Shown here: piece after piece, positions 1 to 64,000 of the stretch
Numbering within the stretch: the stretch's first letter is position 1
How the letters are laid out: each line of letters opens with the position of its first letter
From: Alloascoidea africana
Taxonomy: Eukaryota > Ascomycota > Alloascoideomycetes > Alloascoideales > Alloascoideaceae
Direction: 5' to 3'
DNA length: 64,000 nucleotides
NCBI GenBank assembly: GCA_030581615.1
Contig: JAKTTT010000009.1
Coordinates: 1-64,000, forward strand
Program-made: the position numbers and the translations under genes
Notes under the pieces: generated by a model
Told to the model about the DNA's origin: nothing
The model's database searches: none
Seen by the model: the letters and a program-made list of their open reading frames with translations, nothing else

Positions 1-858
1 TGCTTCTAGTAAGCAAAGACAAGTACCTTGTGCCCACAACATACAAGGGCATGATGGCCTCAGCCCAGAAAGACAAATGGCAAGTTGCAATGAAATCGGA
101 GCTGGACGCATTCACTAATAATGGTGCGGTTGAAGAGGTCGACAGGTCTGAAGCTGGTCCCAATGTTATCCCCTCTAGATGGGTCAATACCATCAAGTAT
201 GAAGGACTCAATGAGAGATTCAAGTGCCGAATTGTAGCTAAAGGTTTTCATCAGTTACATGGAAGAGATTTTAGTGAGGTGTATTCTCCAGTTTGTACTT
301 ACGATGAACTGAGATTCACCATCACAATTGCACAAGAAAAAGGGTGGACGCTAAATCAGTTTGATATATCAAACGCTTTTCTGCACGGTAACATTGACCA
401 CGTTGTCTTCATGGAGCCTCCACAAGGATCTGGTGTGGCTCGGAACAAGGTATGGCGGGTGAAGAAGGCAGTTTATGGCCTTAGACAGGCCCCACATCTC
501 TGGTTTGAAACCCTTTCTCGCGCTTTGAAAGATATGGACTTTCAACAAAGCCAGATCGAACCATGTCTATTTTCAAGAAACGATGCAATGGTGGCGGTTT
601 ATGTTGACGACTTGATGGTGGCTGGAGAAAACCAGAAAACAATTGGTACCATCAAGCAAAATCTGGGTAAGAAATTCAAACTCAAAGACCTGGGTTACCC
701 TGAAATTTTTCTGGGTATTACCGTGCACAGAACAGCAGGAGGAGTAAAGCTGTCCTTAAAAGATTTTCTGTCCAAGGTTCAGGCTGACAAAGGCATTATA
801 ACCAGCCAAACAAAACTTGGGTCACCCATTCCAGCTGGGTTTAACCCTTATCAAAATA
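1..858 (+). mobile_element. Ty1/copia retrotransposon fossil, reverse transcriptase fragment (copy A)
   Basis: The translated stretch from about 30 carries typical copia reverse-transcriptase motifs: the RW..T.K region, QFDISNAFLHG, YGLRQAP and the YVDD active-site box near 600-615. It is cut by the window edge on the left and stops at 858, where an LTR-like segment begins. It has neither gag, integrase nor RNase H here, so it is a broken fossil. It is clearly diverged from the second copy at 1191-2534, so the two are separate insertions or old duplicates. Confidence 0.9.
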
Positions 859-1190
859 TGAAATTATCAAATTATGATCTCACGACAGTTAATTTTTTTT
901 TTATTCTTATCTATTTTTATTCTTATCCTTATCTATTTTTATTCTTATCCTTATCTATTCTTACCCTTATCTATTATTATTCTTATCCATGTCTATTATT
1001 ATTCTTATCCTTATCTATTATTATTATTCTTATCTATTACTCTTATCCATTAGTCATTATCCTTAGTTATTATTCTTAGTCATAGATATTCTTTGAAGTC
1101 TATATAAAGGAATCCTTTTTCCTTTATATTGATCTTTATCGATTTAACAAGTTACCTATACAAGTTATAATTTCACAAGTTACAATTTCA
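859..1190 (+). repeat. LTR-like segment (possible solo LTR) between two copia fragments
   Basis: The 332-bp segment begins TGAAATT and ends AATTTCA, the TG...CA ends with short inverted repeats expected of an LTR. It contains a TATATAAA box at 1101-1108. Positions about 890-1075 are a pyrimidine-rich degenerate repeat of units like TTATTCTTATCTA. No convincing 5-bp target duplication is visible at its edges, so the boundaries are tentative and it may simply be a low-complexity insertion. Confidence 0.45.
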
Positions 1191-2534
1191 CAATGAAGTT
1201 TCTAGAGCTGACGTTGAGGGTTCAATTATTCCTACCAGATGGGTGCACACGGTCAAGAACGAAGGAGGAGATGACGAGCGTTTTCGTTCTAGGATTGTCG
1301 CGAAAGGTTTCAAGCAGTCGATTGGTGAGGACTTTACAGCTATCTATGCTCCAGTTTGCTCCTACGACGTTCTCCGTTTCGCAACAAACTTTGCTGCCGT
1401 TAACAACTGGAATCTCCGCCAGTTCGACATTTCAAATGCTTTTCTGCACGGAGACATCGACCACACCGTTTTCCTAGAACCTCCCGAAGGCTCTGGCGTG
1501 CCAAAGTCTAAAGTCTGGAGAATAAAGAAGGCTGTCTACGGCTTGAGACAGGCCCCGTTCTTGTGGTTTGAGACTTTAGCTACTGCCCTCAAGGACATGG
1601 GATTCAAACAGTCGAGATTGAGCCTTGTCTGTTCACCACGAAAACAGCAATGCTCTCAGTTTATGTCGATGACCTGCTACTGGCTGCGGAAAACGAAGAC
1701 ACAATCAAGTCTGTGAAGAAGGAACTCGCCAGCAAATTCAAGTTGAAGGATCTCGGGTTTCCCCAGGTGTTCCTTGGAATTAATATCCAAAAGCAACAGG
1801 ATGGATTAAAGTTGAACCTGCGAGACTTTCTGACGAAGATCCAGCAGGACCAACATATTAATGCGAGCCAATCCACTTTGAGAACCCCATTGCCGTCTGG
1901 TTTTGATCCTAATGTTGCGAGCCGAGAACTGGAACCCAAGGAGACGAAAAGGTACCAGTCTGTCGTGGGAATTCTGAACTTTGTTGCGAACACGATCCGT
2001 CCAGATATTAGTTTTGCTGCTTCTCTTCTTTCCCGATTCCTTGCCCAGCCTACCAATTGCCATCTGAAGGCTGCCTTTCGGGTTCTCCACTATCTGTTGA
2101 ACTCAAAAGACAAAGGAATTGTATTCACGCGGAATCCAGATTCGAAGCTCAAGTTCAAGGACTTCAGATACGTTGACAAAACCAAAGAAGCGTCAATCCA
2201 GGACTACCCCAGTCCAGGAAAATACCGAATTATTGCAGTTTCTGATGCAGACTATACTGGTGATACTCAGGACAGGAAGAGTCAGCTTGGCTTTCTAATC
2301 TACATCAACAACAATATGGTTAGTTGGGCTTCCAAGAAGCAAAAGTCTGTGGCTCTGAGCACCACCGAATCTGAATATGTTGCCCTCTCCGAATGTGCCA
2401 AGTCCACTCTGTTTTTCCAGAACCTTATGAAGGAACTGGACCTCGATTCGTCTGTTATTGATCTGTGCGGAGATAATATCTCTGCGACTACTCTGGTTGC
2501 TCACAAGACCCAACACCAGAAGACGAAACACATT
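1191..2534 (+). mobile_element. Ty1/copia retrotransposon fossil, RT and RNase H (copy B)
   Basis: This fragment encodes copia reverse transcriptase (QFDISNAFLHGD, YGLRQAP, YVDDLL) followed by the connection and RNase H region (SDADYTGD, STTESEYVAL, KTKHIDI). It starts directly after the LTR-like segment without gag or integrase and is broken. Its 3' part from 2110 is repeated in inverted orientation at 2535-2905. Family assignment is secure from the motifs; age cannot be measured here, but the reading frames are only modestly decayed. Confidence 0.9.
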
Positions 2535-2905
2535 GATATTATCTCCGCACAGATCAATAACAGACGAATCGAGGTCCAGTTCCTTCATAAGGTTCTGGAA
2601 AAAACAGAGTGGACTTGGCGCATTCGGAGAGGGCAACATATTCAGATTCGGTGGTGCTCAGAGCCACGGACTTTTGCTTCTTAGAGGCCCAACTAACCAG
2701 ATTGTTGTTGATGTAGATTAGAAAGCCAAGCTGACTCTTCCTGTCCTGAGTATCACCAGCATAGTCTGCATCAGAAACTGCAATAATTCGGTATTTTCCT
2801 GGACTGGGGTAGTCCTGGATTGACGCTTCTTTGGTTTTGTCAACGTATCTGAAGTCCTTGAACTTGAGCTTCGAATCTGGGTTCCGCGTGAATACAATTC
2901 CTTGT
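2110..2905. repeat. Large inverted repeat (371-bp arms) of copia RNase H sequence
   Basis: Positions 2110-2480 and 2535-2905 are near-identical reverse complements around a 54-bp spacer (2481-2534). The right arm reads on the minus strand as the same RNase H region (SDADYAGD, STTESEYVAL). The left arm plus spacer runs in natural copia order, so the inverted copy was joined at about 2535. The whole could extrude as a cruciform. Confidence 0.9.
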
Positions 2906-3060
2906 GAAAAGAGATCAAGAAAAGAAGATAAATTTGTATTGGTAAATATGGATAAAGATAGATAAAAAAAGTGGTAGGTAAGTGGGATGGAGGTCGAACC
3001 CAAGAAGTGGGAATCGACCTCCTTATATATTCTAGCCATGGGCGGGTAAACTGCTTAAGG
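2906..3060. other. AT-rich flank with a short hairpin
   Basis: No gene is seen. Positions 2989-2997 (GGAGGTCGA) and 3014-3022 (TCGACCTCC) form a perfect 9-bp inverted repeat with a 16-base loop. Its role is unknown; it could be the end of an unrecognised element. Confidence 0.4.
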
Positions 3061-3710
3061 CCAGCACAACAATAAATTAGGTCTCAGCCAACAAATGATT
3101 TGTCTTTCAAAAGAGGGAAACTTTGTCCAGTAGATCACCCAATTCCCCTCGTGAGCGCGGGGTGGGAGATCGATTGATCTGCGAAAATTGCTGGTGCAGT
3201 AACTGCTTCCGGAGTTTTGGGAGTTTGTGATAGCATTCATCCTTGAACCACTCCAAGAACGCAAAACTATCCGTGAATCCAACAATGGACTCTCTCTCGT
3301 TGTCCAACAATTTCCGTGTAGTTCGATCCTCCGGATGAACCTTCGAGCGAATATGGGTAAAGAAAATATCCCCGTTGTAAGCGCGCGCCCAAACATTTTT
3401 CTAGTTTAGCGAACGTGTTTCGCCAGTGCTTGTTGATAGCAAATCGATCGAACTCCAACGCGGGGTATGGAGTCAACGCCTTCAGGTCAACTACTACGGT
3501 AGTCGGAGATGGTTTAGGCCCCATGTTAACAGCAGGGTAGGTGAAGGAAGTGGTGACATAAAACCCAGTTAATAGTGAAAGTACAATTCCAAATTCTCTC
3601 TCGGGTACGACCTCCATGTAATGCTTGATAGAGGAGAAGATGGTTATAGTATTAAAGTCACTCCTTAAGTCTAAGATTGCCTTGTCCTCCAAGAGCAGCG
3701 AAAGGGCCTA
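3061..3710 (-). other. Unassigned decayed coding-like region, minus strand
   Basis: Overlapping minus-strand open stretches cover 3055-3692 (for example one from 3692 to 3267 with a protein-like composition), but I recognise no domain. Lying between copia remnants and a mariner scrap, it is most likely another transposon remnant, perhaps gag-like, but that is inference only. It is broken and is not annotated as a gene. Confidence 0.25.
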
Positions 3711-3814
3711 GCTATATAGTCCGGTCTATGGATACGTATATATGCATGAGCGGCTTAGTCTAGACCGTTACAAAGACCTTCTAGATCTATTTACGTGAAA
3801 AAAATCAAGTAGAA

Positions 3815-3985
3815 AATGTAGCGTTCTGGCAAGATAATGACCCAAAGCTCTTAGCCGGCAAGACCAAAAACGGCCTGAAACTTACAATAATGGACTTTAG
3901 TATAGTCCGCCTTCGTTTCCAACTTTAAATCCAATTGAGAGTCTTTGGCATTATTCGACAATTGAACTCCGAACTGTCATCATGG
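3815..3985 (+). mobile_element. Tc1/mariner transposase relic (C-terminal catalytic scrap)
   Basis: The plus strand at about 3820-3885 reads FWQDNDPKLLAGKT, matching the Tc1-family block around the second catalytic Asp (FQQDNDPKHTS...). A shifted frame at about 3915-3960 reads PSFPTLNPIESLWH, matching the block with the third catalytic acid (SPDLNPIEHLW). The piece is frameshifted between the two blocks, and no start or terminal repeats were found. It is a dead DNA-transposon remnant. Confidence 0.7.
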
Positions 3986-4211
3986 TGGCTGAACCACGGG
4001 CAGCTACCCGTAATCAGGCTTTTAAATAAATAATCTATTACATATTTACTCTCTTTTAATTAACTTTTACTTTTGATTTATAAACTACAATCCGCTTAGA
4101 CACTGTCTGATCCACGGATTCTATAGTCTGACTTTCATCTGTCCTACACCAACAGTTGCAGACTCACAAATAGTAGTTTTATCGAGAACTTGAACTTCAC
4201 CACCAAGACTC

Positions 4212-4618
4212 ATGGCTAGGATACCAAGATATCCTGCCCTTCAACCTCCTACAATGAGTGCATCATTTGAAACCAACAATAATCAGATTGACAATCTTCA
4301 GACTTGTCTAGACAGCATGTACGAGAAGATATCCAAGGAAATCAGTCAACTCCGTTTAGAGACGACTGCTCGATTGGAGAAGATTGAGAGTGATGCGGAA
4401 CTGGAAAAAGAAGCAATTGAGAGTATTCAAGATCTCTCGGAAACGATCAACGAGTACTTTCGCAGGAATGATCAGGGGAATCGTCGTGACTCTAGAATTT
4501 CACCTGTTACGGGCTCCGATAGTCTACACGAGCACATTCAGATTTACTGCCAGTGCATTGACAGCATAATTGTAGAAGTCTTGACAAGCATTCGAACGTC
4601 TATTGGTCAAAAAATGAT
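4212..4618 (+). other. Interrupted ORF of unknown identity, cut by the pogo element
   Basis: An ATG at 4212 opens a frame that runs until the pogo-type element at 4621. The first 90 residues are acidic and helical, with likely coiled coil (Glu/Lys/Leu-rich around residues 20-85), followed by a short polar stretch. No family is recognised. It could be a gag-like fragment of a nearby element or a broken host gene; continuation on the far side of the insertion (after 5732) is not evident. Confidence 0.3.
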
Positions 4619-4620
4619 TA

Positions 4621-5730
4621 ACGTAATTCACAAGCGAGCTAATCACTTTCCACAACCTATCTTAATATAACAGACAATTAAAACTCAACAAGAACAAAAA
4701 TCTATTCGCTTTCATTCTCATATAGATCTCCAGACATTTCTGCATCTTCTGCACAAGTCCGCGAATTATGACCAGCTTTCTCGCAGTTCCTGGATCGCCG
4801 AACAGTCGCCGCAACCCGCCTCAACTGACCACTAAAATGTCGCGTTTCTTGGCCTACCTGTTTATCCACCTCCTTCTGAGCTATAAAGTCTTGACCTTCT
4901 CCTACCGAAAGGGCTCCTCCCTGCTGTATGCTTGTCTTTTTAGCCCTTCGGCGCTTGCTAAGATTCTCTATAGCATCACGAAGTGAACTATTCTCAGCAC
5001 ACAGGAGGCCACCTGGTGCATAAAAGACTGAGTTCCTTTAACAATCTTGTCAACAGCCTCATAAATTGATGTTAAAGAGCTGCTCTGGTGCCGGGAAATT
5101 CGATCTTTGATGTAGGCAGACTGTGAAGCGGCTTGTGGAAGGGTCTGTGGTGTCGAAGAGACCCAAGTTGTAGAATCCGCATCAGCAACACCGTACTTGG
5201 CTCTCATATTCGCCACAAGCCGAAATTACGCGTTTATCGCGTCTGGATCTTTGCACTGAGCCCTCTGATAGTCGTATGCTTGATTAAAGCGTGTCTTGAG
5301 CTCTGGTTGTCGCTTGACGAAGTGTGTAGCCCAGTGCTTCCCGACGAGTCAGCCCTCACGCTCTGCGAGCAGGAGATTGGCCACATCTTCAACACTAGAG
5401 AGGCGGGGATAAAATCCTCGGGAATCAAGGTTAAGGATAAGTTTGACTAGAGTCTCCTCTTCTACCAGATTTAATCTCATTGAATTGGCAAGAGTATCAG
5501 CGCGAGCGCGGGTTCCGTTCATCTTACTGTATAGTGCTGAATTGGGAACAGAGTAGATCTGGGCAGCTTTCCGGATGCTGAGTTTTGTATCTTGTTTGAT
5601 AGCCTGGATGGCGAGGAGGAGATTGGCTTCTTTAGAATATGAAGACATGTTATGTGGCAGAAGAAAGTAATAGTTAAGTAAGGAGTTTGGCAGAATTGTG
5701 GAAAGTGATTAGCTCGCTTGTGAATTACGT
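4621..5730 (-). mobile_element. Internally deleted pogo/Fot1-type DNA transposon
   Basis: The element is bounded by perfect 35-bp terminal inverted repeats (4621-4655 and 5696-5730, beginning ACGTAATTCACAAGCGAGCT) and flanked by TA on both sides (4619-4620, 5731-5732), the pogo target duplication. On the minus strand the frame starting at 5648 encodes the N-terminal HTH of fungal pogo transposases (SIRKAAQIYSVP, residues about 22-33). Another frame (5216 downward) jumps from the RAKYGVAD motif preceding the first catalytic Asp straight to the C-terminal block (TWVSSTPQT, RHQSSSLTSIYEAV). The DDE core is therefore missing, as in a non-autonomous derivative of about 1.1 kb; full-length relatives are near 2 kb. 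The insertion interrupts the ORF at 4212. Confidence 0.88.
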
Positions 5731-5732
5731 TA

Positions 5733-8140
5733 ATACTATTCCAAAAAGCTGTTTTTCAAGCAAAGGGGTCCATACTAACTACTAAAAACGATGATGTATA
5801 GCTTTTCATGTGATATCTTTTAAGTCATATCACAACTGAGTCCACCTCTAAGAAGCTATATTATCGCCCCAGTCCGCAGACAACATCCGGAGCATATTGC
5901 ATCCAGCCATGTTTTAAACTGAACCCACCAACCTTTTCAAACTAGAAAAATTGAGTGGTGGTTGTTCAAAAGAAAGTAGTTATTGGGTCTGTTTTGGAAA
6001 TCGCTGTACATACAGCACAGTGCCCTCCAGAATGAGGTTTAACGCTTTTGCTCTTTTTTGGTCCGCCGTCACCACTCCATTTGTATAGCCCCAAATTGAT
6101 TTTAACTATATAATGTTTTGCGAATCTAAGATAAATTTGTAGTAAAAAATGATATGTTTTGGGAGTTCAGTGGCGGTTTATTTAAGGAAGTGCTCATCTT
6201 GCCGCGGGACAAAACACACAATATACATAGAAAACTCTTTAGCAATCACTATGCTCTCAATTTTCCTTATAAAACTCCATCAATACTATTTGGCATAGTT
6301 TCATTCGAATATTGACAATAAGGTACAGACGGTGCTCTTCCAACATGTACGATTCTTGTTTGATGCAAGATGATTCGAGAAGGTAGTTCGAAATGCTCAC
6401 ACAGTTTAACCTTTCGGAATAGAAAAAAGATTTTCAATTGTATTTAAATTTGGGAACTGAGCGACAGCCACTGTAGCACATTGAGTCCGTCAAATTTGAA
6501 TTGTTATGTCCTTTTCTGATCTACCAATTTAACGCTTCCATTTTCCTTCAAACCTCATTCCTTCCATCTAAAGCTAGTCTGATACTTATTTGACCATCAG
6601 GCTACGCCACTTTGTTTCCTGTTGCCAACTGGCCAAGTTTTAGACTTTTCGGCAATGCCTGGTTTTTGCCTTGTTGCGAACCGTTCACTTTTGTTAACAA
6701 CCAGCGATCTAGACCACACCACATAAGACAAAAAGCAATGTGTGAATAGATAAATTGTTGGTGGTGTTGCTCGTGTCGGCGAAGAAAGACTAAGTAACAT
6801 TACTGCGGTTGGCAAAAAATAACTAATTCTCAGAAAACGTAACGTGTAATATGTGATAGACTTGGTTACATACCATTTACTTTTATTCACTTAAATCTAC
6901 CCTATTTCCTATTGTTATGCTCTTAAACCTTATCATCATGAATAATCTATCATTGACACAAGTAGAATCACTTAAATAGTGTATTGATTCCTTGGATAGA
7001 AACAACAAGAAATCATATCCACATTTTCTTACAATTAAACCTTTTCATAGTCTCAATGCTCTCGCTAAACAACGGTACAAAACTAACAACACGCTACATA
7101 ACGGCCTTGAACAAGGTACCACAGAACCCAAAATACATCAAATTTCACTACAGTTTAAATTCGGGTCCATAGGCTATACTATCCATCTAAAATCAAATTC
7201 AAGAATGGATAGCTGGATGCCATTCAAAAAAATGCCTTATGATCTTTTCTAGGTAGTTGTATGTCCATATGCAGCTGCCCATTTCATTTCGTGATCTATT
7301 TAAGATTAAGAGAGGATTATTGTCGGCATGTGCTTTAAGAATTTGGAAAAAGAGCTATTATTTAAGTATTAAATGATAGAGAGTAGGAGCCATCTTGGGC
7401 GAAACCCAGAACCTCTGACGCCATATATAAAACAGGAGAATGGGTTCTAACCAAAAAGCTCATGCCACAACCCACTAAATAGCCAATTATAAAGTAGATA
7501 AAGCATCTTTCCCAAAATCTCGAAGAGGGTATCGCATGAAAGTTGCAAATATCGCTGTTCTCTGCAATATAATTGAGCAAGATTGAAACGATAATCGTAT
7601 TCCCGACGATTAATTCTCTTTGGAAAATGTCAAATATTACTTTTCAAACAAGGAGAAATAATTGGACATTATAAGATATATATTCTGTAATTGGAGGCCT
7701 GAAAGGCTATTCTTTCTTTTTGGTAAGCAGTGAATAATATGTGCATTCTGATTCTAATATTATCAAGTAGCATTGAGACTAGAATTTTAAGCCAGTGAAG
7801 CCAAACTAAAGCGAGAGACCAAGGAGACCAAAGCCACGCTGACTTACAAAAAGCAAGAAAAAACTGTACATTTAATAATCTTATCAATTCTTTGTGGTCC
7901 TGAACTTGAAAGGATAGCTAGCAAAACAAGCGGGATGCCCAAAGCTGTTTGACGAGCTTGTATGTTTCTTTTCCTCAAAATTTTGACATGAAGGGCTGTA
8001 CTAATTGCAAATGTGGACATCTAGATAAGACATTCATTTTAAATATATTAGGAGTATGTAAATGACTATAAATAAATCTATCATGGTTAAGTATTGCCTG
8101 TCGTGATCTGGGCCCCAGTCTGATTTCTACTCCAGAACCA
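5733..8140. other. AT-rich gene-free stretch
   Basis: About 2.4 kb without a supportable gene, tRNA or recognised repeat. The open frames are short (under 100 codons), overlap on both strands and show no known motifs. Two minus-strand frames (7362-7580 and 7669-7887) contain hydrophobic runs but nothing else. The 3' end of the ABC transporter lies at 8141. Confidence 0.6.
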
Positions 8141-11100
8141 TTAAGCATGGATTGATGATGCCTTCTCCGCGGCTAGGTTAATCAGAGTTTCAAGCTCGCC
8201 GCTATCTTCACACATATGCCTAAAGTATGAATCAACATTGGTTATGAGATTGTGAGGGTTGTCATACTCCACTACTTCACCAGCATCCATGACAAGAATC
8301 ATATCATAATCAATGATCGACTTCAGTCTATGCGCAATCGTCAAAATCGTGCTTGAGGAAAACTCTTCTCTGATAGTATGCTGTATTTTTGCATCCGTAT
8401 CGTAGTCAATGGAAGCAGTTGCTTCATCTAAGAGAATTACCTTTGGCGCTCTTAACAGCGATCTGGCCAAGCACATTAGTTGCCTTTGCCCCTGAGACAA
8501 ATTACTTCCTCCTTCAGATATCGGACTCATAAGATCCATAAACTGGTTTTTGTTTCCTTCGGAAGTGTCTACTAAGGGCTCCAAACCACTTGAGTCAATT
8601 AAGCTTACCCTTCTCAAAGCTTCAAATATATCTTCATCGAGAAATTGGCTGAATGGGTCCAAGTTCGATCTTATTGTTCCAGTAAACAACGTTGGATCCT
8701 GGGGAATAATCGTGATTGCTCTGCGCAAATCTTTGAGACCAATTTTTGTAATATCGACACCATCAATTTTTATATACCCAGTCTCTGGATCAAGAAATCT
8801 GAAAAACGCAGTTATTATTGTTGATTTTCCAGCGCCTGTGCGGCCAACTATACCGACTTTAGAACCTGGTTTAACCTCAAAGCTAACCCCTTTTATGACC
8901 AATGGGAGTTCCGGGGCATACCTCAGTGAAAGATTAGAAACAGAGATAGCACCGTTCTCAGGCCAACTTTCATTTGGCTTCGTTTCAGGAATATCTTGCG
9001 GAGGCTCCTGCTCCACATCGAGATACTCATATATCCTTTCAACAGAATTCATGTTCATCTCAAACATGGCATATAGTCTTACAATCCAAAGCGCATTTTC
9101 ACTGAAAGTGATAGCATACGACAAAGACAAACCGGCAAGGCCGGCATCAAGGCGATCGATATTCCATAAAATGAAAGCTCCAGAAAAGAACGAGACAAGT
9201 GCTCCAACCATATCAACACGAAGTGAAAGCCATCTATTCGCCACCCATAAATAGAAAAAGGGCCTATTATTATGGTCGATTCTCTCCAGATTGTCACGAA
9301 TGAACCTCCTTTCGTCCCCATACGCTCGAATAGTGGAAACGCCTACCACTGTTTCTCCAAAAAGCTGATGAATCGGGCTTCTGGTTACAGATTCCATTCT
9401 CTTCAACTCCCTAGAAGTAGCCAGATAAAAGCTACCGACAAACCAGTATGCAGCACCAATGAAAACAGCAATGACCAAAAACCCTGGGGTAATCAAACCA
9501 ATTAATACAATAATCGACAAGCAACCAACAATAGTATGAAAAGTTCCGTCAAAAATCGGTGCAATTTCTTGGTCCAAAGCCTCAATATCTTTGGAAAATC
9601 GATTAATTATTCTTCCAACAGGGGTGGAGTCAAAAAACCTCAACCTCGCCCTCAGAACTCTTCCAAGTAGGGATTTGAACAACCTATTTGACGCATCAAC
9701 GCCACCAAAAAATACCAATGTCGTTCTTCCGCACACGATCAATGAGTAAATCAAGCCAAGCATTCCATATATAAGAATGTAATACATAGAACTATGCCCA
9801 CTGAGATCATCAATAGCATTGCTGTAAAACTGTTGAGCAGGAGTAATGACAATCAGGTTCACGAAAGCGGAGAACGTGCTTATGGTAGTGACAAGAAACT
9901 GAAGAACCAGCTTAACAGGGCCCGGAAACGTAACTGGGATATTGGATAACCCAATTAACCCTTTCTCTGCGTACGCGGACCACTCTCGAACCCACCAAGA
10001 CTGAACTATATTTGTAGTTTGCGACCCAATAAAGAAGGCCAACAATCCAACCCAATAGAACCAGGAGCCAAAATTTTCCATGTACCTGGTGTACACTTCC
10101 AAAGAAACGTTCCCTTGACTTTGAGTCTCTTCAGTTATCAACTTGGCTTTGGATTTCTGTTCTGTCACCTCTTCTTCAGCGCGATCAATGACCAGCTCGT
10201 CCAGTTTTGCATTCAGATTATTGGCAGTCTTGGTGACAGTTTCGATATTTGTGTTCAAGGCAACTATATTTGCAGATGAGACAGTCCTAGATTGCATGAT
10301 GCTGCTACGAACCAGCTCATCATCTCCCAAAGCACCTTCGTCAAACAACTTTTCTGGGTCTCCTTGAGCCTTGACCTTTCCATTATTCATTACGACGACC
10401 CATCCAGCACGCTTGACCGTCAAAGCAACGCTATGCGATACCAAAATTGGGGTCCTTTTATCCATTAATGGACCGGTTATACAATTGTCATAAATCCAAG
10501 TGGAGGTGTGAGCATCAACTGCACTCAGACAATCATCTAGCAACAAATACTTTGCAGGAGAGTACAGAGCACGCGCTAAAGAAACCCTTTGCTTTTGTCC
10601 ACCAGACAATCCAATGCCCTTTTCGCCGACTTCCGTTTCATCGCCAGCATCAAGTATATCTAAATCTCTTGTTAAACCGCATGCATCAATTACAGCTTTG
10701 TACCTCTGCTCATTATAAGGGGAGCAGAACAGGATATTGTTTTTAATAGTGTCATTTAGTAGCCAGGCAGATTGAGAGCAATAGGCAACCGATTCAGAAA
10801 TTCCCGTTTCACTGTCTATCTCGATATCTTCATGTGGGTCAATCCCAGGAAGAAAAACGCTTCCTTTCAAAATTTCCATTTCACCAAGTAGTGCTAACAG
10901 TAATGATGTTTTTCCCGAACCAGTTGGACCAATAACAACGTTTAGTACGCCTTCTTTGAAAGCTATAGACAAGTCGGAAAGCTTAAAGGTACTGGCGTTG
11001 TTAGCATTCCAAGTGAAAGAAGCGTCTTCAAAACCAATAGCGGGAGAATTGGGACCTCTAGGGGAAGTCAACTGTCTGTACTTTTCAGTTTCTTCCTCGT

Positions 11101-13229
11101 TAAGAAACTTTTCTATACGATCCAATGAAACTTTGGATTGCACAATATTGCTTAGCATGTCTGCCAACTGATCCAGGGGAACTCGTAACAAGTTAAACAG
11201 TGATAGAGCGGTGAAAGCAATTGGTGTTGTCAGAGTTTTTCCGCTGATGAAAATGTAGCAACCGAAGGAGATAAAGCAGACAAGAGTCGGGGTGATGACC
11301 CAAATCAACGTAGCACCAACCCACAAAAGATATCTCCATTTAAGAGTTCTCACTTCTCTTTCCCGAATTTCCATGACAATGTCCGAAAACCTTTCCTCCC
11401 AAGCGAAGAACTTGATAATGCGAATGGACTGCAAGACCTCGTTGATTGCCTGAATTCTCTTGTCTGTAATTTTCATAACTTTCTTTTGAGCTCTTCCAAA
11501 AGTCATAGATATGTAATAGTTGACAGGCATCATAACAAGAATAGCCGCTGCTCCCACAAGGGCGCTCCATCCCAGAAGGTTATACAACAGGTAGATTGCG
11601 ACAACTGTCATAAGAATACCCCCGATAAAGTAATGGAGATAAGCACAAATTTCTGCCAGCTTGAAAGCATCTACTGACATCAAGTTTATGATTGCGCCCA
11701 AGTTTGCCTGGGTCTTTTTATCATCTTCATCTTCATCTTCATCTTCATTGTCAGGATCTTTTTTCTTTGAGTCTTTGTTACCCTCAGTTTCCTCATCGTT
11801 TGAACCATCCTTGTCTTCTTTCTTAGAGACTGAGGCAACAGTTTTCCTCCGTAGGGCTTTTGCGTAGATTTCACCAATGATGATTGCTCTCATACGAATG
11901 CAAATCCTGCGACCAATAAATAACGCCTGACCATTGGAAAAACTATCCACAAACGTCATGAAAAGCATGAGAAACACAAGCAGCCATCCAACACTTCTAG
12001 GGTATCTTGTGGGGTCTTCCACATGCTGCAATATCAGCTTCAGGATGAGAGAAGGTGAAAATACCAGAAAAGATTCAAGTATGGCCCAGAAGGCTTGAAG
12101 CAAAAGGGGGAATCTGAAAAAGTATACTAGTCTGAGAGCAAAACTCATAGACGGAGGGAGCTTCTTGAACGATTTGATTACATAGTAAGCATGATCATCG
12201 CCTCGAAGGTCCCATAGCTCATCCATAGTAATTGGGCTAGCATAGCTCTTTTTAATCATCGAGTCGATCCAGTTATAGACTGTTAGTGAGAACAGACTGC
12301 TATTTGTCTCTGGAGAAGGGGTCAAACCTTCAGTGACATAGATCTGATTCGGTTTGTCACCGACTTTGGCCGTTACTGCCAAATAAAGCAATAGAGAGCT
12401 GGAGACAAAAGACCATAAAAAGTAAGACTTCAAGGGCTCTGGAGGGGGGTGAACGATTGCAGATCGAGCAACGAAAACAGAGGGCAAAAAGTTGAAGATA
12501 TAAATCACAGTGGAATGGCTCCAGAATGGGACATCAAGTGGGATTGCTTGGGACTTTGAATTGAGAACCCGAATGTTGCAAAGCAGTAGTAAATATATCC
12601 AGAGCGCTACAGAAGCAGTCGGAGCACTTTGCGAGTGCCATTCGCCTTTGAGACCGGGTTGAAGATAAATGAAAATAGCCGCGGCAGTTTGGAGAAAAAG
12701 GATCAACTCTTCAACAACCAAACCAAGTCTTTCCCAGGAGGACCTATAGACAAGTTCAATGCGAGTTTTCTTGGATTTCCCAGTTTTGATCGCCTCCTCT
12801 ACGTCAAAGTGAGAATTCTTCACCTGTTCGGAATCACGGTCACTTGCCGAGAGAGCTCCATACTCGAGAGGCCCAGCATCTTGTTCCGCTACTCTAACGG
12901 CCGGGCGTGAGCCTGAATGTAGCAATGGAGTAGTTTCTTCTGATCCATAGCAAGCATCGGAGGTGGGTCTTTTTGAGAGGAAGGTATTTGCTGTTTGTAC
13001 CAGTAATACTGATAAGGAGACAGCGAGAAGAAGAATTGGTAGTGCAGTTTGAAGATATCTAGAGAGCCGTACGGGTTAGCTGGGTGGTAAGATTGTGACC
13101 AAGGCCAAGGCCGACTTGAAGAGCCTTCAAAAAGCAGACTTACGTTTCCCGGAAGCACGGGGTAAAGTCGTCATACTGCCATGGCGAGGATAGGCACTTG
13201 GGAAATGAACGGAGCTCGTCGTTCGGCAT
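8141..13229 (-). CDS. VMR1: Vacuolar ABCC-type transporter (VMR1/YBT1-like), two exons
   Basis: This is a full-length MRP/ABCC ATP-driven pump, in yeasts located in the vacuole membrane and moving conjugates, metals or bile-acid-like compounds. Exon 1 is 13229-13144, starting MPNDELRS; an 85-bp intron (13143-13059, GTAAGT...CTAACC...TAG) follows; exon 2 is 13058-8141. The spliced protein has 1667 residues. Order: an N-terminal membrane region, TMD1, NBD1 (Walker A GPTGSGKTS near residue 738, LSGGQKQR, LLLDDCLSAVD), TMD2, NBD2 (GRTGAGKS near 1431, LSQGQRQL, ILLDEATASID). Long stretches match S. cerevisiae Vmr1 from memory, including the opening helix after the intron. A Glu/Asp tract near residue 468, encoded by a six-base repeat at about 11720-11748, sits in a cytosolic loop. 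No ATG lies at the start of the long uninterrupted frame, which supports the split start. Whether it is the VMR1 or YBT1 orthologue is open. Confidence 0.93.
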
Positions 13230-13740
13230 TACTGTGGGAGAGAGTGTATCTTGCGCGAGAGGAAGAGAAACTGTCTAATATATATTTTATGTAAGGTCGG
13301 AGGGCACGGCCAAAAAGGATTATTCAGTTGCGGCTCGGGCAGAAACCCGGTCCGTCTAAGCTCAACCGGGCTCGCTATGCGGTGTTCCACGCACATAAGG
13401 TACCCGTAAAAGGGCTCCGTACTCGTCCGGTCGACTCATATTTCATCACCACCACCCTTATCATACCCAGACTTTTAAAAGCTTAACTTATATTTGTCCT
13501 TGAAAAACATCTTAAAAAGCTATCACGTCTTTTCTGCGGGCGGATCGGGCCCGGCATGACAGAACAGAGACAACACTAAACTACTACATACTAGGGAACG
13601 AGAGACTCTTCAAACTTGACAAAAAAAACAAAAAAACTTTGTGTTCTGAAGCTTTTTCCTCAACACTCGTCCAGAAAACTGAAAACAAAAGGCAGGTATA
13701 GTTTACGCTTACTATATCAATGCTTTTAACTGAGATTCCT
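13230..13740. promoter_or_regulatory. Intergenic region upstream of the ABC transporter
   Basis: About 510 bp between the ABC transporter start and the 3' end of the RRM gene. Its middle is GC-rich, with several CGG/CCG triplets (about 13330-13450) of the kind zinc-cluster activators bind, but no perfect PDRE was found. A TATA-like TATATATTTT lies at about 13280. It must hold the transporter promoter and the RRM gene terminator. Confidence 0.4.
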
Positions 13741-14665
13741 CTAATCCTCTTTTTTGGAGGCAGGGGCGGTCTCTGGGGCCGGCACAGTAGCAGTAGCAGC
13801 AGTAGCAGCAGCAGCATCAGCAGGAGTGGTTGAGGCCGATTCTTCTTCACCGTGCTCTTCTTTTTCAGCAGCCTCGTCCTTTTGCAAGTCGGAAATGTGC
13901 GAGTCTACTGCTACATTAACTGTAATGACTCTGTTGTTAACGGTTTTGCCGTTGAATTCAGCAATGACTTTCTGCTGAACTTCCTCATTTTCAAAACGGA
14001 CGAAACCAAATCCACGACCGTTGGTGGTCTTGTTTTGAGCTTTCAATTTTTTCAAAATTGGGAGAGGCACTCTTCTCTTTGGGATATAGGCCCAGACCGG
14101 CTTATGTTCGGCAAAGACTTGCAACAATTCATCTCTTGTGAGCTTGAAATCCAAATTGTTGACAAAAACGGTGGTCTTTGACGGGGTACCATTTTCGGGT
14201 GGGCCCTTTTTCTTTGGGTGCTTCTCTTTATTTTCGGCAGTTTTGGGTCTTGCCAAAGCAATTGAGACGGCTCTTCCCTTCAACTCTTTACCATCCAGAT
14301 CCTTGATGACTTTCTCAGCTTCCTCCTTTGACTTAAAGTCGGCAAAGGCAATGCCAATTGCACGACGATAAGAATGCCCATTGCGTAAAACATGTCTTCT
14401 GTGGGGGATGAGAATGTGCAAGCTTAAGTGAAAAACAAGTTAGTTGACAATGAAAATGGCACACACACTCTCTCTCTCTCTCCGCAACCCATGGTACTTA
14501 CGGTTCGAAACCTTTCAAAAACTCGGATAGGTCTTCCTTTTTCACAGAGTAATCGACGTTTCCAAAGTAAATTCGGACGTCATCGTTGGCAGCAGCGGGC
14601 ACGGCAGTCTCATCACCATTGATGTTGACCTGCTCGACGAGTTCGGCTACTTCTTGGACAGACAT
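13741..14665 (-). CDS. Two-RRM RNA-binding protein, two exons
   Basis: Exon 1 is 14665-14502 (start MSVQEVAELV), the 79-bp intron 14501-14423 has GTAAGT, CTAAC and an AAG acceptor, and exon 2 is 14422-13741; the product has 281 residues. RRM1 spans the intron, with RNP2 RIYFGNVDY before it and RNP1-like AIGIAFADF after it (residues about 30-110). RRM2 has RNP2 VFVNNLDF and a canonical RNP1 GRGFGFVRF (about 130-210). The C-terminal tail is Ala/Glu/Pro-rich and partly encoded by GCA/GCT repeats near 13790-13830. It likely binds mRNA or rRNA precursors. It resembles the double-RRM proteins of ascomycetes of the Sbp1/Rnp24 type, but no RGG box is present and orthology is not certain. Confidence 0.88.
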
Positions 14666-14977
14666 GATTTACTACTACTTATTTGGCCACGGCGGGAATT
14701 GATCGCTTGAATAAGAAAGCTAGAGGCAGGGAGTCCACGTTTTACAGCTGTAGCGGTTGTGGTTGGATCGGTGTAGACTCTGTATTGTGAAGGGGCAAAC
14801 AAAGACAAGACAAGACAAGAGAGAAAAGAAAAAAGAGAGAAAAAGAGAGAAGGCCAACAGGAATGGGCTGGCGAAAAACCAACCAAAAAAAGAAACAAAA
14901 AATGACCACTTTGGCCTTCCCGATTGGGCGCCGCACGCCACTCTGCGTTCCAGCGCGTTACCCGGACTCCACTGCGT

Positions 14978-17906
14978 TCAGAAGCCGGCTCTTTTGCGCT
15001 TTTGCTTGCTCTTCCGCCGAGACGGCTGCGAGCCCATCATGAACAGCGACGGCTGGGACGGCAGCGACGGCTGGGACAGCTGGGACAGCTGCGATGGTTG
15101 GGACGGCTGGGACGACGGCCGCAGCGACACTCTGGGCGCAGAGGCCGGGGCCAGCGACGGCCGCAGCGAGTGCACCGTGGGCACTTCCACCGCTCTGGCC
15201 CTCCACAGCGCCGAGGCCTGCGAACCGGGCTCCTTCTTGCCAGCAGAGTCCCATTCGGCCAGGAGGCCCTTGGCTCGTGGGTTCATGAGGCCCTCCGCGT
15301 GCGAGAGCCGGAGCCCTTCTGCGTTTGCGCTGCCGATGGTTACGCTGCAAAGCGCAATTTCCGTCGCAATCCGGTCCACACATTTGACCCGTTTCTCCCC
15401 CAGCTCTCCAATCTGCTCCAAAGTAGGCACATCGTAGGTGTATCTATCGTACTCGTCCTCAGAACTGCCATGCCGTTCTTCGTCGTCCTTCAGCTCGCTT
15501 TCCTTGGCTGGGAGAGTGGCCACCCAGTAACGAAGAAATTGCTCCCGAATGTCCTGCACAGACTTTAACGGCTCTTTCCAATAATTCGGAAGCCGGTTCT
15601 GCGTAGTTAACAAGCACACCTCTTGCTCGCGATGCTCTCTAACAAAATGCTTTAGCATGTTTCCAAGCGCTCTGTAATCTGTAAAATGGTAAACGGCTGT
15701 CGGATTGCACAGATCCAGTAGCGCCACAGGCCCACCTTCTCGAATCCGTTGTAGCGCCAACCCCATTTGCTCTGTAAACTGTGCTTTGAGTTTTGGGATT
15801 TCTTCTTCATCATTACCTTCGTCCAGTTCCTCCACCCGGCGTAAGCTTTCGTCGTTGTACTTCTCAAAGGCAAGAAACAGATTTTGCATAATCGGCGATA
15901 ATCTAGCATGCTGGGTATGCAATGGAGCAGGCTCCACATCATCTCCCTTGATACTCATCATAGCTTTCGGTCTATCGCTAACAGGCCAAACACACTCGTC
16001 TTCTTTCTCTACCTTCGCACCCATTTCCGTGCACATAATTGCTTGGGACACCTCCAAGTTTGTCGAAATCTGAAAAGACGCAAAAAATTGAACACCGTTT
16101 CCAGTAGTGTCCACTTTACCGCTCTCATCTTTGCCTTCTTTTACTTTTGCTTCTTCTACCACCTCGCTTAACCTCTCCTCGCCTTCGTTGCTTTTTTCTG
16201 AGAATGCCTGAAACACACTTTTTTGCCCTAATTGATTACTTTGAAATATTTCTCCTTCAATTCCATCTAATTCCATTTCTGTTGGAATCTCGCTCCTATT
16301 ATTTCTTGAGTCTTCATCAATCTGGCCATCCTCAGGAACTGCCTGGGTTCCAGAAGTTGCCTCATTAACCTGGTCTATATTATCGTCTTCGCTCCCGCAC
16401 CTTTGGGTAGTCTGGGTGCTAATAGTGTCTTGCTCTTTCAACCGCTTGTCGTTATTTATTGTCCCCTGAGACTTGCATTCTTTATCTTGTTTTAACCGAT
16501 AATTCAGCCCAAAAAACACTGATGTGTCCGTTCTATGGGTCTTCTTCCCTCCACTAAAATTCATAAAAAAAGGATCTTCTACCGATTTTGCTAACCCATC
16601 ACTATCTGAAAACTGATAGGCAAGAGACATTGAGTGGGCTTGTGAATTAACTGTTACCATCGTCCTTTTTTCCATCTCTAATGTACAAAGTCTTAGACTG
16701 GGGTCTTCAGGCGATAACGAATGCTTCCAAGATAGCAACAGTCTAGACGGCATCCTATTGTCCAGCCATCCGACCATGTCCGAAGTCAGAATAAAAGTGT
16801 GGTTAGGGTGCTTCGTCCGTCTTGCAATATCCTGAACTTTTGATCGTTCACCAGGCTCCCATAATAAATGTGTTACTTTTTCTCTTGGATCACCATGAAG
16901 AAGTCGACCTCTATCAGCCAGTATCAAACTGTTCGAATCGGATCCCCATACTATTCGTTTCCAATACGAAAGCTCATCCGACCTGGATACATCACCTTTG
17001 AACTCGGCCATGCTCATGAATTTTTTCTTCCGTAACCTGATATTAAACGTGCTCCATCGCCCATCTATATCAATCACTCCGAGCTGCTCTGGGTTCCAGG
17101 GGTTGAAAGAAAAGTGTGTGAAATTTCTCCCGTTCAGCATTGAGGGAACAATATCTACCAAGCCTCTCGATTTAATATTGCGACCTACCGAAACTTTGTA
17201 CAGATAAATATTCGTTTCGTCTCTGACTCCAAAACATGGCGTACCTCCTATTGAGCTGTCCAGTTTCGGTATCTCAATCTGGCGTATTGGAACCAGAAAG
17301 CACTGGGAATCAGGATGTGCATCAATAAATTCCGGAACATCGACTTCGTAGATTTGGGTCCCTAAAGTAATATCCTGTTTGCAGTATCGCACCTGGGCAA
17401 GGCGAAGTACGTTTCCTACCATCCCGGAGGCATAAGCTGCCAAAGTATTGGAACTCGACCAATTCCCAGAACGGCTCACATCACCTATTGAAAGCAAATT
17501 TCCTGAGACTGTGTCGTACACTTTGTTGGAGAGTAGTGTCTGTGATTCATCGTTGAACTCTTGGACAATGCTGGAGGTTGTAAGAGAAACGCTATCAAAC
17601 TTTTACCAAACAATTAGGTCAATTATTTAAAACAGTGGATCGTAACACAAGATGTTAGCATACCATAGCAGTATTTTTGCCCTGTTTCTTTTTCTTGGTC
17701 AGTTCAATGTTCCGTTGTGGAGCAACAAGCCGTTGTCGTGATCGCGGGAGCTCATAGAGCCTAGCTCCTGTTTGTTCTCTAGCAAAACTCCATGACGGAG
17801 TGGCCGACGGTGTATACAAGGCACTGCCATATATTCCATAGTCCAGAGTAGGCCCGTTGGAGAATCGAGAAGGCCAGCATCGCTCTTTTGGGATTGATGT
17901 GGCCAT
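14978..17906 (-). CDS. RRN6: RNA polymerase I core factor subunit Rrn6, two exons
   Basis: Rrn6 (TAF1C family) is part of the Pol I core factor with Rrn7 and Rrn11, recruiting polymerase to the rDNA promoter in the nucleolus. Exon 1 is 17906-17664 (start MATSIPKERC), the 64-bp intron is 17663-17600 (GTATGC...CTAAT...AAG), and exon 2 is 17599-14978; the product has 954 residues, somewhat longer than the 894 of S. cerevisiae. The N-terminal GSALYTPS segment and the mid region resembling a degenerate WD propeller fit the family. The C-terminus ends in Ser-Gln-Pro repeats followed by a basic tail (RRKSKQKRKRAGF), a hallmark of Rrn6. The long uninterrupted frame has no ATG at its head, which forces the 5' exon. 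The repeats at about 15020-15110 create long spurious frames on the other strand. Confidence 0.85.
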
Positions 17907-18146
17907 CGAAGCCTGTAACTTTTTTTTTTCCTTGGAAGGGGAAGAGATGTTTGGTGATGGTCTGGATGAGTTTTAACCCACACAACTTTAATAAATTCAA
18001 ACCGTGTAACTGAACATTTACCTTATAAACTAATACTCTTATATGTCTCCTTCTTTACATGGAGAGGCTGTTACTGTATACTAGAATCGTTCAAAAATGG
18101 GGTGAGTAGCTCTACGAACCCAATCTCAGTGTCTTCTTTGGTATAA

Positions 18147-20117
18147 TCAAGAACTTTGGCTCCTTTCTGACAAATGATCTTGACCAGACGACAAGTGATC
18201 CAAGCTTGGCTGTTCGTATGCAGACATTCTCAAAGGCGACGGCGATGAAAGCCGATCAGCCACGACTCCTTCGCTCTCATCTTTTTGCGGCCGACGACCC
18301 CGGGGATAATTAAATGAATGCGAGTTGGAACTGTCATGACCAGAGCCTACTGGAGACATATGTGGTGTAGGCATGGGAGTATATACCTGCTGTTCAGGTA
18401 GGTTGATAGCTGTTGCAAAAAGTCCTCTTTCATTGTTCACATTATTGCTACCAGAAGCATCCCCAGGTTCCAGTAGAGCAACTCCATCCTTTGCTGCCAC
18501 GGGGGAATTGGGACTATACACCGTAGGCGAATCAACCGTGAGCTTTGGGGCCGAAATTTGATTCAAATTCAAAGCGGCCAAATTCTCCGTGTTCACCTTA
18601 ATTGATCGGTCAAATACCTTATCCCTTTCTGCCTCCCGGTTCGGCTCTTCCAGCTCATGTCTTGCCTTTCTCTCCAATTCAAAAGACTCTTGTAAGAACT
18701 GAGCGCGCGCATTAACGCTACCCAATTCAATCAACTGCTTAATCTTATCATACCAGTTGTGCATTGCAAAATTGCTCTCCGCTTTAAAAATCCAATGGTG
18801 GTTTTTCCCTGAAGCTCCCATTATATTTGAGGAAGAGGAACCGCTTGGCTGATGCCGATGCGAATGCTCCTTGGCCCCATTCAAAACAAACTTTGTGGTT
18901 GGCACCGAAGAACCCCCATCCTTTAAATACTCTGTAATTGAGCATTCGTCAAGGGGAATTGACATTATAGGCCAAGGCTCTTTTCGTCTATCACTCGTTT
19001 TAAACTCATGTAAAAAGCATGGCGTTAACACATAATATCCTTTTGAATACGACTTCAAATACTTGGAACGCCTCTCCAAATATCCCTCGTGAAGCGGCCT
19101 TGACAATGGGTCTGAGTCATAGGGATATCGAATGCTACTCACTGATCTAGGAGGGCTTTTGACATCACTTATGAAATTTGAGTCTCTTATTGTAAATGGC
19201 AGCCACTCGGCATCAGATGGTTGATTCAAGAAGCCTTGAGGTCCATTGATCTTGTTCAGCAACAGATCAAACGTGGTCTGAGACTCGGTACACACCAGCT
19301 TCAAAAACGTTTTAATTGCAGCCTGCAATTCCTGATACACCACAATCTCCAACTCACGGCCAGAAGTCTGCAAGTTCTGAAACGCCTCCTGCAAATAGTT
19401 TTCCTCTGTGATTTGGATATTGAGCTGTTTATCCAGACTTTGCTTCAAGAGATAAGGGTCCATTTTACCGGCGTTGGGCAGAAATCTGGTAGTATTGTTC
19501 ATGTGAATGGATTTGATTGTCTGGAGGTATTTGCTACACTCTTGAGCAGTAAGAGCCATCTCTGAAGGAATATTGTGTTGGAAATCTGAGGACAGGCCTT
19601 TTATCTCCTTGATTTTGAGAGAAAGGTCTCGTCGCAGCTCCTCCAATCTAGGAACGATATTTGTTGATACTTCTCTGGTGGTTCGCGTAATCCGCGTTTG
19701 CATGATTTTGTGGTAGTTTAACAAATGGGAGGGCACATCCTGGATAGATCCTGAGCCATATGGCAAAAAGAACTGCTGTGTGGCTTCGTCTTCTTGACGC
19801 AGTGGCTTGGAACTGTTCTGCGAAAAGCGAACGCTAGCAGGAGTGGTTGGGGGAGCAGATGACTGAGCATACGAGCCGTTAGCAAAGAAGGGGAAATCTA
19901 TGGCATTGAGCAGCTGGATGTTTATTCGAGCCTGTTGTTCATGTGTAGAGACCACCTCTCTGAAGTAAACGATCAACGACTTGATAACCCTTCGCCATGC
20001 CTGGAATCGGTTGGCCAGTTCCTCTATGGGGTGGGCGTCTAGAGGCACAGGAACATACAAGGGGGAAGTCACGTCTGTGGTCCCCAGACTAAGGTTCGGA
20101 TACTCGCTCAGAGACAT
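18147..20117 (-). CDS. SLM1: Slm1/Slm2-type PH-domain TORC2 effector
   Basis: A single-exon gene of 656 residues, close to S. cerevisiae Slm1 (686). Slm proteins sit at eisosomes on the plasma membrane, bind PI(4,5)P2 and deliver Ypk1 to TORC2. The N-terminal half (residues about 30-320) has the F-BAR-like helical region, with PVPLDAHPIEELANRFQAW and long helices. The PH domain follows at about 335-465 (GYLERRSKYLKSYSKGYYVLTP ... HNWYDKIKQLI). A disordered Ser/Pro-rich tail ends the protein; the calcineurin-docking PxIxIT at the end of the Saccharomyces proteins is not obvious here. Only one copy is seen, consistent with a lineage without the whole-genome duplication. Confidence 0.92.
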   Translation of the reverse strand: MSLSEYPNLSLGTTDVTSPLYVPVPLDAHPIEELANRFQAWRRVIKSLIVYFREVVSTHEQQARINIQLLNAIDFPFFANGSYAQSSAPPTTPASVRFSQNSSKPLRQEDEATQQFFLPYGSGSIQDVPSHLLNYHKIMQTRITRTTREVSTNIVPRLEELRRDLSLKIKEIKGLSSDFQHNIPSEMALTAQECSKYLQTIKSIHMNNTTRFLPNAGKMDPYLLKQSLDKQLNIQITEENYLQEAFQNLQTSGRELEIVVYQELQAAIKTFLKLVCTESQTTFDLLLNKINGPQGFLNQPSDAEWLPFTIRDSNFISDVKSPPRSVSSIRYPYDSDPLSRPLHEGYLERRSKYLKSYSKGYYVLTPCFLHEFKTSDRRKEPWPIMSIPLDECSITEYLKDGGSSVPTTKFVLNGAKEHSHRHQPSGSSSSNIMGASGKNHHWIFKAESNFAMHNWYDKIKQLIELGSVNARAQFLQESFELERKARHELEEPNREAERDKVFDRSIKVNTENLAALNLNQISAPKLTVDSPTVYSPNSPVAAKDGVALLEPGDASGSNNVNNERGLFATAINLPEQQVYTPMPTPHMSPVGSGHDSSNSHSFNYPRGRRPQKDESEGVVADRLSSPSPLRMSAYEQPSLDHLSSGQDHLSERSQSS

Positions 20118-20324
20118 TGCGGCTTGTACGGGAGGACAAGAAAAGGTGGTTCGGGGGGTGAGAGAGGTACGGACCGGTGAGGATGGAGCCGTTTTGGGTT
20201 TCGGTGGAGGAGGGTCAACTATGCCGTCTTCACTATGTAATGTGGAAAATAGATAGATACTGTAGAAACTATAGACAGCAGCAAAAGCGAGAGAAAGGAA
20301 ACATCCAAGTCCGTTCCACCACGA

Positions 20325-21360
20325 TCAGGGTTTGGGGATCTTGAGGCTTTTGGAAATCATAGCGCATCCGGATGCGACAAACATCGCCATCAGAGGATGG
20401 AACTCGAGCACACACCCTTGTAGCAACAGTCCTCCAGGCAAGGACTCCAGGTACTTCCCGGTCTTGACGAGATAGAACATGACGGCCACCAGGCTGAGGG
20501 TCGTGGGCACAGGCGTGCCTTCAAAGTACTTGCTCTTGCCCTCGGCATCCTTGGGGATATTGGAAACCGTAATGTTAAACCGCGCCAGTCTGGTCAGACC
20601 GCAGAGCACAAACAGAACCAACAGCAGCGAGTCCACTGTCGTTCGGAACCCAATTGAAAATGCAGTGGAGGCAGGTAGGACACAAAACGAGATCAAGTCT
20701 GCCAACGAGTCAAGCTCTTGCCCCATCAGCGAGGCCCTTTTCCTCCATCTCGCAACCCTGCCATCCAAAAAGTCGAAGAACAACCCCAGGGCGCTGAACA
20801 GCATGGCGCGATACACATAGTGCGTTGAAGAGGTTAGGCAGTATCGTAGGCACGATATTATACCGTAAAACCCACAGAAGCCGTTGAGACAGGTGATATA
20901 ATCGGCTAGATGAAGGTTTCTTTGGAAATAGGGCTAATTAGCAAGCAATAGAGTAGCTACATCGAACAATCTTCCTTACCGAACAAGAGAAAAGTGGATG
21001 TCATCAGAGTTGAACTTTTTCCAGTCATTTTCATCTAGGAAGCAACATGTTAGAGTTCTACCCAACAGACTTTTCCTCCACCCGCTCCCCCATTACAAGA
21101 CGTGAAATTTCCATACTTGGAGGCGGCAGATCTTCCTCGGCAGTCAAAGAAAATAACGAAGAGCGGCGGCGGACCGAAGGTGGGGCGCTCTGGGAGGAAG
21201 TCAGCCTCCCTGATGTCGAAGATCTCAACAAACTGTCGCTCTCGTCGTCCGTTATAGCTGAAGAGTCGCTGCTTTGCTGGAGCTTCTGGCTCGGGTTCTG
21301 GATTCTGAAAGAATTGACGCCCGTGGAAGCAGAAGAGGCCATCTTTAGTACTGGTGGCAC
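20325..21360 (-). CDS. CHO1: Phosphatidylserine synthase, three exons
   Basis: CHO1 transfers serine onto CDP-diacylglycerol in the ER. Three exons: 21360-21117, 21034-20980 (55 bp) and 20919-20325, with introns of 82 bp (GTATGG...CTAAC...TAG) and 60 bp (GTAAGG...CTAAT...AAG). Phases close to give 297 residues, or 291 if the second ATG at 21342 is used. The joined protein reads [15 protein letters not shown] then [16 protein letters not shown], as in S. cerevisiae Cho1. The CDP-alcohol phosphotransferase signature follows: [18 protein letters not shown], then [11 protein letters not shown]. The C-terminal SKSLKIPKP is identical to that of the Saccharomyces enzyme as I recall it. The N-terminus is Ser-rich and cytosolic, as in the family. 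Confidence 0.94.
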
Positions 21361-21506
21361 CGGCTGTTCTTTAGTACTGGGGGAGGTGTCTGATCACACC
21401 GTTCTGATGAATCTACGTTTTTGACTTGTTGGAGCAACGGCGGGTGTGTGGGTGTGTTCAGTATGGGTGCTTTCTATGACTTCCAGCTAGTTTATATATG
21501 AGTTAC

Positions 21507-22943
21507 TCAATTGACCTTTTGCTCTTGCTCTTGCTCTTGCTCTTGCTCTTTCTCGTCCAGCTCGACCTTCAGCTCGTGGCAGATGTCGAAGCACTCTGCG
21601 AGAAGGGCATTCAGCGTGGCCTGGCCCTCGGGAACCGTCCCATCCACAAGGAATCTGCCGTCTGTGCGTAAATTGTCCAGTTCCCCCAGCTTTAGCTGAT
21701 ACGGATACAGGTCTCGTATCGTAGTCAAGTCCCCATTTCGCTGGACATCCAGCAGTATTCGCCTCACCGTTATCAATTGGTTGTGCAGCGGCGTGAGCGC
21801 CTCGCTCACAGGCTCGCTAGATTGTAGTAGCTGATATATAAGTGAATAGCATCGCCGGATTAGGTAAAGCAAAACCAGTTGGCCCTTTGGCGCCTTGGAT
21901 CCACTGTCCTTATCCTTTTTGCTGGCCTGATGAGAATCGGGAGTAGCAGTGGTGGAGGTATCAGCAGCACCACCTTCCTGCTTTTCGCCATAGAAGATAC
22001 CGTTAATTCTAGAATCATCAATCTCTTGCAGTTTCTTTTGAAACGAAAACAGGTCTGTTTCCCGCATTGTCCAACGGTGTGTTATAATTAAAGACTCCAA
22101 GTCATTTTTCATTGCAACCAGCTTCTGGTATATAGGCACCAACTGCGGGTCTACCTGTACTTTGTTTGCCGCCAGATCGGAAATGAACGTGTGGGTATCC
22201 TGAAGCAAAGATGCGACAAAATCGTCTCCTTCCTTGCGCTCATTTTTCTGTTGCTCTCCCTGTTGTACGATTTGCTTGAACATCTGGTTCAGTGATTTGA
22301 GTTTCGTTTGAGGAACCTGGAGCTGTGCCGGCTCAAAGTTGGGTTCAGAAACCATCGTGACCACTTCTTTCTGTATTTCACTTAAACCTTTCACAACTGG
22401 ATTGAATGCACTATCAAACTTGGAAAGTGAGGCCTCAGCTTCCTGTAGGGCAATCTCGCAGTGGCGGAACTTTCGTTTGATTAATGCAATGCCTTCGGCG
22501 GAATTCTTATCGTCAGAGTACCCCTTGCCCCCACCGGTGTCAATTAGATCCTTGATTTCATTGAGTCTGATCTTTATTGGGGTTATTATCTTCTCGCTAT
22601 AAGTCTGTGACTCTTTGGCGTGCTGTAGCATTCGGTGAACGGTAGCCAGTGATGCGTAAACGGCGGGAACCTGATTGTTCAGCCCAACGGTCATAAAGGA
22701 GAGACTCAGAAGTTGAAAAACATCATCTAGTACAATGTCCACCCGGTTCTGTTCATTTGATAGCAGTGGATCTGATCGGATTTCATTCAACTTGGATATA
22801 ATCTGGATGGTGGTCTTATACATCTTGTAAACGTCTCTTGATCGCATGTACTTTGTTCGATCCGACTTCAGCTTTGCTAACTCCGCTCTAACCGCCACAA
22901 GCGAGTCGTATATCGATTGCTCATTTTCCGGCACTGCATCCAT
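21507..22943 (-). CDS. DUF2408-like fungal protein of unknown function
   Basis: A single exon of 478 residues starting MDAVPENEQS. The sequence is almost entirely helical and has two similar halves, each with a motif like VYKMYKTTIQIISKLNE. This fits the fungal family described as DUF2408, whose function I do not know; the assignment is from memory. There are no signal peptide or membrane segments. The C-terminus is an EQEQEQ run produced by a hexanucleotide repeat at about 21521-21550, likely variable between strains. It lies tail-to-head behind the CHO1 promoter, with about 146 bp between. Confidence 0.7.
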   Translation of the reverse strand: MDAVPENEQSIYDSLVAVRAELAKLKSDRTKYMRSRDVYKMYKTTIQIISKLNEIRSDPLLSNEQNRVDIVLDDVFQLLSLSFMTVGLNNQVPAVYASLATVHRMLQHAKESQTYSEKIITPIKIRLNEIKDLIDTGGGKGYSDDKNSAEGIALIKRKFRHCEIALQEAEASLSKFDSAFNPVVKGLSEIQKEVVTMVSEPNFEPAQLQVPQTKLKSLNQMFKQIVQQGEQQKNERKEGDDFVASLLQDTHTFISDLAANKVQVDPQLVPIYQKLVAMKNDLESLIITHRWTMRETDLFSFQKKLQEIDDSRINGIFYGEKQEGGAADTSTTATPDSHQASKKDKDSGSKAPKGQLVLLYLIRRCYSLIYQLLQSSEPVSEALTPLHNQLITVRRILLDVQRNGDLTTIRDLYPYQLKLGELDNLRTDGRFLVDGTVPEGQATLNALLAECFDICHELKVELDEKEQEQEQEQEQKVN

Positions 22944-24017
22944 CTTCGACTCTGGAGCAGACGATTCTTGATGGCGGCAGGAAACGGTGTGAAGCGATTA
23001 ATGACCGTTAATGCCCGTCACGTGCGCGTGGCTTCCGATGGTGTGAATCCTTCTTCTTTGTGGCCTGCCAATCTTGAGACTGCGGATTTAGGTTCCCTGG
23101 GGCTCTGGGAGCACCTGTTCTCGGTGCTGTGAGTTGCGGGCTGGATAGCGGTTCCGGAAGACACAATTAACAAATCGGAAAGCTGTACTCCTACTCCACT
23201 TTCCATTGAGTAGCAATCCCTAGTGCGGTGATGCCCAGCAGGCAGATCTCATACACGCAGCTCCAGAGCTCATCCCGTTCATTTAGCAGACAGAAAAGTG
23301 TCAAGAAAAACTCGTGAACAAGTAGTTACGCTTCTATTTGTTAAAGCTTGATGAATGCTATGCCAGAAAATGGTCAAGGTTGTTTTTCAAACGACAAAGA
23401 GCCATACAAAAAACTGAAAGAGACAATGCAGAGCCTTTCATGTGTTTAACCCGCCATGAATCTGAGTCAATGTTTGAATCCTCTCAATCCACACACATCC
23501 ATTTATTAATTCCAGGTACAGTACATGCTCTTGAATTGGTTTGCCAAGCCTTTCAATAAATCAAAGAGTGAATTACGTGACAACACAAGCTAGAGTGGTG
23601 GCAGTCGTCCAAAATAAAAGAAGGATTATACACTCAGTTTTGTGGGGCGCTGTAACTCCTGTCCTCACACGTTTTCTGTGAATTTGCCGAAGGAAATGGT
23701 ATGGAGTGCAAGCCTTCCGTATTGTTTCTGACATCTTTGGTTTTCATTCCTCAGTTAGAATATGATTGCCCATAAAAGATGAGTTCACTGATGAGTTTGG
23801 GCTCTATCAAGTTCTGTCTTCATAAAACCCCTTACGCTATTATCATAAGAAAAGAAAAGGAACGCCAACAACTAAAAATTGTTTCTCTGACCTTGTCTTC
23901 TCAATACTCTTGAAACTCGAGTAAAACCAGATAATGGCTTCACTCCCGAAAGTAGTCCTTCAAGCCTAAGACTTAACAAAGAGCAACCAACACTTGCCCA
24001 TCTTGCAGACCTTTGAT
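22944..24017. other. Intergenic region with F-box upstream duplicate
   Basis: No gene is seen. From about 23490 the sequence is recognisably similar to the region upstream of the third F-box copy (about 28450-28770), including tttattccaggtacatgctc-like and gagtttgggctct blocks. The repeated unit of the F-box family therefore includes some 500 bp of promoter. Confidence 0.6.
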
Positions 24018-25056
24018 CAATATCAGCAGTTCAAGTTCCCGAATCAAGCCACAATGACTGCAAAAGAACATCACAAACGACAGGTATCAATGCTTTACCC
24101 GATGAGATACTGGCACAGATATTTAGCTATCTAGATCTGAAAAGTTCCCGCCAAGTGGGCTTCGTTTGTAGAAAGCAGAAAGGAATTTTTTATCACGACG
24201 CTATTTGGGAAGAGTGATTTGTTCAGGAGTTTGGCACCAAGTTTTTTCCAAGCGTCTCGAAAAGTAAAAGCTGATAGTTTCATATTCTACTGGTAAGGTT
24301 GATATCTTTCAAACGCATAAGAAAACGGTTTCTGAAAGTGTAAATTCAGTACAAACCTCCACTTGGTAACAGCTTCATCTTAACAATCCTCAAATGTGCT
24401 TTGCCATATTTTCCCGGAAGATCACATAGAGAGGTCATCTTCAAAGTTGACTTTGCGGCAGGATATTGTGTAATAGGACAGGATAATGAGATTGTTCGAT
24501 ATGACGTGAACCAAAGCCAGGATGGGTTGCCCATATGGCCTTCACAGACTCTAAAGCTTGATGCCGCACTTGGTAAGGAAAACAAGCAGTGCATTGTCAT
24601 GGTATAGGAAGTGGTGGTAGCATAGTTGTGTATAATTCCTCCCTGGTACCAAAATTCATTTGTTCCCCACCCGAAATCCCCCAAAGCCATATCTTAATTG
24701 TTATTGGGATGTTTGGGCCAAAGACTAAGATGGGGTAGATTATATTAGACTGGACTACAATCCCGAGTCGGGTGCTGGAGCTATTGTTTTAGATGATAAC
24801 AATGTTCAATACTTTTGTTATGGGAAGAGTGGCTCAATGAAGTAAGACACCTTCAATATGAAATTTCTTGGAGCAGCAGAAGAGCAAGAAATTAGTACAG
24901 ACGAAACGGAAAATGATCAAGATTGGAAATCGACGACTTTGACGAAGATTTTGCGTTTGCCAGAGAAGATCAGTAATCTAAAATCGAGAATAGCTCGAAC
25001 CATGTTGAAGATGTAAACTATTAAGAAAGATAAATATGGAGATGCAGATAATTGAG
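24018..25056 (+). pseudogene. F-box protein pseudogene (first of three tandem copies)
   Basis: This stretch aligns with the start, a middle block and the end of the two intact F-box genes downstream. The position of the start codon reads ATA (24020-24022). The F-box (NALPDEILAQIFSYLDL) is followed by in-frame TGA codons at 24215-24217 and 24272-24274. The central third is missing, so the text jumps to the conserved block at about 24365-24600. The 3' end matches the last codons and stop of the third copy at about 25030-25056. It is a clear dead paralogue and not expressed as a full protein. Confidence 0.9.
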
Positions 25057-25509
25057 GATGGAAAGTAGTGTTGAGACAATGCCAGTTCCTAACTGTTATC
25101 CATATTGAAATTTGTATCTTTTAATCTAGGTTGAGTCTACACTGGATGCTTAATCCTTATGCCCCAATTACTATTATGCTGGAATTTGACTTGATAGATC
25201 TTAGTGTAACTTGACATTAACATTTCGCCAAACATTTGAACGGTGTTGCCGGAGAGGGAGGAATGACTCGAAGTGCTGGGCTGTCTATGGGTCGGCGAGG
25301 GAAGAGAATAAATAGAGCCGTGAGAAGGTTTTAACAAGAAACTATGGTTTGAAACCAAGATTTAACAAGTAGCGCAACTAGTGCTGATACATCTTACAGA
25401 CCTGTAATGCGAAGGATGTTAATAAGTGATCCAATCTTACACATACATCTAAAGATTTAGAACTCGGGCTAAAGAATACAAACACAGTAATTAGATCTTT
25501 AAAGATAAA
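25057..25509. other. Intergenic region before F-box gene A
   Basis: About 450 bp with no gene. It should contain the promoter of the F-box gene starting at 25510; no TATA box or known site stands out. Confidence 0.5.
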
Positions 25510-27132
25510 ATGTCAGTTCAAGCTCCAAAATCAAGCAAAAATGATGGCAAACATACATCCCAAGTGACAGATATTAATGCTTTACCCGATGAAATGCTGG
25601 TACATGCCTTTGGATATCTAGATCTGGGTTCGTTCCACCAAGTGGGCTTCGTTTGCAGAAGATGGAAAAGAATTGTTCATAACGACGCTATTTGGGAAGA
25701 TGTTTTTGTTCAGGAGTTTGGCACCAAATCTTTTCCAAGCGTCTCGAAAAGTAAAAGCTGGCGAGAGGAGTACCGCTACAGAAAGTTTTGTCTTCGAAAA
25801 TGGAGTAAAAGGCAACTCACACTTATCGGTCATGATGGAATTATTGACAACTTCGAACCTGACTTTAAAAATAATCGTCATCTGGTATATTCAAAATATA
25901 CTGGTATGGTTGATATCTTTGACCTACATAAGGCAAAGATTTCTGTAAGTGCTCAATTTGAACCTCACAATGTGAATTTTAGTGTCTCTTCATCAGATGC
26001 CTTTGCACTTGAGCTTCAAGATGGCTCAATTAAAACAGTGTTGTTATCACAAGACAAATCCACAAGTTATCATTGTGGTACGCTTTCACCACCCTCACAA
26101 GACAGGTTTACGGCTCTATGCCTCAACAAGCAGGATATCCACAACAACAAAACTTCGCTTTATACTGGAGATAAGGGGGGTAAGATACAAGCTTGGGATC
26201 TCAAACACAGCAAACTGCTTGCGGAATGGCAAGTAAGTACAGACCATCATGCTGTCGTCAATATTTTTGCAGACTTTAAGGGCTCCCTCGTGGCGAGAGA
26301 TAGAACAGGAAATGTGTATTACAAAACTCCACATAGTGACGACTTCACCTTAACAATCCTCAAATGTGCTTTGCCATATTTTCCCGGAAGATCACATAGA
26401 GAGGTCATCTTCAAAGTTGACTTTGCTGCAGGATATTGTATATTAGGGAAGGGCAATGAGATTGTTCGATATGATATGAACCAAAGCCAGGATGGGTTGC
26501 CCAAATGGCCTTCACAGACTCTAAAGCTTGACGCCGCGCTTGGCAAGGACAACAAGCAATTCTTTTTCTACAATTCAATTGATGAGAAATCACTACTGAC
26601 ATACGATAAGTCACTTGTTGGTGGAGGTGCTTGCTTGGCCACTTTGCTGATTGGAACAGGCGAAATTGTCATATTTGACATCCGTCAGCACTCAGATGAC
26701 GAATGGCTGAAGCCGACAGTCATCATTTCGCAGGCTTATTTATCAGATGGGCTTTACGAACCAAATAATGAGCCCTTGAACATGGCCTCCATTTCAAACA
26801 ACTCTCTGGTTCTTTTGGTAGGTCTTTCTGGTGGAAAGAATGGGGGGGCCATTGTGGTGCATGATACCCTCACTGGTTTCAAACTTCTTTCGTTCCGCGT
26901 CAAAATTCCCCCCAAATGTCTCTCAGATGCGATGAATAGATGCTACAATAGGACTGGAGTTGGATTTATCACGCTGGACGATCCAGAGTCGTGTGCTGGA
27001 GCTACTGTTCTAGATGATTGTGCTGTACTTTACTTTACATATGGAAGGAATAGCTTAATCGCGGAAGGAGCTTTCAATAAAAATGGCCTTGACACTACTG
27101 AAGAGGGAAAAACCAGTACAGGCATAAAATAA
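25510..27132 (+). CDS. F-box protein with propeller-like repeats (tandem copy A)
   Basis: A single exon of 540 residues. The F-box lies at residues about 22-70 (INALPDEMLVHAFGYLDL ... VCRRWKRIVHNDAIWEDVF), so the protein probably docks on Skp1 as substrate receptor of an SCF ubiquitin ligase. The remainder is beta-rich, with WD-like strands (SLYTGDKGGKIQAWDLKHSK at about 220, and FDIRQHSDDEWLKP), suggesting a propeller that selects the substrate. No one-to-one Saccharomyces homologue is recognised. Compared with copy B the C-terminus is shorter: the frame stops at 27132, while the following bases still resemble copy B's lysine-rich tail, so the end was lost recently. A block near 26340-26540 is almost identical in all three copies. 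Confidence 0.88.
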   Translation: MSVQAPKSSKNDGKHTSQVTDINALPDEMLVHAFGYLDLGSFHQVGFVCRRWKRIVHNDAIWEDVFVQEFGTKSFPSVSKSKSWREEYRYRKFCLRKWSKRQLTLIGHDGIIDNFEPDFKNNRHLVYSKYTGMVDIFDLHKAKISVSAQFEPHNVNFSVSSSDAFALELQDGSIKTVLLSQDKSTSYHCGTLSPPSQDRFTALCLNKQDIHNNKTSLYTGDKGGKIQAWDLKHSKLLAEWQVSTDHHAVVNIFADFKGSLVARDRTGNVYYKTPHSDDFTLTILKCALPYFPGRSHREVIFKVDFAAGYCILGKGNEIVRYDMNQSQDGLPKWPSQTLKLDAALGKDNKQFFFYNSIDEKSLLTYDKSLVGGGACLATLLIGTGEIVIFDIRQHSDDEWLKPTVIISQAYLSDGLYEPNNEPLNMASISNNSLVLLVGLSGGKNGGAIVVHDTLTGFKLLSFRVKIPPKCLSDAMNRCYNRTGVGFITLDDPESCAGATVLDDCAVLYFTYGRNSLIAEGAFNKNGLDTTEEGKTSTGIK

Positions 27133-28775
27133 AGGATAATTACCAGCGTTGGAGATTTACGAGGATCTTTTTGATAAAGGAGATCAGTGATGTAAAGCCG
27201 AGAATGATTCGAACGAAGACGAAGAAGGAAGGCACGAAGAAATACAAATATGGAGTTACGGACAAATGGGATTAGAGAGTAGTGTTGAAACAACGCCAGT
27301 ACCTGAAAGTCCTAACTGTCATTTGTGTCAAAATTTGTCTCTTATAATTTGTTTTCCCAGAAATCCAGAATGGCATGGATTGAACCTAAACTGAGCGCTT
27401 AGTCCTTTCACATAACACTGCTCCTCAAACCATCCACAGTAATGCTAATGCAATATATTCCTTGCAAAATAATACTGTTAACAATGATTTTACGGTCTTT
27501 ATAAGAGCAATTCCCAGTGTTGAAGAATGAAGTTCATAACTTGGTCTTTTAGCAGTCTGAGTTGGTTAGGTGTATGTGTATTGCAAATAAAACAGAGTAA
27601 AAAATCAGCAAACAAGAAAAAGGGAAATGAAGCCGAATGCTTTTACAAAGAGTGCTCTGATGAGGGACAAGAGTTGTTTTTATGGGAGTAAAATGATGAA
27701 CAAGTACACAAGTATCTGACCAGTGAAAATAATAAAGAATTTTCTTCAAGAGGAAAGAATTAAAGGTTATCTAAATACTGAGGTCTGAATGATACCGCAA
27801 TGCTAAAAAGTGCTGTAACGAAACCATCGCGGAAACCAACAGCTTTCAAAACTGACTAAGGAATAGTGAAATATGGAGAATGTTTGTGACGAGTCTGTAT
27901 ATTGAGGGACGCTTCAAAGCTAAAATAACTGGTCATGTCTAAACACAATTGCTTGATACTTGGTGTAAACGAGAAACGAGTAAAAATGGAACATTCTAGC
28001 AAGACAAAGATCCAATGTACAGCCACTAAGACTGAAAACGACATTGAATTGGGGGTTTGTTTGAGCGTGCCCTTCGGCTTTCGGTTCCAGATCCGATTGT
28101 GTTTTGGCAACAATTGGAATATAGCTTGGAGAATGCTCAAAAACCTGCCGCTGAAGTACCACCAAACTTGAAAGCACAATTGAAATGGTTTGGGAAAACT
28201 ACCTGCCTCTTTTGTCAAAATTTGGTTATTCCTATGCAGATTTTTTTGAGCGATGGACGCCAGACTGTTAGGATACGGATGTCCCTGACTCACGGCATCC
28301 CGGTTTTAGCCGAGTCATTCTTCTATCTATATAGCATTGTTCCTACATATCAATAGACAACCTACTGAAAATGTACATAAATTTTCCTTTAACTCATGTT
28401 AACGAGCCAAAAACTAAGCCAATGGTTGAAAACGTAGCATTCTCATCTCAATCCAACCACATTTATTCCAGGTACATGCTCTTTCCAAATTGTTCAAACA
28501 AGCAAAGAGCAGATGTGTGACTAAAATATTGGAGTGCTGGCTGTTGTCCAAAAATGAGGCAATGAAACACCTAATATACACTGTTTTTAAAAGCAATAGC
28601 CTTCTGTACATTGCTTCTCTTATCTTTGATTTTCGCTCCTCAGTTATAGGTCTCTTAAAATACGATCGCCCAATTAAGCTAATTCCTCTGAGTTTGGGCT
28701 CTTTCGCTGTCCATCTTCACAAAACCCCTTCCTCTGCCTAATGATGAGCAACCAACACTTGCAGACCTTTGATCA
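27133..28775. other. Intergenic region between F-box copies
   Basis: About 1.6 kb. The first 160 bp are the decayed former C-terminal coding end of copy A plus a shared 3' flank; the last 330 bp resemble the promoter region of the pseudogene copy. In between I see no gene; the frames are short and overlap on both strands. Confidence 0.5.
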
Positions 28776-30512
28776 ATGTTAGTAGTTCAAGATCCCAAAT
28801 CAAGCAAAAATGATGGCAAACATACATCCCAGGTGACAGATATAGATATAAACGCTTTACCCGATGAAATACTGGTACATGTCTTTGGGTATCTAGATCT
28901 GGAAAGTTCCCACCAAGTGGGCTCCGTTTGCAGAAGATGGAAAAGAATTGTTCATAACGACGCTATTTGGGAAGAGGTTTTTGTTCAGGAGTTTGGCACC
29001 AAATCTTTTCCAAGCGTCTCGAAAAGTAAAAGCTGGCGAGAGGAGTACCTCTACAGAAAGTTTTGCCTTGGAAAGTGGAGCAAAGGACGACTCACTTCTC
29101 ACGCAATTATTGGCCATTATAGCTTTTTTGAAAACTTTGAAGCTGACTTCAAAAATGATCGCTTGCTGTCATACTCATGCCATGGTAAACTTAATATCGA
29201 TAAGCTACATAAGAAACAGTTTTCTGTGAATATGAATTCTGAACTTTGCAATTCGTATCATGCTGTCGCTTCGCCTGATGCCCTTGCAGTTGAACTTGAA
29301 GACGGCACAATTAGAACAGTTTTACTCTCTCAAGGCAATCCCACAAATTGTATTTATAGCTCACTCTCACCTGTCAATTCTGCAAAATTTCTTGCTGTAT
29401 GTCTTAACAAGCAAAGCATTCACAAAAACAATGTTTCACTGTATACTGGAGACTCGAGGGGCAAGATACATGCTTGGGATCTCAGACACAGCAAAATGCT
29501 AACTGAATGGCAAGTAGAAACAGATGGCTTTGGTATCAGTCATATTTTTGCAGACTTTAAGGGATCTATCTTGGCTAGAGATCTAGGAGGAAGATTGTAC
29601 TACAAGACTCCGCCTAGCAAAGACTTTGTATTAGCAATTTCCGAAAGCATTAGGCTACCTAATCCCGGGCAGATTGTTGTACCAAGCAAAGATTTCATCT
29701 TCAAGGTAGACTTTGCGGCAGGATATTGTGTAATAGGACAGGGCAATGAGATTGTTCGATATGACATGAACCAAAGCCAGGATGGGTTGCCCAGATGGCC
29801 TTCACAGACTCTAAAGCTTGACACCGCGCTTGGTAAGGAAAGCAAGCAGTGCATTGTCGATAGCTCGATTGATGAGACATCACTTCTGACATACGATAAA
29901 TCACTTGTTGGTGGGGATGCCTGTTTGGCCACTGTGTTGGTTAAGACTGGTGAAATTGTCATATTTGACATCCGTCAGCACTCAGATGACGAATGGCTGA
30001 AGCCGACAGCCATCATCAGAGATTATACCTCGGATTCTGATGATCTGCCTATGTACTGGAGAGTTTCTGCGCTTGCAAACAGCTCTTTGGTGGTTATGGT
30101 AGGTCATTTTGGTGAGAAGAAAGATGGGTGCATAATTGTGTATGATGCCCTCGCTGGCACAAGGATTCTTTTATTCTGTACTACAATTCCCAGAAAGGTT
30201 CGTATCCTTCTGCCTGGTCAGATGAGTTCGGCTCGAGTAAGCTTCATTAGACTGGATGGCAATCCCGAGTCCGGGGGTGGAGCTATTGTTATGGGTGGTA
30301 ATACTATTGAATACTTTTGTTATGGGAAGAGTAGCTCAATCGAAGAAGCAAGTATTAGCACAGACAAACGTGGAAGATTGAAACAGAATTGCCAGGCTTG
30401 GAGGTCGATCTTGCGCTTGCCAGAGATCAGTGCTATAAAGCGGAGAATGGCTGAAGCGAGGATAAAGAAGAAAAGCTCGAAAAAAGACACATATGGAGAT
30501 ACAAATAATTGA
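28776..30512 (+). CDS. F-box protein with propeller-like repeats (tandem copy B)
   Basis: A single exon of 578 residues, start MLVVQDPKSSKN at an ATG. The F-box at residues about 25-75 (INALPDEILVHVFGYLDL) is nearly identical to copy A; the middle part is diverged, while the block around residues 305-395 and the VIFDIRQHSDDEWLKP segment are again near-identical. The C-terminus ends in a basic helix rich in Lys (about 545-578) that copies A and pseudo have lost or truncated. The predicted role is an SCF substrate receptor; the substrate is unknown. The pattern of identical and diverged blocks points to gene conversion between copies or strong local constraint. Confidence 0.88.
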   Translation: MLVVQDPKSSKNDGKHTSQVTDIDINALPDEILVHVFGYLDLESSHQVGSVCRRWKRIVHNDAIWEEVFVQEFGTKSFPSVSKSKSWREEYLYRKFCLGKWSKGRLTSHAIIGHYSFFENFEADFKNDRLLSYSCHGKLNIDKLHKKQFSVNMNSELCNSYHAVASPDALAVELEDGTIRTVLLSQGNPTNCIYSSLSPVNSAKFLAVCLNKQSIHKNNVSLYTGDSRGKIHAWDLRHSKMLTEWQVETDGFGISHIFADFKGSILARDLGGRLYYKTPPSKDFVLAISESIRLPNPGQIVVPSKDFIFKVDFAAGYCVIGQGNEIVRYDMNQSQDGLPRWPSQTLKLDTALGKESKQCIVDSSIDETSLLTYDKSLVGGDACLATVLVKTGEIVIFDIRQHSDDEWLKPTAIIRDYTSDSDDLPMYWRVSALANSSLVVMVGHFGEKKDGCIIVYDALAGTRILLFCTTIPRKVRILLPGQMSSARVSFIRLDGNPESGGGAIVMGGNTIEYFCYGKSSSIEEASISTDKRGRLKQNCQAWRSILRLPEISAIKRRMAEARIKKKSSKKDTYGDTNN

Positions 30513-31012
30513 GGTTGGAAAGTAGTGTTAACACAATGCCAATTCCTAAAAGTCTTAATTGTCCATGGTCTTAGAAATTTAGCTCTTGAAGCCTGTTCTC
30601 AAGAAATCCAAGAGGATATAAACAAGCAACAGTAATGAGAAATATACTGTTGATTGTCTTGAATCAAAGAGTCTCTCCTAATAATTGAGAAGATTCCGAT
30701 GGAGTTAATTCTATCTTGTAATTGGGACTTGTAGAACTCTTATTGATAAACTATATGCTTGCGTTTGTTCCTTCTCCTTGTGATATTCTATCTGCATATT
30801 TTCCGCCAGCTGTCACTAACCAGAGCTGTTGAAAAATCCCATTTGCCTCTTGATCCCCAATACTAAACAAACTATACGATCTAAGAGAAGGCAAGAGCGC
30901 AAATCTAGGGTTACAATTAGATAATATATTATGTAACAGAGCACGTGGGCTGATTTGAGCTTTGCTTCACCTTTCTTTCCTCTCTTTTTCTTCCATCACC
31001 AACTCTTCTGCA
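30513..31012. promoter_or_regulatory. Intergenic region upstream of the CCCH protein gene
   Basis: About 500 bp with no gene. A pyrimidine-rich stretch (ctttctttcctctctttttcttcc, about 30970-30995) directly precedes the start codon at 31013, typical of a yeast promoter/5' leader. Confidence 0.4.
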
Positions 31013-32529
31013 ATGTCTGAGAAAGATTTGCTGATGCAGATAGCATCAGTGGCAGGTAAGGAGGGCTAGAATGGGCGACATGATTATTGGCTGATCTAAC
31101 TGAAGCACGAAAAAAGGTGCCATTAACAAACACAAGAATTCAGCAAACAGCAGAGGCAACTACTCATCGCAGCCATTGCCTTATAATTCTTCACGCTCTA
31201 CCAGAGGCTATTCAAGAGGTACGCTGACAGCTATTCTTATCAAGCCGTGACGCTTTCGCTAATGTGATAGGTGGTGGAAATGGAAGAGGCGGTCGGCCGC
31301 CTCGTAGCATTCGCGGGTATCCATACTCGTATGGAGGCAGAGGAAGAGGAAGAGGTTCCTTTTTTTATAATCCGCCATCATCAAATACCGTTCAGGCTTA
31401 CTCAGCACCTATACCTCTAAATACCAATTCTACGCCGAATCAAATTACGGAGAACTCGTTTAAAGGTCCTATAATACCATCAAATATATCCTCAAAAGAA
31501 GCTAGGCAGCGCTTGAGGTACGAAAAGCAAAAGAGTGAACTGGCATCATTACCAAAAGTTAAAATTCAAGGAGTTGAATACGCTATCAAAAAGAATGGTG
31601 TAGAACTTGTGGCAATAACGAGCTTTGAGAAGAAAGTTAAACTAAAAGGACAGTTAATATATGACGGCGAGCTTTATAAAGGGAAGAGAGGAAAATTTTT
31701 CAAAGAAAACAAAACTCCCAATAGGTTTGTCTATATTTTAAACGACCTGAAACTACAAGCTATGACGTCTAACATGGTAACAGCGAGCGGTATTGCACGT
31801 TTTATACATTAGGTGGTTATTGGTTCTTTTAATTCTCTGTGTCGACTGATAAAACATACTAACATCTTGTGCCTTTGAACAACGGCAGGCTCTTGTATCC
31901 GCGGCTCCTCCTGCCAATTCAAGCATGATCCCAACCACAGAGGTGTTTGTAAGGATTATCTTCGTGGGTTGTGTAAAAATCTACCTTCCGAATGTAATCT
32001 ATCGCATCAGCCAAACTCTCATAATAGCCCTCATTGTTCGTTTTTCAGCAAAGGAAGTTGCATAAATGGGGACAATTGTAAGTTTATTCACGTTAAGCTT
32101 GGTGACTCTGCCCCTATTTGCTCGGACTTTGTACTCTGTGGCTGGTGTGATCTAGGCGACCGGTGCATGAAGAGACATGTTTTAGATATTTGTCCCGATT
32201 TTTATAATGTCGGGGCTTGTCCAAGAGGATCAAGCTGTAAACTGAAACACATCAGGGGCTCTTTGTCATCTAATAAAATTGAGAATACTATAAACAGCGA
32301 AGATAGGAAGGAAAATGTCAATGACAGAATTGATCTAGCTGCACTAACCAATAGTTTAATGACCACGGATGATGATGATGCTGACGAAAGCTTGGATGAA
32401 GATAATTCTGGTGAGGAGCGTTATTCAACTGATGAGTCTGAATCAGATTCAGACTCGGAATCAGATGATGAAAACTCGCAAGACTTGTCTTCTGGAGCTT
32501 TCTCAAATGAGGATTACATCAAGCTTTGA
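31013..32529 (+). CDS. Five-CCCH zinc finger protein, ZC3H3/Red5-like, five exons
   Basis: Exons: 31013-31055, 31117-31218, 31271-31724, 31784-31812 (29 nt) and 31889-32529, giving 422 residues with all phases consistent. The N-terminal half is Gly/Arg/Tyr-rich (RGRGRG), followed by a conserved-looking basic patch. Then come five consecutive CCCH fingers, the first created by joining the 29-nt exon (RYCTFYTLG) to the last exon (SCIRGSSCQFKH). Fingers 4 and 5 (CSDF..., then CPDFYNVGACPRGSSCKLKH) closely resemble human ZC3H3 as I remember it. The fission-yeast relative Red5 acts in the MTREC/NURS complex that hands nuclear RNA to the exosome. The tail is acidic/Ser-rich. Intron 4 has an unusual donor (GTGGTT, or GTTATT three bases on) but a perfect TACTAAC branch; intron 3 has GTTTGT. 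The function in this yeast is inferred. Confidence 0.85.
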
Positions 32530-32742
32530 ATTTTTTCTTATCTTCTTTTCACACATTTGTCTTGATTTTTCTTTATGTATTTTTAGCTCGTTATGTAGAG
32601 GGTGGGCAAGCTCCATCATAAAAAATTCGAAAAAAGAAAAAAGAAAAGCAAGGAGAACAAGAAAAAGAAAAAGAAAAAAGAATGAGATGAAAACAGAGCA
32701 AAACCAATAACGCATTAAAATAGCATAATAATATTGAGCAAA

Positions 32743-33347
32743 ATGAAGTTAGAGCATAACCAGGCACTTGATTTAGCGGTAGTCCCTTGTACTGTGTACT
32801 GCTACGATATGAGGCTTAGAAAGTCGGTTTTATTGCAAGGCTTTGAGAATTGTATCAAGGTAAGCTGCAACTTCCAGGGCTGGTTGCGTTGGCTAAACCA
32901 AGTTGTTTACTCCGACGTTTTGGCCAATGATTTGTAGTGCTTTGGAGCTATTTAACTCTTTTAATAAGGACGCCAGGCTCTGGAGTAAGTGTTGAATTGT
33001 AATACATTTCTCCATCAGACAGACTTTGCAGAAATGAAACTAGTTTATTGTGATTTCTGTCTTTACTTAGCACATATCGAGTTTGTCTAATGCGGACAGT
33101 TCAGGGAACGAAAGTTTCAGGTCAAGACTACAACAATTGCTTTTTTTCCCTTAAGGATCAAGGATCAGGAGAATGGTCACTATTTGTAAACAACTCAAAC
33201 CATGAACCGTTTAAATTAGGATCTTACAAACGTTTTGTGGCTATTACGGTGTTGAGCAAGAAGGATCTAGAACGGCCAAGAAGTGAGATCATGGAGGAGA
33301 TATATGTCGTCAAATATGCTGTAGATGCCCTAAAAATTGTATTGTAG
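32743..33347 (+). CDS. Small unidentified protein, probably two exons
   Basis: The ATG at 32743 opens 39 codons (MKLEHNQALDLAVV...) ending at a good donor, CAAG/GTAAGC (32860). A second open stretch at 33105-33347 (GTKVSGQDYNNCFFSLKDQ... to ALKIVL) follows a TCTAAT...TTCAG acceptor. This joins in phase to 120 residues with a 245-bp intron, long for this genome, so an exon may have been missed. The mix of short beta strands and a C-terminal helix would suit an OB-fold, but no family is recognised. It sits between the CCCH gene and a gap of 700 bp. Confidence 0.4.
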
Positions 33348-34043
33348 ATGTGAAAAAGGTGTAGAATTCCAAATTAGTAATTTTTATTATTCTATCAATG
33401 ACAGTTGGACTAAAGAAGTCAACTCTATTTCGTATATAGCCGTTTCTTAATTACTCTTCCAAAAAGCAAGCCTTTAGGCAAATGTGCCACAAAAAAAGCT
33501 TGATTCTTGTTTTTTTCTAGAATTGAGATTTAAGGCCTTTTTCCATTTTTAGGCCGACATAGTGTAGTTCATGTCTGATATTGCTCCCCCAGGCTTGACA
33601 CTTACTCGCTTTGAATTAGATCAGCAAAAACTTGATGGAGAAGGAGGAGGATGTATGGGTGTTTTGGAGGGTTACGAGTTGACAGCTTCACCACCTCCAT
33701 TGACTTTCTGATCCTACTTGCTTCAAGGTCACACTTAGCGTTTCCATAGTTCAAGCTTTATTTCATTCCTTCTTCTTTTTTGCGATAAGCCTGAGGAACT
33801 TGTTATAATAAACCAAGTGGAAAGTAAAGAAATCGAAGCTGGTGGAGCTCATATTCAATTCTCTCCGCTATTTATGTCTCCTTGATTCCAATATAATGAA
33901 CATCCTTTTTTAATGACCTTTTAATCTAATATTATTGACAGCCACTACGCATACTTTTACAAACCTCTCTTGCAAGAAACCAAGGTGAACTGACAACATC
34001 ACAGTGCATACATTCTTTAGATTTTCGTCTTCAACACTAGGAC
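33348..34043. other. Intergenic region with a small ORF
   Basis: No recognised gene. A 46-codon frame at 33571-33711 (MSDIAPPGLTLTRFEL...) starts at an ATG and looks protein-like but could be chance or an unfound exon. The rest holds the promoter of the gene at 34044. Confidence 0.35.
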
Positions 34044-35105
34044 ATGCATCATCAAAGCTCTAGAAACTCAAATTCTCGTTCAAGACCACAGCCGCAGCAG
34101 CTGAGTGGGAATGGGAATGGAAATGGAAATGATGGTGGTTTACCAAACCCACCTTCTCGATCGTCTATTGTTGCGGGCCTACGATCTGCCACGGACAGAA
34201 GGCTGAAGCAACAGAATGAACACTATAGGCAGAGCACAAAATTTTCGCAACCTCAACAGCCAGCGCCACCACCAGTACAGCACCAACCACAGTATTACTA
34301 TCAGGGAGACGGAGGTGGGAGCCTTCCATATGAGTACCGGTTTGACGAAAGTGCCAACATTTCGAATATGGCGATGGGCAACGCCGACGTGTACGGGGAA
34401 GGGTCCGAGTATCCCTCACTAGCCGATATGACGCCCGAAGAACAGAAGCTGTATGTCGACATTCAAGCCAAAAGGAACGACTTGATGGCGGCCACCCTGC
34501 TAATTGCGCAGCAGCAGCAGCAGATCCAGGCAGCCCTGAACGCTGCGCACATTCAGCAACAGCAGCAACAGACCCCGACCGACGAGCTGGGGCCGGGACT
34601 AAACAAGCTGGTGTTGGACAGCACGCCGGGGTCCAATGGGCAGAGACAGAATTCTAGATTTGGCGGAGGGTATGCGTCTTCTGGAACCTCGGTCTCACCT
34701 TCTAGAGACTTTCGCCAAGAGAGGGCCATTCCGGGGAGAATGGGATGGAACAATGCCAATTCCAGTCGCAAGGACTCGCCGTCGCCATCGCCCTTGCCAT
34801 TCCGAAGAGGCCACCACAAGCAGAGCGCGAGCATGTCTGTGATCGAGAGTGATCTGGACTTTGTCAAGTCGTCGCGTTCGCGGCCAGGGACACAACGCAG
34901 CGCGCCGAGGTTTTTCTTCAACAGCGGCAAGAACGACACCAACCGGCTCCAGAAGCCCGTGCGCGAGCCCGCGGGCCCGCCTCCGATCGAGGAGCTGGTC
35001 AGCGAGCAGACGGAGCTGGACAGGCTCCAAGGAGAGGCGCGGGAGCGGTTTGTGAAGACCAGAAGACGGAATTTTGCAGCGCTTGGGCGGGCCGCGAGCC
35101 CTTGA
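34044..35105 (+). CDS. Low-complexity Q/S/N-rich protein of unknown function
   Basis: A single exon of 353 residues. Recognisable parts are an N-terminal Ser/Asn/Gln region with a basic motif (GLRSATDRRLKQQNEHYR), a helical segment around residues 125-175 (DMTPEEQKLYVDIQAKRNDL then poly-Gln), a Ser/Pro/Arg-rich middle with several RxxS-like phosphorylation-type sites, and a C-terminal helix ending KTRRRNFAALGRAASP. The two short helical blocks look conserved while the rest is disordered. I do not recognise the family. Composition and third-position GC increase toward the 3' end, continuing into the GC-rich start of PRM10. Confidence 0.7.
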   Translation: MHHQSSRNSNSRSRPQPQQLSGNGNGNGNDGGLPNPPSRSSIVAGLRSATDRRLKQQNEHYRQSTKFSQPQQPAPPPVQHQPQYYYQGDGGGSLPYEYRFDESANISNMAMGNADVYGEGSEYPSLADMTPEEQKLYVDIQAKRNDLMAATLLIAQQQQQIQAALNAAHIQQQQQQTPTDELGPGLNKLVLDSTPGSNGQRQNSRFGGGYASSGTSVSPSRDFRQERAIPGRMGWNNANSSRKDSPSPSPLPFRRGHHKQSASMSVIESDLDFVKSSRSRPGTQRSAPRFFFNSGKNDTNRLQKPVREPAGPPPIEELVSEQTELDRLQGEARERFVKTRRRNFAALGRAASP

Positions 35106-35546
35106 AGAGTGCCCAGCGCCCACATTCGCTACGTAGATAGTTAGCACAGCCTTTATATATACCATTCCCGCGAGCCCTAGAGCATTTGCCAGACCAGACC
35201 CTAGACCCCAGACCCTCAGACAGGTCGCCAGACCGTCACCAGGCCCAGCCAGGGACAATAGGAACAATAGTCCCCCGAGCAGCGGTTGCCTGGACCAAGA
35301 TCCCAGATACGTGCGGCGCCAGGCCAGACTTTTCCCAGCAGGCCCGCCTGAGCGAGACTCAAGCTCGAAACCTCATCAAGCTGACACTGCTCGGCATGGA
35401 TAGGGGCTATTTATTCTCTTCTCGCTCCTTTTCTCTTCCTCCCTCTCCCCGAATTCTCCTGTTTCCTACTCAGTGCTCTCGTTTGGACGGCTGGACCCTT
35501 CATCTGCTGCTAGTATCCGCAAAGCCATCGCATCGCTTTCGCTACC
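35106..35546. promoter_or_regulatory. GC-rich intergenic region upstream of PRM10-like gene
   Basis: About 440 bp with no gene, pyrimidine-rich (ctcgctccttttctcttcctccc) at about 35420-35450 shortly before the start. No TGAAACA pheromone element was found by eye. A plus-strand open frame at 35186-35563 has no coding character. Confidence 0.4.
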
Positions 35547-38456
35547 ATGAGCCCCACCGATAGAAAACTTTCCAGCGACTCTGCCGGCAGCGACGCCCGT
35601 GCACAAGAGCCACGACCCAGCGTCCCAACCTTCTCCGTCAGGTCTCCTGTCTCAGACTCCTTCTCAGCTGCGCCCTCCGTGCGAAGCAGCGACAGACGGC
35701 CCCAGGGCCCTGGCCGAATTGGGCTCACGCTCACGACCACGAATGGGTCCGATGGCTCTGAGCAGCCGTTGGACTTCACCACGCCCGTGCGCACCCAGGC
35801 CCCCCAGTTCCCGCCGCCCCGGGCTCCCTCAGACACCCCGGACGGCGGCCTCCCACGCCAGCCCGCTATGCCTGGCAACGTCGCCTACGCCGCGGCCGCA
35901 ATGGGCAACGACTCCATGGCCGCCCGGTTCCTGGGGCTCGCGTCCATCGGGCCCGGCGGCCTCGACCCGGGCGCCACGACCGCGGCCGCGGCCGGGTCCG
36001 CCCCGGAGCAGCGCCCCGACGACCTGGAGGCCCAGCTCGGCGCGGCGACCCGCGAGACCACGCGCCACACCTCCGACTCTGGCGCCACAGTCCACGGAAC
36101 ATCCTCGGGCTCGACCCCGAAGCGGCTCGACCAGATCATCAAGAACAGGTTCCTCATTGGCACCAAGCACGCGGACTCGCAGAGCTCGGACAGCTCCAGC
36201 TCCAGCTCCAGCTCCACTTCCTCCCACGAACCCAGAAAGTTTAAACGCACGGGAACTTTTGGCTTTTTGAACAACACGGACCCAAAATCTGTTCTGCTGG
36301 AGAAGAAGCTGAAGGACAGCGAAAAGCGAGGCCGTCTCCGTGGGCTCGACCCCATAGACGAAGACTCCGATTCTGCCCCCGCTGGGAACAGATTTGCCAA
36401 CGTTGTCACAAAAGCTTTCAAGTCCTCTCAGCGCGCTAACGCTAACGCTAACGCCAGCGGTCTCAAGGGCAGAACAACCACTCTTAGTGGTAAGACCCCT
36501 GAGCAGGTCGTGCACGAGGAGGCCGAGGCTCTGCTTAAATCCCATGGCAAGAACTTCCACAAACATAACAATAGCAGTGACAGCTCCTTCAAAGTCGCAA
36601 ACCCAGATTTGTACCTCAGAGATGACTGCGAAATATACGAAGAGCGCGATCGTTGTATCAATGGTAAGCTCATCGAGGGTGACTCTGTAAATACAGATGA
36701 ATATATCGCTCCTCCTTCCCGTGTCCAAGCCGGCGTTTTGGGCTCCATGATGAAACTTTATGGCCATGACGACTCATCCCGAAGCTCCAGTACTTTGGTT
36801 CCTGGTGACTATAGTGGTGCCGTCTCCCCAATGTCTGTGTCGACAAATGGGAGCGCCACACCCAGCGATTCTGAAGACAGAGACAACTCTGCTGTTGATC
36901 TTGGCAAGGTTGATGAGAAGCTGACAAAACACAAGAATCGCAAATCCGTGGACTACAGCCAGCTTAACAAGAAACACAAAAAATCCCCCAGTGCAAACAC
37001 TTCCTCCATCGGTGCCTTTATTTTCTCATCTACCGCTGCTATGAATGCCCCCGGCGATGGAAGTAGCATTGAGCTCCCTTATCAGCCACCTTTGACCAAG
37101 GCAGAGAAGGCCAAGCAGAGACGAAAGGAGAAAGAAGCAAGAATCAAGGTCCATATTGCCCACGTTCTACAGCGCCAGAGATTCATCTTGAGAATGTGTA
37201 AAGCTCTTATGCTCTATGGAGCCCCGACCCACAGACTCGAAGAATACATGAAAATGACTGCCCGTGTTTTGGAAATTGATGGCCAGTTCCTCTATGTTCC
37301 GGGATGCATGATTGTCTCGTTTGGCGATGCCAGTACCAGAACTTCCGAAATGCATCTGGTTCGTTGTGACCAAGGCGTTGACCTGGGCAAGCTGGCAAAC
37401 GTTCATCAGATCTACAAAGCTGTTGTCCACGATGTTATCGGAGTCGAGGAGGCTTCTGAGTACATTGACGACGTGCTGGGCAGGAAACCTCTGTATCCAG
37501 CATGGGTTTGCGTCATTCTTTCGGGTATAGCTTCTGCCCTTGTTACTCCATTCGCCTTTTCGGGCGGCTGGGTAGACATGGGAATCAGTGCCTGTCTCGG
37601 AATCCTCGTTGGTACACTAAGACTGATAGTTGCCCCCCGCTCAAGTCTCTACTCCAACGTTTTTGAAGTGTCCGTTGCCATTCTTGTTAGTTTTCTGGGA
37701 CGCGCTATTGGTTCAGCAGGTTCTAATCAAGATATTTTTTGCTTTTCTGCCATTGCCCAAGGAAGTATTGCTTTGATTTTACCAGGATATACAATTCTTT
37801 GCGGTTCTTTGGAGTTACAATCGAGGAACCTGGTTGCTGGTGCGGTCCGAATGTTTTATGCTATCATCTATTCCCTATTTCTAGGATTTGGTATGACCCT
37901 TGGTGCAGTTCTCTACGGATGGATAGATAAAAATGCAACTTCTCAAACTCAATGTCTTCATGCCGTGAGCGACTACTACAAAATACTGTTTGTTCCGGTT
38001 TACACATTTTGTCTCTCCTTGATCAACCAAGCTGAACTCAGACAAATTCCCGTAATGGTTGTAATCTCCTCCGCAGCCTATGCTGTCAACTATTTTGCAG
38101 GAAAGCATTTTGTCAATAACAACACCGAATTCACTGCGACATGTGGTGCCTTTGTGATTGGAATACTTGGAAACTGTTATTCACGGTTCGGAAAAGGTTT
38201 GGCGGTTGTTTCAATGCTTCCTGCTATCTTTGTCCAGGTTCCAGGTGGTATCGCATCACAGGGCACCCTAATGGCAGGCATCAAAACTGCAGATTCTATT
38301 GTGAAAAACACAACAACAACTTCTGTGTCCTCATCCAGTGTCTCATTCGGTGTAACAATGGTTGAGGTTAGTATTGGAATCTCTGTAGGATTGTTTGCGG
38401 CTGTCATGTGCATCTATCCATTTGGCAAGAAGAGGACAGGTCTGTTTACATTCTAA
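35547..38456 (+). CDS. PRM10: Prm10-like membrane protein, ThrE/DUF1212 family
   Basis: A single exon of 969 residues. Residues 1-530 are disordered and Ser/Asp-rich. From about 540 the conserved cytosolic domain begins (RFILRMCKALMLYGAPTHRLEEYMKMT, the hallmark of the pheromone-regulated membrane protein 10 / threonine-serine exporter-like family), and from about 650 to the end there are roughly ten hydrophobic segments (for example WVCVILSGIASALVTPFAF). In bacteria the family exports threonine; in S. cerevisiae PRM10 is pheromone-induced and of unclear function. The N-terminal part is GC-rich (about 35600-36200) and generates long spurious frames on the other strand. It is longer than S. 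cerevisiae Prm10 (383 residues) but like the long versions in other fungi. Confidence 0.92.
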   Translation: MSPTDRKLSSDSAGSDARAQEPRPSVPTFSVRSPVSDSFSAAPSVRSSDRRPQGPGRIGLTLTTTNGSDGSEQPLDFTTPVRTQAPQFPPPRAPSDTPDGGLPRQPAMPGNVAYAAAAMGNDSMAARFLGLASIGPGGLDPGATTAAAAGSAPEQRPDDLEAQLGAATRETTRHTSDSGATVHGTSSGSTPKRLDQIIKNRFLIGTKHADSQSSDSSSSSSSSTSSHEPRKFKRTGTFGFLNNTDPKSVLLEKKLKDSEKRGRLRGLDPIDEDSDSAPAGNRFANVVTKAFKSSQRANANANASGLKGRTTTLSGKTPEQVVHEEAEALLKSHGKNFHKHNNSSDSSFKVANPDLYLRDDCEIYEERDRCINGKLIEGDSVNTDEYIAPPSRVQAGVLGSMMKLYGHDDSSRSSSTLVPGDYSGAVSPMSVSTNGSATPSDSEDRDNSAVDLGKVDEKLTKHKNRKSVDYSQLNKKHKKSPSANTSSIGAFIFSSTAAMNAPGDGSSIELPYQPPLTKAEKAKQRRKEKEARIKVHIAHVLQRQRFILRMCKALMLYGAPTHRLEEYMKMTARVLEIDGQFLYVPGCMIVSFGDASTRTSEMHLVRCDQGVDLGKLANVHQIYKAVVHDVIGVEEASEYIDDVLGRKPLYPAWVCVILSGIASALVTPFAFSGGWVDMGISACLGILVGTLRLIVAPRSSLYSNVFEVSVAILVSFLGRAIGSAGSNQDIFCFSAIAQGSIALILPGYTILCGSLELQSRNLVAGAVRMFYAIIYSLFLGFGMTLGAVLYGWIDKNATSQTQCLHAVSDYYKILFVPVYTFCLSLINQAELRQIPVMVVISSAAYAVNYFAGKHFVNNNTEFTATCGAFVIGILGNCYSRFGKGLAVVSMLPAIFVQVPGGIASQGTLMAGIKTADSIVKNTTTTSVSSSSVSFGVTMVEVSIGISVGLFAAVMCIYPFGKKRTGLFTF

Positions 38457-39244
38457 TATCCTGTCTGTTTTTGTCAATCTTCAAGCCATTTCACAATTGG
38501 CTGTCCTTGTAGTTAGTCTGCACTCTCATTCTTTCTTGCATTAAACTTTGTATCTATTGTTTGTTCAAGTGAACTTGGTCTTCGTCTCCTCCTTTTTTTT
38601 TATCACTAATTCGTTTGCACTTTTGCTTCTTCATCTATCTCTAGGAAACATTGGAGGAAACTTTGAAAAATACTCATATTGGTTTTTGTCATATTCAGTT
38701 CATCATCTCAAAACAAAATTTGCGGAAATTTTTGGTTTTAGATGGAATTACTAGGAGGTTAGAACAAAGATTTACTTGAACCCAATCGATTCATATCATT
38801 TCCCACCCCATATAATACCATTGCTTTAAAGCATTTGATTTTTGTTACAAAATTAGGATTATATTGATTTTTGTTGTCGATTTGAGAATTTGCTTGTTAA
38901 ACTGGTGGTCACTTTTGCTATATACCCATCTGTGCTATGCCTACGCAATCTTCAGGAAAGTACAGTTTGAAACCGTTCCTCTTCACCAAGCTTTCTTGGT
39001 GATAGGGATTCAGGATCTAAATACACATAATAAACAATAAATAGTTATTGAATTGAACAGGTCATTATGTTTTGTTTTAATGTCAAAAGAAATCACTGTT
39101 ACATGATTCATCACATTCCTTGGAAAGTATAAAGCTCAATTTACGAAGGAAATTCGGTTTTTATTTTTAGGTGAATCTTCTATTCAATCTACACACCTCA
39201 AGTCTGCTTTTTTATATTCCAACCACATATCACAACATGTCTCT
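38457..39244. other. Convergent intergenic region
   Basis: About 790 bp between the 3' ends of PRM10 (plus) and ATP3 (minus). It is AT-rich with short T-runs suitable for two terminators; no gene is seen. Confidence 0.5.
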
Positions 39245-40560
39245 TTACTCCAATGAGGAAGCACCAGTAATAATATCGACCAACTCGTTGGTAATGACGG
39301 CTTGACGGGTTCTATTGTAAAGAATAGAGTATTTGTTGATCATATCACCGGCATTCTTGGAAGCGTTATCCATAGCGTTTCTTCTAGCAGAAATCTCAGA
39401 TGCATGACCTTCGGCCAAAGCAGTGTAGACGGCATTGACAAGACCGAATTCAGAAAGAGGACCGCTAAGAGTGTCATCAATTTCAACATCGTAGACACCT
39501 GCATTTGTGGAAGCCTCAAAGTCTTTTGCAGTGTAAACAGGCTTCAAAGTAGGGTCAAACGAAACACCAGAAGCAAACTTGTTGTAGAAAATCTCAATGG
39601 TCTCGTATTCCTTGCCCAACTTGTTAATCTCGTCAACAACAAGAGCAGCCTCGGTGAAGGTAGGGACCTCTTTACCAATGCCGGAGAATGTGAGAACGAG
39701 GTTTGAAGGATGAGTTCGGGACAACTGAACCTTGAGTTTCTCGCCAATCGCGACAACGTCGGCTTCAGGGAACTCGGCCAATCTTGCTCTTGCTTGACGA
39801 GCGATGGACGAGTGGATAGAACCACAGAGACCCTTGTCCGAGGTGGCCGCAATGATCAATTTCTTGCCCTCTGGAGTCTCTGGCAATTTTGTATCGGCGG
39901 TCTTGTAAACCTCCCCGTCGGCACTTCCATAATTACGGGAAACAGCCATTGCTCGCTGGGCCTTGTTGAGCTTTGTCGAAGCAACGATCTTCATGGTTGC
40001 TGTGATCTTCTCAATGTTCTTAATCGACTTGAGACGGGTCTCAATCTCACGAAGGGTGGCATAGTTTCTAGAAAAAAAGAAAATGAAAGCAGCCGGAAAA
40101 GGAGAGGGACACCTCTCCGTTCGCCAGCAACAGTCACACAAAAATAGAAATAGTTAACAATTGGTGAAAACAGTGGTTTTGGGAAAATTGGCACTTTGCT
40201 ATCTCGTTTTTTCATGGCAGGTTGAATGTTGTCCAATCAAGACCAATCGAATCCTCAGATATTCCGAGGCACACACAGATCGACTCAAGAATGAAAAACC
40301 ATTCAGATCCCGGATATATTCCACGCCCGGATAAAGACCATACAAGAAAGGTGTGCAAAGGGATTGACGAATTCGCTATACGAGGCCCAGGAAGCGGATT
40401 GGTCCCTTGCTCCGGGGTAGGGAAGGAAGGAAGGAAGGAAGGAAGCAGCTGGCAACGTTCAACCTGGAAAAAACAAAACGGCAAGCCGGCGGGAAAAGAC
40501 ATACCTGGTGGACGCCTTTGCGGCATTGGCAGCAGTCAAACCTAAACGAGTAGCGAACAT
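39245..40560 (-). CDS. ATP3: Mitochondrial ATP synthase gamma subunit, two exons
   Basis: The central-stalk gamma subunit of F1-ATPase couples rotation of the c-ring to ATP formation. Exon 1 is 40560-40505 (MFATRLGLTAANAAKAST, the start of the mitochondrial presequence), the intron 40504-40068 is 437 bp (GTATGT...TTTCTAG), and exon 2 is 40067-39245; the product has 292 residues. The mature part opens NYATLREIETRLKSIKNIEKI and closes with the diagnostic C-terminus YSILYNRTRQAVITNEL followed by VDIITGASS. ITNELVDIITGA is the gamma-subunit signature. The intron is several times longer than others in the window and contains a (GGAA)n tract at 40421-40445. Confidence 0.96.
40421..40445. repeat. 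GGAA microsatellite inside the ATP3 intron
   Basis: About six tandem copies of GGAA on the plus strand, lying within the long ATP3 intron. Confidence 0.9.
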
Positions 40561-40747
40561 GGCAAGGGGATCGGGAATCAGTCGAGTTCAGTCTGGATGC
40601 GACGGGAGAAGGAGAGGACTTGTTTCCTGAGAGTGAGGGCGACGACCGGAAAAAGACGATCCAGATTGGACGGCCCGCCGGTTACGCACCCGCGCGTAAA
40701 ACACAGCACACATGACTAATACATTAGCTAATAACACCCGCACACCC

Positions 40748-42209
40748 CTACACCATGTCTCCGACGTTCATGGGCATTTCGTCGATCTGGGTGCTGTAGT
40801 ACTGCTCGATGTCGTGGAGCACCTGGACGTCCTCCTCGGTCACAAAGTTGATCGCCACGCCCTTGCGCCCGAACCGCCCGCTGCGGCCGATGCGGTGGAT
40901 GTAGTTCTCCCGGTCGTTCGGCAAGTCGTAGTTGATCACGAGAGACACCTGCTGGACGTCGATTCCTCGAGCCCACACATCGGTCGAAATCAGCACTCTT
41001 GAGTTGCCCGTGCGAAAGTCGTTCATCACCGAGTCCCGCTCCTTCTGGGACATGTCTCCGTGCATCGAGATCACGGTGAAGTTGGCCTCTTTGAGCTTTT
41101 CTGTCAGCCAGTCCACCTTCCTCTTTGTGTTGCAAAATATCACGGCCTGGGTAATGGTCAACGTATCGTAGAGATCGCATAGAGTGTCAAACTTCCAATC
41201 CTCCTTCTCCACCGCTATAAAATACTGCTTCAGGCCTTCCAATGTCAGCTCGTCTCTCTTTACCAGAATCCTCACTGGGTCTGTCATGAACTTGGTCGTC
41301 ATATCCAGCACATCTCTAGGCAATGTTGCACTGACCACCACCACCTGCGTTCCTGGAGCCAAGTATCGATATACATCATAAATCTGGGTTTGGAATCCTT
41401 TGCTCAAGAGTTCGTCGGCCTCATCCAAAATCAGCATTTTGATGTGTCTCGCCCGTAGGTGTCGTCTTCTAATCATATCGGCCACTCGTCCGGGCGTTCC
41501 ACTCACAATATGTTGTCCATAATCCAGCTTGCGAATATCCTCTCCAACGTTCGTTCCACCGATACACGCGTGGCATTGAAGGTTCATGTGTTGACCCAGT
41601 GCCATAACAACACTCTGGATCTGGACAGCAAGCTCTCTTGTCGGACTTAGAACAAGTGCCTGTGTCTCCCTAAGCTTTGTATCTATCACCTCTAACATGC
41701 CAATAGTGAACGTTGCCGTTTTACCTGTGCCCGATTGCGCTTGTGCTATAGTATCACGACCCGAGATTATCTGGGTTATTGCCCGCGATTGAATTGCACT
41801 TGGCTGTTCAAAACCATACGCATATATCCCTCGCAGCAAGTCATCTAAAAGAAATTAGCGAAAAAAGATCAGTTTGCAAACTCCTGTGTATGTTCTGTTC
41901 GTACCTTTCAGATTCATAGCCTCGACTACAAAACGTGTTAGAAAAATATTGCTTCATATAATGAATAATTCGTTATTTGATACATACACGTAGGCACACT
42001 AGAAACCCATTTTTTTAAAAAAAAAAATGTTAGACAATAGAAGCACCTATACAACATGGCTTATGTTGAATCCTTCATACACTTCGACACTTTTGGATGT
42101 TGTGAATTCGAGCTCATCTGTCATGAACAAGAATATTAGTATAAATATATAAATAAGAATTAAACCATTTTGTGCCCAGCTCACCATCTGCGTCTCTGTC
42201 AAAGTCCAT
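40748..42209 (-). CDS. FAL1: DEAD-box helicase Fal1 (eIF4A3-like), five exons with an 11-nt micro-exon
   Basis: Fal1/eIF4A3 is an ATP-dependent RNA helicase acting in 18S rRNA maturation in yeast and in the exon junction complex elsewhere. Exons: 42209-42185, 42117-42081, 41998-41988 (11 nt), 41925-41905 (21 nt) and 41844-40748; introns are 67, 82, 62 and 60 bp with donors GTGAGC, GTATGA, GTATGT, GTACGA and branch sites TACTAAT or CTAAC. The spliced protein has 396 residues (S. cerevisiae 399) and starts [20 protein letters not shown], then VVPTFEAMNLKDDLL, where VPT comes from the micro-exon and restores the family motif TPTFDTM/STFESM. Helicase motifs: Q motif [30 protein letters not shown], and [13 protein letters not shown]. 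The 5' end lies only 94 bp from the stop of the next gene upstream. Confidence 0.95.
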
Positions 42210-42302
42210 TTTGTGCTGTTTTTTCAGATCCGTAAAGTCTTGTAGACACGACCCAAGAAAAAAGAAAAGTCCTCTTCAAGCAAGATGCAGGGTGGTTGGG
42301 TG

Positions 42303-44321
42303 TTACGAATAAAGCTTTTCCAAATCCATCTGGCGGCGCCATTTGGGTCCCATCACTCGGATCAGAACCAGGCAGATCGAGCTGGCGAACGCCAGACACG
42401 CACACATTGTCCCCGTCATTCCTATTCCCATGGTTTCCAGCTGGGATGCGTTCGTAAAAGTGGATACTGCTCCCAGAGTCATTCGCACCAGGTTGTTGAG
42501 AGCCACACCACTGGCGCCTCTTCCAGGCAGCGCATCCACAAGATATGTCACAGTGGTACCAAACACTATCATTGAGCCAAACCCGAAAAGTGAAGTCCCT
42601 ATCAAGGGTATAACCCAATGTACCTTTGCGTTCAAAGTCCAGGAAAATATGAGAAGCGCAATTGGGTAGACAAACGCCGCTAAAAGCGAGTTTTCTGAAA
42701 TTCGTTCCTCAGGAATAAGGACTCCATTGTTTTTCCTCTGTTGTCTTTTGACTATGTAGTCTGACCACCGCCCGCCAAAAACAGATGCAATGATATAGGC
42801 CACAGAGTTTGGAATATAGAGTAATCCAACAATAACGACAGAAAAGTTATACGGTGGTCTTGAGTAGCCGTATTCCACCGTCATGTTGACGTAGTAGAGC
42901 GAGAAAAAACATATGCCGGTGTAGATTATGGAAAGCGGCACTGGAGGATAGGTTAAGAATTTAATCGTCTTCAATGGCGAGTAGCCATAAATGTATAATG
43001 TTTCGCGTAATTGATTTTTCCAATCTGATTGCTTGTCTGTTTGATCTTCCCCAGGTTTCTGCTCAAAATCTTCTTCTTCTTCTTCTTCTTCTTCTTTCTC
43101 CTCAAGTTGTGCTTGATCCTCGAGATCTGTCACTGGCTTGGGCTCTTTGAACGAGGAATACGTCATGGCTGGATATAGGACGTCAGCAACAAATTCCTCC
43201 TCTCCCGTTCGAGTGGATCTAGCTGATCTGAATGACCTCACGGATTTGGCTATTTGAACTCTTGAGAGAGAGGGACTAGTGCTGGAATGCTCTTGTATGG
43301 AATCTGTAGGTTCCTGCCTTTCCTCACAATGACTCGTGGGTTTGGTCAAAACCTGCTCTTCTGTCCGTAAAGTCTCTGGTAAGGCAAAGACCAAAAAGAT
43401 CAAAATCAGTCCAGCCATAACCAACAAGAACCACTGGGTTGACCGCCATCCCCATTTCCCAGCAAGCAGTCCACCGAATATAGGCGAGAACAACGGTCCC
43501 ATCAATGGACCCAGGTAGTACAGTCCCATTGCTTTTCCTCTTTCAGTGGGGACATATATATCGGCAATTGTGCCTGCTCCTACAGCCTGAACAGAAGCAA
43601 CGCAACCGCCAGACAAAACTCTGAATCCCAACAGCATTCCTATTGAATTCGAAAGCGCACACCCTATGCTGAACACCACAAACAAGAAAAATGAAATAAT
43701 GTAAACTGTTCGCCGTCCTTTCCTCTCCGAAATTGTGGACCACCACATGGGGAAAATGCCAAGCGATAAAATGAAAATGCCAAAGGTAATGTTTACCATT
43801 GATCTCGTCGTATTCAACTCCTCTGCCACATCCGAAATAGCAGGCAGTATAATCGAGGTACCCATAGGACCAACCATCGATGCTGCAGCGATCGTTATGA
43901 CTACCAAATGTTTGATGGATTCAGGATACAGCCGTGGATCTTTGTACTCGGGAACGAGGCTCAGTTGGGCGAGCAAGCCTCTTCTCAACGACCTCGGTAC
44001 CTCTAGAGATGGCTCAAACACAGAGAGTCTTGACTTTACACTTAAAAGTTGATTTGTAGGCTGTCTCGCGATACCATTCCCGGTGCCGTTTGTAGGAGCG
44101 GAGTTTAGCGGAGCAGGTGAAAAAGACGAGGAAGACCGTTCAACCTCCCGATGATGTTTCACATTTGAAGAGCTTAGCACGCTTCTTTTTGTATTTGATC
44201 GTTGGATAACTGGCTCCTGGGTCAACTGGACAGGCTCTGAAAGTGATGTCCGGTCATCTTCAGGATACTCATCGATGCTTCGCGAGGAGCTGCTTTTTAT
44301 TGAGCTGTTGGACTGGTGCAT
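42303..44321 (-). CDS. MFS drug:H+ antiporter, Qdr3/Dtr1-like (copy 1)
   Basis: A single exon of 672 residues; a plasma-membrane exporter of the DHA1 family with 12 predicted helices. A Ser-rich cytosolic N-terminus of about 125 residues is followed by the first six helices (GPMGTSIILPAISDVAEEL, SERKGRRTVY loop motif, LSGGCVASVQAVGAGTIADI antiporter-type motif C region). A long acidic central loop (about 345-450, with EEEEEEEED encoded by a TTC repeat at 43071-43095) precedes helices 7-12. In S. cerevisiae this group handles polyamines, monocarboxylic acids, quinidine or dityrosine; the substrate here cannot be told. A paralogue lies at 55139-57085. Confidence 0.9.
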   Translation of the reverse strand: MHQSNSSIKSSSSRSIDEYPEDDRTSLSEPVQLTQEPVIQRSNTKRSVLSSSNVKHHREVERSSSSFSPAPLNSAPTNGTGNGIARQPTNQLLSVKSRLSVFEPSLEVPRSLRRGLLAQLSLVPEYKDPRLYPESIKHLVVITIAAASMVGPMGTSIILPAISDVAEELNTTRSMVNITFGIFILSLGIFPMWWSTISERKGRRTVYIISFFLFVVFSIGCALSNSIGMLLGFRVLSGGCVASVQAVGAGTIADIYVPTERGKAMGLYYLGPLMGPLFSPIFGGLLAGKWGWRSTQWFLLVMAGLILIFLVFALPETLRTEEQVLTKPTSHCEERQEPTDSIQEHSSTSPSLSRVQIAKSVRSFRSARSTRTGEEEFVADVLYPAMTYSSFKEPKPVTDLEDQAQLEEKEEEEEEEEDFEQKPGEDQTDKQSDWKNQLRETLYIYGYSPLKTIKFLTYPPVPLSIIYTGICFFSLYYVNMTVEYGYSRPPYNFSVVIVGLLYIPNSVAYIIASVFGGRWSDYIVKRQQRKNNGVLIPEERISENSLLAAFVYPIALLIFSWTLNAKVHWVIPLIGTSLFGFGSMIVFGTTVTYLVDALPGRGASGVALNNLVRMTLGAVSTFTNASQLETMGIGMTGTMCACLAFASSICLVLIRVMGPKWRRQMDLEKLYS

Positions 44322-44816
44322 GTTTGGTAGTGTCTTTCAAGATGATGCGGACAAAAACTGGTTGTAATTATAATGGATTGTAGAAAAAAGAGAATAAAAA
44401 GTCAAAAAAAATCAATTCATTAAAACTTTTCGATTGCGCGGATATGTGTAAAAAAAATGACAGAACCGACAATGTGGTGTTTTTCCCCACCAAGATGTGT
44501 GTCAGTGATGTATTATGCAGAATATCAAAAACGTCTCTTCACACTGTGCTAGGATATTTCCGGTCTCCGTCGCACATTTCCGCTCCAAGTGCAACAAAGA
44601 AGAATTAGTTATATGTTTATGAAAAATCCGGTTCTTTTGTTGATTTTATTTGTTTCCCTGTTGCAAAAAAATAGTTTTCATCATGCCAAGAGTACCAGAT
44701 CAGCTCAGCACAACATAGAGGTGGACTTGGAATAGAGAGTGTTCTATTACAACTAAAAAATCTTAACCTTGGTAAAGAAATGAAAGTTTGTACCGTAAAA
44801 ACAATGCTACATAGAT
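44322..44816. promoter_or_regulatory. Intergenic region upstream of the first MFS exporter
   Basis: About 495 bp, AT-rich with A/T runs (about 44390-44460). It holds the exporter promoter and the RQT4 terminator. No gene is seen. Confidence 0.4.
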
Positions 44817-46565
44817 CTATGTCTCATCATCAACAAAAGCATCATCTTGAACCCGTTGCCAAGAGCTTTGTATCTTTTCCCCATTTGTCTCGTCATTACT
44901 CTTCTGTTTCTTTCCACCTTTGGTCCTGGTTTCTGAGGAAACAAACACCGGTTTTATAAAATTATCATTTGAAGTATCATAATCCCAAAAGGTCTTGATG
45001 GCATCTTTTTCATCCTTCTTCTTTTGCTGCTGCACTTTTGCTTGTAGTTTCTTGATTTCCATCAGTTCTTTTCTTGAAAACTCTTCCTCTTCATCACTAA
45101 GCTCTTCTTCATCTTCGGATAATCCAGGGACTCCCTCATCATAATTGTCCGGAATAACAGCCTCGGAACCCTTTTTAATCTTCTCCTGTACCAGAACTTT
45201 ACCATTTTTAATGGTTATATTCATAACGTGTCTTCCCTTTCCAGCTCTTGCCTTTTCTGCCTCTTCCATTTTTCGCAACATTCTCTGTTGTTTCTTCAAT
45301 TGTAGTGCTCTTTCCAAAGGACTGGCCCACGGATTTAAACCGGATGTTGAACTAGAGTTTAACGTTGTGTCAAAGTCACTAGTCTGATCGATTATTCGGG
45401 TTCTTTGTGCCCCCGTATCTTGGAAATGTAGCAGATTTTCCAGTTTTGCCTTTGCAACTTCCAAATCAGGATCCATGGATTCCAAAGACTTTGTATTTAT
45501 CCGCTTAATCTCTTCTTCTTTTGCCTTCCGTTTCTCTGCCTCTTGCTGTACTCTTTTCGATGCCTCAAGTTCGCGGGCCCGTTCTTTCTCCAATTTTCTC
45601 AGTGCCTGCTCTTGCTGTTTAAAGTTGTTCTTCCCTGCATCTGACAATGATATGGTTATTCCCTTTTTTTTATTCCTCCCAGAGCTTTGTGAATCCGAAA
45701 TCTGAGATTTTGAATGAGAGTTTGGGTTGTTTGGACCAACAGTTAAACTTGCCTCTTCTTCAACCCGCTGTTTGTTGAGAATCCTCACAATCTCTAGTTT
45801 TTCCTCTTTTGAAATTAACAAGTTGCCGCAAAAAGCACAGGGCCGCAAGCCGTGCTTTACGCAAATAATCTTGCCACAGTTTAGACAGTTGGGCGCAATG
45901 GCCAAGAGAGGATGCCTCGTCCCCATACAGTTACAATTGTCATGTCTCTGAGCACCTTTAGCTGCATTGCTTGATAGCATATTATTCAATTCAATCTCTC
46001 GAAGTGCAGTTTCTATATCTTTAAGTGAATCCAGTTGTTTTCGTTTTGTTTTTTTCAAATCTTTCTTTTTGGCCTTGGTTGGTTCCTTTGATCCCAGTTG
46101 AGACACAGTTGTTCCCGAATTGGGGTTGTTTGCCAGTCGAGGCTTGGAGGAATGCTGTTGTGTAATGTTCTTCCTTGATTCTAGATAGTTTATCTCTGAA
46201 TACTGTTTCCGTTCAGGCTCTTTAAACTGTTTGTATTGCATCTTTTTCAACTGCAGTTTTGGTGGTCTGCCAGTTGGCTTGCCCATTCTTCTTCCGTTTT
46301 CGCTTTCGCTTTCGCTCGCGTTCTCATTCTCAGACTTTGTTGTAGATGGAACGCTGTCACTGTGTCTAGTGCTGTTTAGTGCTGTTATAAACTCAAGGGC
46401 AAGTACACTCTCGCCAACCAGATCTTTCAAATAGGTAGCAGTTTCTTGGGGGGATTTCATCTGTAAAGCATTTTCAATGATCTGGCTCAGGGAGTCGTTG
46501 TCCAGAGGCAAAATCGCCGAGAGCTTTGACACAAGCATCTGCTTTGAATCCGAACCGGGCTCCAT
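44817..46565 (-). CDS. RQT4: Rqt4-like protein of the ribosome quality-control trigger complex (TRIP4-type zinc finger)
   Basis: I start the protein at MEPGSDSKQ (46565), giving 582 residues; an in-frame ATG at 46622 would add 19. It carries an N-terminal helical region like that of S. cerevisiae Rqt4 (LPLDNDSLSQIIENAL, GESVLALEFI) and, at about 208-245, the C2HC5 zinc finger of the ASC-1/TRIP4 family: CNCMGTRHPLL, then NCLNCGKIICVKHG and CAFCG. Two charged coiled-coil stretches follow. Rqt4 works with Slh1/Rqt2 and Cue3/Rqt3 to split ribosomes stalled in collisions. The frame is intact and intronless. Confidence 0.9.
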   Translation of the reverse strand: MEPGSDSKQMLVSKLSAILPLDNDSLSQIIENALQMKSPQETATYLKDLVGESVLALEFITALNSTRHSDSVPSTTKSENENASESESENGRRMGKPTGRPPKLQLKKMQYKQFKEPERKQYSEINYLESRKNITQQHSSKPRLANNPNSGTTVSQLGSKEPTKAKKKDLKKTKRKQLDSLKDIETALREIELNNMLSSNAAKGAQRHDNCNCMGTRHPLLAIAPNCLNCGKIICVKHGLRPCAFCGNLLISKEEKLEIVRILNKQRVEEEASLTVGPNNPNSHSKSQISDSQSSGRNKKKGITISLSDAGKNNFKQQEQALRKLEKERARELEASKRVQQEAEKRKAKEEEIKRINTKSLESMDPDLEVAKAKLENLLHFQDTGAQRTRIIDQTSDFDTTLNSSSTSGLNPWASPLERALQLKKQQRMLRKMEEAEKARAGKGRHVMNITIKNGKVLVQEKIKKGSEAVIPDNYDEGVPGLSEDEEELSDEEEEFSRKELMEIKKLQAKVQQQKKKDEKDAIKTFWDYDTSNDNFIKPVFVSSETRTKGGKKQKSNDETNGEKIQSSWQRVQDDAFVDDET

Positions 46566-46829
46566 GTTGTGGCCAGTGGGAAACGGAGCGACTCGGTGGT
46601 GATAACATAGCGCTCGACTCATAATCACTGTTTCTCATGTTGGCAGCACGCTCAGACACCCGGACACCTGCTTAGTCAGAGTCACGATTTTTCATTATCA
46701 TAAAGTTATCATTAACAATCAGTATGCGATTAAGAAGTCCCAGGCCCGCTAGTCCGTGAAACAAAACGGGGAAAATATTCTCTACACGATGCTTTTCTGG
46801 GCGCAGTTCCCCGCCGGATTATAAGCGAC

Positions 46830-48465
46830 TCACCCTGAAAGCGATATCGAAGCGGGCAGCGCAGGGCTCGTGCGGACTCCATTTCCATTTCCATTACCAC
46901 TGCCAATGCCAATGCCAATGCTGGTGCTGGTGCTGGTGCTGCTGTTTCCATTTCCATTTCGGGGAAGGTCATTCTGAGGACTCTTCTTGTGGGTCTTTTT
47001 GGGTTTTGCGAGACGTGGCAGAGAATCGCAACCGGGGCAATTATGGAGCACCTCATGCACAAAGATGTCGCAGTCTATACAAAAATGCTGACCGCACTTT
47101 GAGCATTCGTATCTGAAGCTTGAGCTCGGCAGGTCTTCAGCCCGGGACTCTTCTGTCGCACGCGCGAACGGCTTTTGACAAGAATAGCAGTGGTTGGACT
47201 TGTACTTTCTCGTTTTGGAAACAGCAACTTCCTTGTAGACGTCGAGGGGGAACAGATGGTGGTACGATCTTGCCAGATGGGTAGAGAGAATGAGCATGAG
47301 GTTGCAACAGGGGCAAACCGTGGGGAGCGCACACACTTTTGCTTTGCACCGGGGACAGACGTACCCGCCATAAGTCAAGTGCGAGTGGCAGGAACACAGC
47401 GAGGGCGAGGCCTCCGATATTCGCGTTGGGAAGCCCATTTTGACCAGCGCGTAGCCCGTGTTGGCCGTGGCCGCGATGGCCAGCGGGACCACCGCGTCGG
47501 TCAGCAGGTCTTTGAAGTGGGCCTCGTTCAGAATCACACCGTACGCCGCTATGTCGAATATGTTAGCATTCGGGGAGGTAAAAAAGTCTGTAATTTCTCG
47601 TCGCCATACCTTCGTCGCCCGCGTTCGTGCGCCTGGCAATCTCCTTGCACACCGAGACCTGGGCAGCGAGCCCGATGATCTTGACGCTGATTTTCTCCTT
47701 GACCAGCGTGTCAACGGTTTTGAAAATGTTTCCCGGGTCAGAGGACAAGAGGGCACCAAATATGACCAGGACCTCTCGCGTGCAATGGGAAGGGACGTGC
47801 AACAGATCGCCACGGGCCATTTCCAGCGCGTTTTGCAGCGAGGGCAGGCCCTTGGGCTCCTGTCTCTTGATGGAGCGCAGCTTTTCGATGTGTTCGTGAG
47901 GGTTGCCGCCAACCTCCGAGATCTGGATGGCCAGGCCATTCCGCATCGCAATAATGCCCATCTGGGAGATCGGGTTCTGGTCGAAAAAATCCGCCACAAA
48001 CTCCACCGCGTACTGGATCGTGAGGGCAAACCGATTCGGCCTTAGGTCGCGCTCCTGCATCGCAAAGCTCATGTCCAGGACCAGGACCAGGGTGCGGATG
48101 ATTCCCCGTTGGAACGGAGTACCTCCGCTGAGGTTGTTGCGCAGCTTCATCATCATCGTCCGGTGCTTCTGGGACTCCGCGAGACCGACAAGCACCCCGG
48201 CTAGACTGCCCTCTTCGTCCTCCTGCACCACATCCCAGCTCCGGTGGTATTCGTCCTCCCAGGAGTAGCCTCCGTTGGAGCCCTTGAAGCCCGCGGACTT
48301 GGGCCCCTTCTTGGAGGCCCCCTTGGCCCCTTTTCCCGAAGAACGGTCGCTGCGCTTCGCAGAGGACGGGCCACGGGTGGCGGAGCTTCTCTTGCTGTGG
48401 AGGTTCTCGTCACTGAAGTTGTCGCCGGACGAGTACTCCACGTAGTCGTCATCGGAGGTGTCCAT
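46830..48465 (-). CDS. SSL1: TFIIH subunit Ssl1 (p44), two exons
   Basis: Ssl1 supports the Rad3 helicase in TFIIH, for Pol II initiation and nucleotide-excision repair. Exon 1 is 48465-47610, the 61-bp intron is 47609-47549 (GTATGG...GCTAACA...TAG), and exon 2 is 47548-46830; the product has 524 residues. A start at 48564 would add 33 residues but lacks family support. The acidic/basic N-terminus leads into SNGGYSWEDEYHRSWD and the vWA domain (RGIIRTLVLVLDMSFAM, NPISQMGIIAMRNGLA), then the Ssl1 C4 finger (CSCHSHLTYGGYVCPRC) and the C-terminal RING-like C4C4 (CYSCQKPF ... FCIDCDIFVHEVLHNCPGC). A low-complexity tail (STSTSTSIGIGIG, GNGNGNG) from trinucleotide/hexanucleotide repeats at 46878-46960 is not part of the family. 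Confidence 0.93.
46878..46960. repeat. Short tandem repeats in the SSL1 tail
   Basis: Runs of CCATTT, GCCAAT and GCTGGT units follow each other here and encode the Asn-Gly, Ile-Gly and Ser-Thr repeats of the Ssl1 C-terminus. Confidence 0.85.
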
Positions 48466-48722
48466 TGTCGCTCTCACGGTGCTCGCCTCTGCTCGCGGTG
48501 TTGAGTGCGCTTTTTCACTGCGAAGCCGCCCCGCGGTGGTGGCAGGGTGTCTGGGTGTTTGCATGAGTTGATGTTACCCGGACCCCACTTGCAGTTTCCC
48601 ATCCCCCGCCTTTTCCGTTTTGCTCAAGGTGCAGCGCGGGGAAGCGTGCACAGAAATATATAAAGAGCTTCGTGGGTCCCGCCATGAGGTGAAGTCAGCA
48701 AATACAAGAAAAACAATCAAAC
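48466..48722. promoter_or_regulatory. Divergent promoter SSL1/CIT1
   Basis: The 257 bp separate the divergent start codons of SSL1 and CIT1. A TATATAAA box at 48657-48664 lies 59 bp before the CIT1 start and faces that gene. A CCGGACCCC-type GC-rich stretch lies at about 48575-48620. Confidence 0.65.
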
Positions 48723-50227
48723 ATGTCTGCTATTCGCTTTGCATCCAGAAGAACCCTTGGTTTTGCACCAGGTGTGTGCCGTGGCCTCAATGGCTCCCGC
48801 ACAGGTCTCAGACTGAGCTACAACGGTCTACGTGCATATTCCACAGAGAAGGAACAGGTAGGCACAATTTTTGTATATCTATTGCCTTTTGAGATCCACT
48901 TCAAACTAACAAACAAGAACAGACTTTGAAAGAGAGATTTGCTGAGCTACTTCCAGCCAAGATCGAGGAGGTCGTCAAGTTGAAGAAAGAGCACGGCAAG
49001 ACGCCAATTGGCGAGGTTTTGTTGGAGCAGGCATACGGTGGGATGCGAGGCATCAAGAGTCTTGTTTGGGAGGGATCTGTGCTGGACGCCGAGGAGGGCA
49101 TTCGTTTCCGTGGTCGCACAATTCCCGACATCCGTAGCGAATTGACCAAGGCTCCAGGTGGTGAAGAGCCATTACCAGAGGCGCTATTCTGGTTGTTGCT
49201 AACTGGAGAGGTGCCCACCGAGACCCAGACCCGCGCGTTGAGTGCTGAGTTCGCAGCCAGATCGCAGCTCCCTGGGCATGTCGAGGAGATCATTGACACT
49301 GCGCCCAAGAACTTGCACCCGATGGCGCAGTTCTCGATTGCAATCAACTCGCTGGAGACAGAGTCGCAGTTCGCAAAGGCCTACGAGCAAGGAGTCAACA
49401 AGCGCGACCTGTGGAAGTTCGCATACGAGGACTCGATCGACCTGCTGGCTAAGCTCCCGACGATGGCCGCGCGCATCTACCGCAACGTGTTCAAGGACGG
49501 CAAGCTGGCGGGAGCCGTCGACGGCAGTGCGGACTACGCCAAGAACTTCTCGACCCTGCTGGGCTATGGCGAGAACTCGGAGTTTGTGGAGCTGATGCGG
49601 CTGTACCTGTCGATCCATTCCGACCACGAAGGCGGCAACGTGAGCGCTCACACGACCCATCTCGTGGGCTCTGCGCTGTCCTCGCCGTTCCTGTCGCTGG
49701 CCGCTGGCCTCAACGGGCTCGCGGGCCCATTGCACGGGCGCGCGAACCAGGAGGTGCTGGAGTGGATCCAAGACATGAAGCAGCAGCTCCCGCCCAACTA
49801 CTCCAAGCAGGACATTGAAAAGTACCTTTGGGACACTCTGAACGGCGGCCGAGTGATTCCTGGCTACGGCCACGCTGTGCTGCGAAAGACAGACCCGCGA
49901 TACATGGCCCAGCGCGAGTTTGCACTCAAGCACCTGCCCCAGGACCCGCTGTTCAGACTTGTGTCCGACATCTACGAGGTGGCTCCCGGCGTGCTCACCA
50001 AGCACGGCAAGACCAAGAACCCCTGGCCCAACGTGGACTCCCACTCCGGCGTGCTCCTCCAGTACTACGGCCTCACCGAAGCCTCCTACTACACCGTGCT
50101 GTTCGGCGTGTCCCGAGCCTTTGGCGTCTTGCCCCAGCTGATCATCGACAGAGCCCTGGGCGCCCCCATCGAGAGACCCAAGTCCTTCAGCACAGAGGCG
50201 TTTGCCAAGATGGTCGCTTCCAAGTAA
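48723..50227 (+). CDS. CIT1: Mitochondrial citrate synthase, two exons
   Basis: Condenses acetyl-CoA and oxaloacetate in the TCA cycle. Exon 1 is 48723-48857 ([17 protein letters not shown]..., a basic amphipathic mitochondrial presequence ending in RAYSTEKEQ), the 65-bp intron is 48858-48922 (GTAGGC...CTAAC...ACAG), and exon 2 is 48923-50227. The product has 479 residues, the same as S. cerevisiae Cit1. Catalytic elements are visible: [14 protein letters not shown] and [16 protein letters not shown] with the two active histidines, and the Asp of [12 protein letters not shown]. There is no SKL-type end, so it is the mitochondrial form. Codon use is strongly biased (CTG, AAG, GGC), suggesting high expression. 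CTG codons coincide with conserved leucines. Confidence 0.97.
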
Positions 50228-50591
50228 CCCCGGCGCTTAACCGCTTTGAACCCTTTCATGTTCTCTCTCCCTAGTAGTTATTTATTTAGTTATTTATTAG
50301 GCTCCCTGCACAGGTGTTAATTGAGTTTTATGCTGTGATCGACTCCTCGGCCCGTAGCCCCAAGCCATTGCCAATCCAAAATTCAAATCTTCTTCCTGGA
50401 CCGTAGGCCCTAGGCCGTAGGCCGTAGGCCCTGGGCCCTAGCCCCTAGTCACCCTTGACCGGCCGATCAATCGACAGAGGCTGTGTATCTCTCGTCTAGA
50501 TATAAAAGCTAAAGACCACACACACGCTCACACTCACACTCACACACATACCATCTCCCATTATATATACCACTCCATCGGCTTTCACAAA
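50228..50591 (+). promoter_or_regulatory. Promoter region of the GH5 gene
   Basis: A TATAAAAG box lies at 50501-50508, followed by a CA-rich leader (about 50517-50548) before the start at 50592. Positions 50401-50446 are a tandem run of CCGTAGGC/CCTAGGC-like units. The CIT1 terminator lies in the AT-rich part at about 50270-50300. Confidence 0.65.
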
Positions 50592-52106
50592 ATGGGCTGG
50601 GGAAGCTTCTTTTCTTCGCCAGCAGACCCTGTGCCTGCCGCTCCAGCTGCCCCCATCGGCGAACCCCCCTCGCGCCGCGGAATCTATGAATCCCGAAACC
50701 AGTTTGGTGTCAATCTAGGGGGCATCTTCGTCTGGGAAAGCTTCATGGTGGGCGACTTTTTCATCAACGGTACGAAAGCTGAGCTCGAAGCAATGTCCGC
50801 TCAGGTCAAGGAGAAAGGTGTGGACGCTGCCCGACAGCTATACGAGAACCACGCTCGCACCTTCATCACAGACGAGGACTGGGACTGGTTGGCCAGAGCC
50901 GGCGTCACCGCCGTCCGCATCCCCTTTGGCTACTGGATCGTAGGGGGCGGGAAATTCACTGAAGACACTCCCTTTGAGCACTTGAAACCGGTCTACGCCA
51001 ATGCCTGGCAGATCTACAAAGACAACTTTATCGCCAAAGCGGCCCAGCACCAAATCGCCGTCCTCGTAGATCTACATGCTCTCCCCGGCGGTGCCAACGA
51101 CGGTGACCATTCGGGCACAGAAGACACCAACGTCGAGTTTTGGGACAGCCACGAAAACAGACATCGTGCCACTGACTGTTGCGAGTTCATTGCTCAGGAA
51201 TTGGCCGCTGCTGGTTACGATAACATCGCAGGGTTGCAAATCGTGAACGAGAGCAGATTCGACAACGAGGCCGCAAAGCAGAAAAAGTACTATCTGAACA
51301 CAGCAGCGCGGATCCGCCCTTATCTGCCCACCGTCCCCATCGTCATATCCGACGGCTGGTGGACTAACCAGTGGGTCGAGTGGATCTTGGAGCAAGAGGG
51401 CAGCCTGGGCGGAGGCCAATCCATCGGCTTCGTTATCGATGCCCACATGTACCGCTGCTTTTCAGAAGAGGACAACAGCAAGAGCCCAGAACAGCACATT
51501 GGCGAGCTCGACTCGCAATGCCTGACCGGACTAAGCGGCCAGGTCGACATAATCGTAGGCGAGTACTCGTGTGTGCTGTCCGAGCCTACGTGGGCCAAGC
51601 TGAGCACAATGTCCAAGGAAGAGGCCCGTGTAAGATACGGCCAGGAGCAGATCCGCGTCTTCAAGCAGCGGGCCTGTGGCTCCTACATGTGGACCTACAA
51701 GTTCCAGTACGGCGACGGCGGCGAATGGGGATTCCGCACCATGGTCGAGGCCGGCGCGATTCCGAGACGACCCAGCATCGTGGAGTACGTGCCCACGCCG
51801 GACGATTTCAACCGGGTGATGGGCGCGAACGTGAATGGGCATTCGGGCTACTGGGACAGCGTCAATCCGGCTGAGAGCTGGGAGCACTGGAGATACCAGG
51901 AGGGCTTCACCACCGGTTGGGCCGACGCAGACATTTTTTTCAAATTTAACGCCAGTGAAATCGGCAGAAAGCATGCTTGGAAGACCGCTAGACGGGCAGA
52001 ACACGTTCGCGCCAGGGGCTCCAGCGACAAGATCTGGGAGTGGGATCAGGGCTTTGATAAGGGAGTCGAGCAGTATCTGGCAACTGCCAGGGCCAAGATC
52101 GCTTAA
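50592..52106 (+). CDS. Glycoside hydrolase family 5 (exo-beta-1,3-glucanase-like, YBR056W type)
   Basis: A single exon of 504 residues. The order of conserved GH5 blocks is clear: GVNLGGIFVWESFM, GVTAVRIPFGYWIV, VLVDLHALPGGANDGDHSG, GLQIVNESRF with the acid/base Glu (about residue 220), VIDAHMYRCF, and IIVGEYSCVLSE with the nucleophile Glu (about residue 322). There is no signal peptide, unlike secreted Exg1/Bgl2-type enzymes; S. cerevisiae YBR056W, a leaderless relative reported in mitochondria, is the best fit from memory. The real substrate is unknown; a glucan or glycoside is likely. The C-terminal 100 residues (WDSVNPAESWEHWRYQEGF) are specific to this subgroup. Confidence 0.88.
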   Translation: MGWGSFFSSPADPVPAAPAAPIGEPPSRRGIYESRNQFGVNLGGIFVWESFMVGDFFINGTKAELEAMSAQVKEKGVDAARQLYENHARTFITDEDWDWLARAGVTAVRIPFGYWIVGGGKFTEDTPFEHLKPVYANAWQIYKDNFIAKAAQHQIAVLVDLHALPGGANDGDHSGTEDTNVEFWDSHENRHRATDCCEFIAQELAAAGYDNIAGLQIVNESRFDNEAAKQKKYYLNTAARIRPYLPTVPIVISDGWWTNQWVEWILEQEGSLGGGQSIGFVIDAHMYRCFSEEDNSKSPEQHIGELDSQCLTGLSGQVDIIVGEYSCVLSEPTWAKLSTMSKEEARVRYGQEQIRVFKQRACGSYMWTYKFQYGDGGEWGFRTMVEAGAIPRRPSIVEYVPTPDDFNRVMGANVNGHSGYWDSVNPAESWEHWRYQEGFTTGWADADIFFKFNASEIGRKHAWKTARRAEHVRARGSSDKIWEWDQGFDKGVEQYLATARAKIA

Positions 52107-52180
52107 CACTAAAAGTGTGTACGTAATACAGAAGAAGCACCTATATTATTTAATTATCCTTCCTGATATATAACGATTTA

Positions 52181-53563
52181 TTACTTCTTCTTGTTGGAGG
52201 TGGATCCTTTGGGTAGCTCCTTCACAAATGGTAGAAACTCGGGCTCACCAGGAATATACTTTCGCAAAACCTCGGGAACAACAAGCCCACCAGGAGTCTG
52301 ATAGTTTTCCAAGATACAACACAGAGCTCGCTCTGTGGCAGTAAGCGTGGAGTTTAGACAGTGAACGTACTTCTTCTCCTTGACGTTGGCCTTTTTCACT
52401 CCGCAGCGGATCTCCAGGTTCCTGGATTGGTAGTCGGTACAGTTGGAACAGCTCACAAGCTCTTTATACTCCTGCTGGTATGGGAACCACGCCTCGAGAT
52501 CGTACTTCTTCGCAGCGGCGTTGTTAAGCTCACCAGACACAATGCCCACGACGCGGTACGGTAGCCGTAGAGACTGGTAAAACTCTTCCGAGATGCCAAT
52601 CATACGATCAAACTCCTCCCATGACTTGTCCGGCTCCGTGAGAACAAACTGCTCGATCTTCTCAAAAGCATGCACACGGAAAATTCCCCAGGCATCTTTG
52701 CCGTGAGACCCAGCCTCTCGGCGGAAACACGAAGAGTAACCGGCATACCTGGTAGGCAGTTGCTCGCTGGGTCGCTCGAACCATTCGCCAGAGTGGTACG
52801 CCGAGATGGGCTGCTCAGATGTAGCAATGAGATACTTTTCATCCGTGCCATCCAAAACTTTGTACAGTTCTTCGTCAAACTGCGACAGTTGGGCCGTCCT
52901 GGCCATAACATCCTTGTTCAACATAACGGGCGCTTGCAAAGGAATGTATCCCCTTTCGGCAGAGGCCAGAAACGAAAGTCCGTAGTTGATCAGGGCTTGG
53001 TTCAGGAAAACACCCCAATTCCTCAAGAAATAGCCACGGTGGCCAGACATTTTGGTGCCTCTTTCGGGATCATACCCATCGAGTCTCGTCAAAACCTCGT
53101 GATGCGAAAGAGCAGCTGGATTGCCAGTAGCAGTGGCCACTTTGCCAACTTCCTCAACGCCTTCGGGCTTCCAGCTGCGGACCAGCTCGTTGTTTTCCTC
53201 ATCATCGCTAACGACAACTGAAGGATGCACAATGTTGCCAACCAAGTTCACCTTGGCCTTGAGAGTCTTATCGGCCTCCTCTTCCTTCAACTTCAATGCA
53301 GCCTTTTCAGCAACAATGGCATCTTTCTCGGCAACAAGCTCGCTCGCATCCTCCTTGGCTTTGAACTTGAGTCCAATCGCCTTTTGTACACGGTTTTGCT
53401 TCTTGTTAAGCTCATCCAGCTCAAACCGAATTTTGGTCCAAGCTCTATACTCTTCCACAATCTCGTCCACCAGCTCGACAGGATCGCCTCTGGCCTTCTG
53501 CGAAGTCTTTATAATATCTGGGTTACCGCCCTTTTCAGGGATAAATGCCAGAATATCGAGCAT
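52181..53563 (-). CDS. SES1: Cytosolic seryl-tRNA synthetase
   Basis: Charges tRNA-Ser with serine. A single exon of 460 residues (S. cerevisiae 462), starting MLDILAFIPEKGGNPDIIK. An N-terminal coiled-coil arm at residues about 40-105 grips the long variable arm of tRNA-Ser. The class II core follows: motif 1 region (GVFLNQALINYGLSFL), motif 2 (RYAGYSSCFRREAGSHG, with GIFRVHAFEKIEQF) and motif 3 (NSTLTATERALCCILENYQT). The C-terminus is a basic extension (KGSTSNKKK) as in fungal cytosolic enzymes. It converges with the GH5 gene, with 74 bp between their ends. Intact and intronless. Confidence 0.97.
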   Translation of the reverse strand: MLDILAFIPEKGGNPDIIKTSQKARGDPVELVDEIVEEYRAWTKIRFELDELNKKQNRVQKAIGLKFKAKEDASELVAEKDAIVAEKAALKLKEEEADKTLKAKVNLVGNIVHPSVVVSDDEENNELVRSWKPEGVEEVGKVATATGNPAALSHHEVLTRLDGYDPERGTKMSGHRGYFLRNWGVFLNQALINYGLSFLASAERGYIPLQAPVMLNKDVMARTAQLSQFDEELYKVLDGTDEKYLIATSEQPISAYHSGEWFERPSEQLPTRYAGYSSCFRREAGSHGKDAWGIFRVHAFEKIEQFVLTEPDKSWEEFDRMIGISEEFYQSLRLPYRVVGIVSGELNNAAAKKYDLEAWFPYQQEYKELVSCSNCTDYQSRNLEIRCGVKKANVKEKKYVHCLNSTLTATERALCCILENYQTPGGLVVPEVLRKYIPGEPEFLPFVKELPKGSTSNKKK

Positions 53564-53782
53564 TGCCTAAGATCTGTCTGGTAAAAATGTGTATCAAGGA
53601 GCAAAGCTCCCATGCCCAAACCAAACTTTTCAGTGACTCATGCCCAATACGCCTGCCCACTTGTGCACGATACACCCACACACTCTCCATCAACAAAATA
53701 TTTGAGACTTGTTTTACATGTCTAGTGCAAAATGATTCGATTATATGAAATATGTATGGAGTAATAGAGTAAAATAGTGGAT

Positions 53783-54643
53783 CTAAACCTTTTCGTCATA
53801 TTCGTCGTTAATCTTTCGATTTCTCACCATCAGCCCGGCGATACCTAGACAGTCACAAAGCACGAATGAGAAAGCGGTCCACGCCATGGCCTGTGACTTT
53901 GTACCCTGCCGACTGATAATTACGTTCAGGCTTGACTTGTGGATAAGAGCGTTAGACGCATCGATCGCGACGTGGCCCCACATTGTGGCAAATCCACAGC
54001 ATAGCAGCGTGGCCAATGACAAGAAAAAAGATACTCTTAGTAGCCGCGTTTTCAACAGTGGTGAAAACTCTCCTGTGATTGTGTAGATTGAGACGGCAAT
54101 TAGAGATGTAAATCCAAGCACTGCAGTTGCTATCATGAGATGGGGGTGTACTATTTGGTTCACAAAAGAGGATGCAATTGAGAGAACATCAAGGGACGCT
54201 GCAGGTCTCGATGAGTTTTCCTGATAAATGTCAACTGAATGGTAGTTTCTGAATCTCGTAATGTTGGATTTGGTTCGACATTCCAAAACCTTTCTTGGCT
54301 TTGTATGTATATCTTTGATACTGTCCAAAGATGAAGAGTTGGAGATGCTATCAGCAATGCCATCCGATTCTGTGTTTCCAACCGTTTCAACACAAATTGA
54401 AAAATAATTCGCAAACACTTTGACATTTGAAAGCTCAATTCCAGCTTTTGAAAAATTGGTTTGAATATCTTGGATCAAAGGTGATGAAGTATTGTATTTG
54501 TATTCCACAAGGTACACGCTGGAATAGATCGAGGATGGAGAATGGCATCCCAAAAGCGCAAACGCCCACAGAGCAATTGAAATAGTGAGACTGAGAGGCA
54601 GAAAGAATTTGAAAATTTTTTGAATTAAAAACGTTACGATCAT
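53783..54643 (-). CDS. FIG1: Fig1-like calcium-influx/mating membrane protein
   Basis: A single exon of 286 residues with four hydrophobic segments: an N-terminal one (LPLSLTISIALWAFALLGC, residues about 15-33), then three in the C-terminal half (about 170-190, 205-228, 250-272). The extracellular loop has the Fig1 pattern: GCHSPSSIYSSVYLVEYKY and VKVFANYFSICVE (the family's G/N-Y-F-x-x-C-V motif). Fig1 mediates low-affinity calcium influx and membrane fusion during mating in S. cerevisiae and Candida. No pheromone response element was found upstream. Together with PRM10 it is the second mating-related membrane gene in the window. Confidence 0.8.
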   Translation of the reverse strand: MIVTFLIQKIFKFFLPLSLTISIALWAFALLGCHSPSSIYSSVYLVEYKYNTSSPLIQDIQTNFSKAGIELSNVKVFANYFSICVETVGNTESDGIADSISNSSSLDSIKDIHTKPRKVLECRTKSNITRFRNYHSVDIYQENSSRPAASLDVLSIASSFVNQIVHPHLMIATAVLGFTSLIAVSIYTITGEFSPLLKTRLLRVSFFLSLATLLCCGFATMWGHVAIDASNALIHKSSLNVIISRQGTKSQAMAWTAFSFVLCDCLGIAGLMVRNRKINDEYDEKV

Positions 54644-55138
54644 TGTGTATTTTAGTTTTATTCAACTGGAGTGCTGATAAAGTGGGTTCTAAAGCTTGGT
54701 TTATATTCTCCTGTCGTCTCCACAGATTTACAACATCCAAGTCTCAAAGTCCAAACGTCAAACACAGCTCAAACAGGCAATTAATACTAGGAGAACCAAA
54801 TACAGACACTGTTGAGTTTCATTAGATTGTTTTAACAGTGGTTTAGAGCAGTTTGGTTTGGGTGGAATCCCTGCATCCAAAGTTTAATCCTGATTTGTTA
54901 AAGAATGGGTTACTACTGATGGATTGGGGAAAAGTACAACATATCATACGTCTGAAATTCAAACTAGTCCAAAGTGAGAATGAGAAAATGCCTTTTGCAA
55001 GAAAAAAATAACAATAAAAAGAAAACATGCCGAATACCTACTTGTCTCTGCCACCGCTTCAAAACCAAAAAAAAAAAAAAAAACAGAAATGAACAGTAAA
55101 TGCTAACGAAAGAATTCAATCATCCATGGTTATGGGCC
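54644..55138. promoter_or_regulatory. Intergenic region upstream of FIG1-like gene
   Basis: About 495 bp containing an A-run of about 17 at 55067-55083 and the terminator of the MFS gene. No gene is seen. Confidence 0.45.
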
Positions 55139-57085
55139 TTACGAGTAAAGCTTCTCCAAATCAAAGTTCTTTCTCCATTTTGGCCCATACACCCTGATAA
55201 TAATGAGATTAACAGCAAATACAGCAGGTAACAAAGCATACAATGTGGCAGTCCATCCAATTCCCATTGACGAAATTTGGGTCTCGTTAACAAAGGTTTC
55301 AATAGCGGCCAGGGTCATTCTAACCAAATTGTTCAGAGCAATTGCACTTGCACCTCGGCCAGGAAGCGTATCCACCAAATATGTCGCAGTGGTGCCAAAC
55401 ACAATCATAGAGGACGCACCAAACAGAGCGGTCCCAATCAAAGGGACAACCCAGTGTAATTTTTCGTGCATCGTCCATCCAAATATAAGAATTGAAATGG
55501 GGAGAACAATAGCTGCAACAAAAGTGTTTTCAGCGAGTCGTGATTCAGGGACAAAAACTCCGTTATTGCGTTTCATTTCCCTCTTGACAATCCTATCTGA
55601 CCATTTCCCACCAAATACTGAAGAGATTATATAGGCAATGGAATTGGGTATATACATGAGCCCGACTATTGTTGTGGAAAAATTGTAAGGATCTCGCGAG
55701 TAGCCATACTCAAGTGTCAGATTGATAAAGAAAAGCGTAAAGTAGGTGATGGATCCGTAGAGAATAACACACGCGACTGGCGGGAACATGAGAAACTTTA
55801 CAGAGTGTAGCGGCTGAATAAAGTAAAAATATAGCTTTTGTCCAAGCGTCATCTCGTTTATCGTCTGTTGTCTCGAGTTGTTTCTTGAAACCACAACGAA
55901 GCTGGTTCCAGCGTAACTTGCCTGGGACTCTAGATCATGACCACCACCTACTCCACTGTTGGCATTGGAGAAAGCTCTATCCAGAGTCATTGTTGGATAC
56001 AAAAGATCGATGGCAGCGCCGCCCTCTTCTTCGATTATAATAGACTTTGTTCGCTGAAGCTGTTCACCACTTTCACCACTTGTTTTGGTGGTAGAGGCCA
56101 CGCGATATGATCGGGGACTGGTTTCTTCATTTTTGGCACCCTCCTTGTCATCTTCCTCCTCGTCGGAACTTGGCAAGTCCTCCATTTCCTGATCTGCGGG
56201 TTGTTCATTTTTGTTTTTCCCTAAATTGTCCGCAGATTTCAGCTCTTTTTCACTCCCATTGCCATTTTCTCCAGCAGCAGTTGAGCCGGCTCTCTGCACT
56301 ACTGATTCTGATTCTGATTCTGCCTCTGCTCCGGTGCCTGTTTCAATCTCTACTTTCTGCAAGGCTGTGAGAGTTTCTGGAAGAAGGAAAACAATCCCGA
56401 TCAAGATGACAAATGCCAAAACCACTAGAAAATACTGCGTTGCTCTCCAACCCCATTTTCCTGTAAGAGCACCTCCGAAAATGGGCGCAAGCAAAGGTGC
56501 CATGAGCATTCCCAGATAATAATAACCCATTGCTTGGCCTCTTTCTATCGGAATATACAAATCGCTTATGCTTCCTCCCCCAACGGCTTGGACAGAGGCA
56601 GCACACCCTCCAGACAAAATTCGGAAAGCAAGCAGCATGCCAATACTTTTGGCCTGGCCGCACCCGATCGTAAATCCAACATACAGTCCAAACGAAACAA
56701 GATAAATTGACCGTCGTCCAAAACTCTCGGACAGAGCAGACCACCACATAGGCATGATTGCCAGTGCCAAAATATAGATGCCAAACGTGATGTTTACCAT
56801 CGACGTGGTGGACGAGAACTCATCCGCGATCGGCGAGATCGCAGGCAGCATTATTGACGTGCCCATAGGCGCTATGAGGGTGGCGGATCCAATTATGAGG
56901 ACAATAACATTCTTTACAGAATCTGGATAGCGTTTTGGTTGTTTGTATTCCGGGATGATTGGTAAAGAAGCAAGCAGACCTCGACGTTGTTTTCTCGGCA
57001 CAACCAACTTGGGGTCAAAGCCAAACAAGTTGGCAAATTTCCAACCGCGTTTGGACTTTTCAGGGTCGGAATCGTTGTCACTCAT
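55139..57085 (-). CDS. MFS drug:H+ antiporter, Qdr3/Dtr1-like (copy 2)
   Basis: A single exon of 648 residues, paralogous to the exporter at 42303-44321 over the membrane parts: APMGTSIMLPAISPIADEF, SESFGRRSIYLVSF, LSGGCAASVQAVGGGSISDL, GKWGWRATQ and an ending of KWRKNFDLEKLYS against KWRRQMDLEKLYS. The N-terminus is shorter and the central loop (about 245-400) is a different Glu/Ser-rich sequence, partly built from repeats (about 56300-56330). Family function is proton-driven export of drugs, polyamines or organic acids at the plasma membrane; the substrate is not predictable. The two copies lie 11 kb apart with unrelated genes between. Confidence 0.9.
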   Translation of the reverse strand: MSDNDSDPEKSKRGWKFANLFGFDPKLVVPRKQRRGLLASLPIIPEYKQPKRYPDSVKNVIVLIIGSATLIAPMGTSIMLPAISPIADEFSSTTSMVNITFGIYILALAIMPMWWSALSESFGRRSIYLVSFGLYVGFTIGCGQAKSIGMLLAFRILSGGCAASVQAVGGGSISDLYIPIERGQAMGYYYLGMLMAPLLAPIFGGALTGKWGWRATQYFLVVLAFVILIGIVFLLPETLTALQKVEIETGTGAEAESESESVVQRAGSTAAGENGNGSEKELKSADNLGKNKNEQPADQEMEDLPSSDEEEDDKEGAKNEETSPRSYRVASTTKTSGESGEQLQRTKSIIIEEEGGAAIDLLYPTMTLDRAFSNANSGVGGGHDLESQASYAGTSFVVVSRNNSRQQTINEMTLGQKLYFYFIQPLHSVKFLMFPPVACVILYGSITYFTLFFINLTLEYGYSRDPYNFSTTIVGLMYIPNSIAYIISSVFGGKWSDRIVKREMKRNNGVFVPESRLAENTFVAAIVLPISILIFGWTMHEKLHWVVPLIGTALFGASSMIVFGTTATYLVDTLPGRGASAIALNNLVRMTLAAIETFVNETQISSMGIGWTATLYALLPAVFAVNLIIIRVYGPKWRKNFDLEKLYS

Positions 57086-57621
57086 TCAGATTCTGATTAC
57101 AATTTTTGTTTCGTTTGTTGTGTGAAAACGGAGCTCTATGGAAAGAGTAAGAGAAAAGAGAAAGCGGGACAGCACCAAGACTTATACGAGCGGAGTTAGG
57201 CGGATTAAAGCGACCTACCTCCATATGGTATCAATACGAGTTCTCCAGAAAAAATCGTACACTTTTAGTCCCTCCGCCCAAGAAACCGCAAAGAGTCAAA
57301 AGGAACAGAAGCAATCTTTCTCCCGTCTGCATCCTAGTGACGAGATGAAATTTTTCCTAGGCCTTAAAAAAGCTTTCGACGGGTATTGCATTGCATGGCA
57401 AAGACTATTAGAGATTAGCAACAGTATGTCGGAGCACAGATTGGCATTAAGGTTCTGTAAAATAGCAAAATCATTGTAAGAGCAAAAGGTCTCAATTGGC
57501 AACGGGTGGGCGATTAATCCGTGAATGCATCTCTTCGTAACTAAGTTAAAGCGTTTTAACGACCAATATTAAGCGTACACTTTTAATACTATACAGTTCA
57601 GGTTCTCTAATCTCTCAAGCT
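57086..57621. promoter_or_regulatory. Intergenic region upstream of the second MFS exporter
   Basis: About 535 bp. A plus-strand open frame at 57138-57479 has no recognisable motif and is probably chance. The exporter promoter should lie in 57086-57400. Confidence 0.4.
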
Positions 57622-59893
57622 TCACTTTAACCAGCCATGCTTCCCGAGAAGATCAATCGTATATCCTTCATCAATTCCATTGTATTCTTCCTTGGCGCTA
57701 CCACTGAGTTCACCGTCGTCGCTATCTTCACCCTCGTTCAAATCAAGGTGCGCACTTTGTACAATGTCATACAAGGCATAGATTTGGTCGCCCTTGTTTT
57801 CCAACTCATTCAGAAATGTTCGAACATTCCGTACAAGCTTCTTACGTTTCTTGGTGTTCACAGATGGATCCTGATTGTCATATTGAGCCAAAAGCTGATG
57901 ACACGTTTTGCGAAGCTTATCATGCTCATCTTTCATTCCTCGAAATAAAAACTTAGCGGCGGCCTCTGAAGGTTGGGAAGGTCGTTGTGTGGGCTCTTCA
58001 ATCCACTGTGACTCGTTTCCTTCGGTGTCGTCGCCATTTTGTTCTCTTCTGCCGCCAGCTTTGTTTGCTCCAAGTCCTAGAGTAGAATAAACTCCTTTGG
58101 AATCGTTCCATTTTACACTGCTCTGTTTAGAAGTACTGTTCCTATGTGGAGGAAGCTGTTCATCCAAAAGATCAATAAGTCTTGGCGCACGAGACTCTTC
58201 TTCGGAATGAGAAACCCGTTGCTGCGAAGGTTGTACTTTGATTCTTTTAGAAGGAAGATTTCCCCAGATGTCAATGACCTCCGAGTCCTCACATTTAGAT
58301 GTTGTGTAATTCGGAAAATTCGAGTCTGATGTGTGGTCTTCGTCGCCGTCAGTGGCTTTGGCAAGTTTCACACTAGATAGCTTTTTTTCCAGATTCTTGA
58401 TCTCTTTTTTCAATTCAAGCTTTCTTTGTAACTTGGAAACGTTTGTCTCCAGGTTCATTATCGTGGTGTCCCCTTTGGTGTTAAAGTTTTCTTCTAAGAA
58501 TTGACTTTTTGAAGATCTTTCATTCCTTAATTGGTGAAGCTCCTTTAAAACCTCGCTAGCTACGGTCTCCCCGGAACCTTGGGAGGTTTGCATAAAGTTT
58601 GGTTTGGTCTCCTTAACCTCTTTTAGTTCTTTATGAAGTTGTTCATTTTGTCTTTGCAGGGCGCTGATGGTATTGTTGTCATTACTATTAGCTGCCAGTT
58701 GCTGTTTTAATATTGCGTTCTCTTCGTATAGACGTAGCTTTTCCATTTCCAGTTTTTGTATCGATTGTTCAAAATGTCCTGTAGATGATGCTCCACCAAC
58801 TTGTAATTTTTTGCATTCTTGTTGTGAGTAGAATAAGGCATTTTTATATTTTGTCAGTTTTTCATCAAGGTCCGTTGTTATTGTCACTTTCTCCTGCAAT
58901 TTTTTTTCCAGTTCGATTGTTTTAATCACTTTCTCCTTTAATTTTTTATTCAAGTTCCATATAGTTTCTTGCAAAGTCTGACGTTCATTGACGGAGAGTG
59001 AGTATTGTTTGCGAAGGTCATTCAACGCAGTTGTGAGCAGTTGATCACTCATTGATGATGGGACGCTGACAATGTTCCTGTGAGCATTATAGTCTCCTCT
59101 AGGTTTAGATCCATCCACAGAAAAAAGAGAAGTGTGTCCAGCCGGTAACAAAAGCTCCTCTGTGGCATCTTCAGGTTTGGGTTTGGCACCCATATTTCTA
59201 TTGGTGGTTCTGCTAGGCTGGATGGGATTAAACCCTTGTGGAATACCAAGTTCCCTAAACAGAGACTCCTCATCCGAATAACCTTTGTTCACCTCTCTTT
59301 GCATTCTATCCGGCCTTGGGGGTACCCTAGAGGACGCAGAGTTCGACGATTTGTAACGGTTTGAATTATGTGGTACAGGTTTGTAAGATTCAATTGTTGG
59401 GGAAGATCCTTTGACTTGGAAACTCGACGCTGTGTTGTACACAGAAACGGGCGATATATGTTTGGATAGATTGCTCTTAATAGTGGGAAAAGGTTAGTTT
59501 AGGCAAACCGTTAGTTAAAAAGTTTTGGCTTACATTTTGTTCTCTAGGTGCCTTAATGCCCAAATCCGTTGGATCACGGGAATCCAACCCTCCCATAGAA
59601 AAGTCTTTAAACTGCCTGTCCAGTTCGGATTGGGGAATTTCGGGAGATAATATATTTGAGAATTTTAAATCCGAATGTCGTGAATTGTCTGGAGCTGATG
59701 TATTGTTATCGTCTGTCGAAAAGCCAGTAAAGTCAAAGGAAACATCATTGCGTATCTTGTATTGGTGTGGTAGTTGTTGTCGTCGCTGCCGTTTTCCAGG
59801 CGCCTGTGGTTTCTGTGGTTTGCGATTTTTGTTCAACAAAGACAGATCTTGAAAGTTGCTGTCAAGGTTCAAACTAGTATCTGTAAAGTTCAT
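57622..59893 (-). CDS. Coiled-coil spindle-pole protein with Cep57/Ppc89-type C-terminal domain, two exons
   Basis: Exon 1 is 59893-59534 (MNFTDTSLNLDSNF...), the 58-bp intron is 59533-59476 (GTAAGC...CTAAC...AAG), and exon 2 is 59475-57622; the product has 737 residues. The first 240 residues are disordered. A long coiled coil runs from about 245 to 480 (heptads rich in Leu, Lys, Glu). At about 615-690 the sequence SEAAAKFLFRGMKDEHDKL ... KRKKLVRNVRTFLNELENKG, then DQIYALYDI, matches the Cep57 microtubule-binding domain pattern (ending in LEkKsdQIYaLYD) found in fission-yeast Ppc89, the spindle-pole scaffold. The role at the spindle pole is inferred. It is transcribed divergently from CSN6, 298 bp apart. 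Confidence 0.8.
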
Positions 59894-60191
59894 GCTTAAT
59901 AAATGTGTGTACTCGATAGTGGTTGAACAGGTTGTTCAATAGTGCAAGATAAAGTGAACGGAGCTGTCGACAACAGAAGCAAGCAATAAAATACCACTCA
60001 ACTCAGAAGATGGGGAGGAGGAAAAGAGTCGGAGTAAGAAATTCAATCAAGTGTTTGTTGATGGTTGGAAATAAAAACACAAAGTTGAACAGGAGAGATG
60101 TGGGGGTTGTCATGGCAACCGCGAAACACCTAACCTCTCTTCTCAAGATCACTTCTCCACGAGTCCCAAAGCCAAAAGCGAGGAATTGGAG
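59894..60191. promoter_or_regulatory. Divergent promoter of the Cep57-like gene and CSN6
   Basis: The 298 bp between the two start codons must serve both genes. No TATA box stands out; a short plus-strand open frame (60010-60195) in it is not supported. Confidence 0.5.
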
Positions 60192-61232
60192 ATGAGCAGC
60201 GCTTCGAGCCTCACCGTGGGATTGCACCCGCTGTCTCTGCTCAACATATCGGACAGTTGCACACGGGACCTGCTGAAAGGAGATGATACGCGCGGTATGG
60301 CAGAGGAGCGGCGAATTGGCATTCTGTGGTGCAAGCACTAATGTTGAGGTTGATATAGGGGTTGGCGCAATAATAGGCTCCCAGGATGGCAGAAAAATAA
60401 CAATTCTGAACTCGTTTCCAATCGCCACAGATGATAACTATATTGTGGACAAGTCTTACCTATTAGATCGAATGGAGCAGTGTAAGTATACGACCCAGGC
60501 ACTATGTTGGAAGTGGACATTACTGATTTCGTTCTAGTTAAGGCCATTTACGCAGGCCAGGAGCTTTTGGGCTGGTACCAGGTGGTCCGAGGCTCTGATA
60601 CACAACAGCTCGTCGAGTTGAGAGCATCTACTCTTTACCAGCAGCTGGCTGTTTTAAATGAATCACCGTTGCTGCTTCTGTTCAACAGGGACAAGGTAAA
60701 TTCAAACAGCCAGGAGCTGGACCAGAACCTGGAGAAGGCTACACTCCCGGTTTCGATTATGGAACCTTTTGTGGTGGGTCGAGGCAAATCAGGGTCGGCA
60801 CCAGAGCAGCTTGGGTTCAGAACAGTCTCGTTCAACATTGAAAGTGGCGATGCCGAAAAAATAGCGGTTGACCATGCCATCAGGGAGACGAATAACCAAT
60901 CCGACAGGCTTTCTTCTTTCAAGTCCAAATTGGCGAACCAGCTACAGTCGTTTCTGACGATGGAACAGAAGATAGGCCATCTACACGAGTATCTGAAGGG
61001 CGTGGAGAATGGAACCATAGTGCCAAATCACAATGCGCTCCAGAGCATTTCGTCTCTGGCCATTCTGCTTAGAAACCAAGAAGACAAAGCTCAGACAGGA
61101 GATTCGGAAAGAAGCACGGCAACTCTCGATTTCCAGATCCACAGCCAGGCCACGGCTCTGCTGGCTCTGGTCATGAAGACCACCGAGGCCGCGAGTGCTG
61201 AACGAGAACTAACGAAAGCCGCAAGCGGATGA
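60192..61232 (+). CDS. CSN6: COP9 signalosome subunit 6 (MPN- protein), three exons
   Basis: Exons: 60192-60294, 60359-60481 and 60538-61232, with introns of 64 bp (GTATGG...CACTAAT...TAG) and 56 bp (GTAAGT...TAG). The product has 306 residues. The joined protein reads VGLHPLSLLNISDSCTRDL, then GVGAIIGSQDGRKITILNSF, then MEQFKAIYAGQELLGWYQV, the MPN fold of Csn6/Rpn8. No JAMM metal-binding His-x-His is present, as expected for the inactive partner of Csn5. The distal region (ESGDAEKIAVDHAIRETNN, then a C-terminal helical hairpin) is typical of Csn6 rather than Rpn8 or eIF3f. The signalosome removes Nedd8/Rub1 from cullins, so it would regulate SCF ligases such as those using the F-box proteins in this window. 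Confidence 0.88.
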
Positions 61233-61403
61233 TCGTCTCGCCCGTGAATAGCTATGTTTATGACCTTCTAAAACTGAACTGCTTTCCCATGTTTCCCAAT
61301 TTCCATTTCCAAGGCGCTTAAACGTAAACATCCAGACATCTGCGTCAACAGCCATCTCCAGCCAGCCTTCCCAGCACATTCACTCTTCACCACCACCATA
61401 AGC

Positions 61404-62785
61404 ATGGAATACTACTCGTCTCTCAATGCCAGTTCGTTGGATGCGGACATCCCGACGCTGTTTGAGCTGATCTCCTCCGAGCAGTTGAGTGCCTTACTAT
61501 CGCCCTCTCTGCGGTACATTCTGGTTCACTATGCCCAAAGGTATCCACGGTACCTACTGCGGATTGCAAACAGATTCGAGGAGATTTATGCCCTGCTTAT
61601 GGGCATTGTGGAATACTACCATTTGAACAAATGGAATGGTAGCTTTACAGAACGGTTCTATGGCCTGAAAAGAGTTCGTGTTGGAGAGCTGAAAACTCTG
61701 CGGGCCAAATCTGTGGTACCTGAACTCCACGAAAAGGAACGAAGGCTTTCCAGAAACCAGGTCATTGGCAGTTTGCTCTATGTTGTAAGTGAATATTGAT
61801 TGCACGACTGATACGCACGTTGGGGGATGAAATACTGATTTTGACTTAGATCGGATTGCCTTACTTGAAAGAGAAACTGGAGATCAGGTTTCAAAAAATC
61901 AAGTCACAGTACTTAATCAGAGATGTCAACCTTGAGAGGAAAAGAGTTTACGAATCGAAAAATTACAAATCCATATTCAAATTTGAATCTGAGGTTCTGT
62001 TTATGAAGTTGTACCCGCTTGTTGAATTCCTGACAACCACCTCCAACCTATTTTTACAAATTCTCTATCTCTTTGGGAGAACGAATTATCATTCGTTGGT
62101 GGACTGGCTACTGAAACTTCGATATGCCAGGTTAACAAATTATGACTACGCTTTAGAACAGATATCAAACCAAAGCTCTAACAAGAGCACTGTGGCATCT
62201 GCTAACAGGCCCTTGTCTCCACTGGAAACAATTCTTGAGTTTATTACAAAGAACTTGTATCAGCCCGCCAAGAATATTTCCATGCTTAGCTTGGGATATG
62301 CTTTTCCTGTGGCCATTTTTTCACTCAAGTTTTTGGAATGGTGGTACGCTAGTGATTTTGCCAATCAGTTGGCTATGAAACAGAGAAACCTCTTGGACGA
62401 GACTCTACCGGTTCCGAGGCAGGCTGAATTGAAAACTAAATCTTCACCTGTTTCACAGGAACTACAAGACACTAAAGCTTTAGCTGTCTCCGAAAATGAA
62501 GAAAGGGAAAAAGCAGCCTCAAAAGGCAAACACTTGCACCGTAAAACTTTCAACAAGGGCCCAAATTCTGGAGCTTGTCCACTTTGTGGGAACCAGGTTA
62601 CAAACCCAACAGCTATCGAAACTGGATTTGTATTTTGCTACCCATGTATTCACAATTACTTGCAGAGTCAACCTTTAGAAACAGGAGGAAGGTGTCCAGT
62701 GACTGGTCAGCGCCTCTTGGGCTGTGAATGGAGTGAGATTGAAGGAAATTGGGCTGTGAATGGTCTGCGACGTTTGATGCTTTAA
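61404..62785 (+). CDS. PEX12: Peroxisomal RING ubiquitin ligase Pex12, two exons
   Basis: Exon 1 is 61404-61784 (MEYYSSLNASSLDADIPTLF), the 65-bp intron is 61785-61849 (GTAAGT...TTAG), and exon 2 is 61850-62785; the product has 438 residues. Pex12 with Pex2 and Pex10 ubiquitinates the import receptor Pex5 at the peroxisome membrane. The conserved N-terminal helix (PTLFELISSEQLSALLSPSL), several membrane segments and the C-terminal RING-like domain at about 369-415 are visible: CPLCGNQVTNP, then FCYPCIHNYL and CPVTGQRLL. This is the partial zinc-binding pattern that characterises Pex12 rather than a full C3HC4 RING. Length and order match the family. Confidence 0.94.
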
Positions 62786-64000
62786 TATACGCATTTTTAT
62801 GTTTGTCGCTCATCCTTCAAAAGGTTGACCGACTGTTATGACTTGTCAGAGAGCGTTTTTCTCTGTGAATAGATCCAATTTTTTCATCGCTCAACTAGGA
62901 TGTTTCGTATACAGTTTTGTGGTTTTTTATGTTTGACTAGTCTCAGTAGCATAGCTTTATTTGTGAATTTTGACCATTTTTTGAACTTTATTGCTCCCCA
63001 GATCTCAATTTGAAATTTATTTAAACAATTGAAAGCATAATTACTGTGGGGTTAAGGTATCCATGTTTTACCAGACATGCTGGATTACCAGTTTCAGCAG
63101 TTTGAAGGAAACACATCATGCCAATAATATTCACTATGCTGTAAGCGCTGAACAAAAGATTACAAGTTTTGATGCGTATTTTCAGTTCAAGATTCGCCCA
63201 AAACCTTGAACTAAGTTTTCGCTTATCCTTGTAACGAATGAAGGCAATTTACATGTTTAAACATACTTTGAACAACAGAAGAACTTGAGTAATGTGAAGT
63301 TTCTGCATCAATTATACCGTTGAGCTCAAAATCATATTCAGGAATTTGGAAGAAAAACATGAAAAAATCTGCTCTGCAGAAAAATTATGAATTGATATCC
63401 TCTACGCTTTTTAAAGAATAGCAGAGTTGATACTTATGATACGTTTAATGCATGGGAAAATGATTCGAGATTTTGTGTTTACATTGGAAAACCCTTTGTT
63501 GATCATCCTCACTGATTATGGGACAAACTGTTTCAGATGTGGAGAACAGCAAAACATAAGAATGATCTTGTGTATTTCTTATGGTTGTTTGGAATCTATC
63601 CTTGCAGTTTGCTGGACTTGTGATCATATACGTAACTCAATTCATGCATTTCCTTTCCAAGCGGTCTGTACTAGACGGAATCAGTCAAAGAGCATTTACT
63701 GCACAATCGTAATCGGTAGCTCTTTTCAGTCACGAGAAGTAACCAGATGTCTTAACATTTAGACCAAGTTGCTGGATCGAGAATTCTATGCTTGGGTCCA
63801 TTTACTGTTCTAAGTTCAAAGAATGTCTTTATCTTTTCCCGTGGAACTATTATCAAGTGTGATCAAGTTTTGAAAGAGTGCTGTGAATGTTGAGAATCTA
63901 TGAAACGGCTTAATGGAAAAGTCATCAACAAAAACCCACAAAAGTGTATGGAGATTAAACAAGTTGAAATGGGGTTTATAATCAAGAAATAATCTATTCT
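62786..64000. other. Gene-free right end of the window
   Basis: About 1.2 kb of AT-rich sequence after PEX12. A plus-strand open frame at 63427-63762 has no recognised motif. No tRNA, repeat or element was found. Confidence 0.5.

Follow-up and report, generated by a model that had tools for sequence, protein, structure and literature searches.

Predicted 11-nt micro-exon at the intron-rich 5′ end of a budding-yeast FAL1 (eIF4A3) gene

Introduction

Fungal micro-exons have been little characterised, according to the part of a Trichoderma study that is cited here, which also describes a 20-nt "switch" micro-exon of Xlr2 that codes for part of a conserved domain, was missed by annotation and is regulated by glucose (PMC11121469). 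The FAL1 gene described below likewise has a short internal exon, the inclusion of which is predicted to be constitutive, in contrast to the glucose regulation reported for Xlr2. Among budding yeasts, the cited sections of a study on Yarrowia lipolytica show that the internal exons of multi-intron genes are mostly short, the shortest exon, 4 nt in YALI0E34170g, being validated by two cDNAs (PMC2911113). FAL1 resembles these genes in having very short internal coding exons, which are modelled here, in contrast to that cDNA-validated exon; the term FAL1 is absent from the main text of that paper. In Geotrichum candidum, 3,830 introns (0.56 per gene) with a median of 71 nt and loosely conserved 5′ splice and branch sites were described (PMC4479816), and the genome is 24.2 Mb (PMC5499181). 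Compared with these values, the genome analysed here has 23.2 Mb and a median intron of 72 nt (82 introns).

Human eIF4A3 (DDX48) is the same family member as FAL1, and the N-terminus of Saccharomyces cerevisiae Fal1 is like that of FAL1. The FAL1 product is considered here also as a candidate component of the exon junction complex (EJC). As far as the quoted part of a comparative study goes, Mago and Y14 occur in seven Saccharomycotina species, PYM is confined to species with an EJC, and S. cerevisiae has lost Mago and Y14 (PMC6351623). By contrast, MAGO is present in the genome analysed here, as is a gene for a Y14-like RRM protein.

Structure and identity of FAL1

We analysed a window of 64,000 nucleotides, that is, the whole stretch of DNA in which FAL1 lies, together with the genome to which it belongs (23.18 Mb, 138 contigs). 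A sequence-only reading of the window had proposed that the N-terminus of an eIF4A3-like helicase is assembled from pieces of 25, 37, 11 and 21 nt joined to a main exon. All of these pieces were found on the minus strand at the positions given in Table 1, and the spliced frame, rebuilt from the window, was open over 396 codons, giving a protein of 396 amino acids. The introns follow coding nucleotides 25, 62, 73 and 94. Thus, the claim of four introns in the first 60 codons held for their number, and their spacing was actually tighter, since all four fall within the first 32 codons.

Table 1. Predicted features of the FAL1 gene (positions in the window)
Feature	Positions	Strand	Description
Exon 1	42185..42209	-	25 nt, ATG at 42209; codes for MDFDRDAD + G; placed by alignment with S. 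cerevisiae Fal1, outside the human alignment
Intron 1	42118..42184	-	67 nt, phase 1, GTGAGC..CAG; CTAAT branch site 42139-42135
Exon 2	42081..42117	-	37 nt; codes for 11 residues between split codons D and V; placed by rebuilt frame and human alignment
Intron 2	41999..42080	-	82 nt, phase 2, GTATGA..TAG; CTAAC 42033-42029
Micro-exon 3	41988..41998	-	11 nt, TGTGCCTACGT; codes for (V)VPT(F); TTTCTAG before, GTATGT after
Intron 3	41926..41987	-	62 nt, phase 1, GTATGT..TAG; CTAAC 41941-41937
Exon 4	41905..41925	-	21 nt; codes for (F)EAMNLK(D)
Intron 4	41845..41904	-	60 nt, phase 1, GTACGA..TAG; CTAAT 41858-41854
Exon 5	40748..41844	-	1,097 nt including the stop codon; DEAD and Helicase_C domains
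In-frame ATG within intron 1	42122..42124	-	possible alternative start MTDELEF..., intron 1 then unneeded

The rebuilt gene also bore out the description of the 11-nt exon as lying between TTTCTAG and GTATGT, keeping phase and supplying V-P-T: the exon is internal and short, a GT..AG intron lies on either side of it, and the frame is preserved across it. A 24-base stretch spanning it occurs only once in the genome. At this site human eIF4A3 has V-T-P-T-F, so that P, T and the following F match, and V replaces T in FAL1, a difference of one residue that refines the view of V-P-T as exactly the residues of the family.

When the protein was compared with solved structures (PDB), human eIF4A3 entries were the best matches (E 2.1e-211, 705 bits), with an ungapped alignment of 387 residues (residues 10-396), in agreement with the identity proposed from the sequence alone. 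The scores were 579 bits with eIF4A-I and 521 bits with yeast eIF4A, and the gene is assigned to eIF4A3/Fal1 rather than to eIF4A because 705 bits were reached with eIF4A3 as against 579 with eIF4A-I. Both domain profiles were matched (PF00270, E 2.8e-44; PF00271, E 2.1e-37), and the next matches in the genome itself were two eIF4A-like genes with 65% identity. Searched against the genome_contigs set, the main exon gave one match, a DEAD-box gene of a bacterial MAG with 35% identity, and no yeast relative; the same exon had no match in viral_contigs, and megablast of 38000-44000 against plasmids gave none. Among plasmid proteins, FAL1 matched 553 records, all below 60% identity and bacterial among the matches listed (5 of 553). 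The titles and abstracts of the literature matches listed hold no description of a FAL1 micro-exon. Taken together, the gene is very probably the eIF4A3/FAL1 of a budding yeast that has retained introns and probably branched off early, with four short 5′ coding exons, one of them a micro-exon predicted to be constitutive.

Splice signals and chance tests

Each FAL1 intron contains a single CTAAC or CTAAT, and a scan with four motifs showed no further site. In introns 1-4, the distance of the branch A is 48, 50, 49 and 49 nt to the 5′ splice site and 18, 31, 12 and 10 nt to the 3′ splice site, the latter intervals being free of AG. Among comparison introns of 90 nt or less, 33 of 52 have CTAAC or CTAAT, with median distances of 47 nt (5′) and 15 nt (3′), and 19 have neither; the 31 nt between branch site and acceptor in intron 2 exceeds the longest such distance in the 33 introns compared (28 nt). 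The motif is missing from the last 60 nt of 26 of the 82 modelled introns, indicating that it is common and not universal. As for the donors, GTATGT, which follows the micro-exon, is the commonest in the modelled set (21/82), and those of introns 2 and 3 (GTATGA and GTATGT) are good. On the other hand, the donors of intron 1 (GTGAGC) and intron 4 (GTACGA) are weak, with 7% and 13% of the 82 modelled introns, respectively, scoring equal or lower.

The DNA upstream of the main exon was matched to the N-terminus of human eIF4A3 by dynamic programming, in which up to four GT..AG introns of 40-150 nt were allowed. With three introns the best score was 65, rising to 66 when a fourth was added, and the junctions of introns 2-4 were recovered exactly as first proposed. 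Note that the fourth intron of this match (42247-42113) added a single point and differs from intron 1 of Table 1. None of 500 dinucleotide shuffles of the 5′ end reached 66 (mean 7.2, maximum 31). For the micro-exon, the outer splice sites were kept in place and the length was set to 11; none of 1,000 dinucleotide shuffles equalled either the residue score or the total score, a test that is post hoc because the exon length came from the observed model. An open AG-11-GT candidate of some kind appeared in 144 of these 1,000 shuffles, and the real DNA has one. In addition, a generic spliced aligner, which was applied to the other genes as well, returned the 11-nt exon with human eIF4A3 as reference, and did so also with the N-terminus of S. 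cerevisiae Fal1.

Micro-exons elsewhere in the genome

The survey of other genes covered 25 modelled intron-containing genes, namely FAL1, MAGO, two alpha-tubulins, a beta-tubulin, 8 E2-enzyme genes picked from 26 matched places and 12 small-GTPase genes picked from 70. This set is enriched for introns, because most of the picks were places with fragmented or incomplete matches. Two of the models (L061 and L066) begin at the edge of their stretch, and edge pieces were excluded from the count of internal exons. The 82 introns modelled, some of which, beside terminal exons, are weak models (e.g., GTCTTG in L054, which affects the 26-nt exon of that gene), had a median length of 72 nt. Six of the 61 internal exons were 15 nt or shorter (6, 7, 9, 9, 11 and 14 nt), four of them below 11 nt, and 16 of the 61 were 30 nt or shorter. 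The FAL1 micro-exon is therefore one of several in this genome and is not the shortest. Exons this short had been considered rare in budding yeasts, a claim that fails in this genome, and the cited part of the Y. lipolytica study includes the 4-nt exon mentioned above (PMC2911113).

The alpha-tubulin paralogues (L050 on contig C68 and L051 on contig C21) each have a 9-nt internal exon coding for V-G-Q, TCGGCCAAG and TTGGCCAGG, flanked by introns of 308 and 135 nt in one gene and 271 and 155 nt in the other; no shuffle in 1,000 reached either exon. The beta-tubulin gene (L048, contig C2) has a 14-nt internal exon (0/1,000 shuffles); its coding sequence starts with an exon of 12 nt and is interrupted by five introns within 52 codons. 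A Rho-type GTPase gene (L065, contig C6) has a probable 6-nt exon coding for E-Y, for which 0 of 1,000 shuffles reached the total score and 5 the residue score. The least sure case is a possible 7-nt exon in a UBE2K-like gene (L053, contig C7), coding for K-D and part of Y: the real DNA contains two candidates, and 2 and 46 of 1,000 shuffles reached the total and residue scores, respectively. We also observed that two Rab5-like paralogues (L063 and L066) have identical internal exon sizes of 20, 27, 98, 94 and 123 nt, so that short exons seem to outlast gene duplication.

Exon junction complex genes

The MAGO gene (L026) has five introns in the part modelled, and its last coding exon consists of four codons (IKPI) and the stop. 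The Y14-like RRM protein showed 54% identity over 87 residues. PYM scored above the cut-off in this genome, and two bacterial control genomes scored below it. The UPF3 gene adjoins a THP1 gene (L052, C19:288500-293500; Thp1 match E 9.7e-35), an adjacency kept across much of Saccharomycotina according to the excerpted source (PMC6351623). For Barentsz/MLN51, neither the genome nor the controls gave a match, and none was found in yeasts in the cited portion of the same study (PMC6351623). Given that MAGO, UPF3, PYM and a Y14-like gene are present, the FAL1 product may plausibly serve as the eIF4A3 of the EJC as well as a ribosome-maturation factor.

Inclusion and origin of the micro-exon

The micro-exon is needed for the protein, because skipping exon 3 alone shifts the frame and leads to a stop at codon 29, and its last base begins the codon of the conserved phenylalanine upstream of the Q motif. 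We propose that the micro-exon is included constitutively, since each short flanking intron would be recognised by itself, i.e., by intron definition. The two introns that flank it would presumably be spliced out sequentially, because simultaneous occupation of the two neighbouring splice sites would probably need more room than 11 nt. With intron phases of 1, 2, 1 and 1, exons 2 and 3 together make up a unit of 48 nt running from phase 1 to phase 1, which was perhaps once one exon, and insertion of intron 2 into this unit may have created the micro-exon. In the two eIF4A-like paralogues N-terminal introns were not found, and these genes therefore neither support nor date the introns of FAL1.

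Alternative readings

The micro-exon could be a chance AG-11-GT, with a true protein that differs at this place, for instance by joining exon 1 in frame to exon 4 or exon 5. The frame is indeed kept when exons 2 and 3, exon 4, or exons 2-4 are skipped; however, such forms drop residues that are common to human eIF4A3, and neither the shuffles of the exon (0/1,000) nor those of the whole chain (0/500) yielded anything equally good, and we regard a chance origin as extremely improbable. Somewhat more weight is due to a doubt about the start of the gene. There is less certainty about exon 1 and intron 1, because the in-frame ATG within intron 1 provides an alternative start, and they lie outside the alignment with human eIF4A3, being based on splice signals and on the N-terminus of S. 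cerevisiae Fal1. The gene would then have three introns and start with MTDELEF... at this ATG (42124-42122), with exon 1 and intron 1 unused or used in some transcripts only. This ATG shares the reading frame of exon 2, the resulting protein is open, the donor of intron 1 is weak, and no more than 93 nt lie between 42209 and the end of the upstream gene on this strand. Specifically, these 93 nt (42210-42302) separate the stop of an MFS transporter gene from the first ATG of FAL1, and the transcription start is thus uncertain and the promoter space short. Against a start within intron 1, MDFDRDAD of exon 1 lines up ungapped with MSFDREED of S. cerevisiae Fal1, and the CTAAT branch site of intron 1 is normally spaced and its acceptor is CAG; a three-intron gene is accordingly rather unlikely, and the four-intron gene of Table 1 is preferred.

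A further alternative to constitutive inclusion is a regulated micro-exon, in which skipping of exon 3 or retention of an intron would give a premature stop and nonsense-mediated decay (NMD), by which eIF4A3 would control its own mRNA. Autoregulation had indeed been suggested on the grounds that a splicing-linked gene is splice-dense at its 5′ end. Stops do follow both from exon 3 skipping (at codon 29) and from retention of any single FAL1 intron (by codon 48), and MAGO, the Y14-like gene, UPF3 and PYM are in the genome. However, frame-shifting skips and retained introns are expected to give stops in most intron-containing genes, so that the premature stops allow control by alternative splicing and NMD and do not argue for it. 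The density itself found no specific support as a hint of autoregulation and is not special to a splicing-linked gene, because unrelated genes of the same genome are equally dense: four introns lie within the first 94 coding nucleotides of FAL1, 93 of both alpha-tubulins and 104 of the beta-tubulin. Moreover, in the cited part of one study Y14-Mago was reported not to trigger NMD in Y. lipolytica (PMC6351623). We thus consider a regulated micro-exon very unlikely and retain constitutive inclusion as the preferred reading. It would likewise be a long shot to suppose that an EJC deposited on removal of the first intron helps to define and remove the second across the micro-exon, by which eIF4A3 would be needed for the splicing of its own mRNA and retained micro-exons would be linked with the EJC. 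A role of the EJC in the removal of neighbouring introns is reportedly known from a Drosophila study.

Implications for gene models

The above survey suggests that internal exons of about 6-14 nt are also in use in budding yeasts that have kept more of their introns. Fal1, tubulins and other conserved proteins would therefore be truncated or mis-started in gene models without micro-exons. The 11-nt exon would probably escape gene finders that pass over very short exons, as had been expected. The FAL1 micro-exon is in this sense a lesson for gene annotation and not a new kind of biology, as coding pieces of equal or smaller size apparently occur in other genes here. Such a yeast may offer a simple setting for asking how a spliceosome that relies on intron definition copes with exons whose two splice sites are too close to be bound at once, and also whether a retained EJC matters for micro-exon splicing.

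Other features of the window and the genome

An ATP synthase gamma gene adjoins FAL1, and its best PDB matches were 5lqx and 5fl7, presumably Ogataea and Yarrowia entries, followed by entries that are presumably from S. cerevisiae, an order of matches consistent with a budding yeast. A scan of the window for tRNA genes (bacterial setting) and an Rfam scan of the window gave no matches. On the plus strand, an open reading frame at 1572-2684 contains a partial reverse transcriptase domain, RVT_2 (profile positions 161-236 of 244), presumably of the copia type. Also on the plus strand, two F-box genes lie next to each other (25495-27132 and 28773-30512) and are possibly tandem paralogues. Elsewhere in the genome, two U2 snRNA genes (L013 and L014, C3:335870-336822) with equal scores lie about 570 bases apart on opposite strands.
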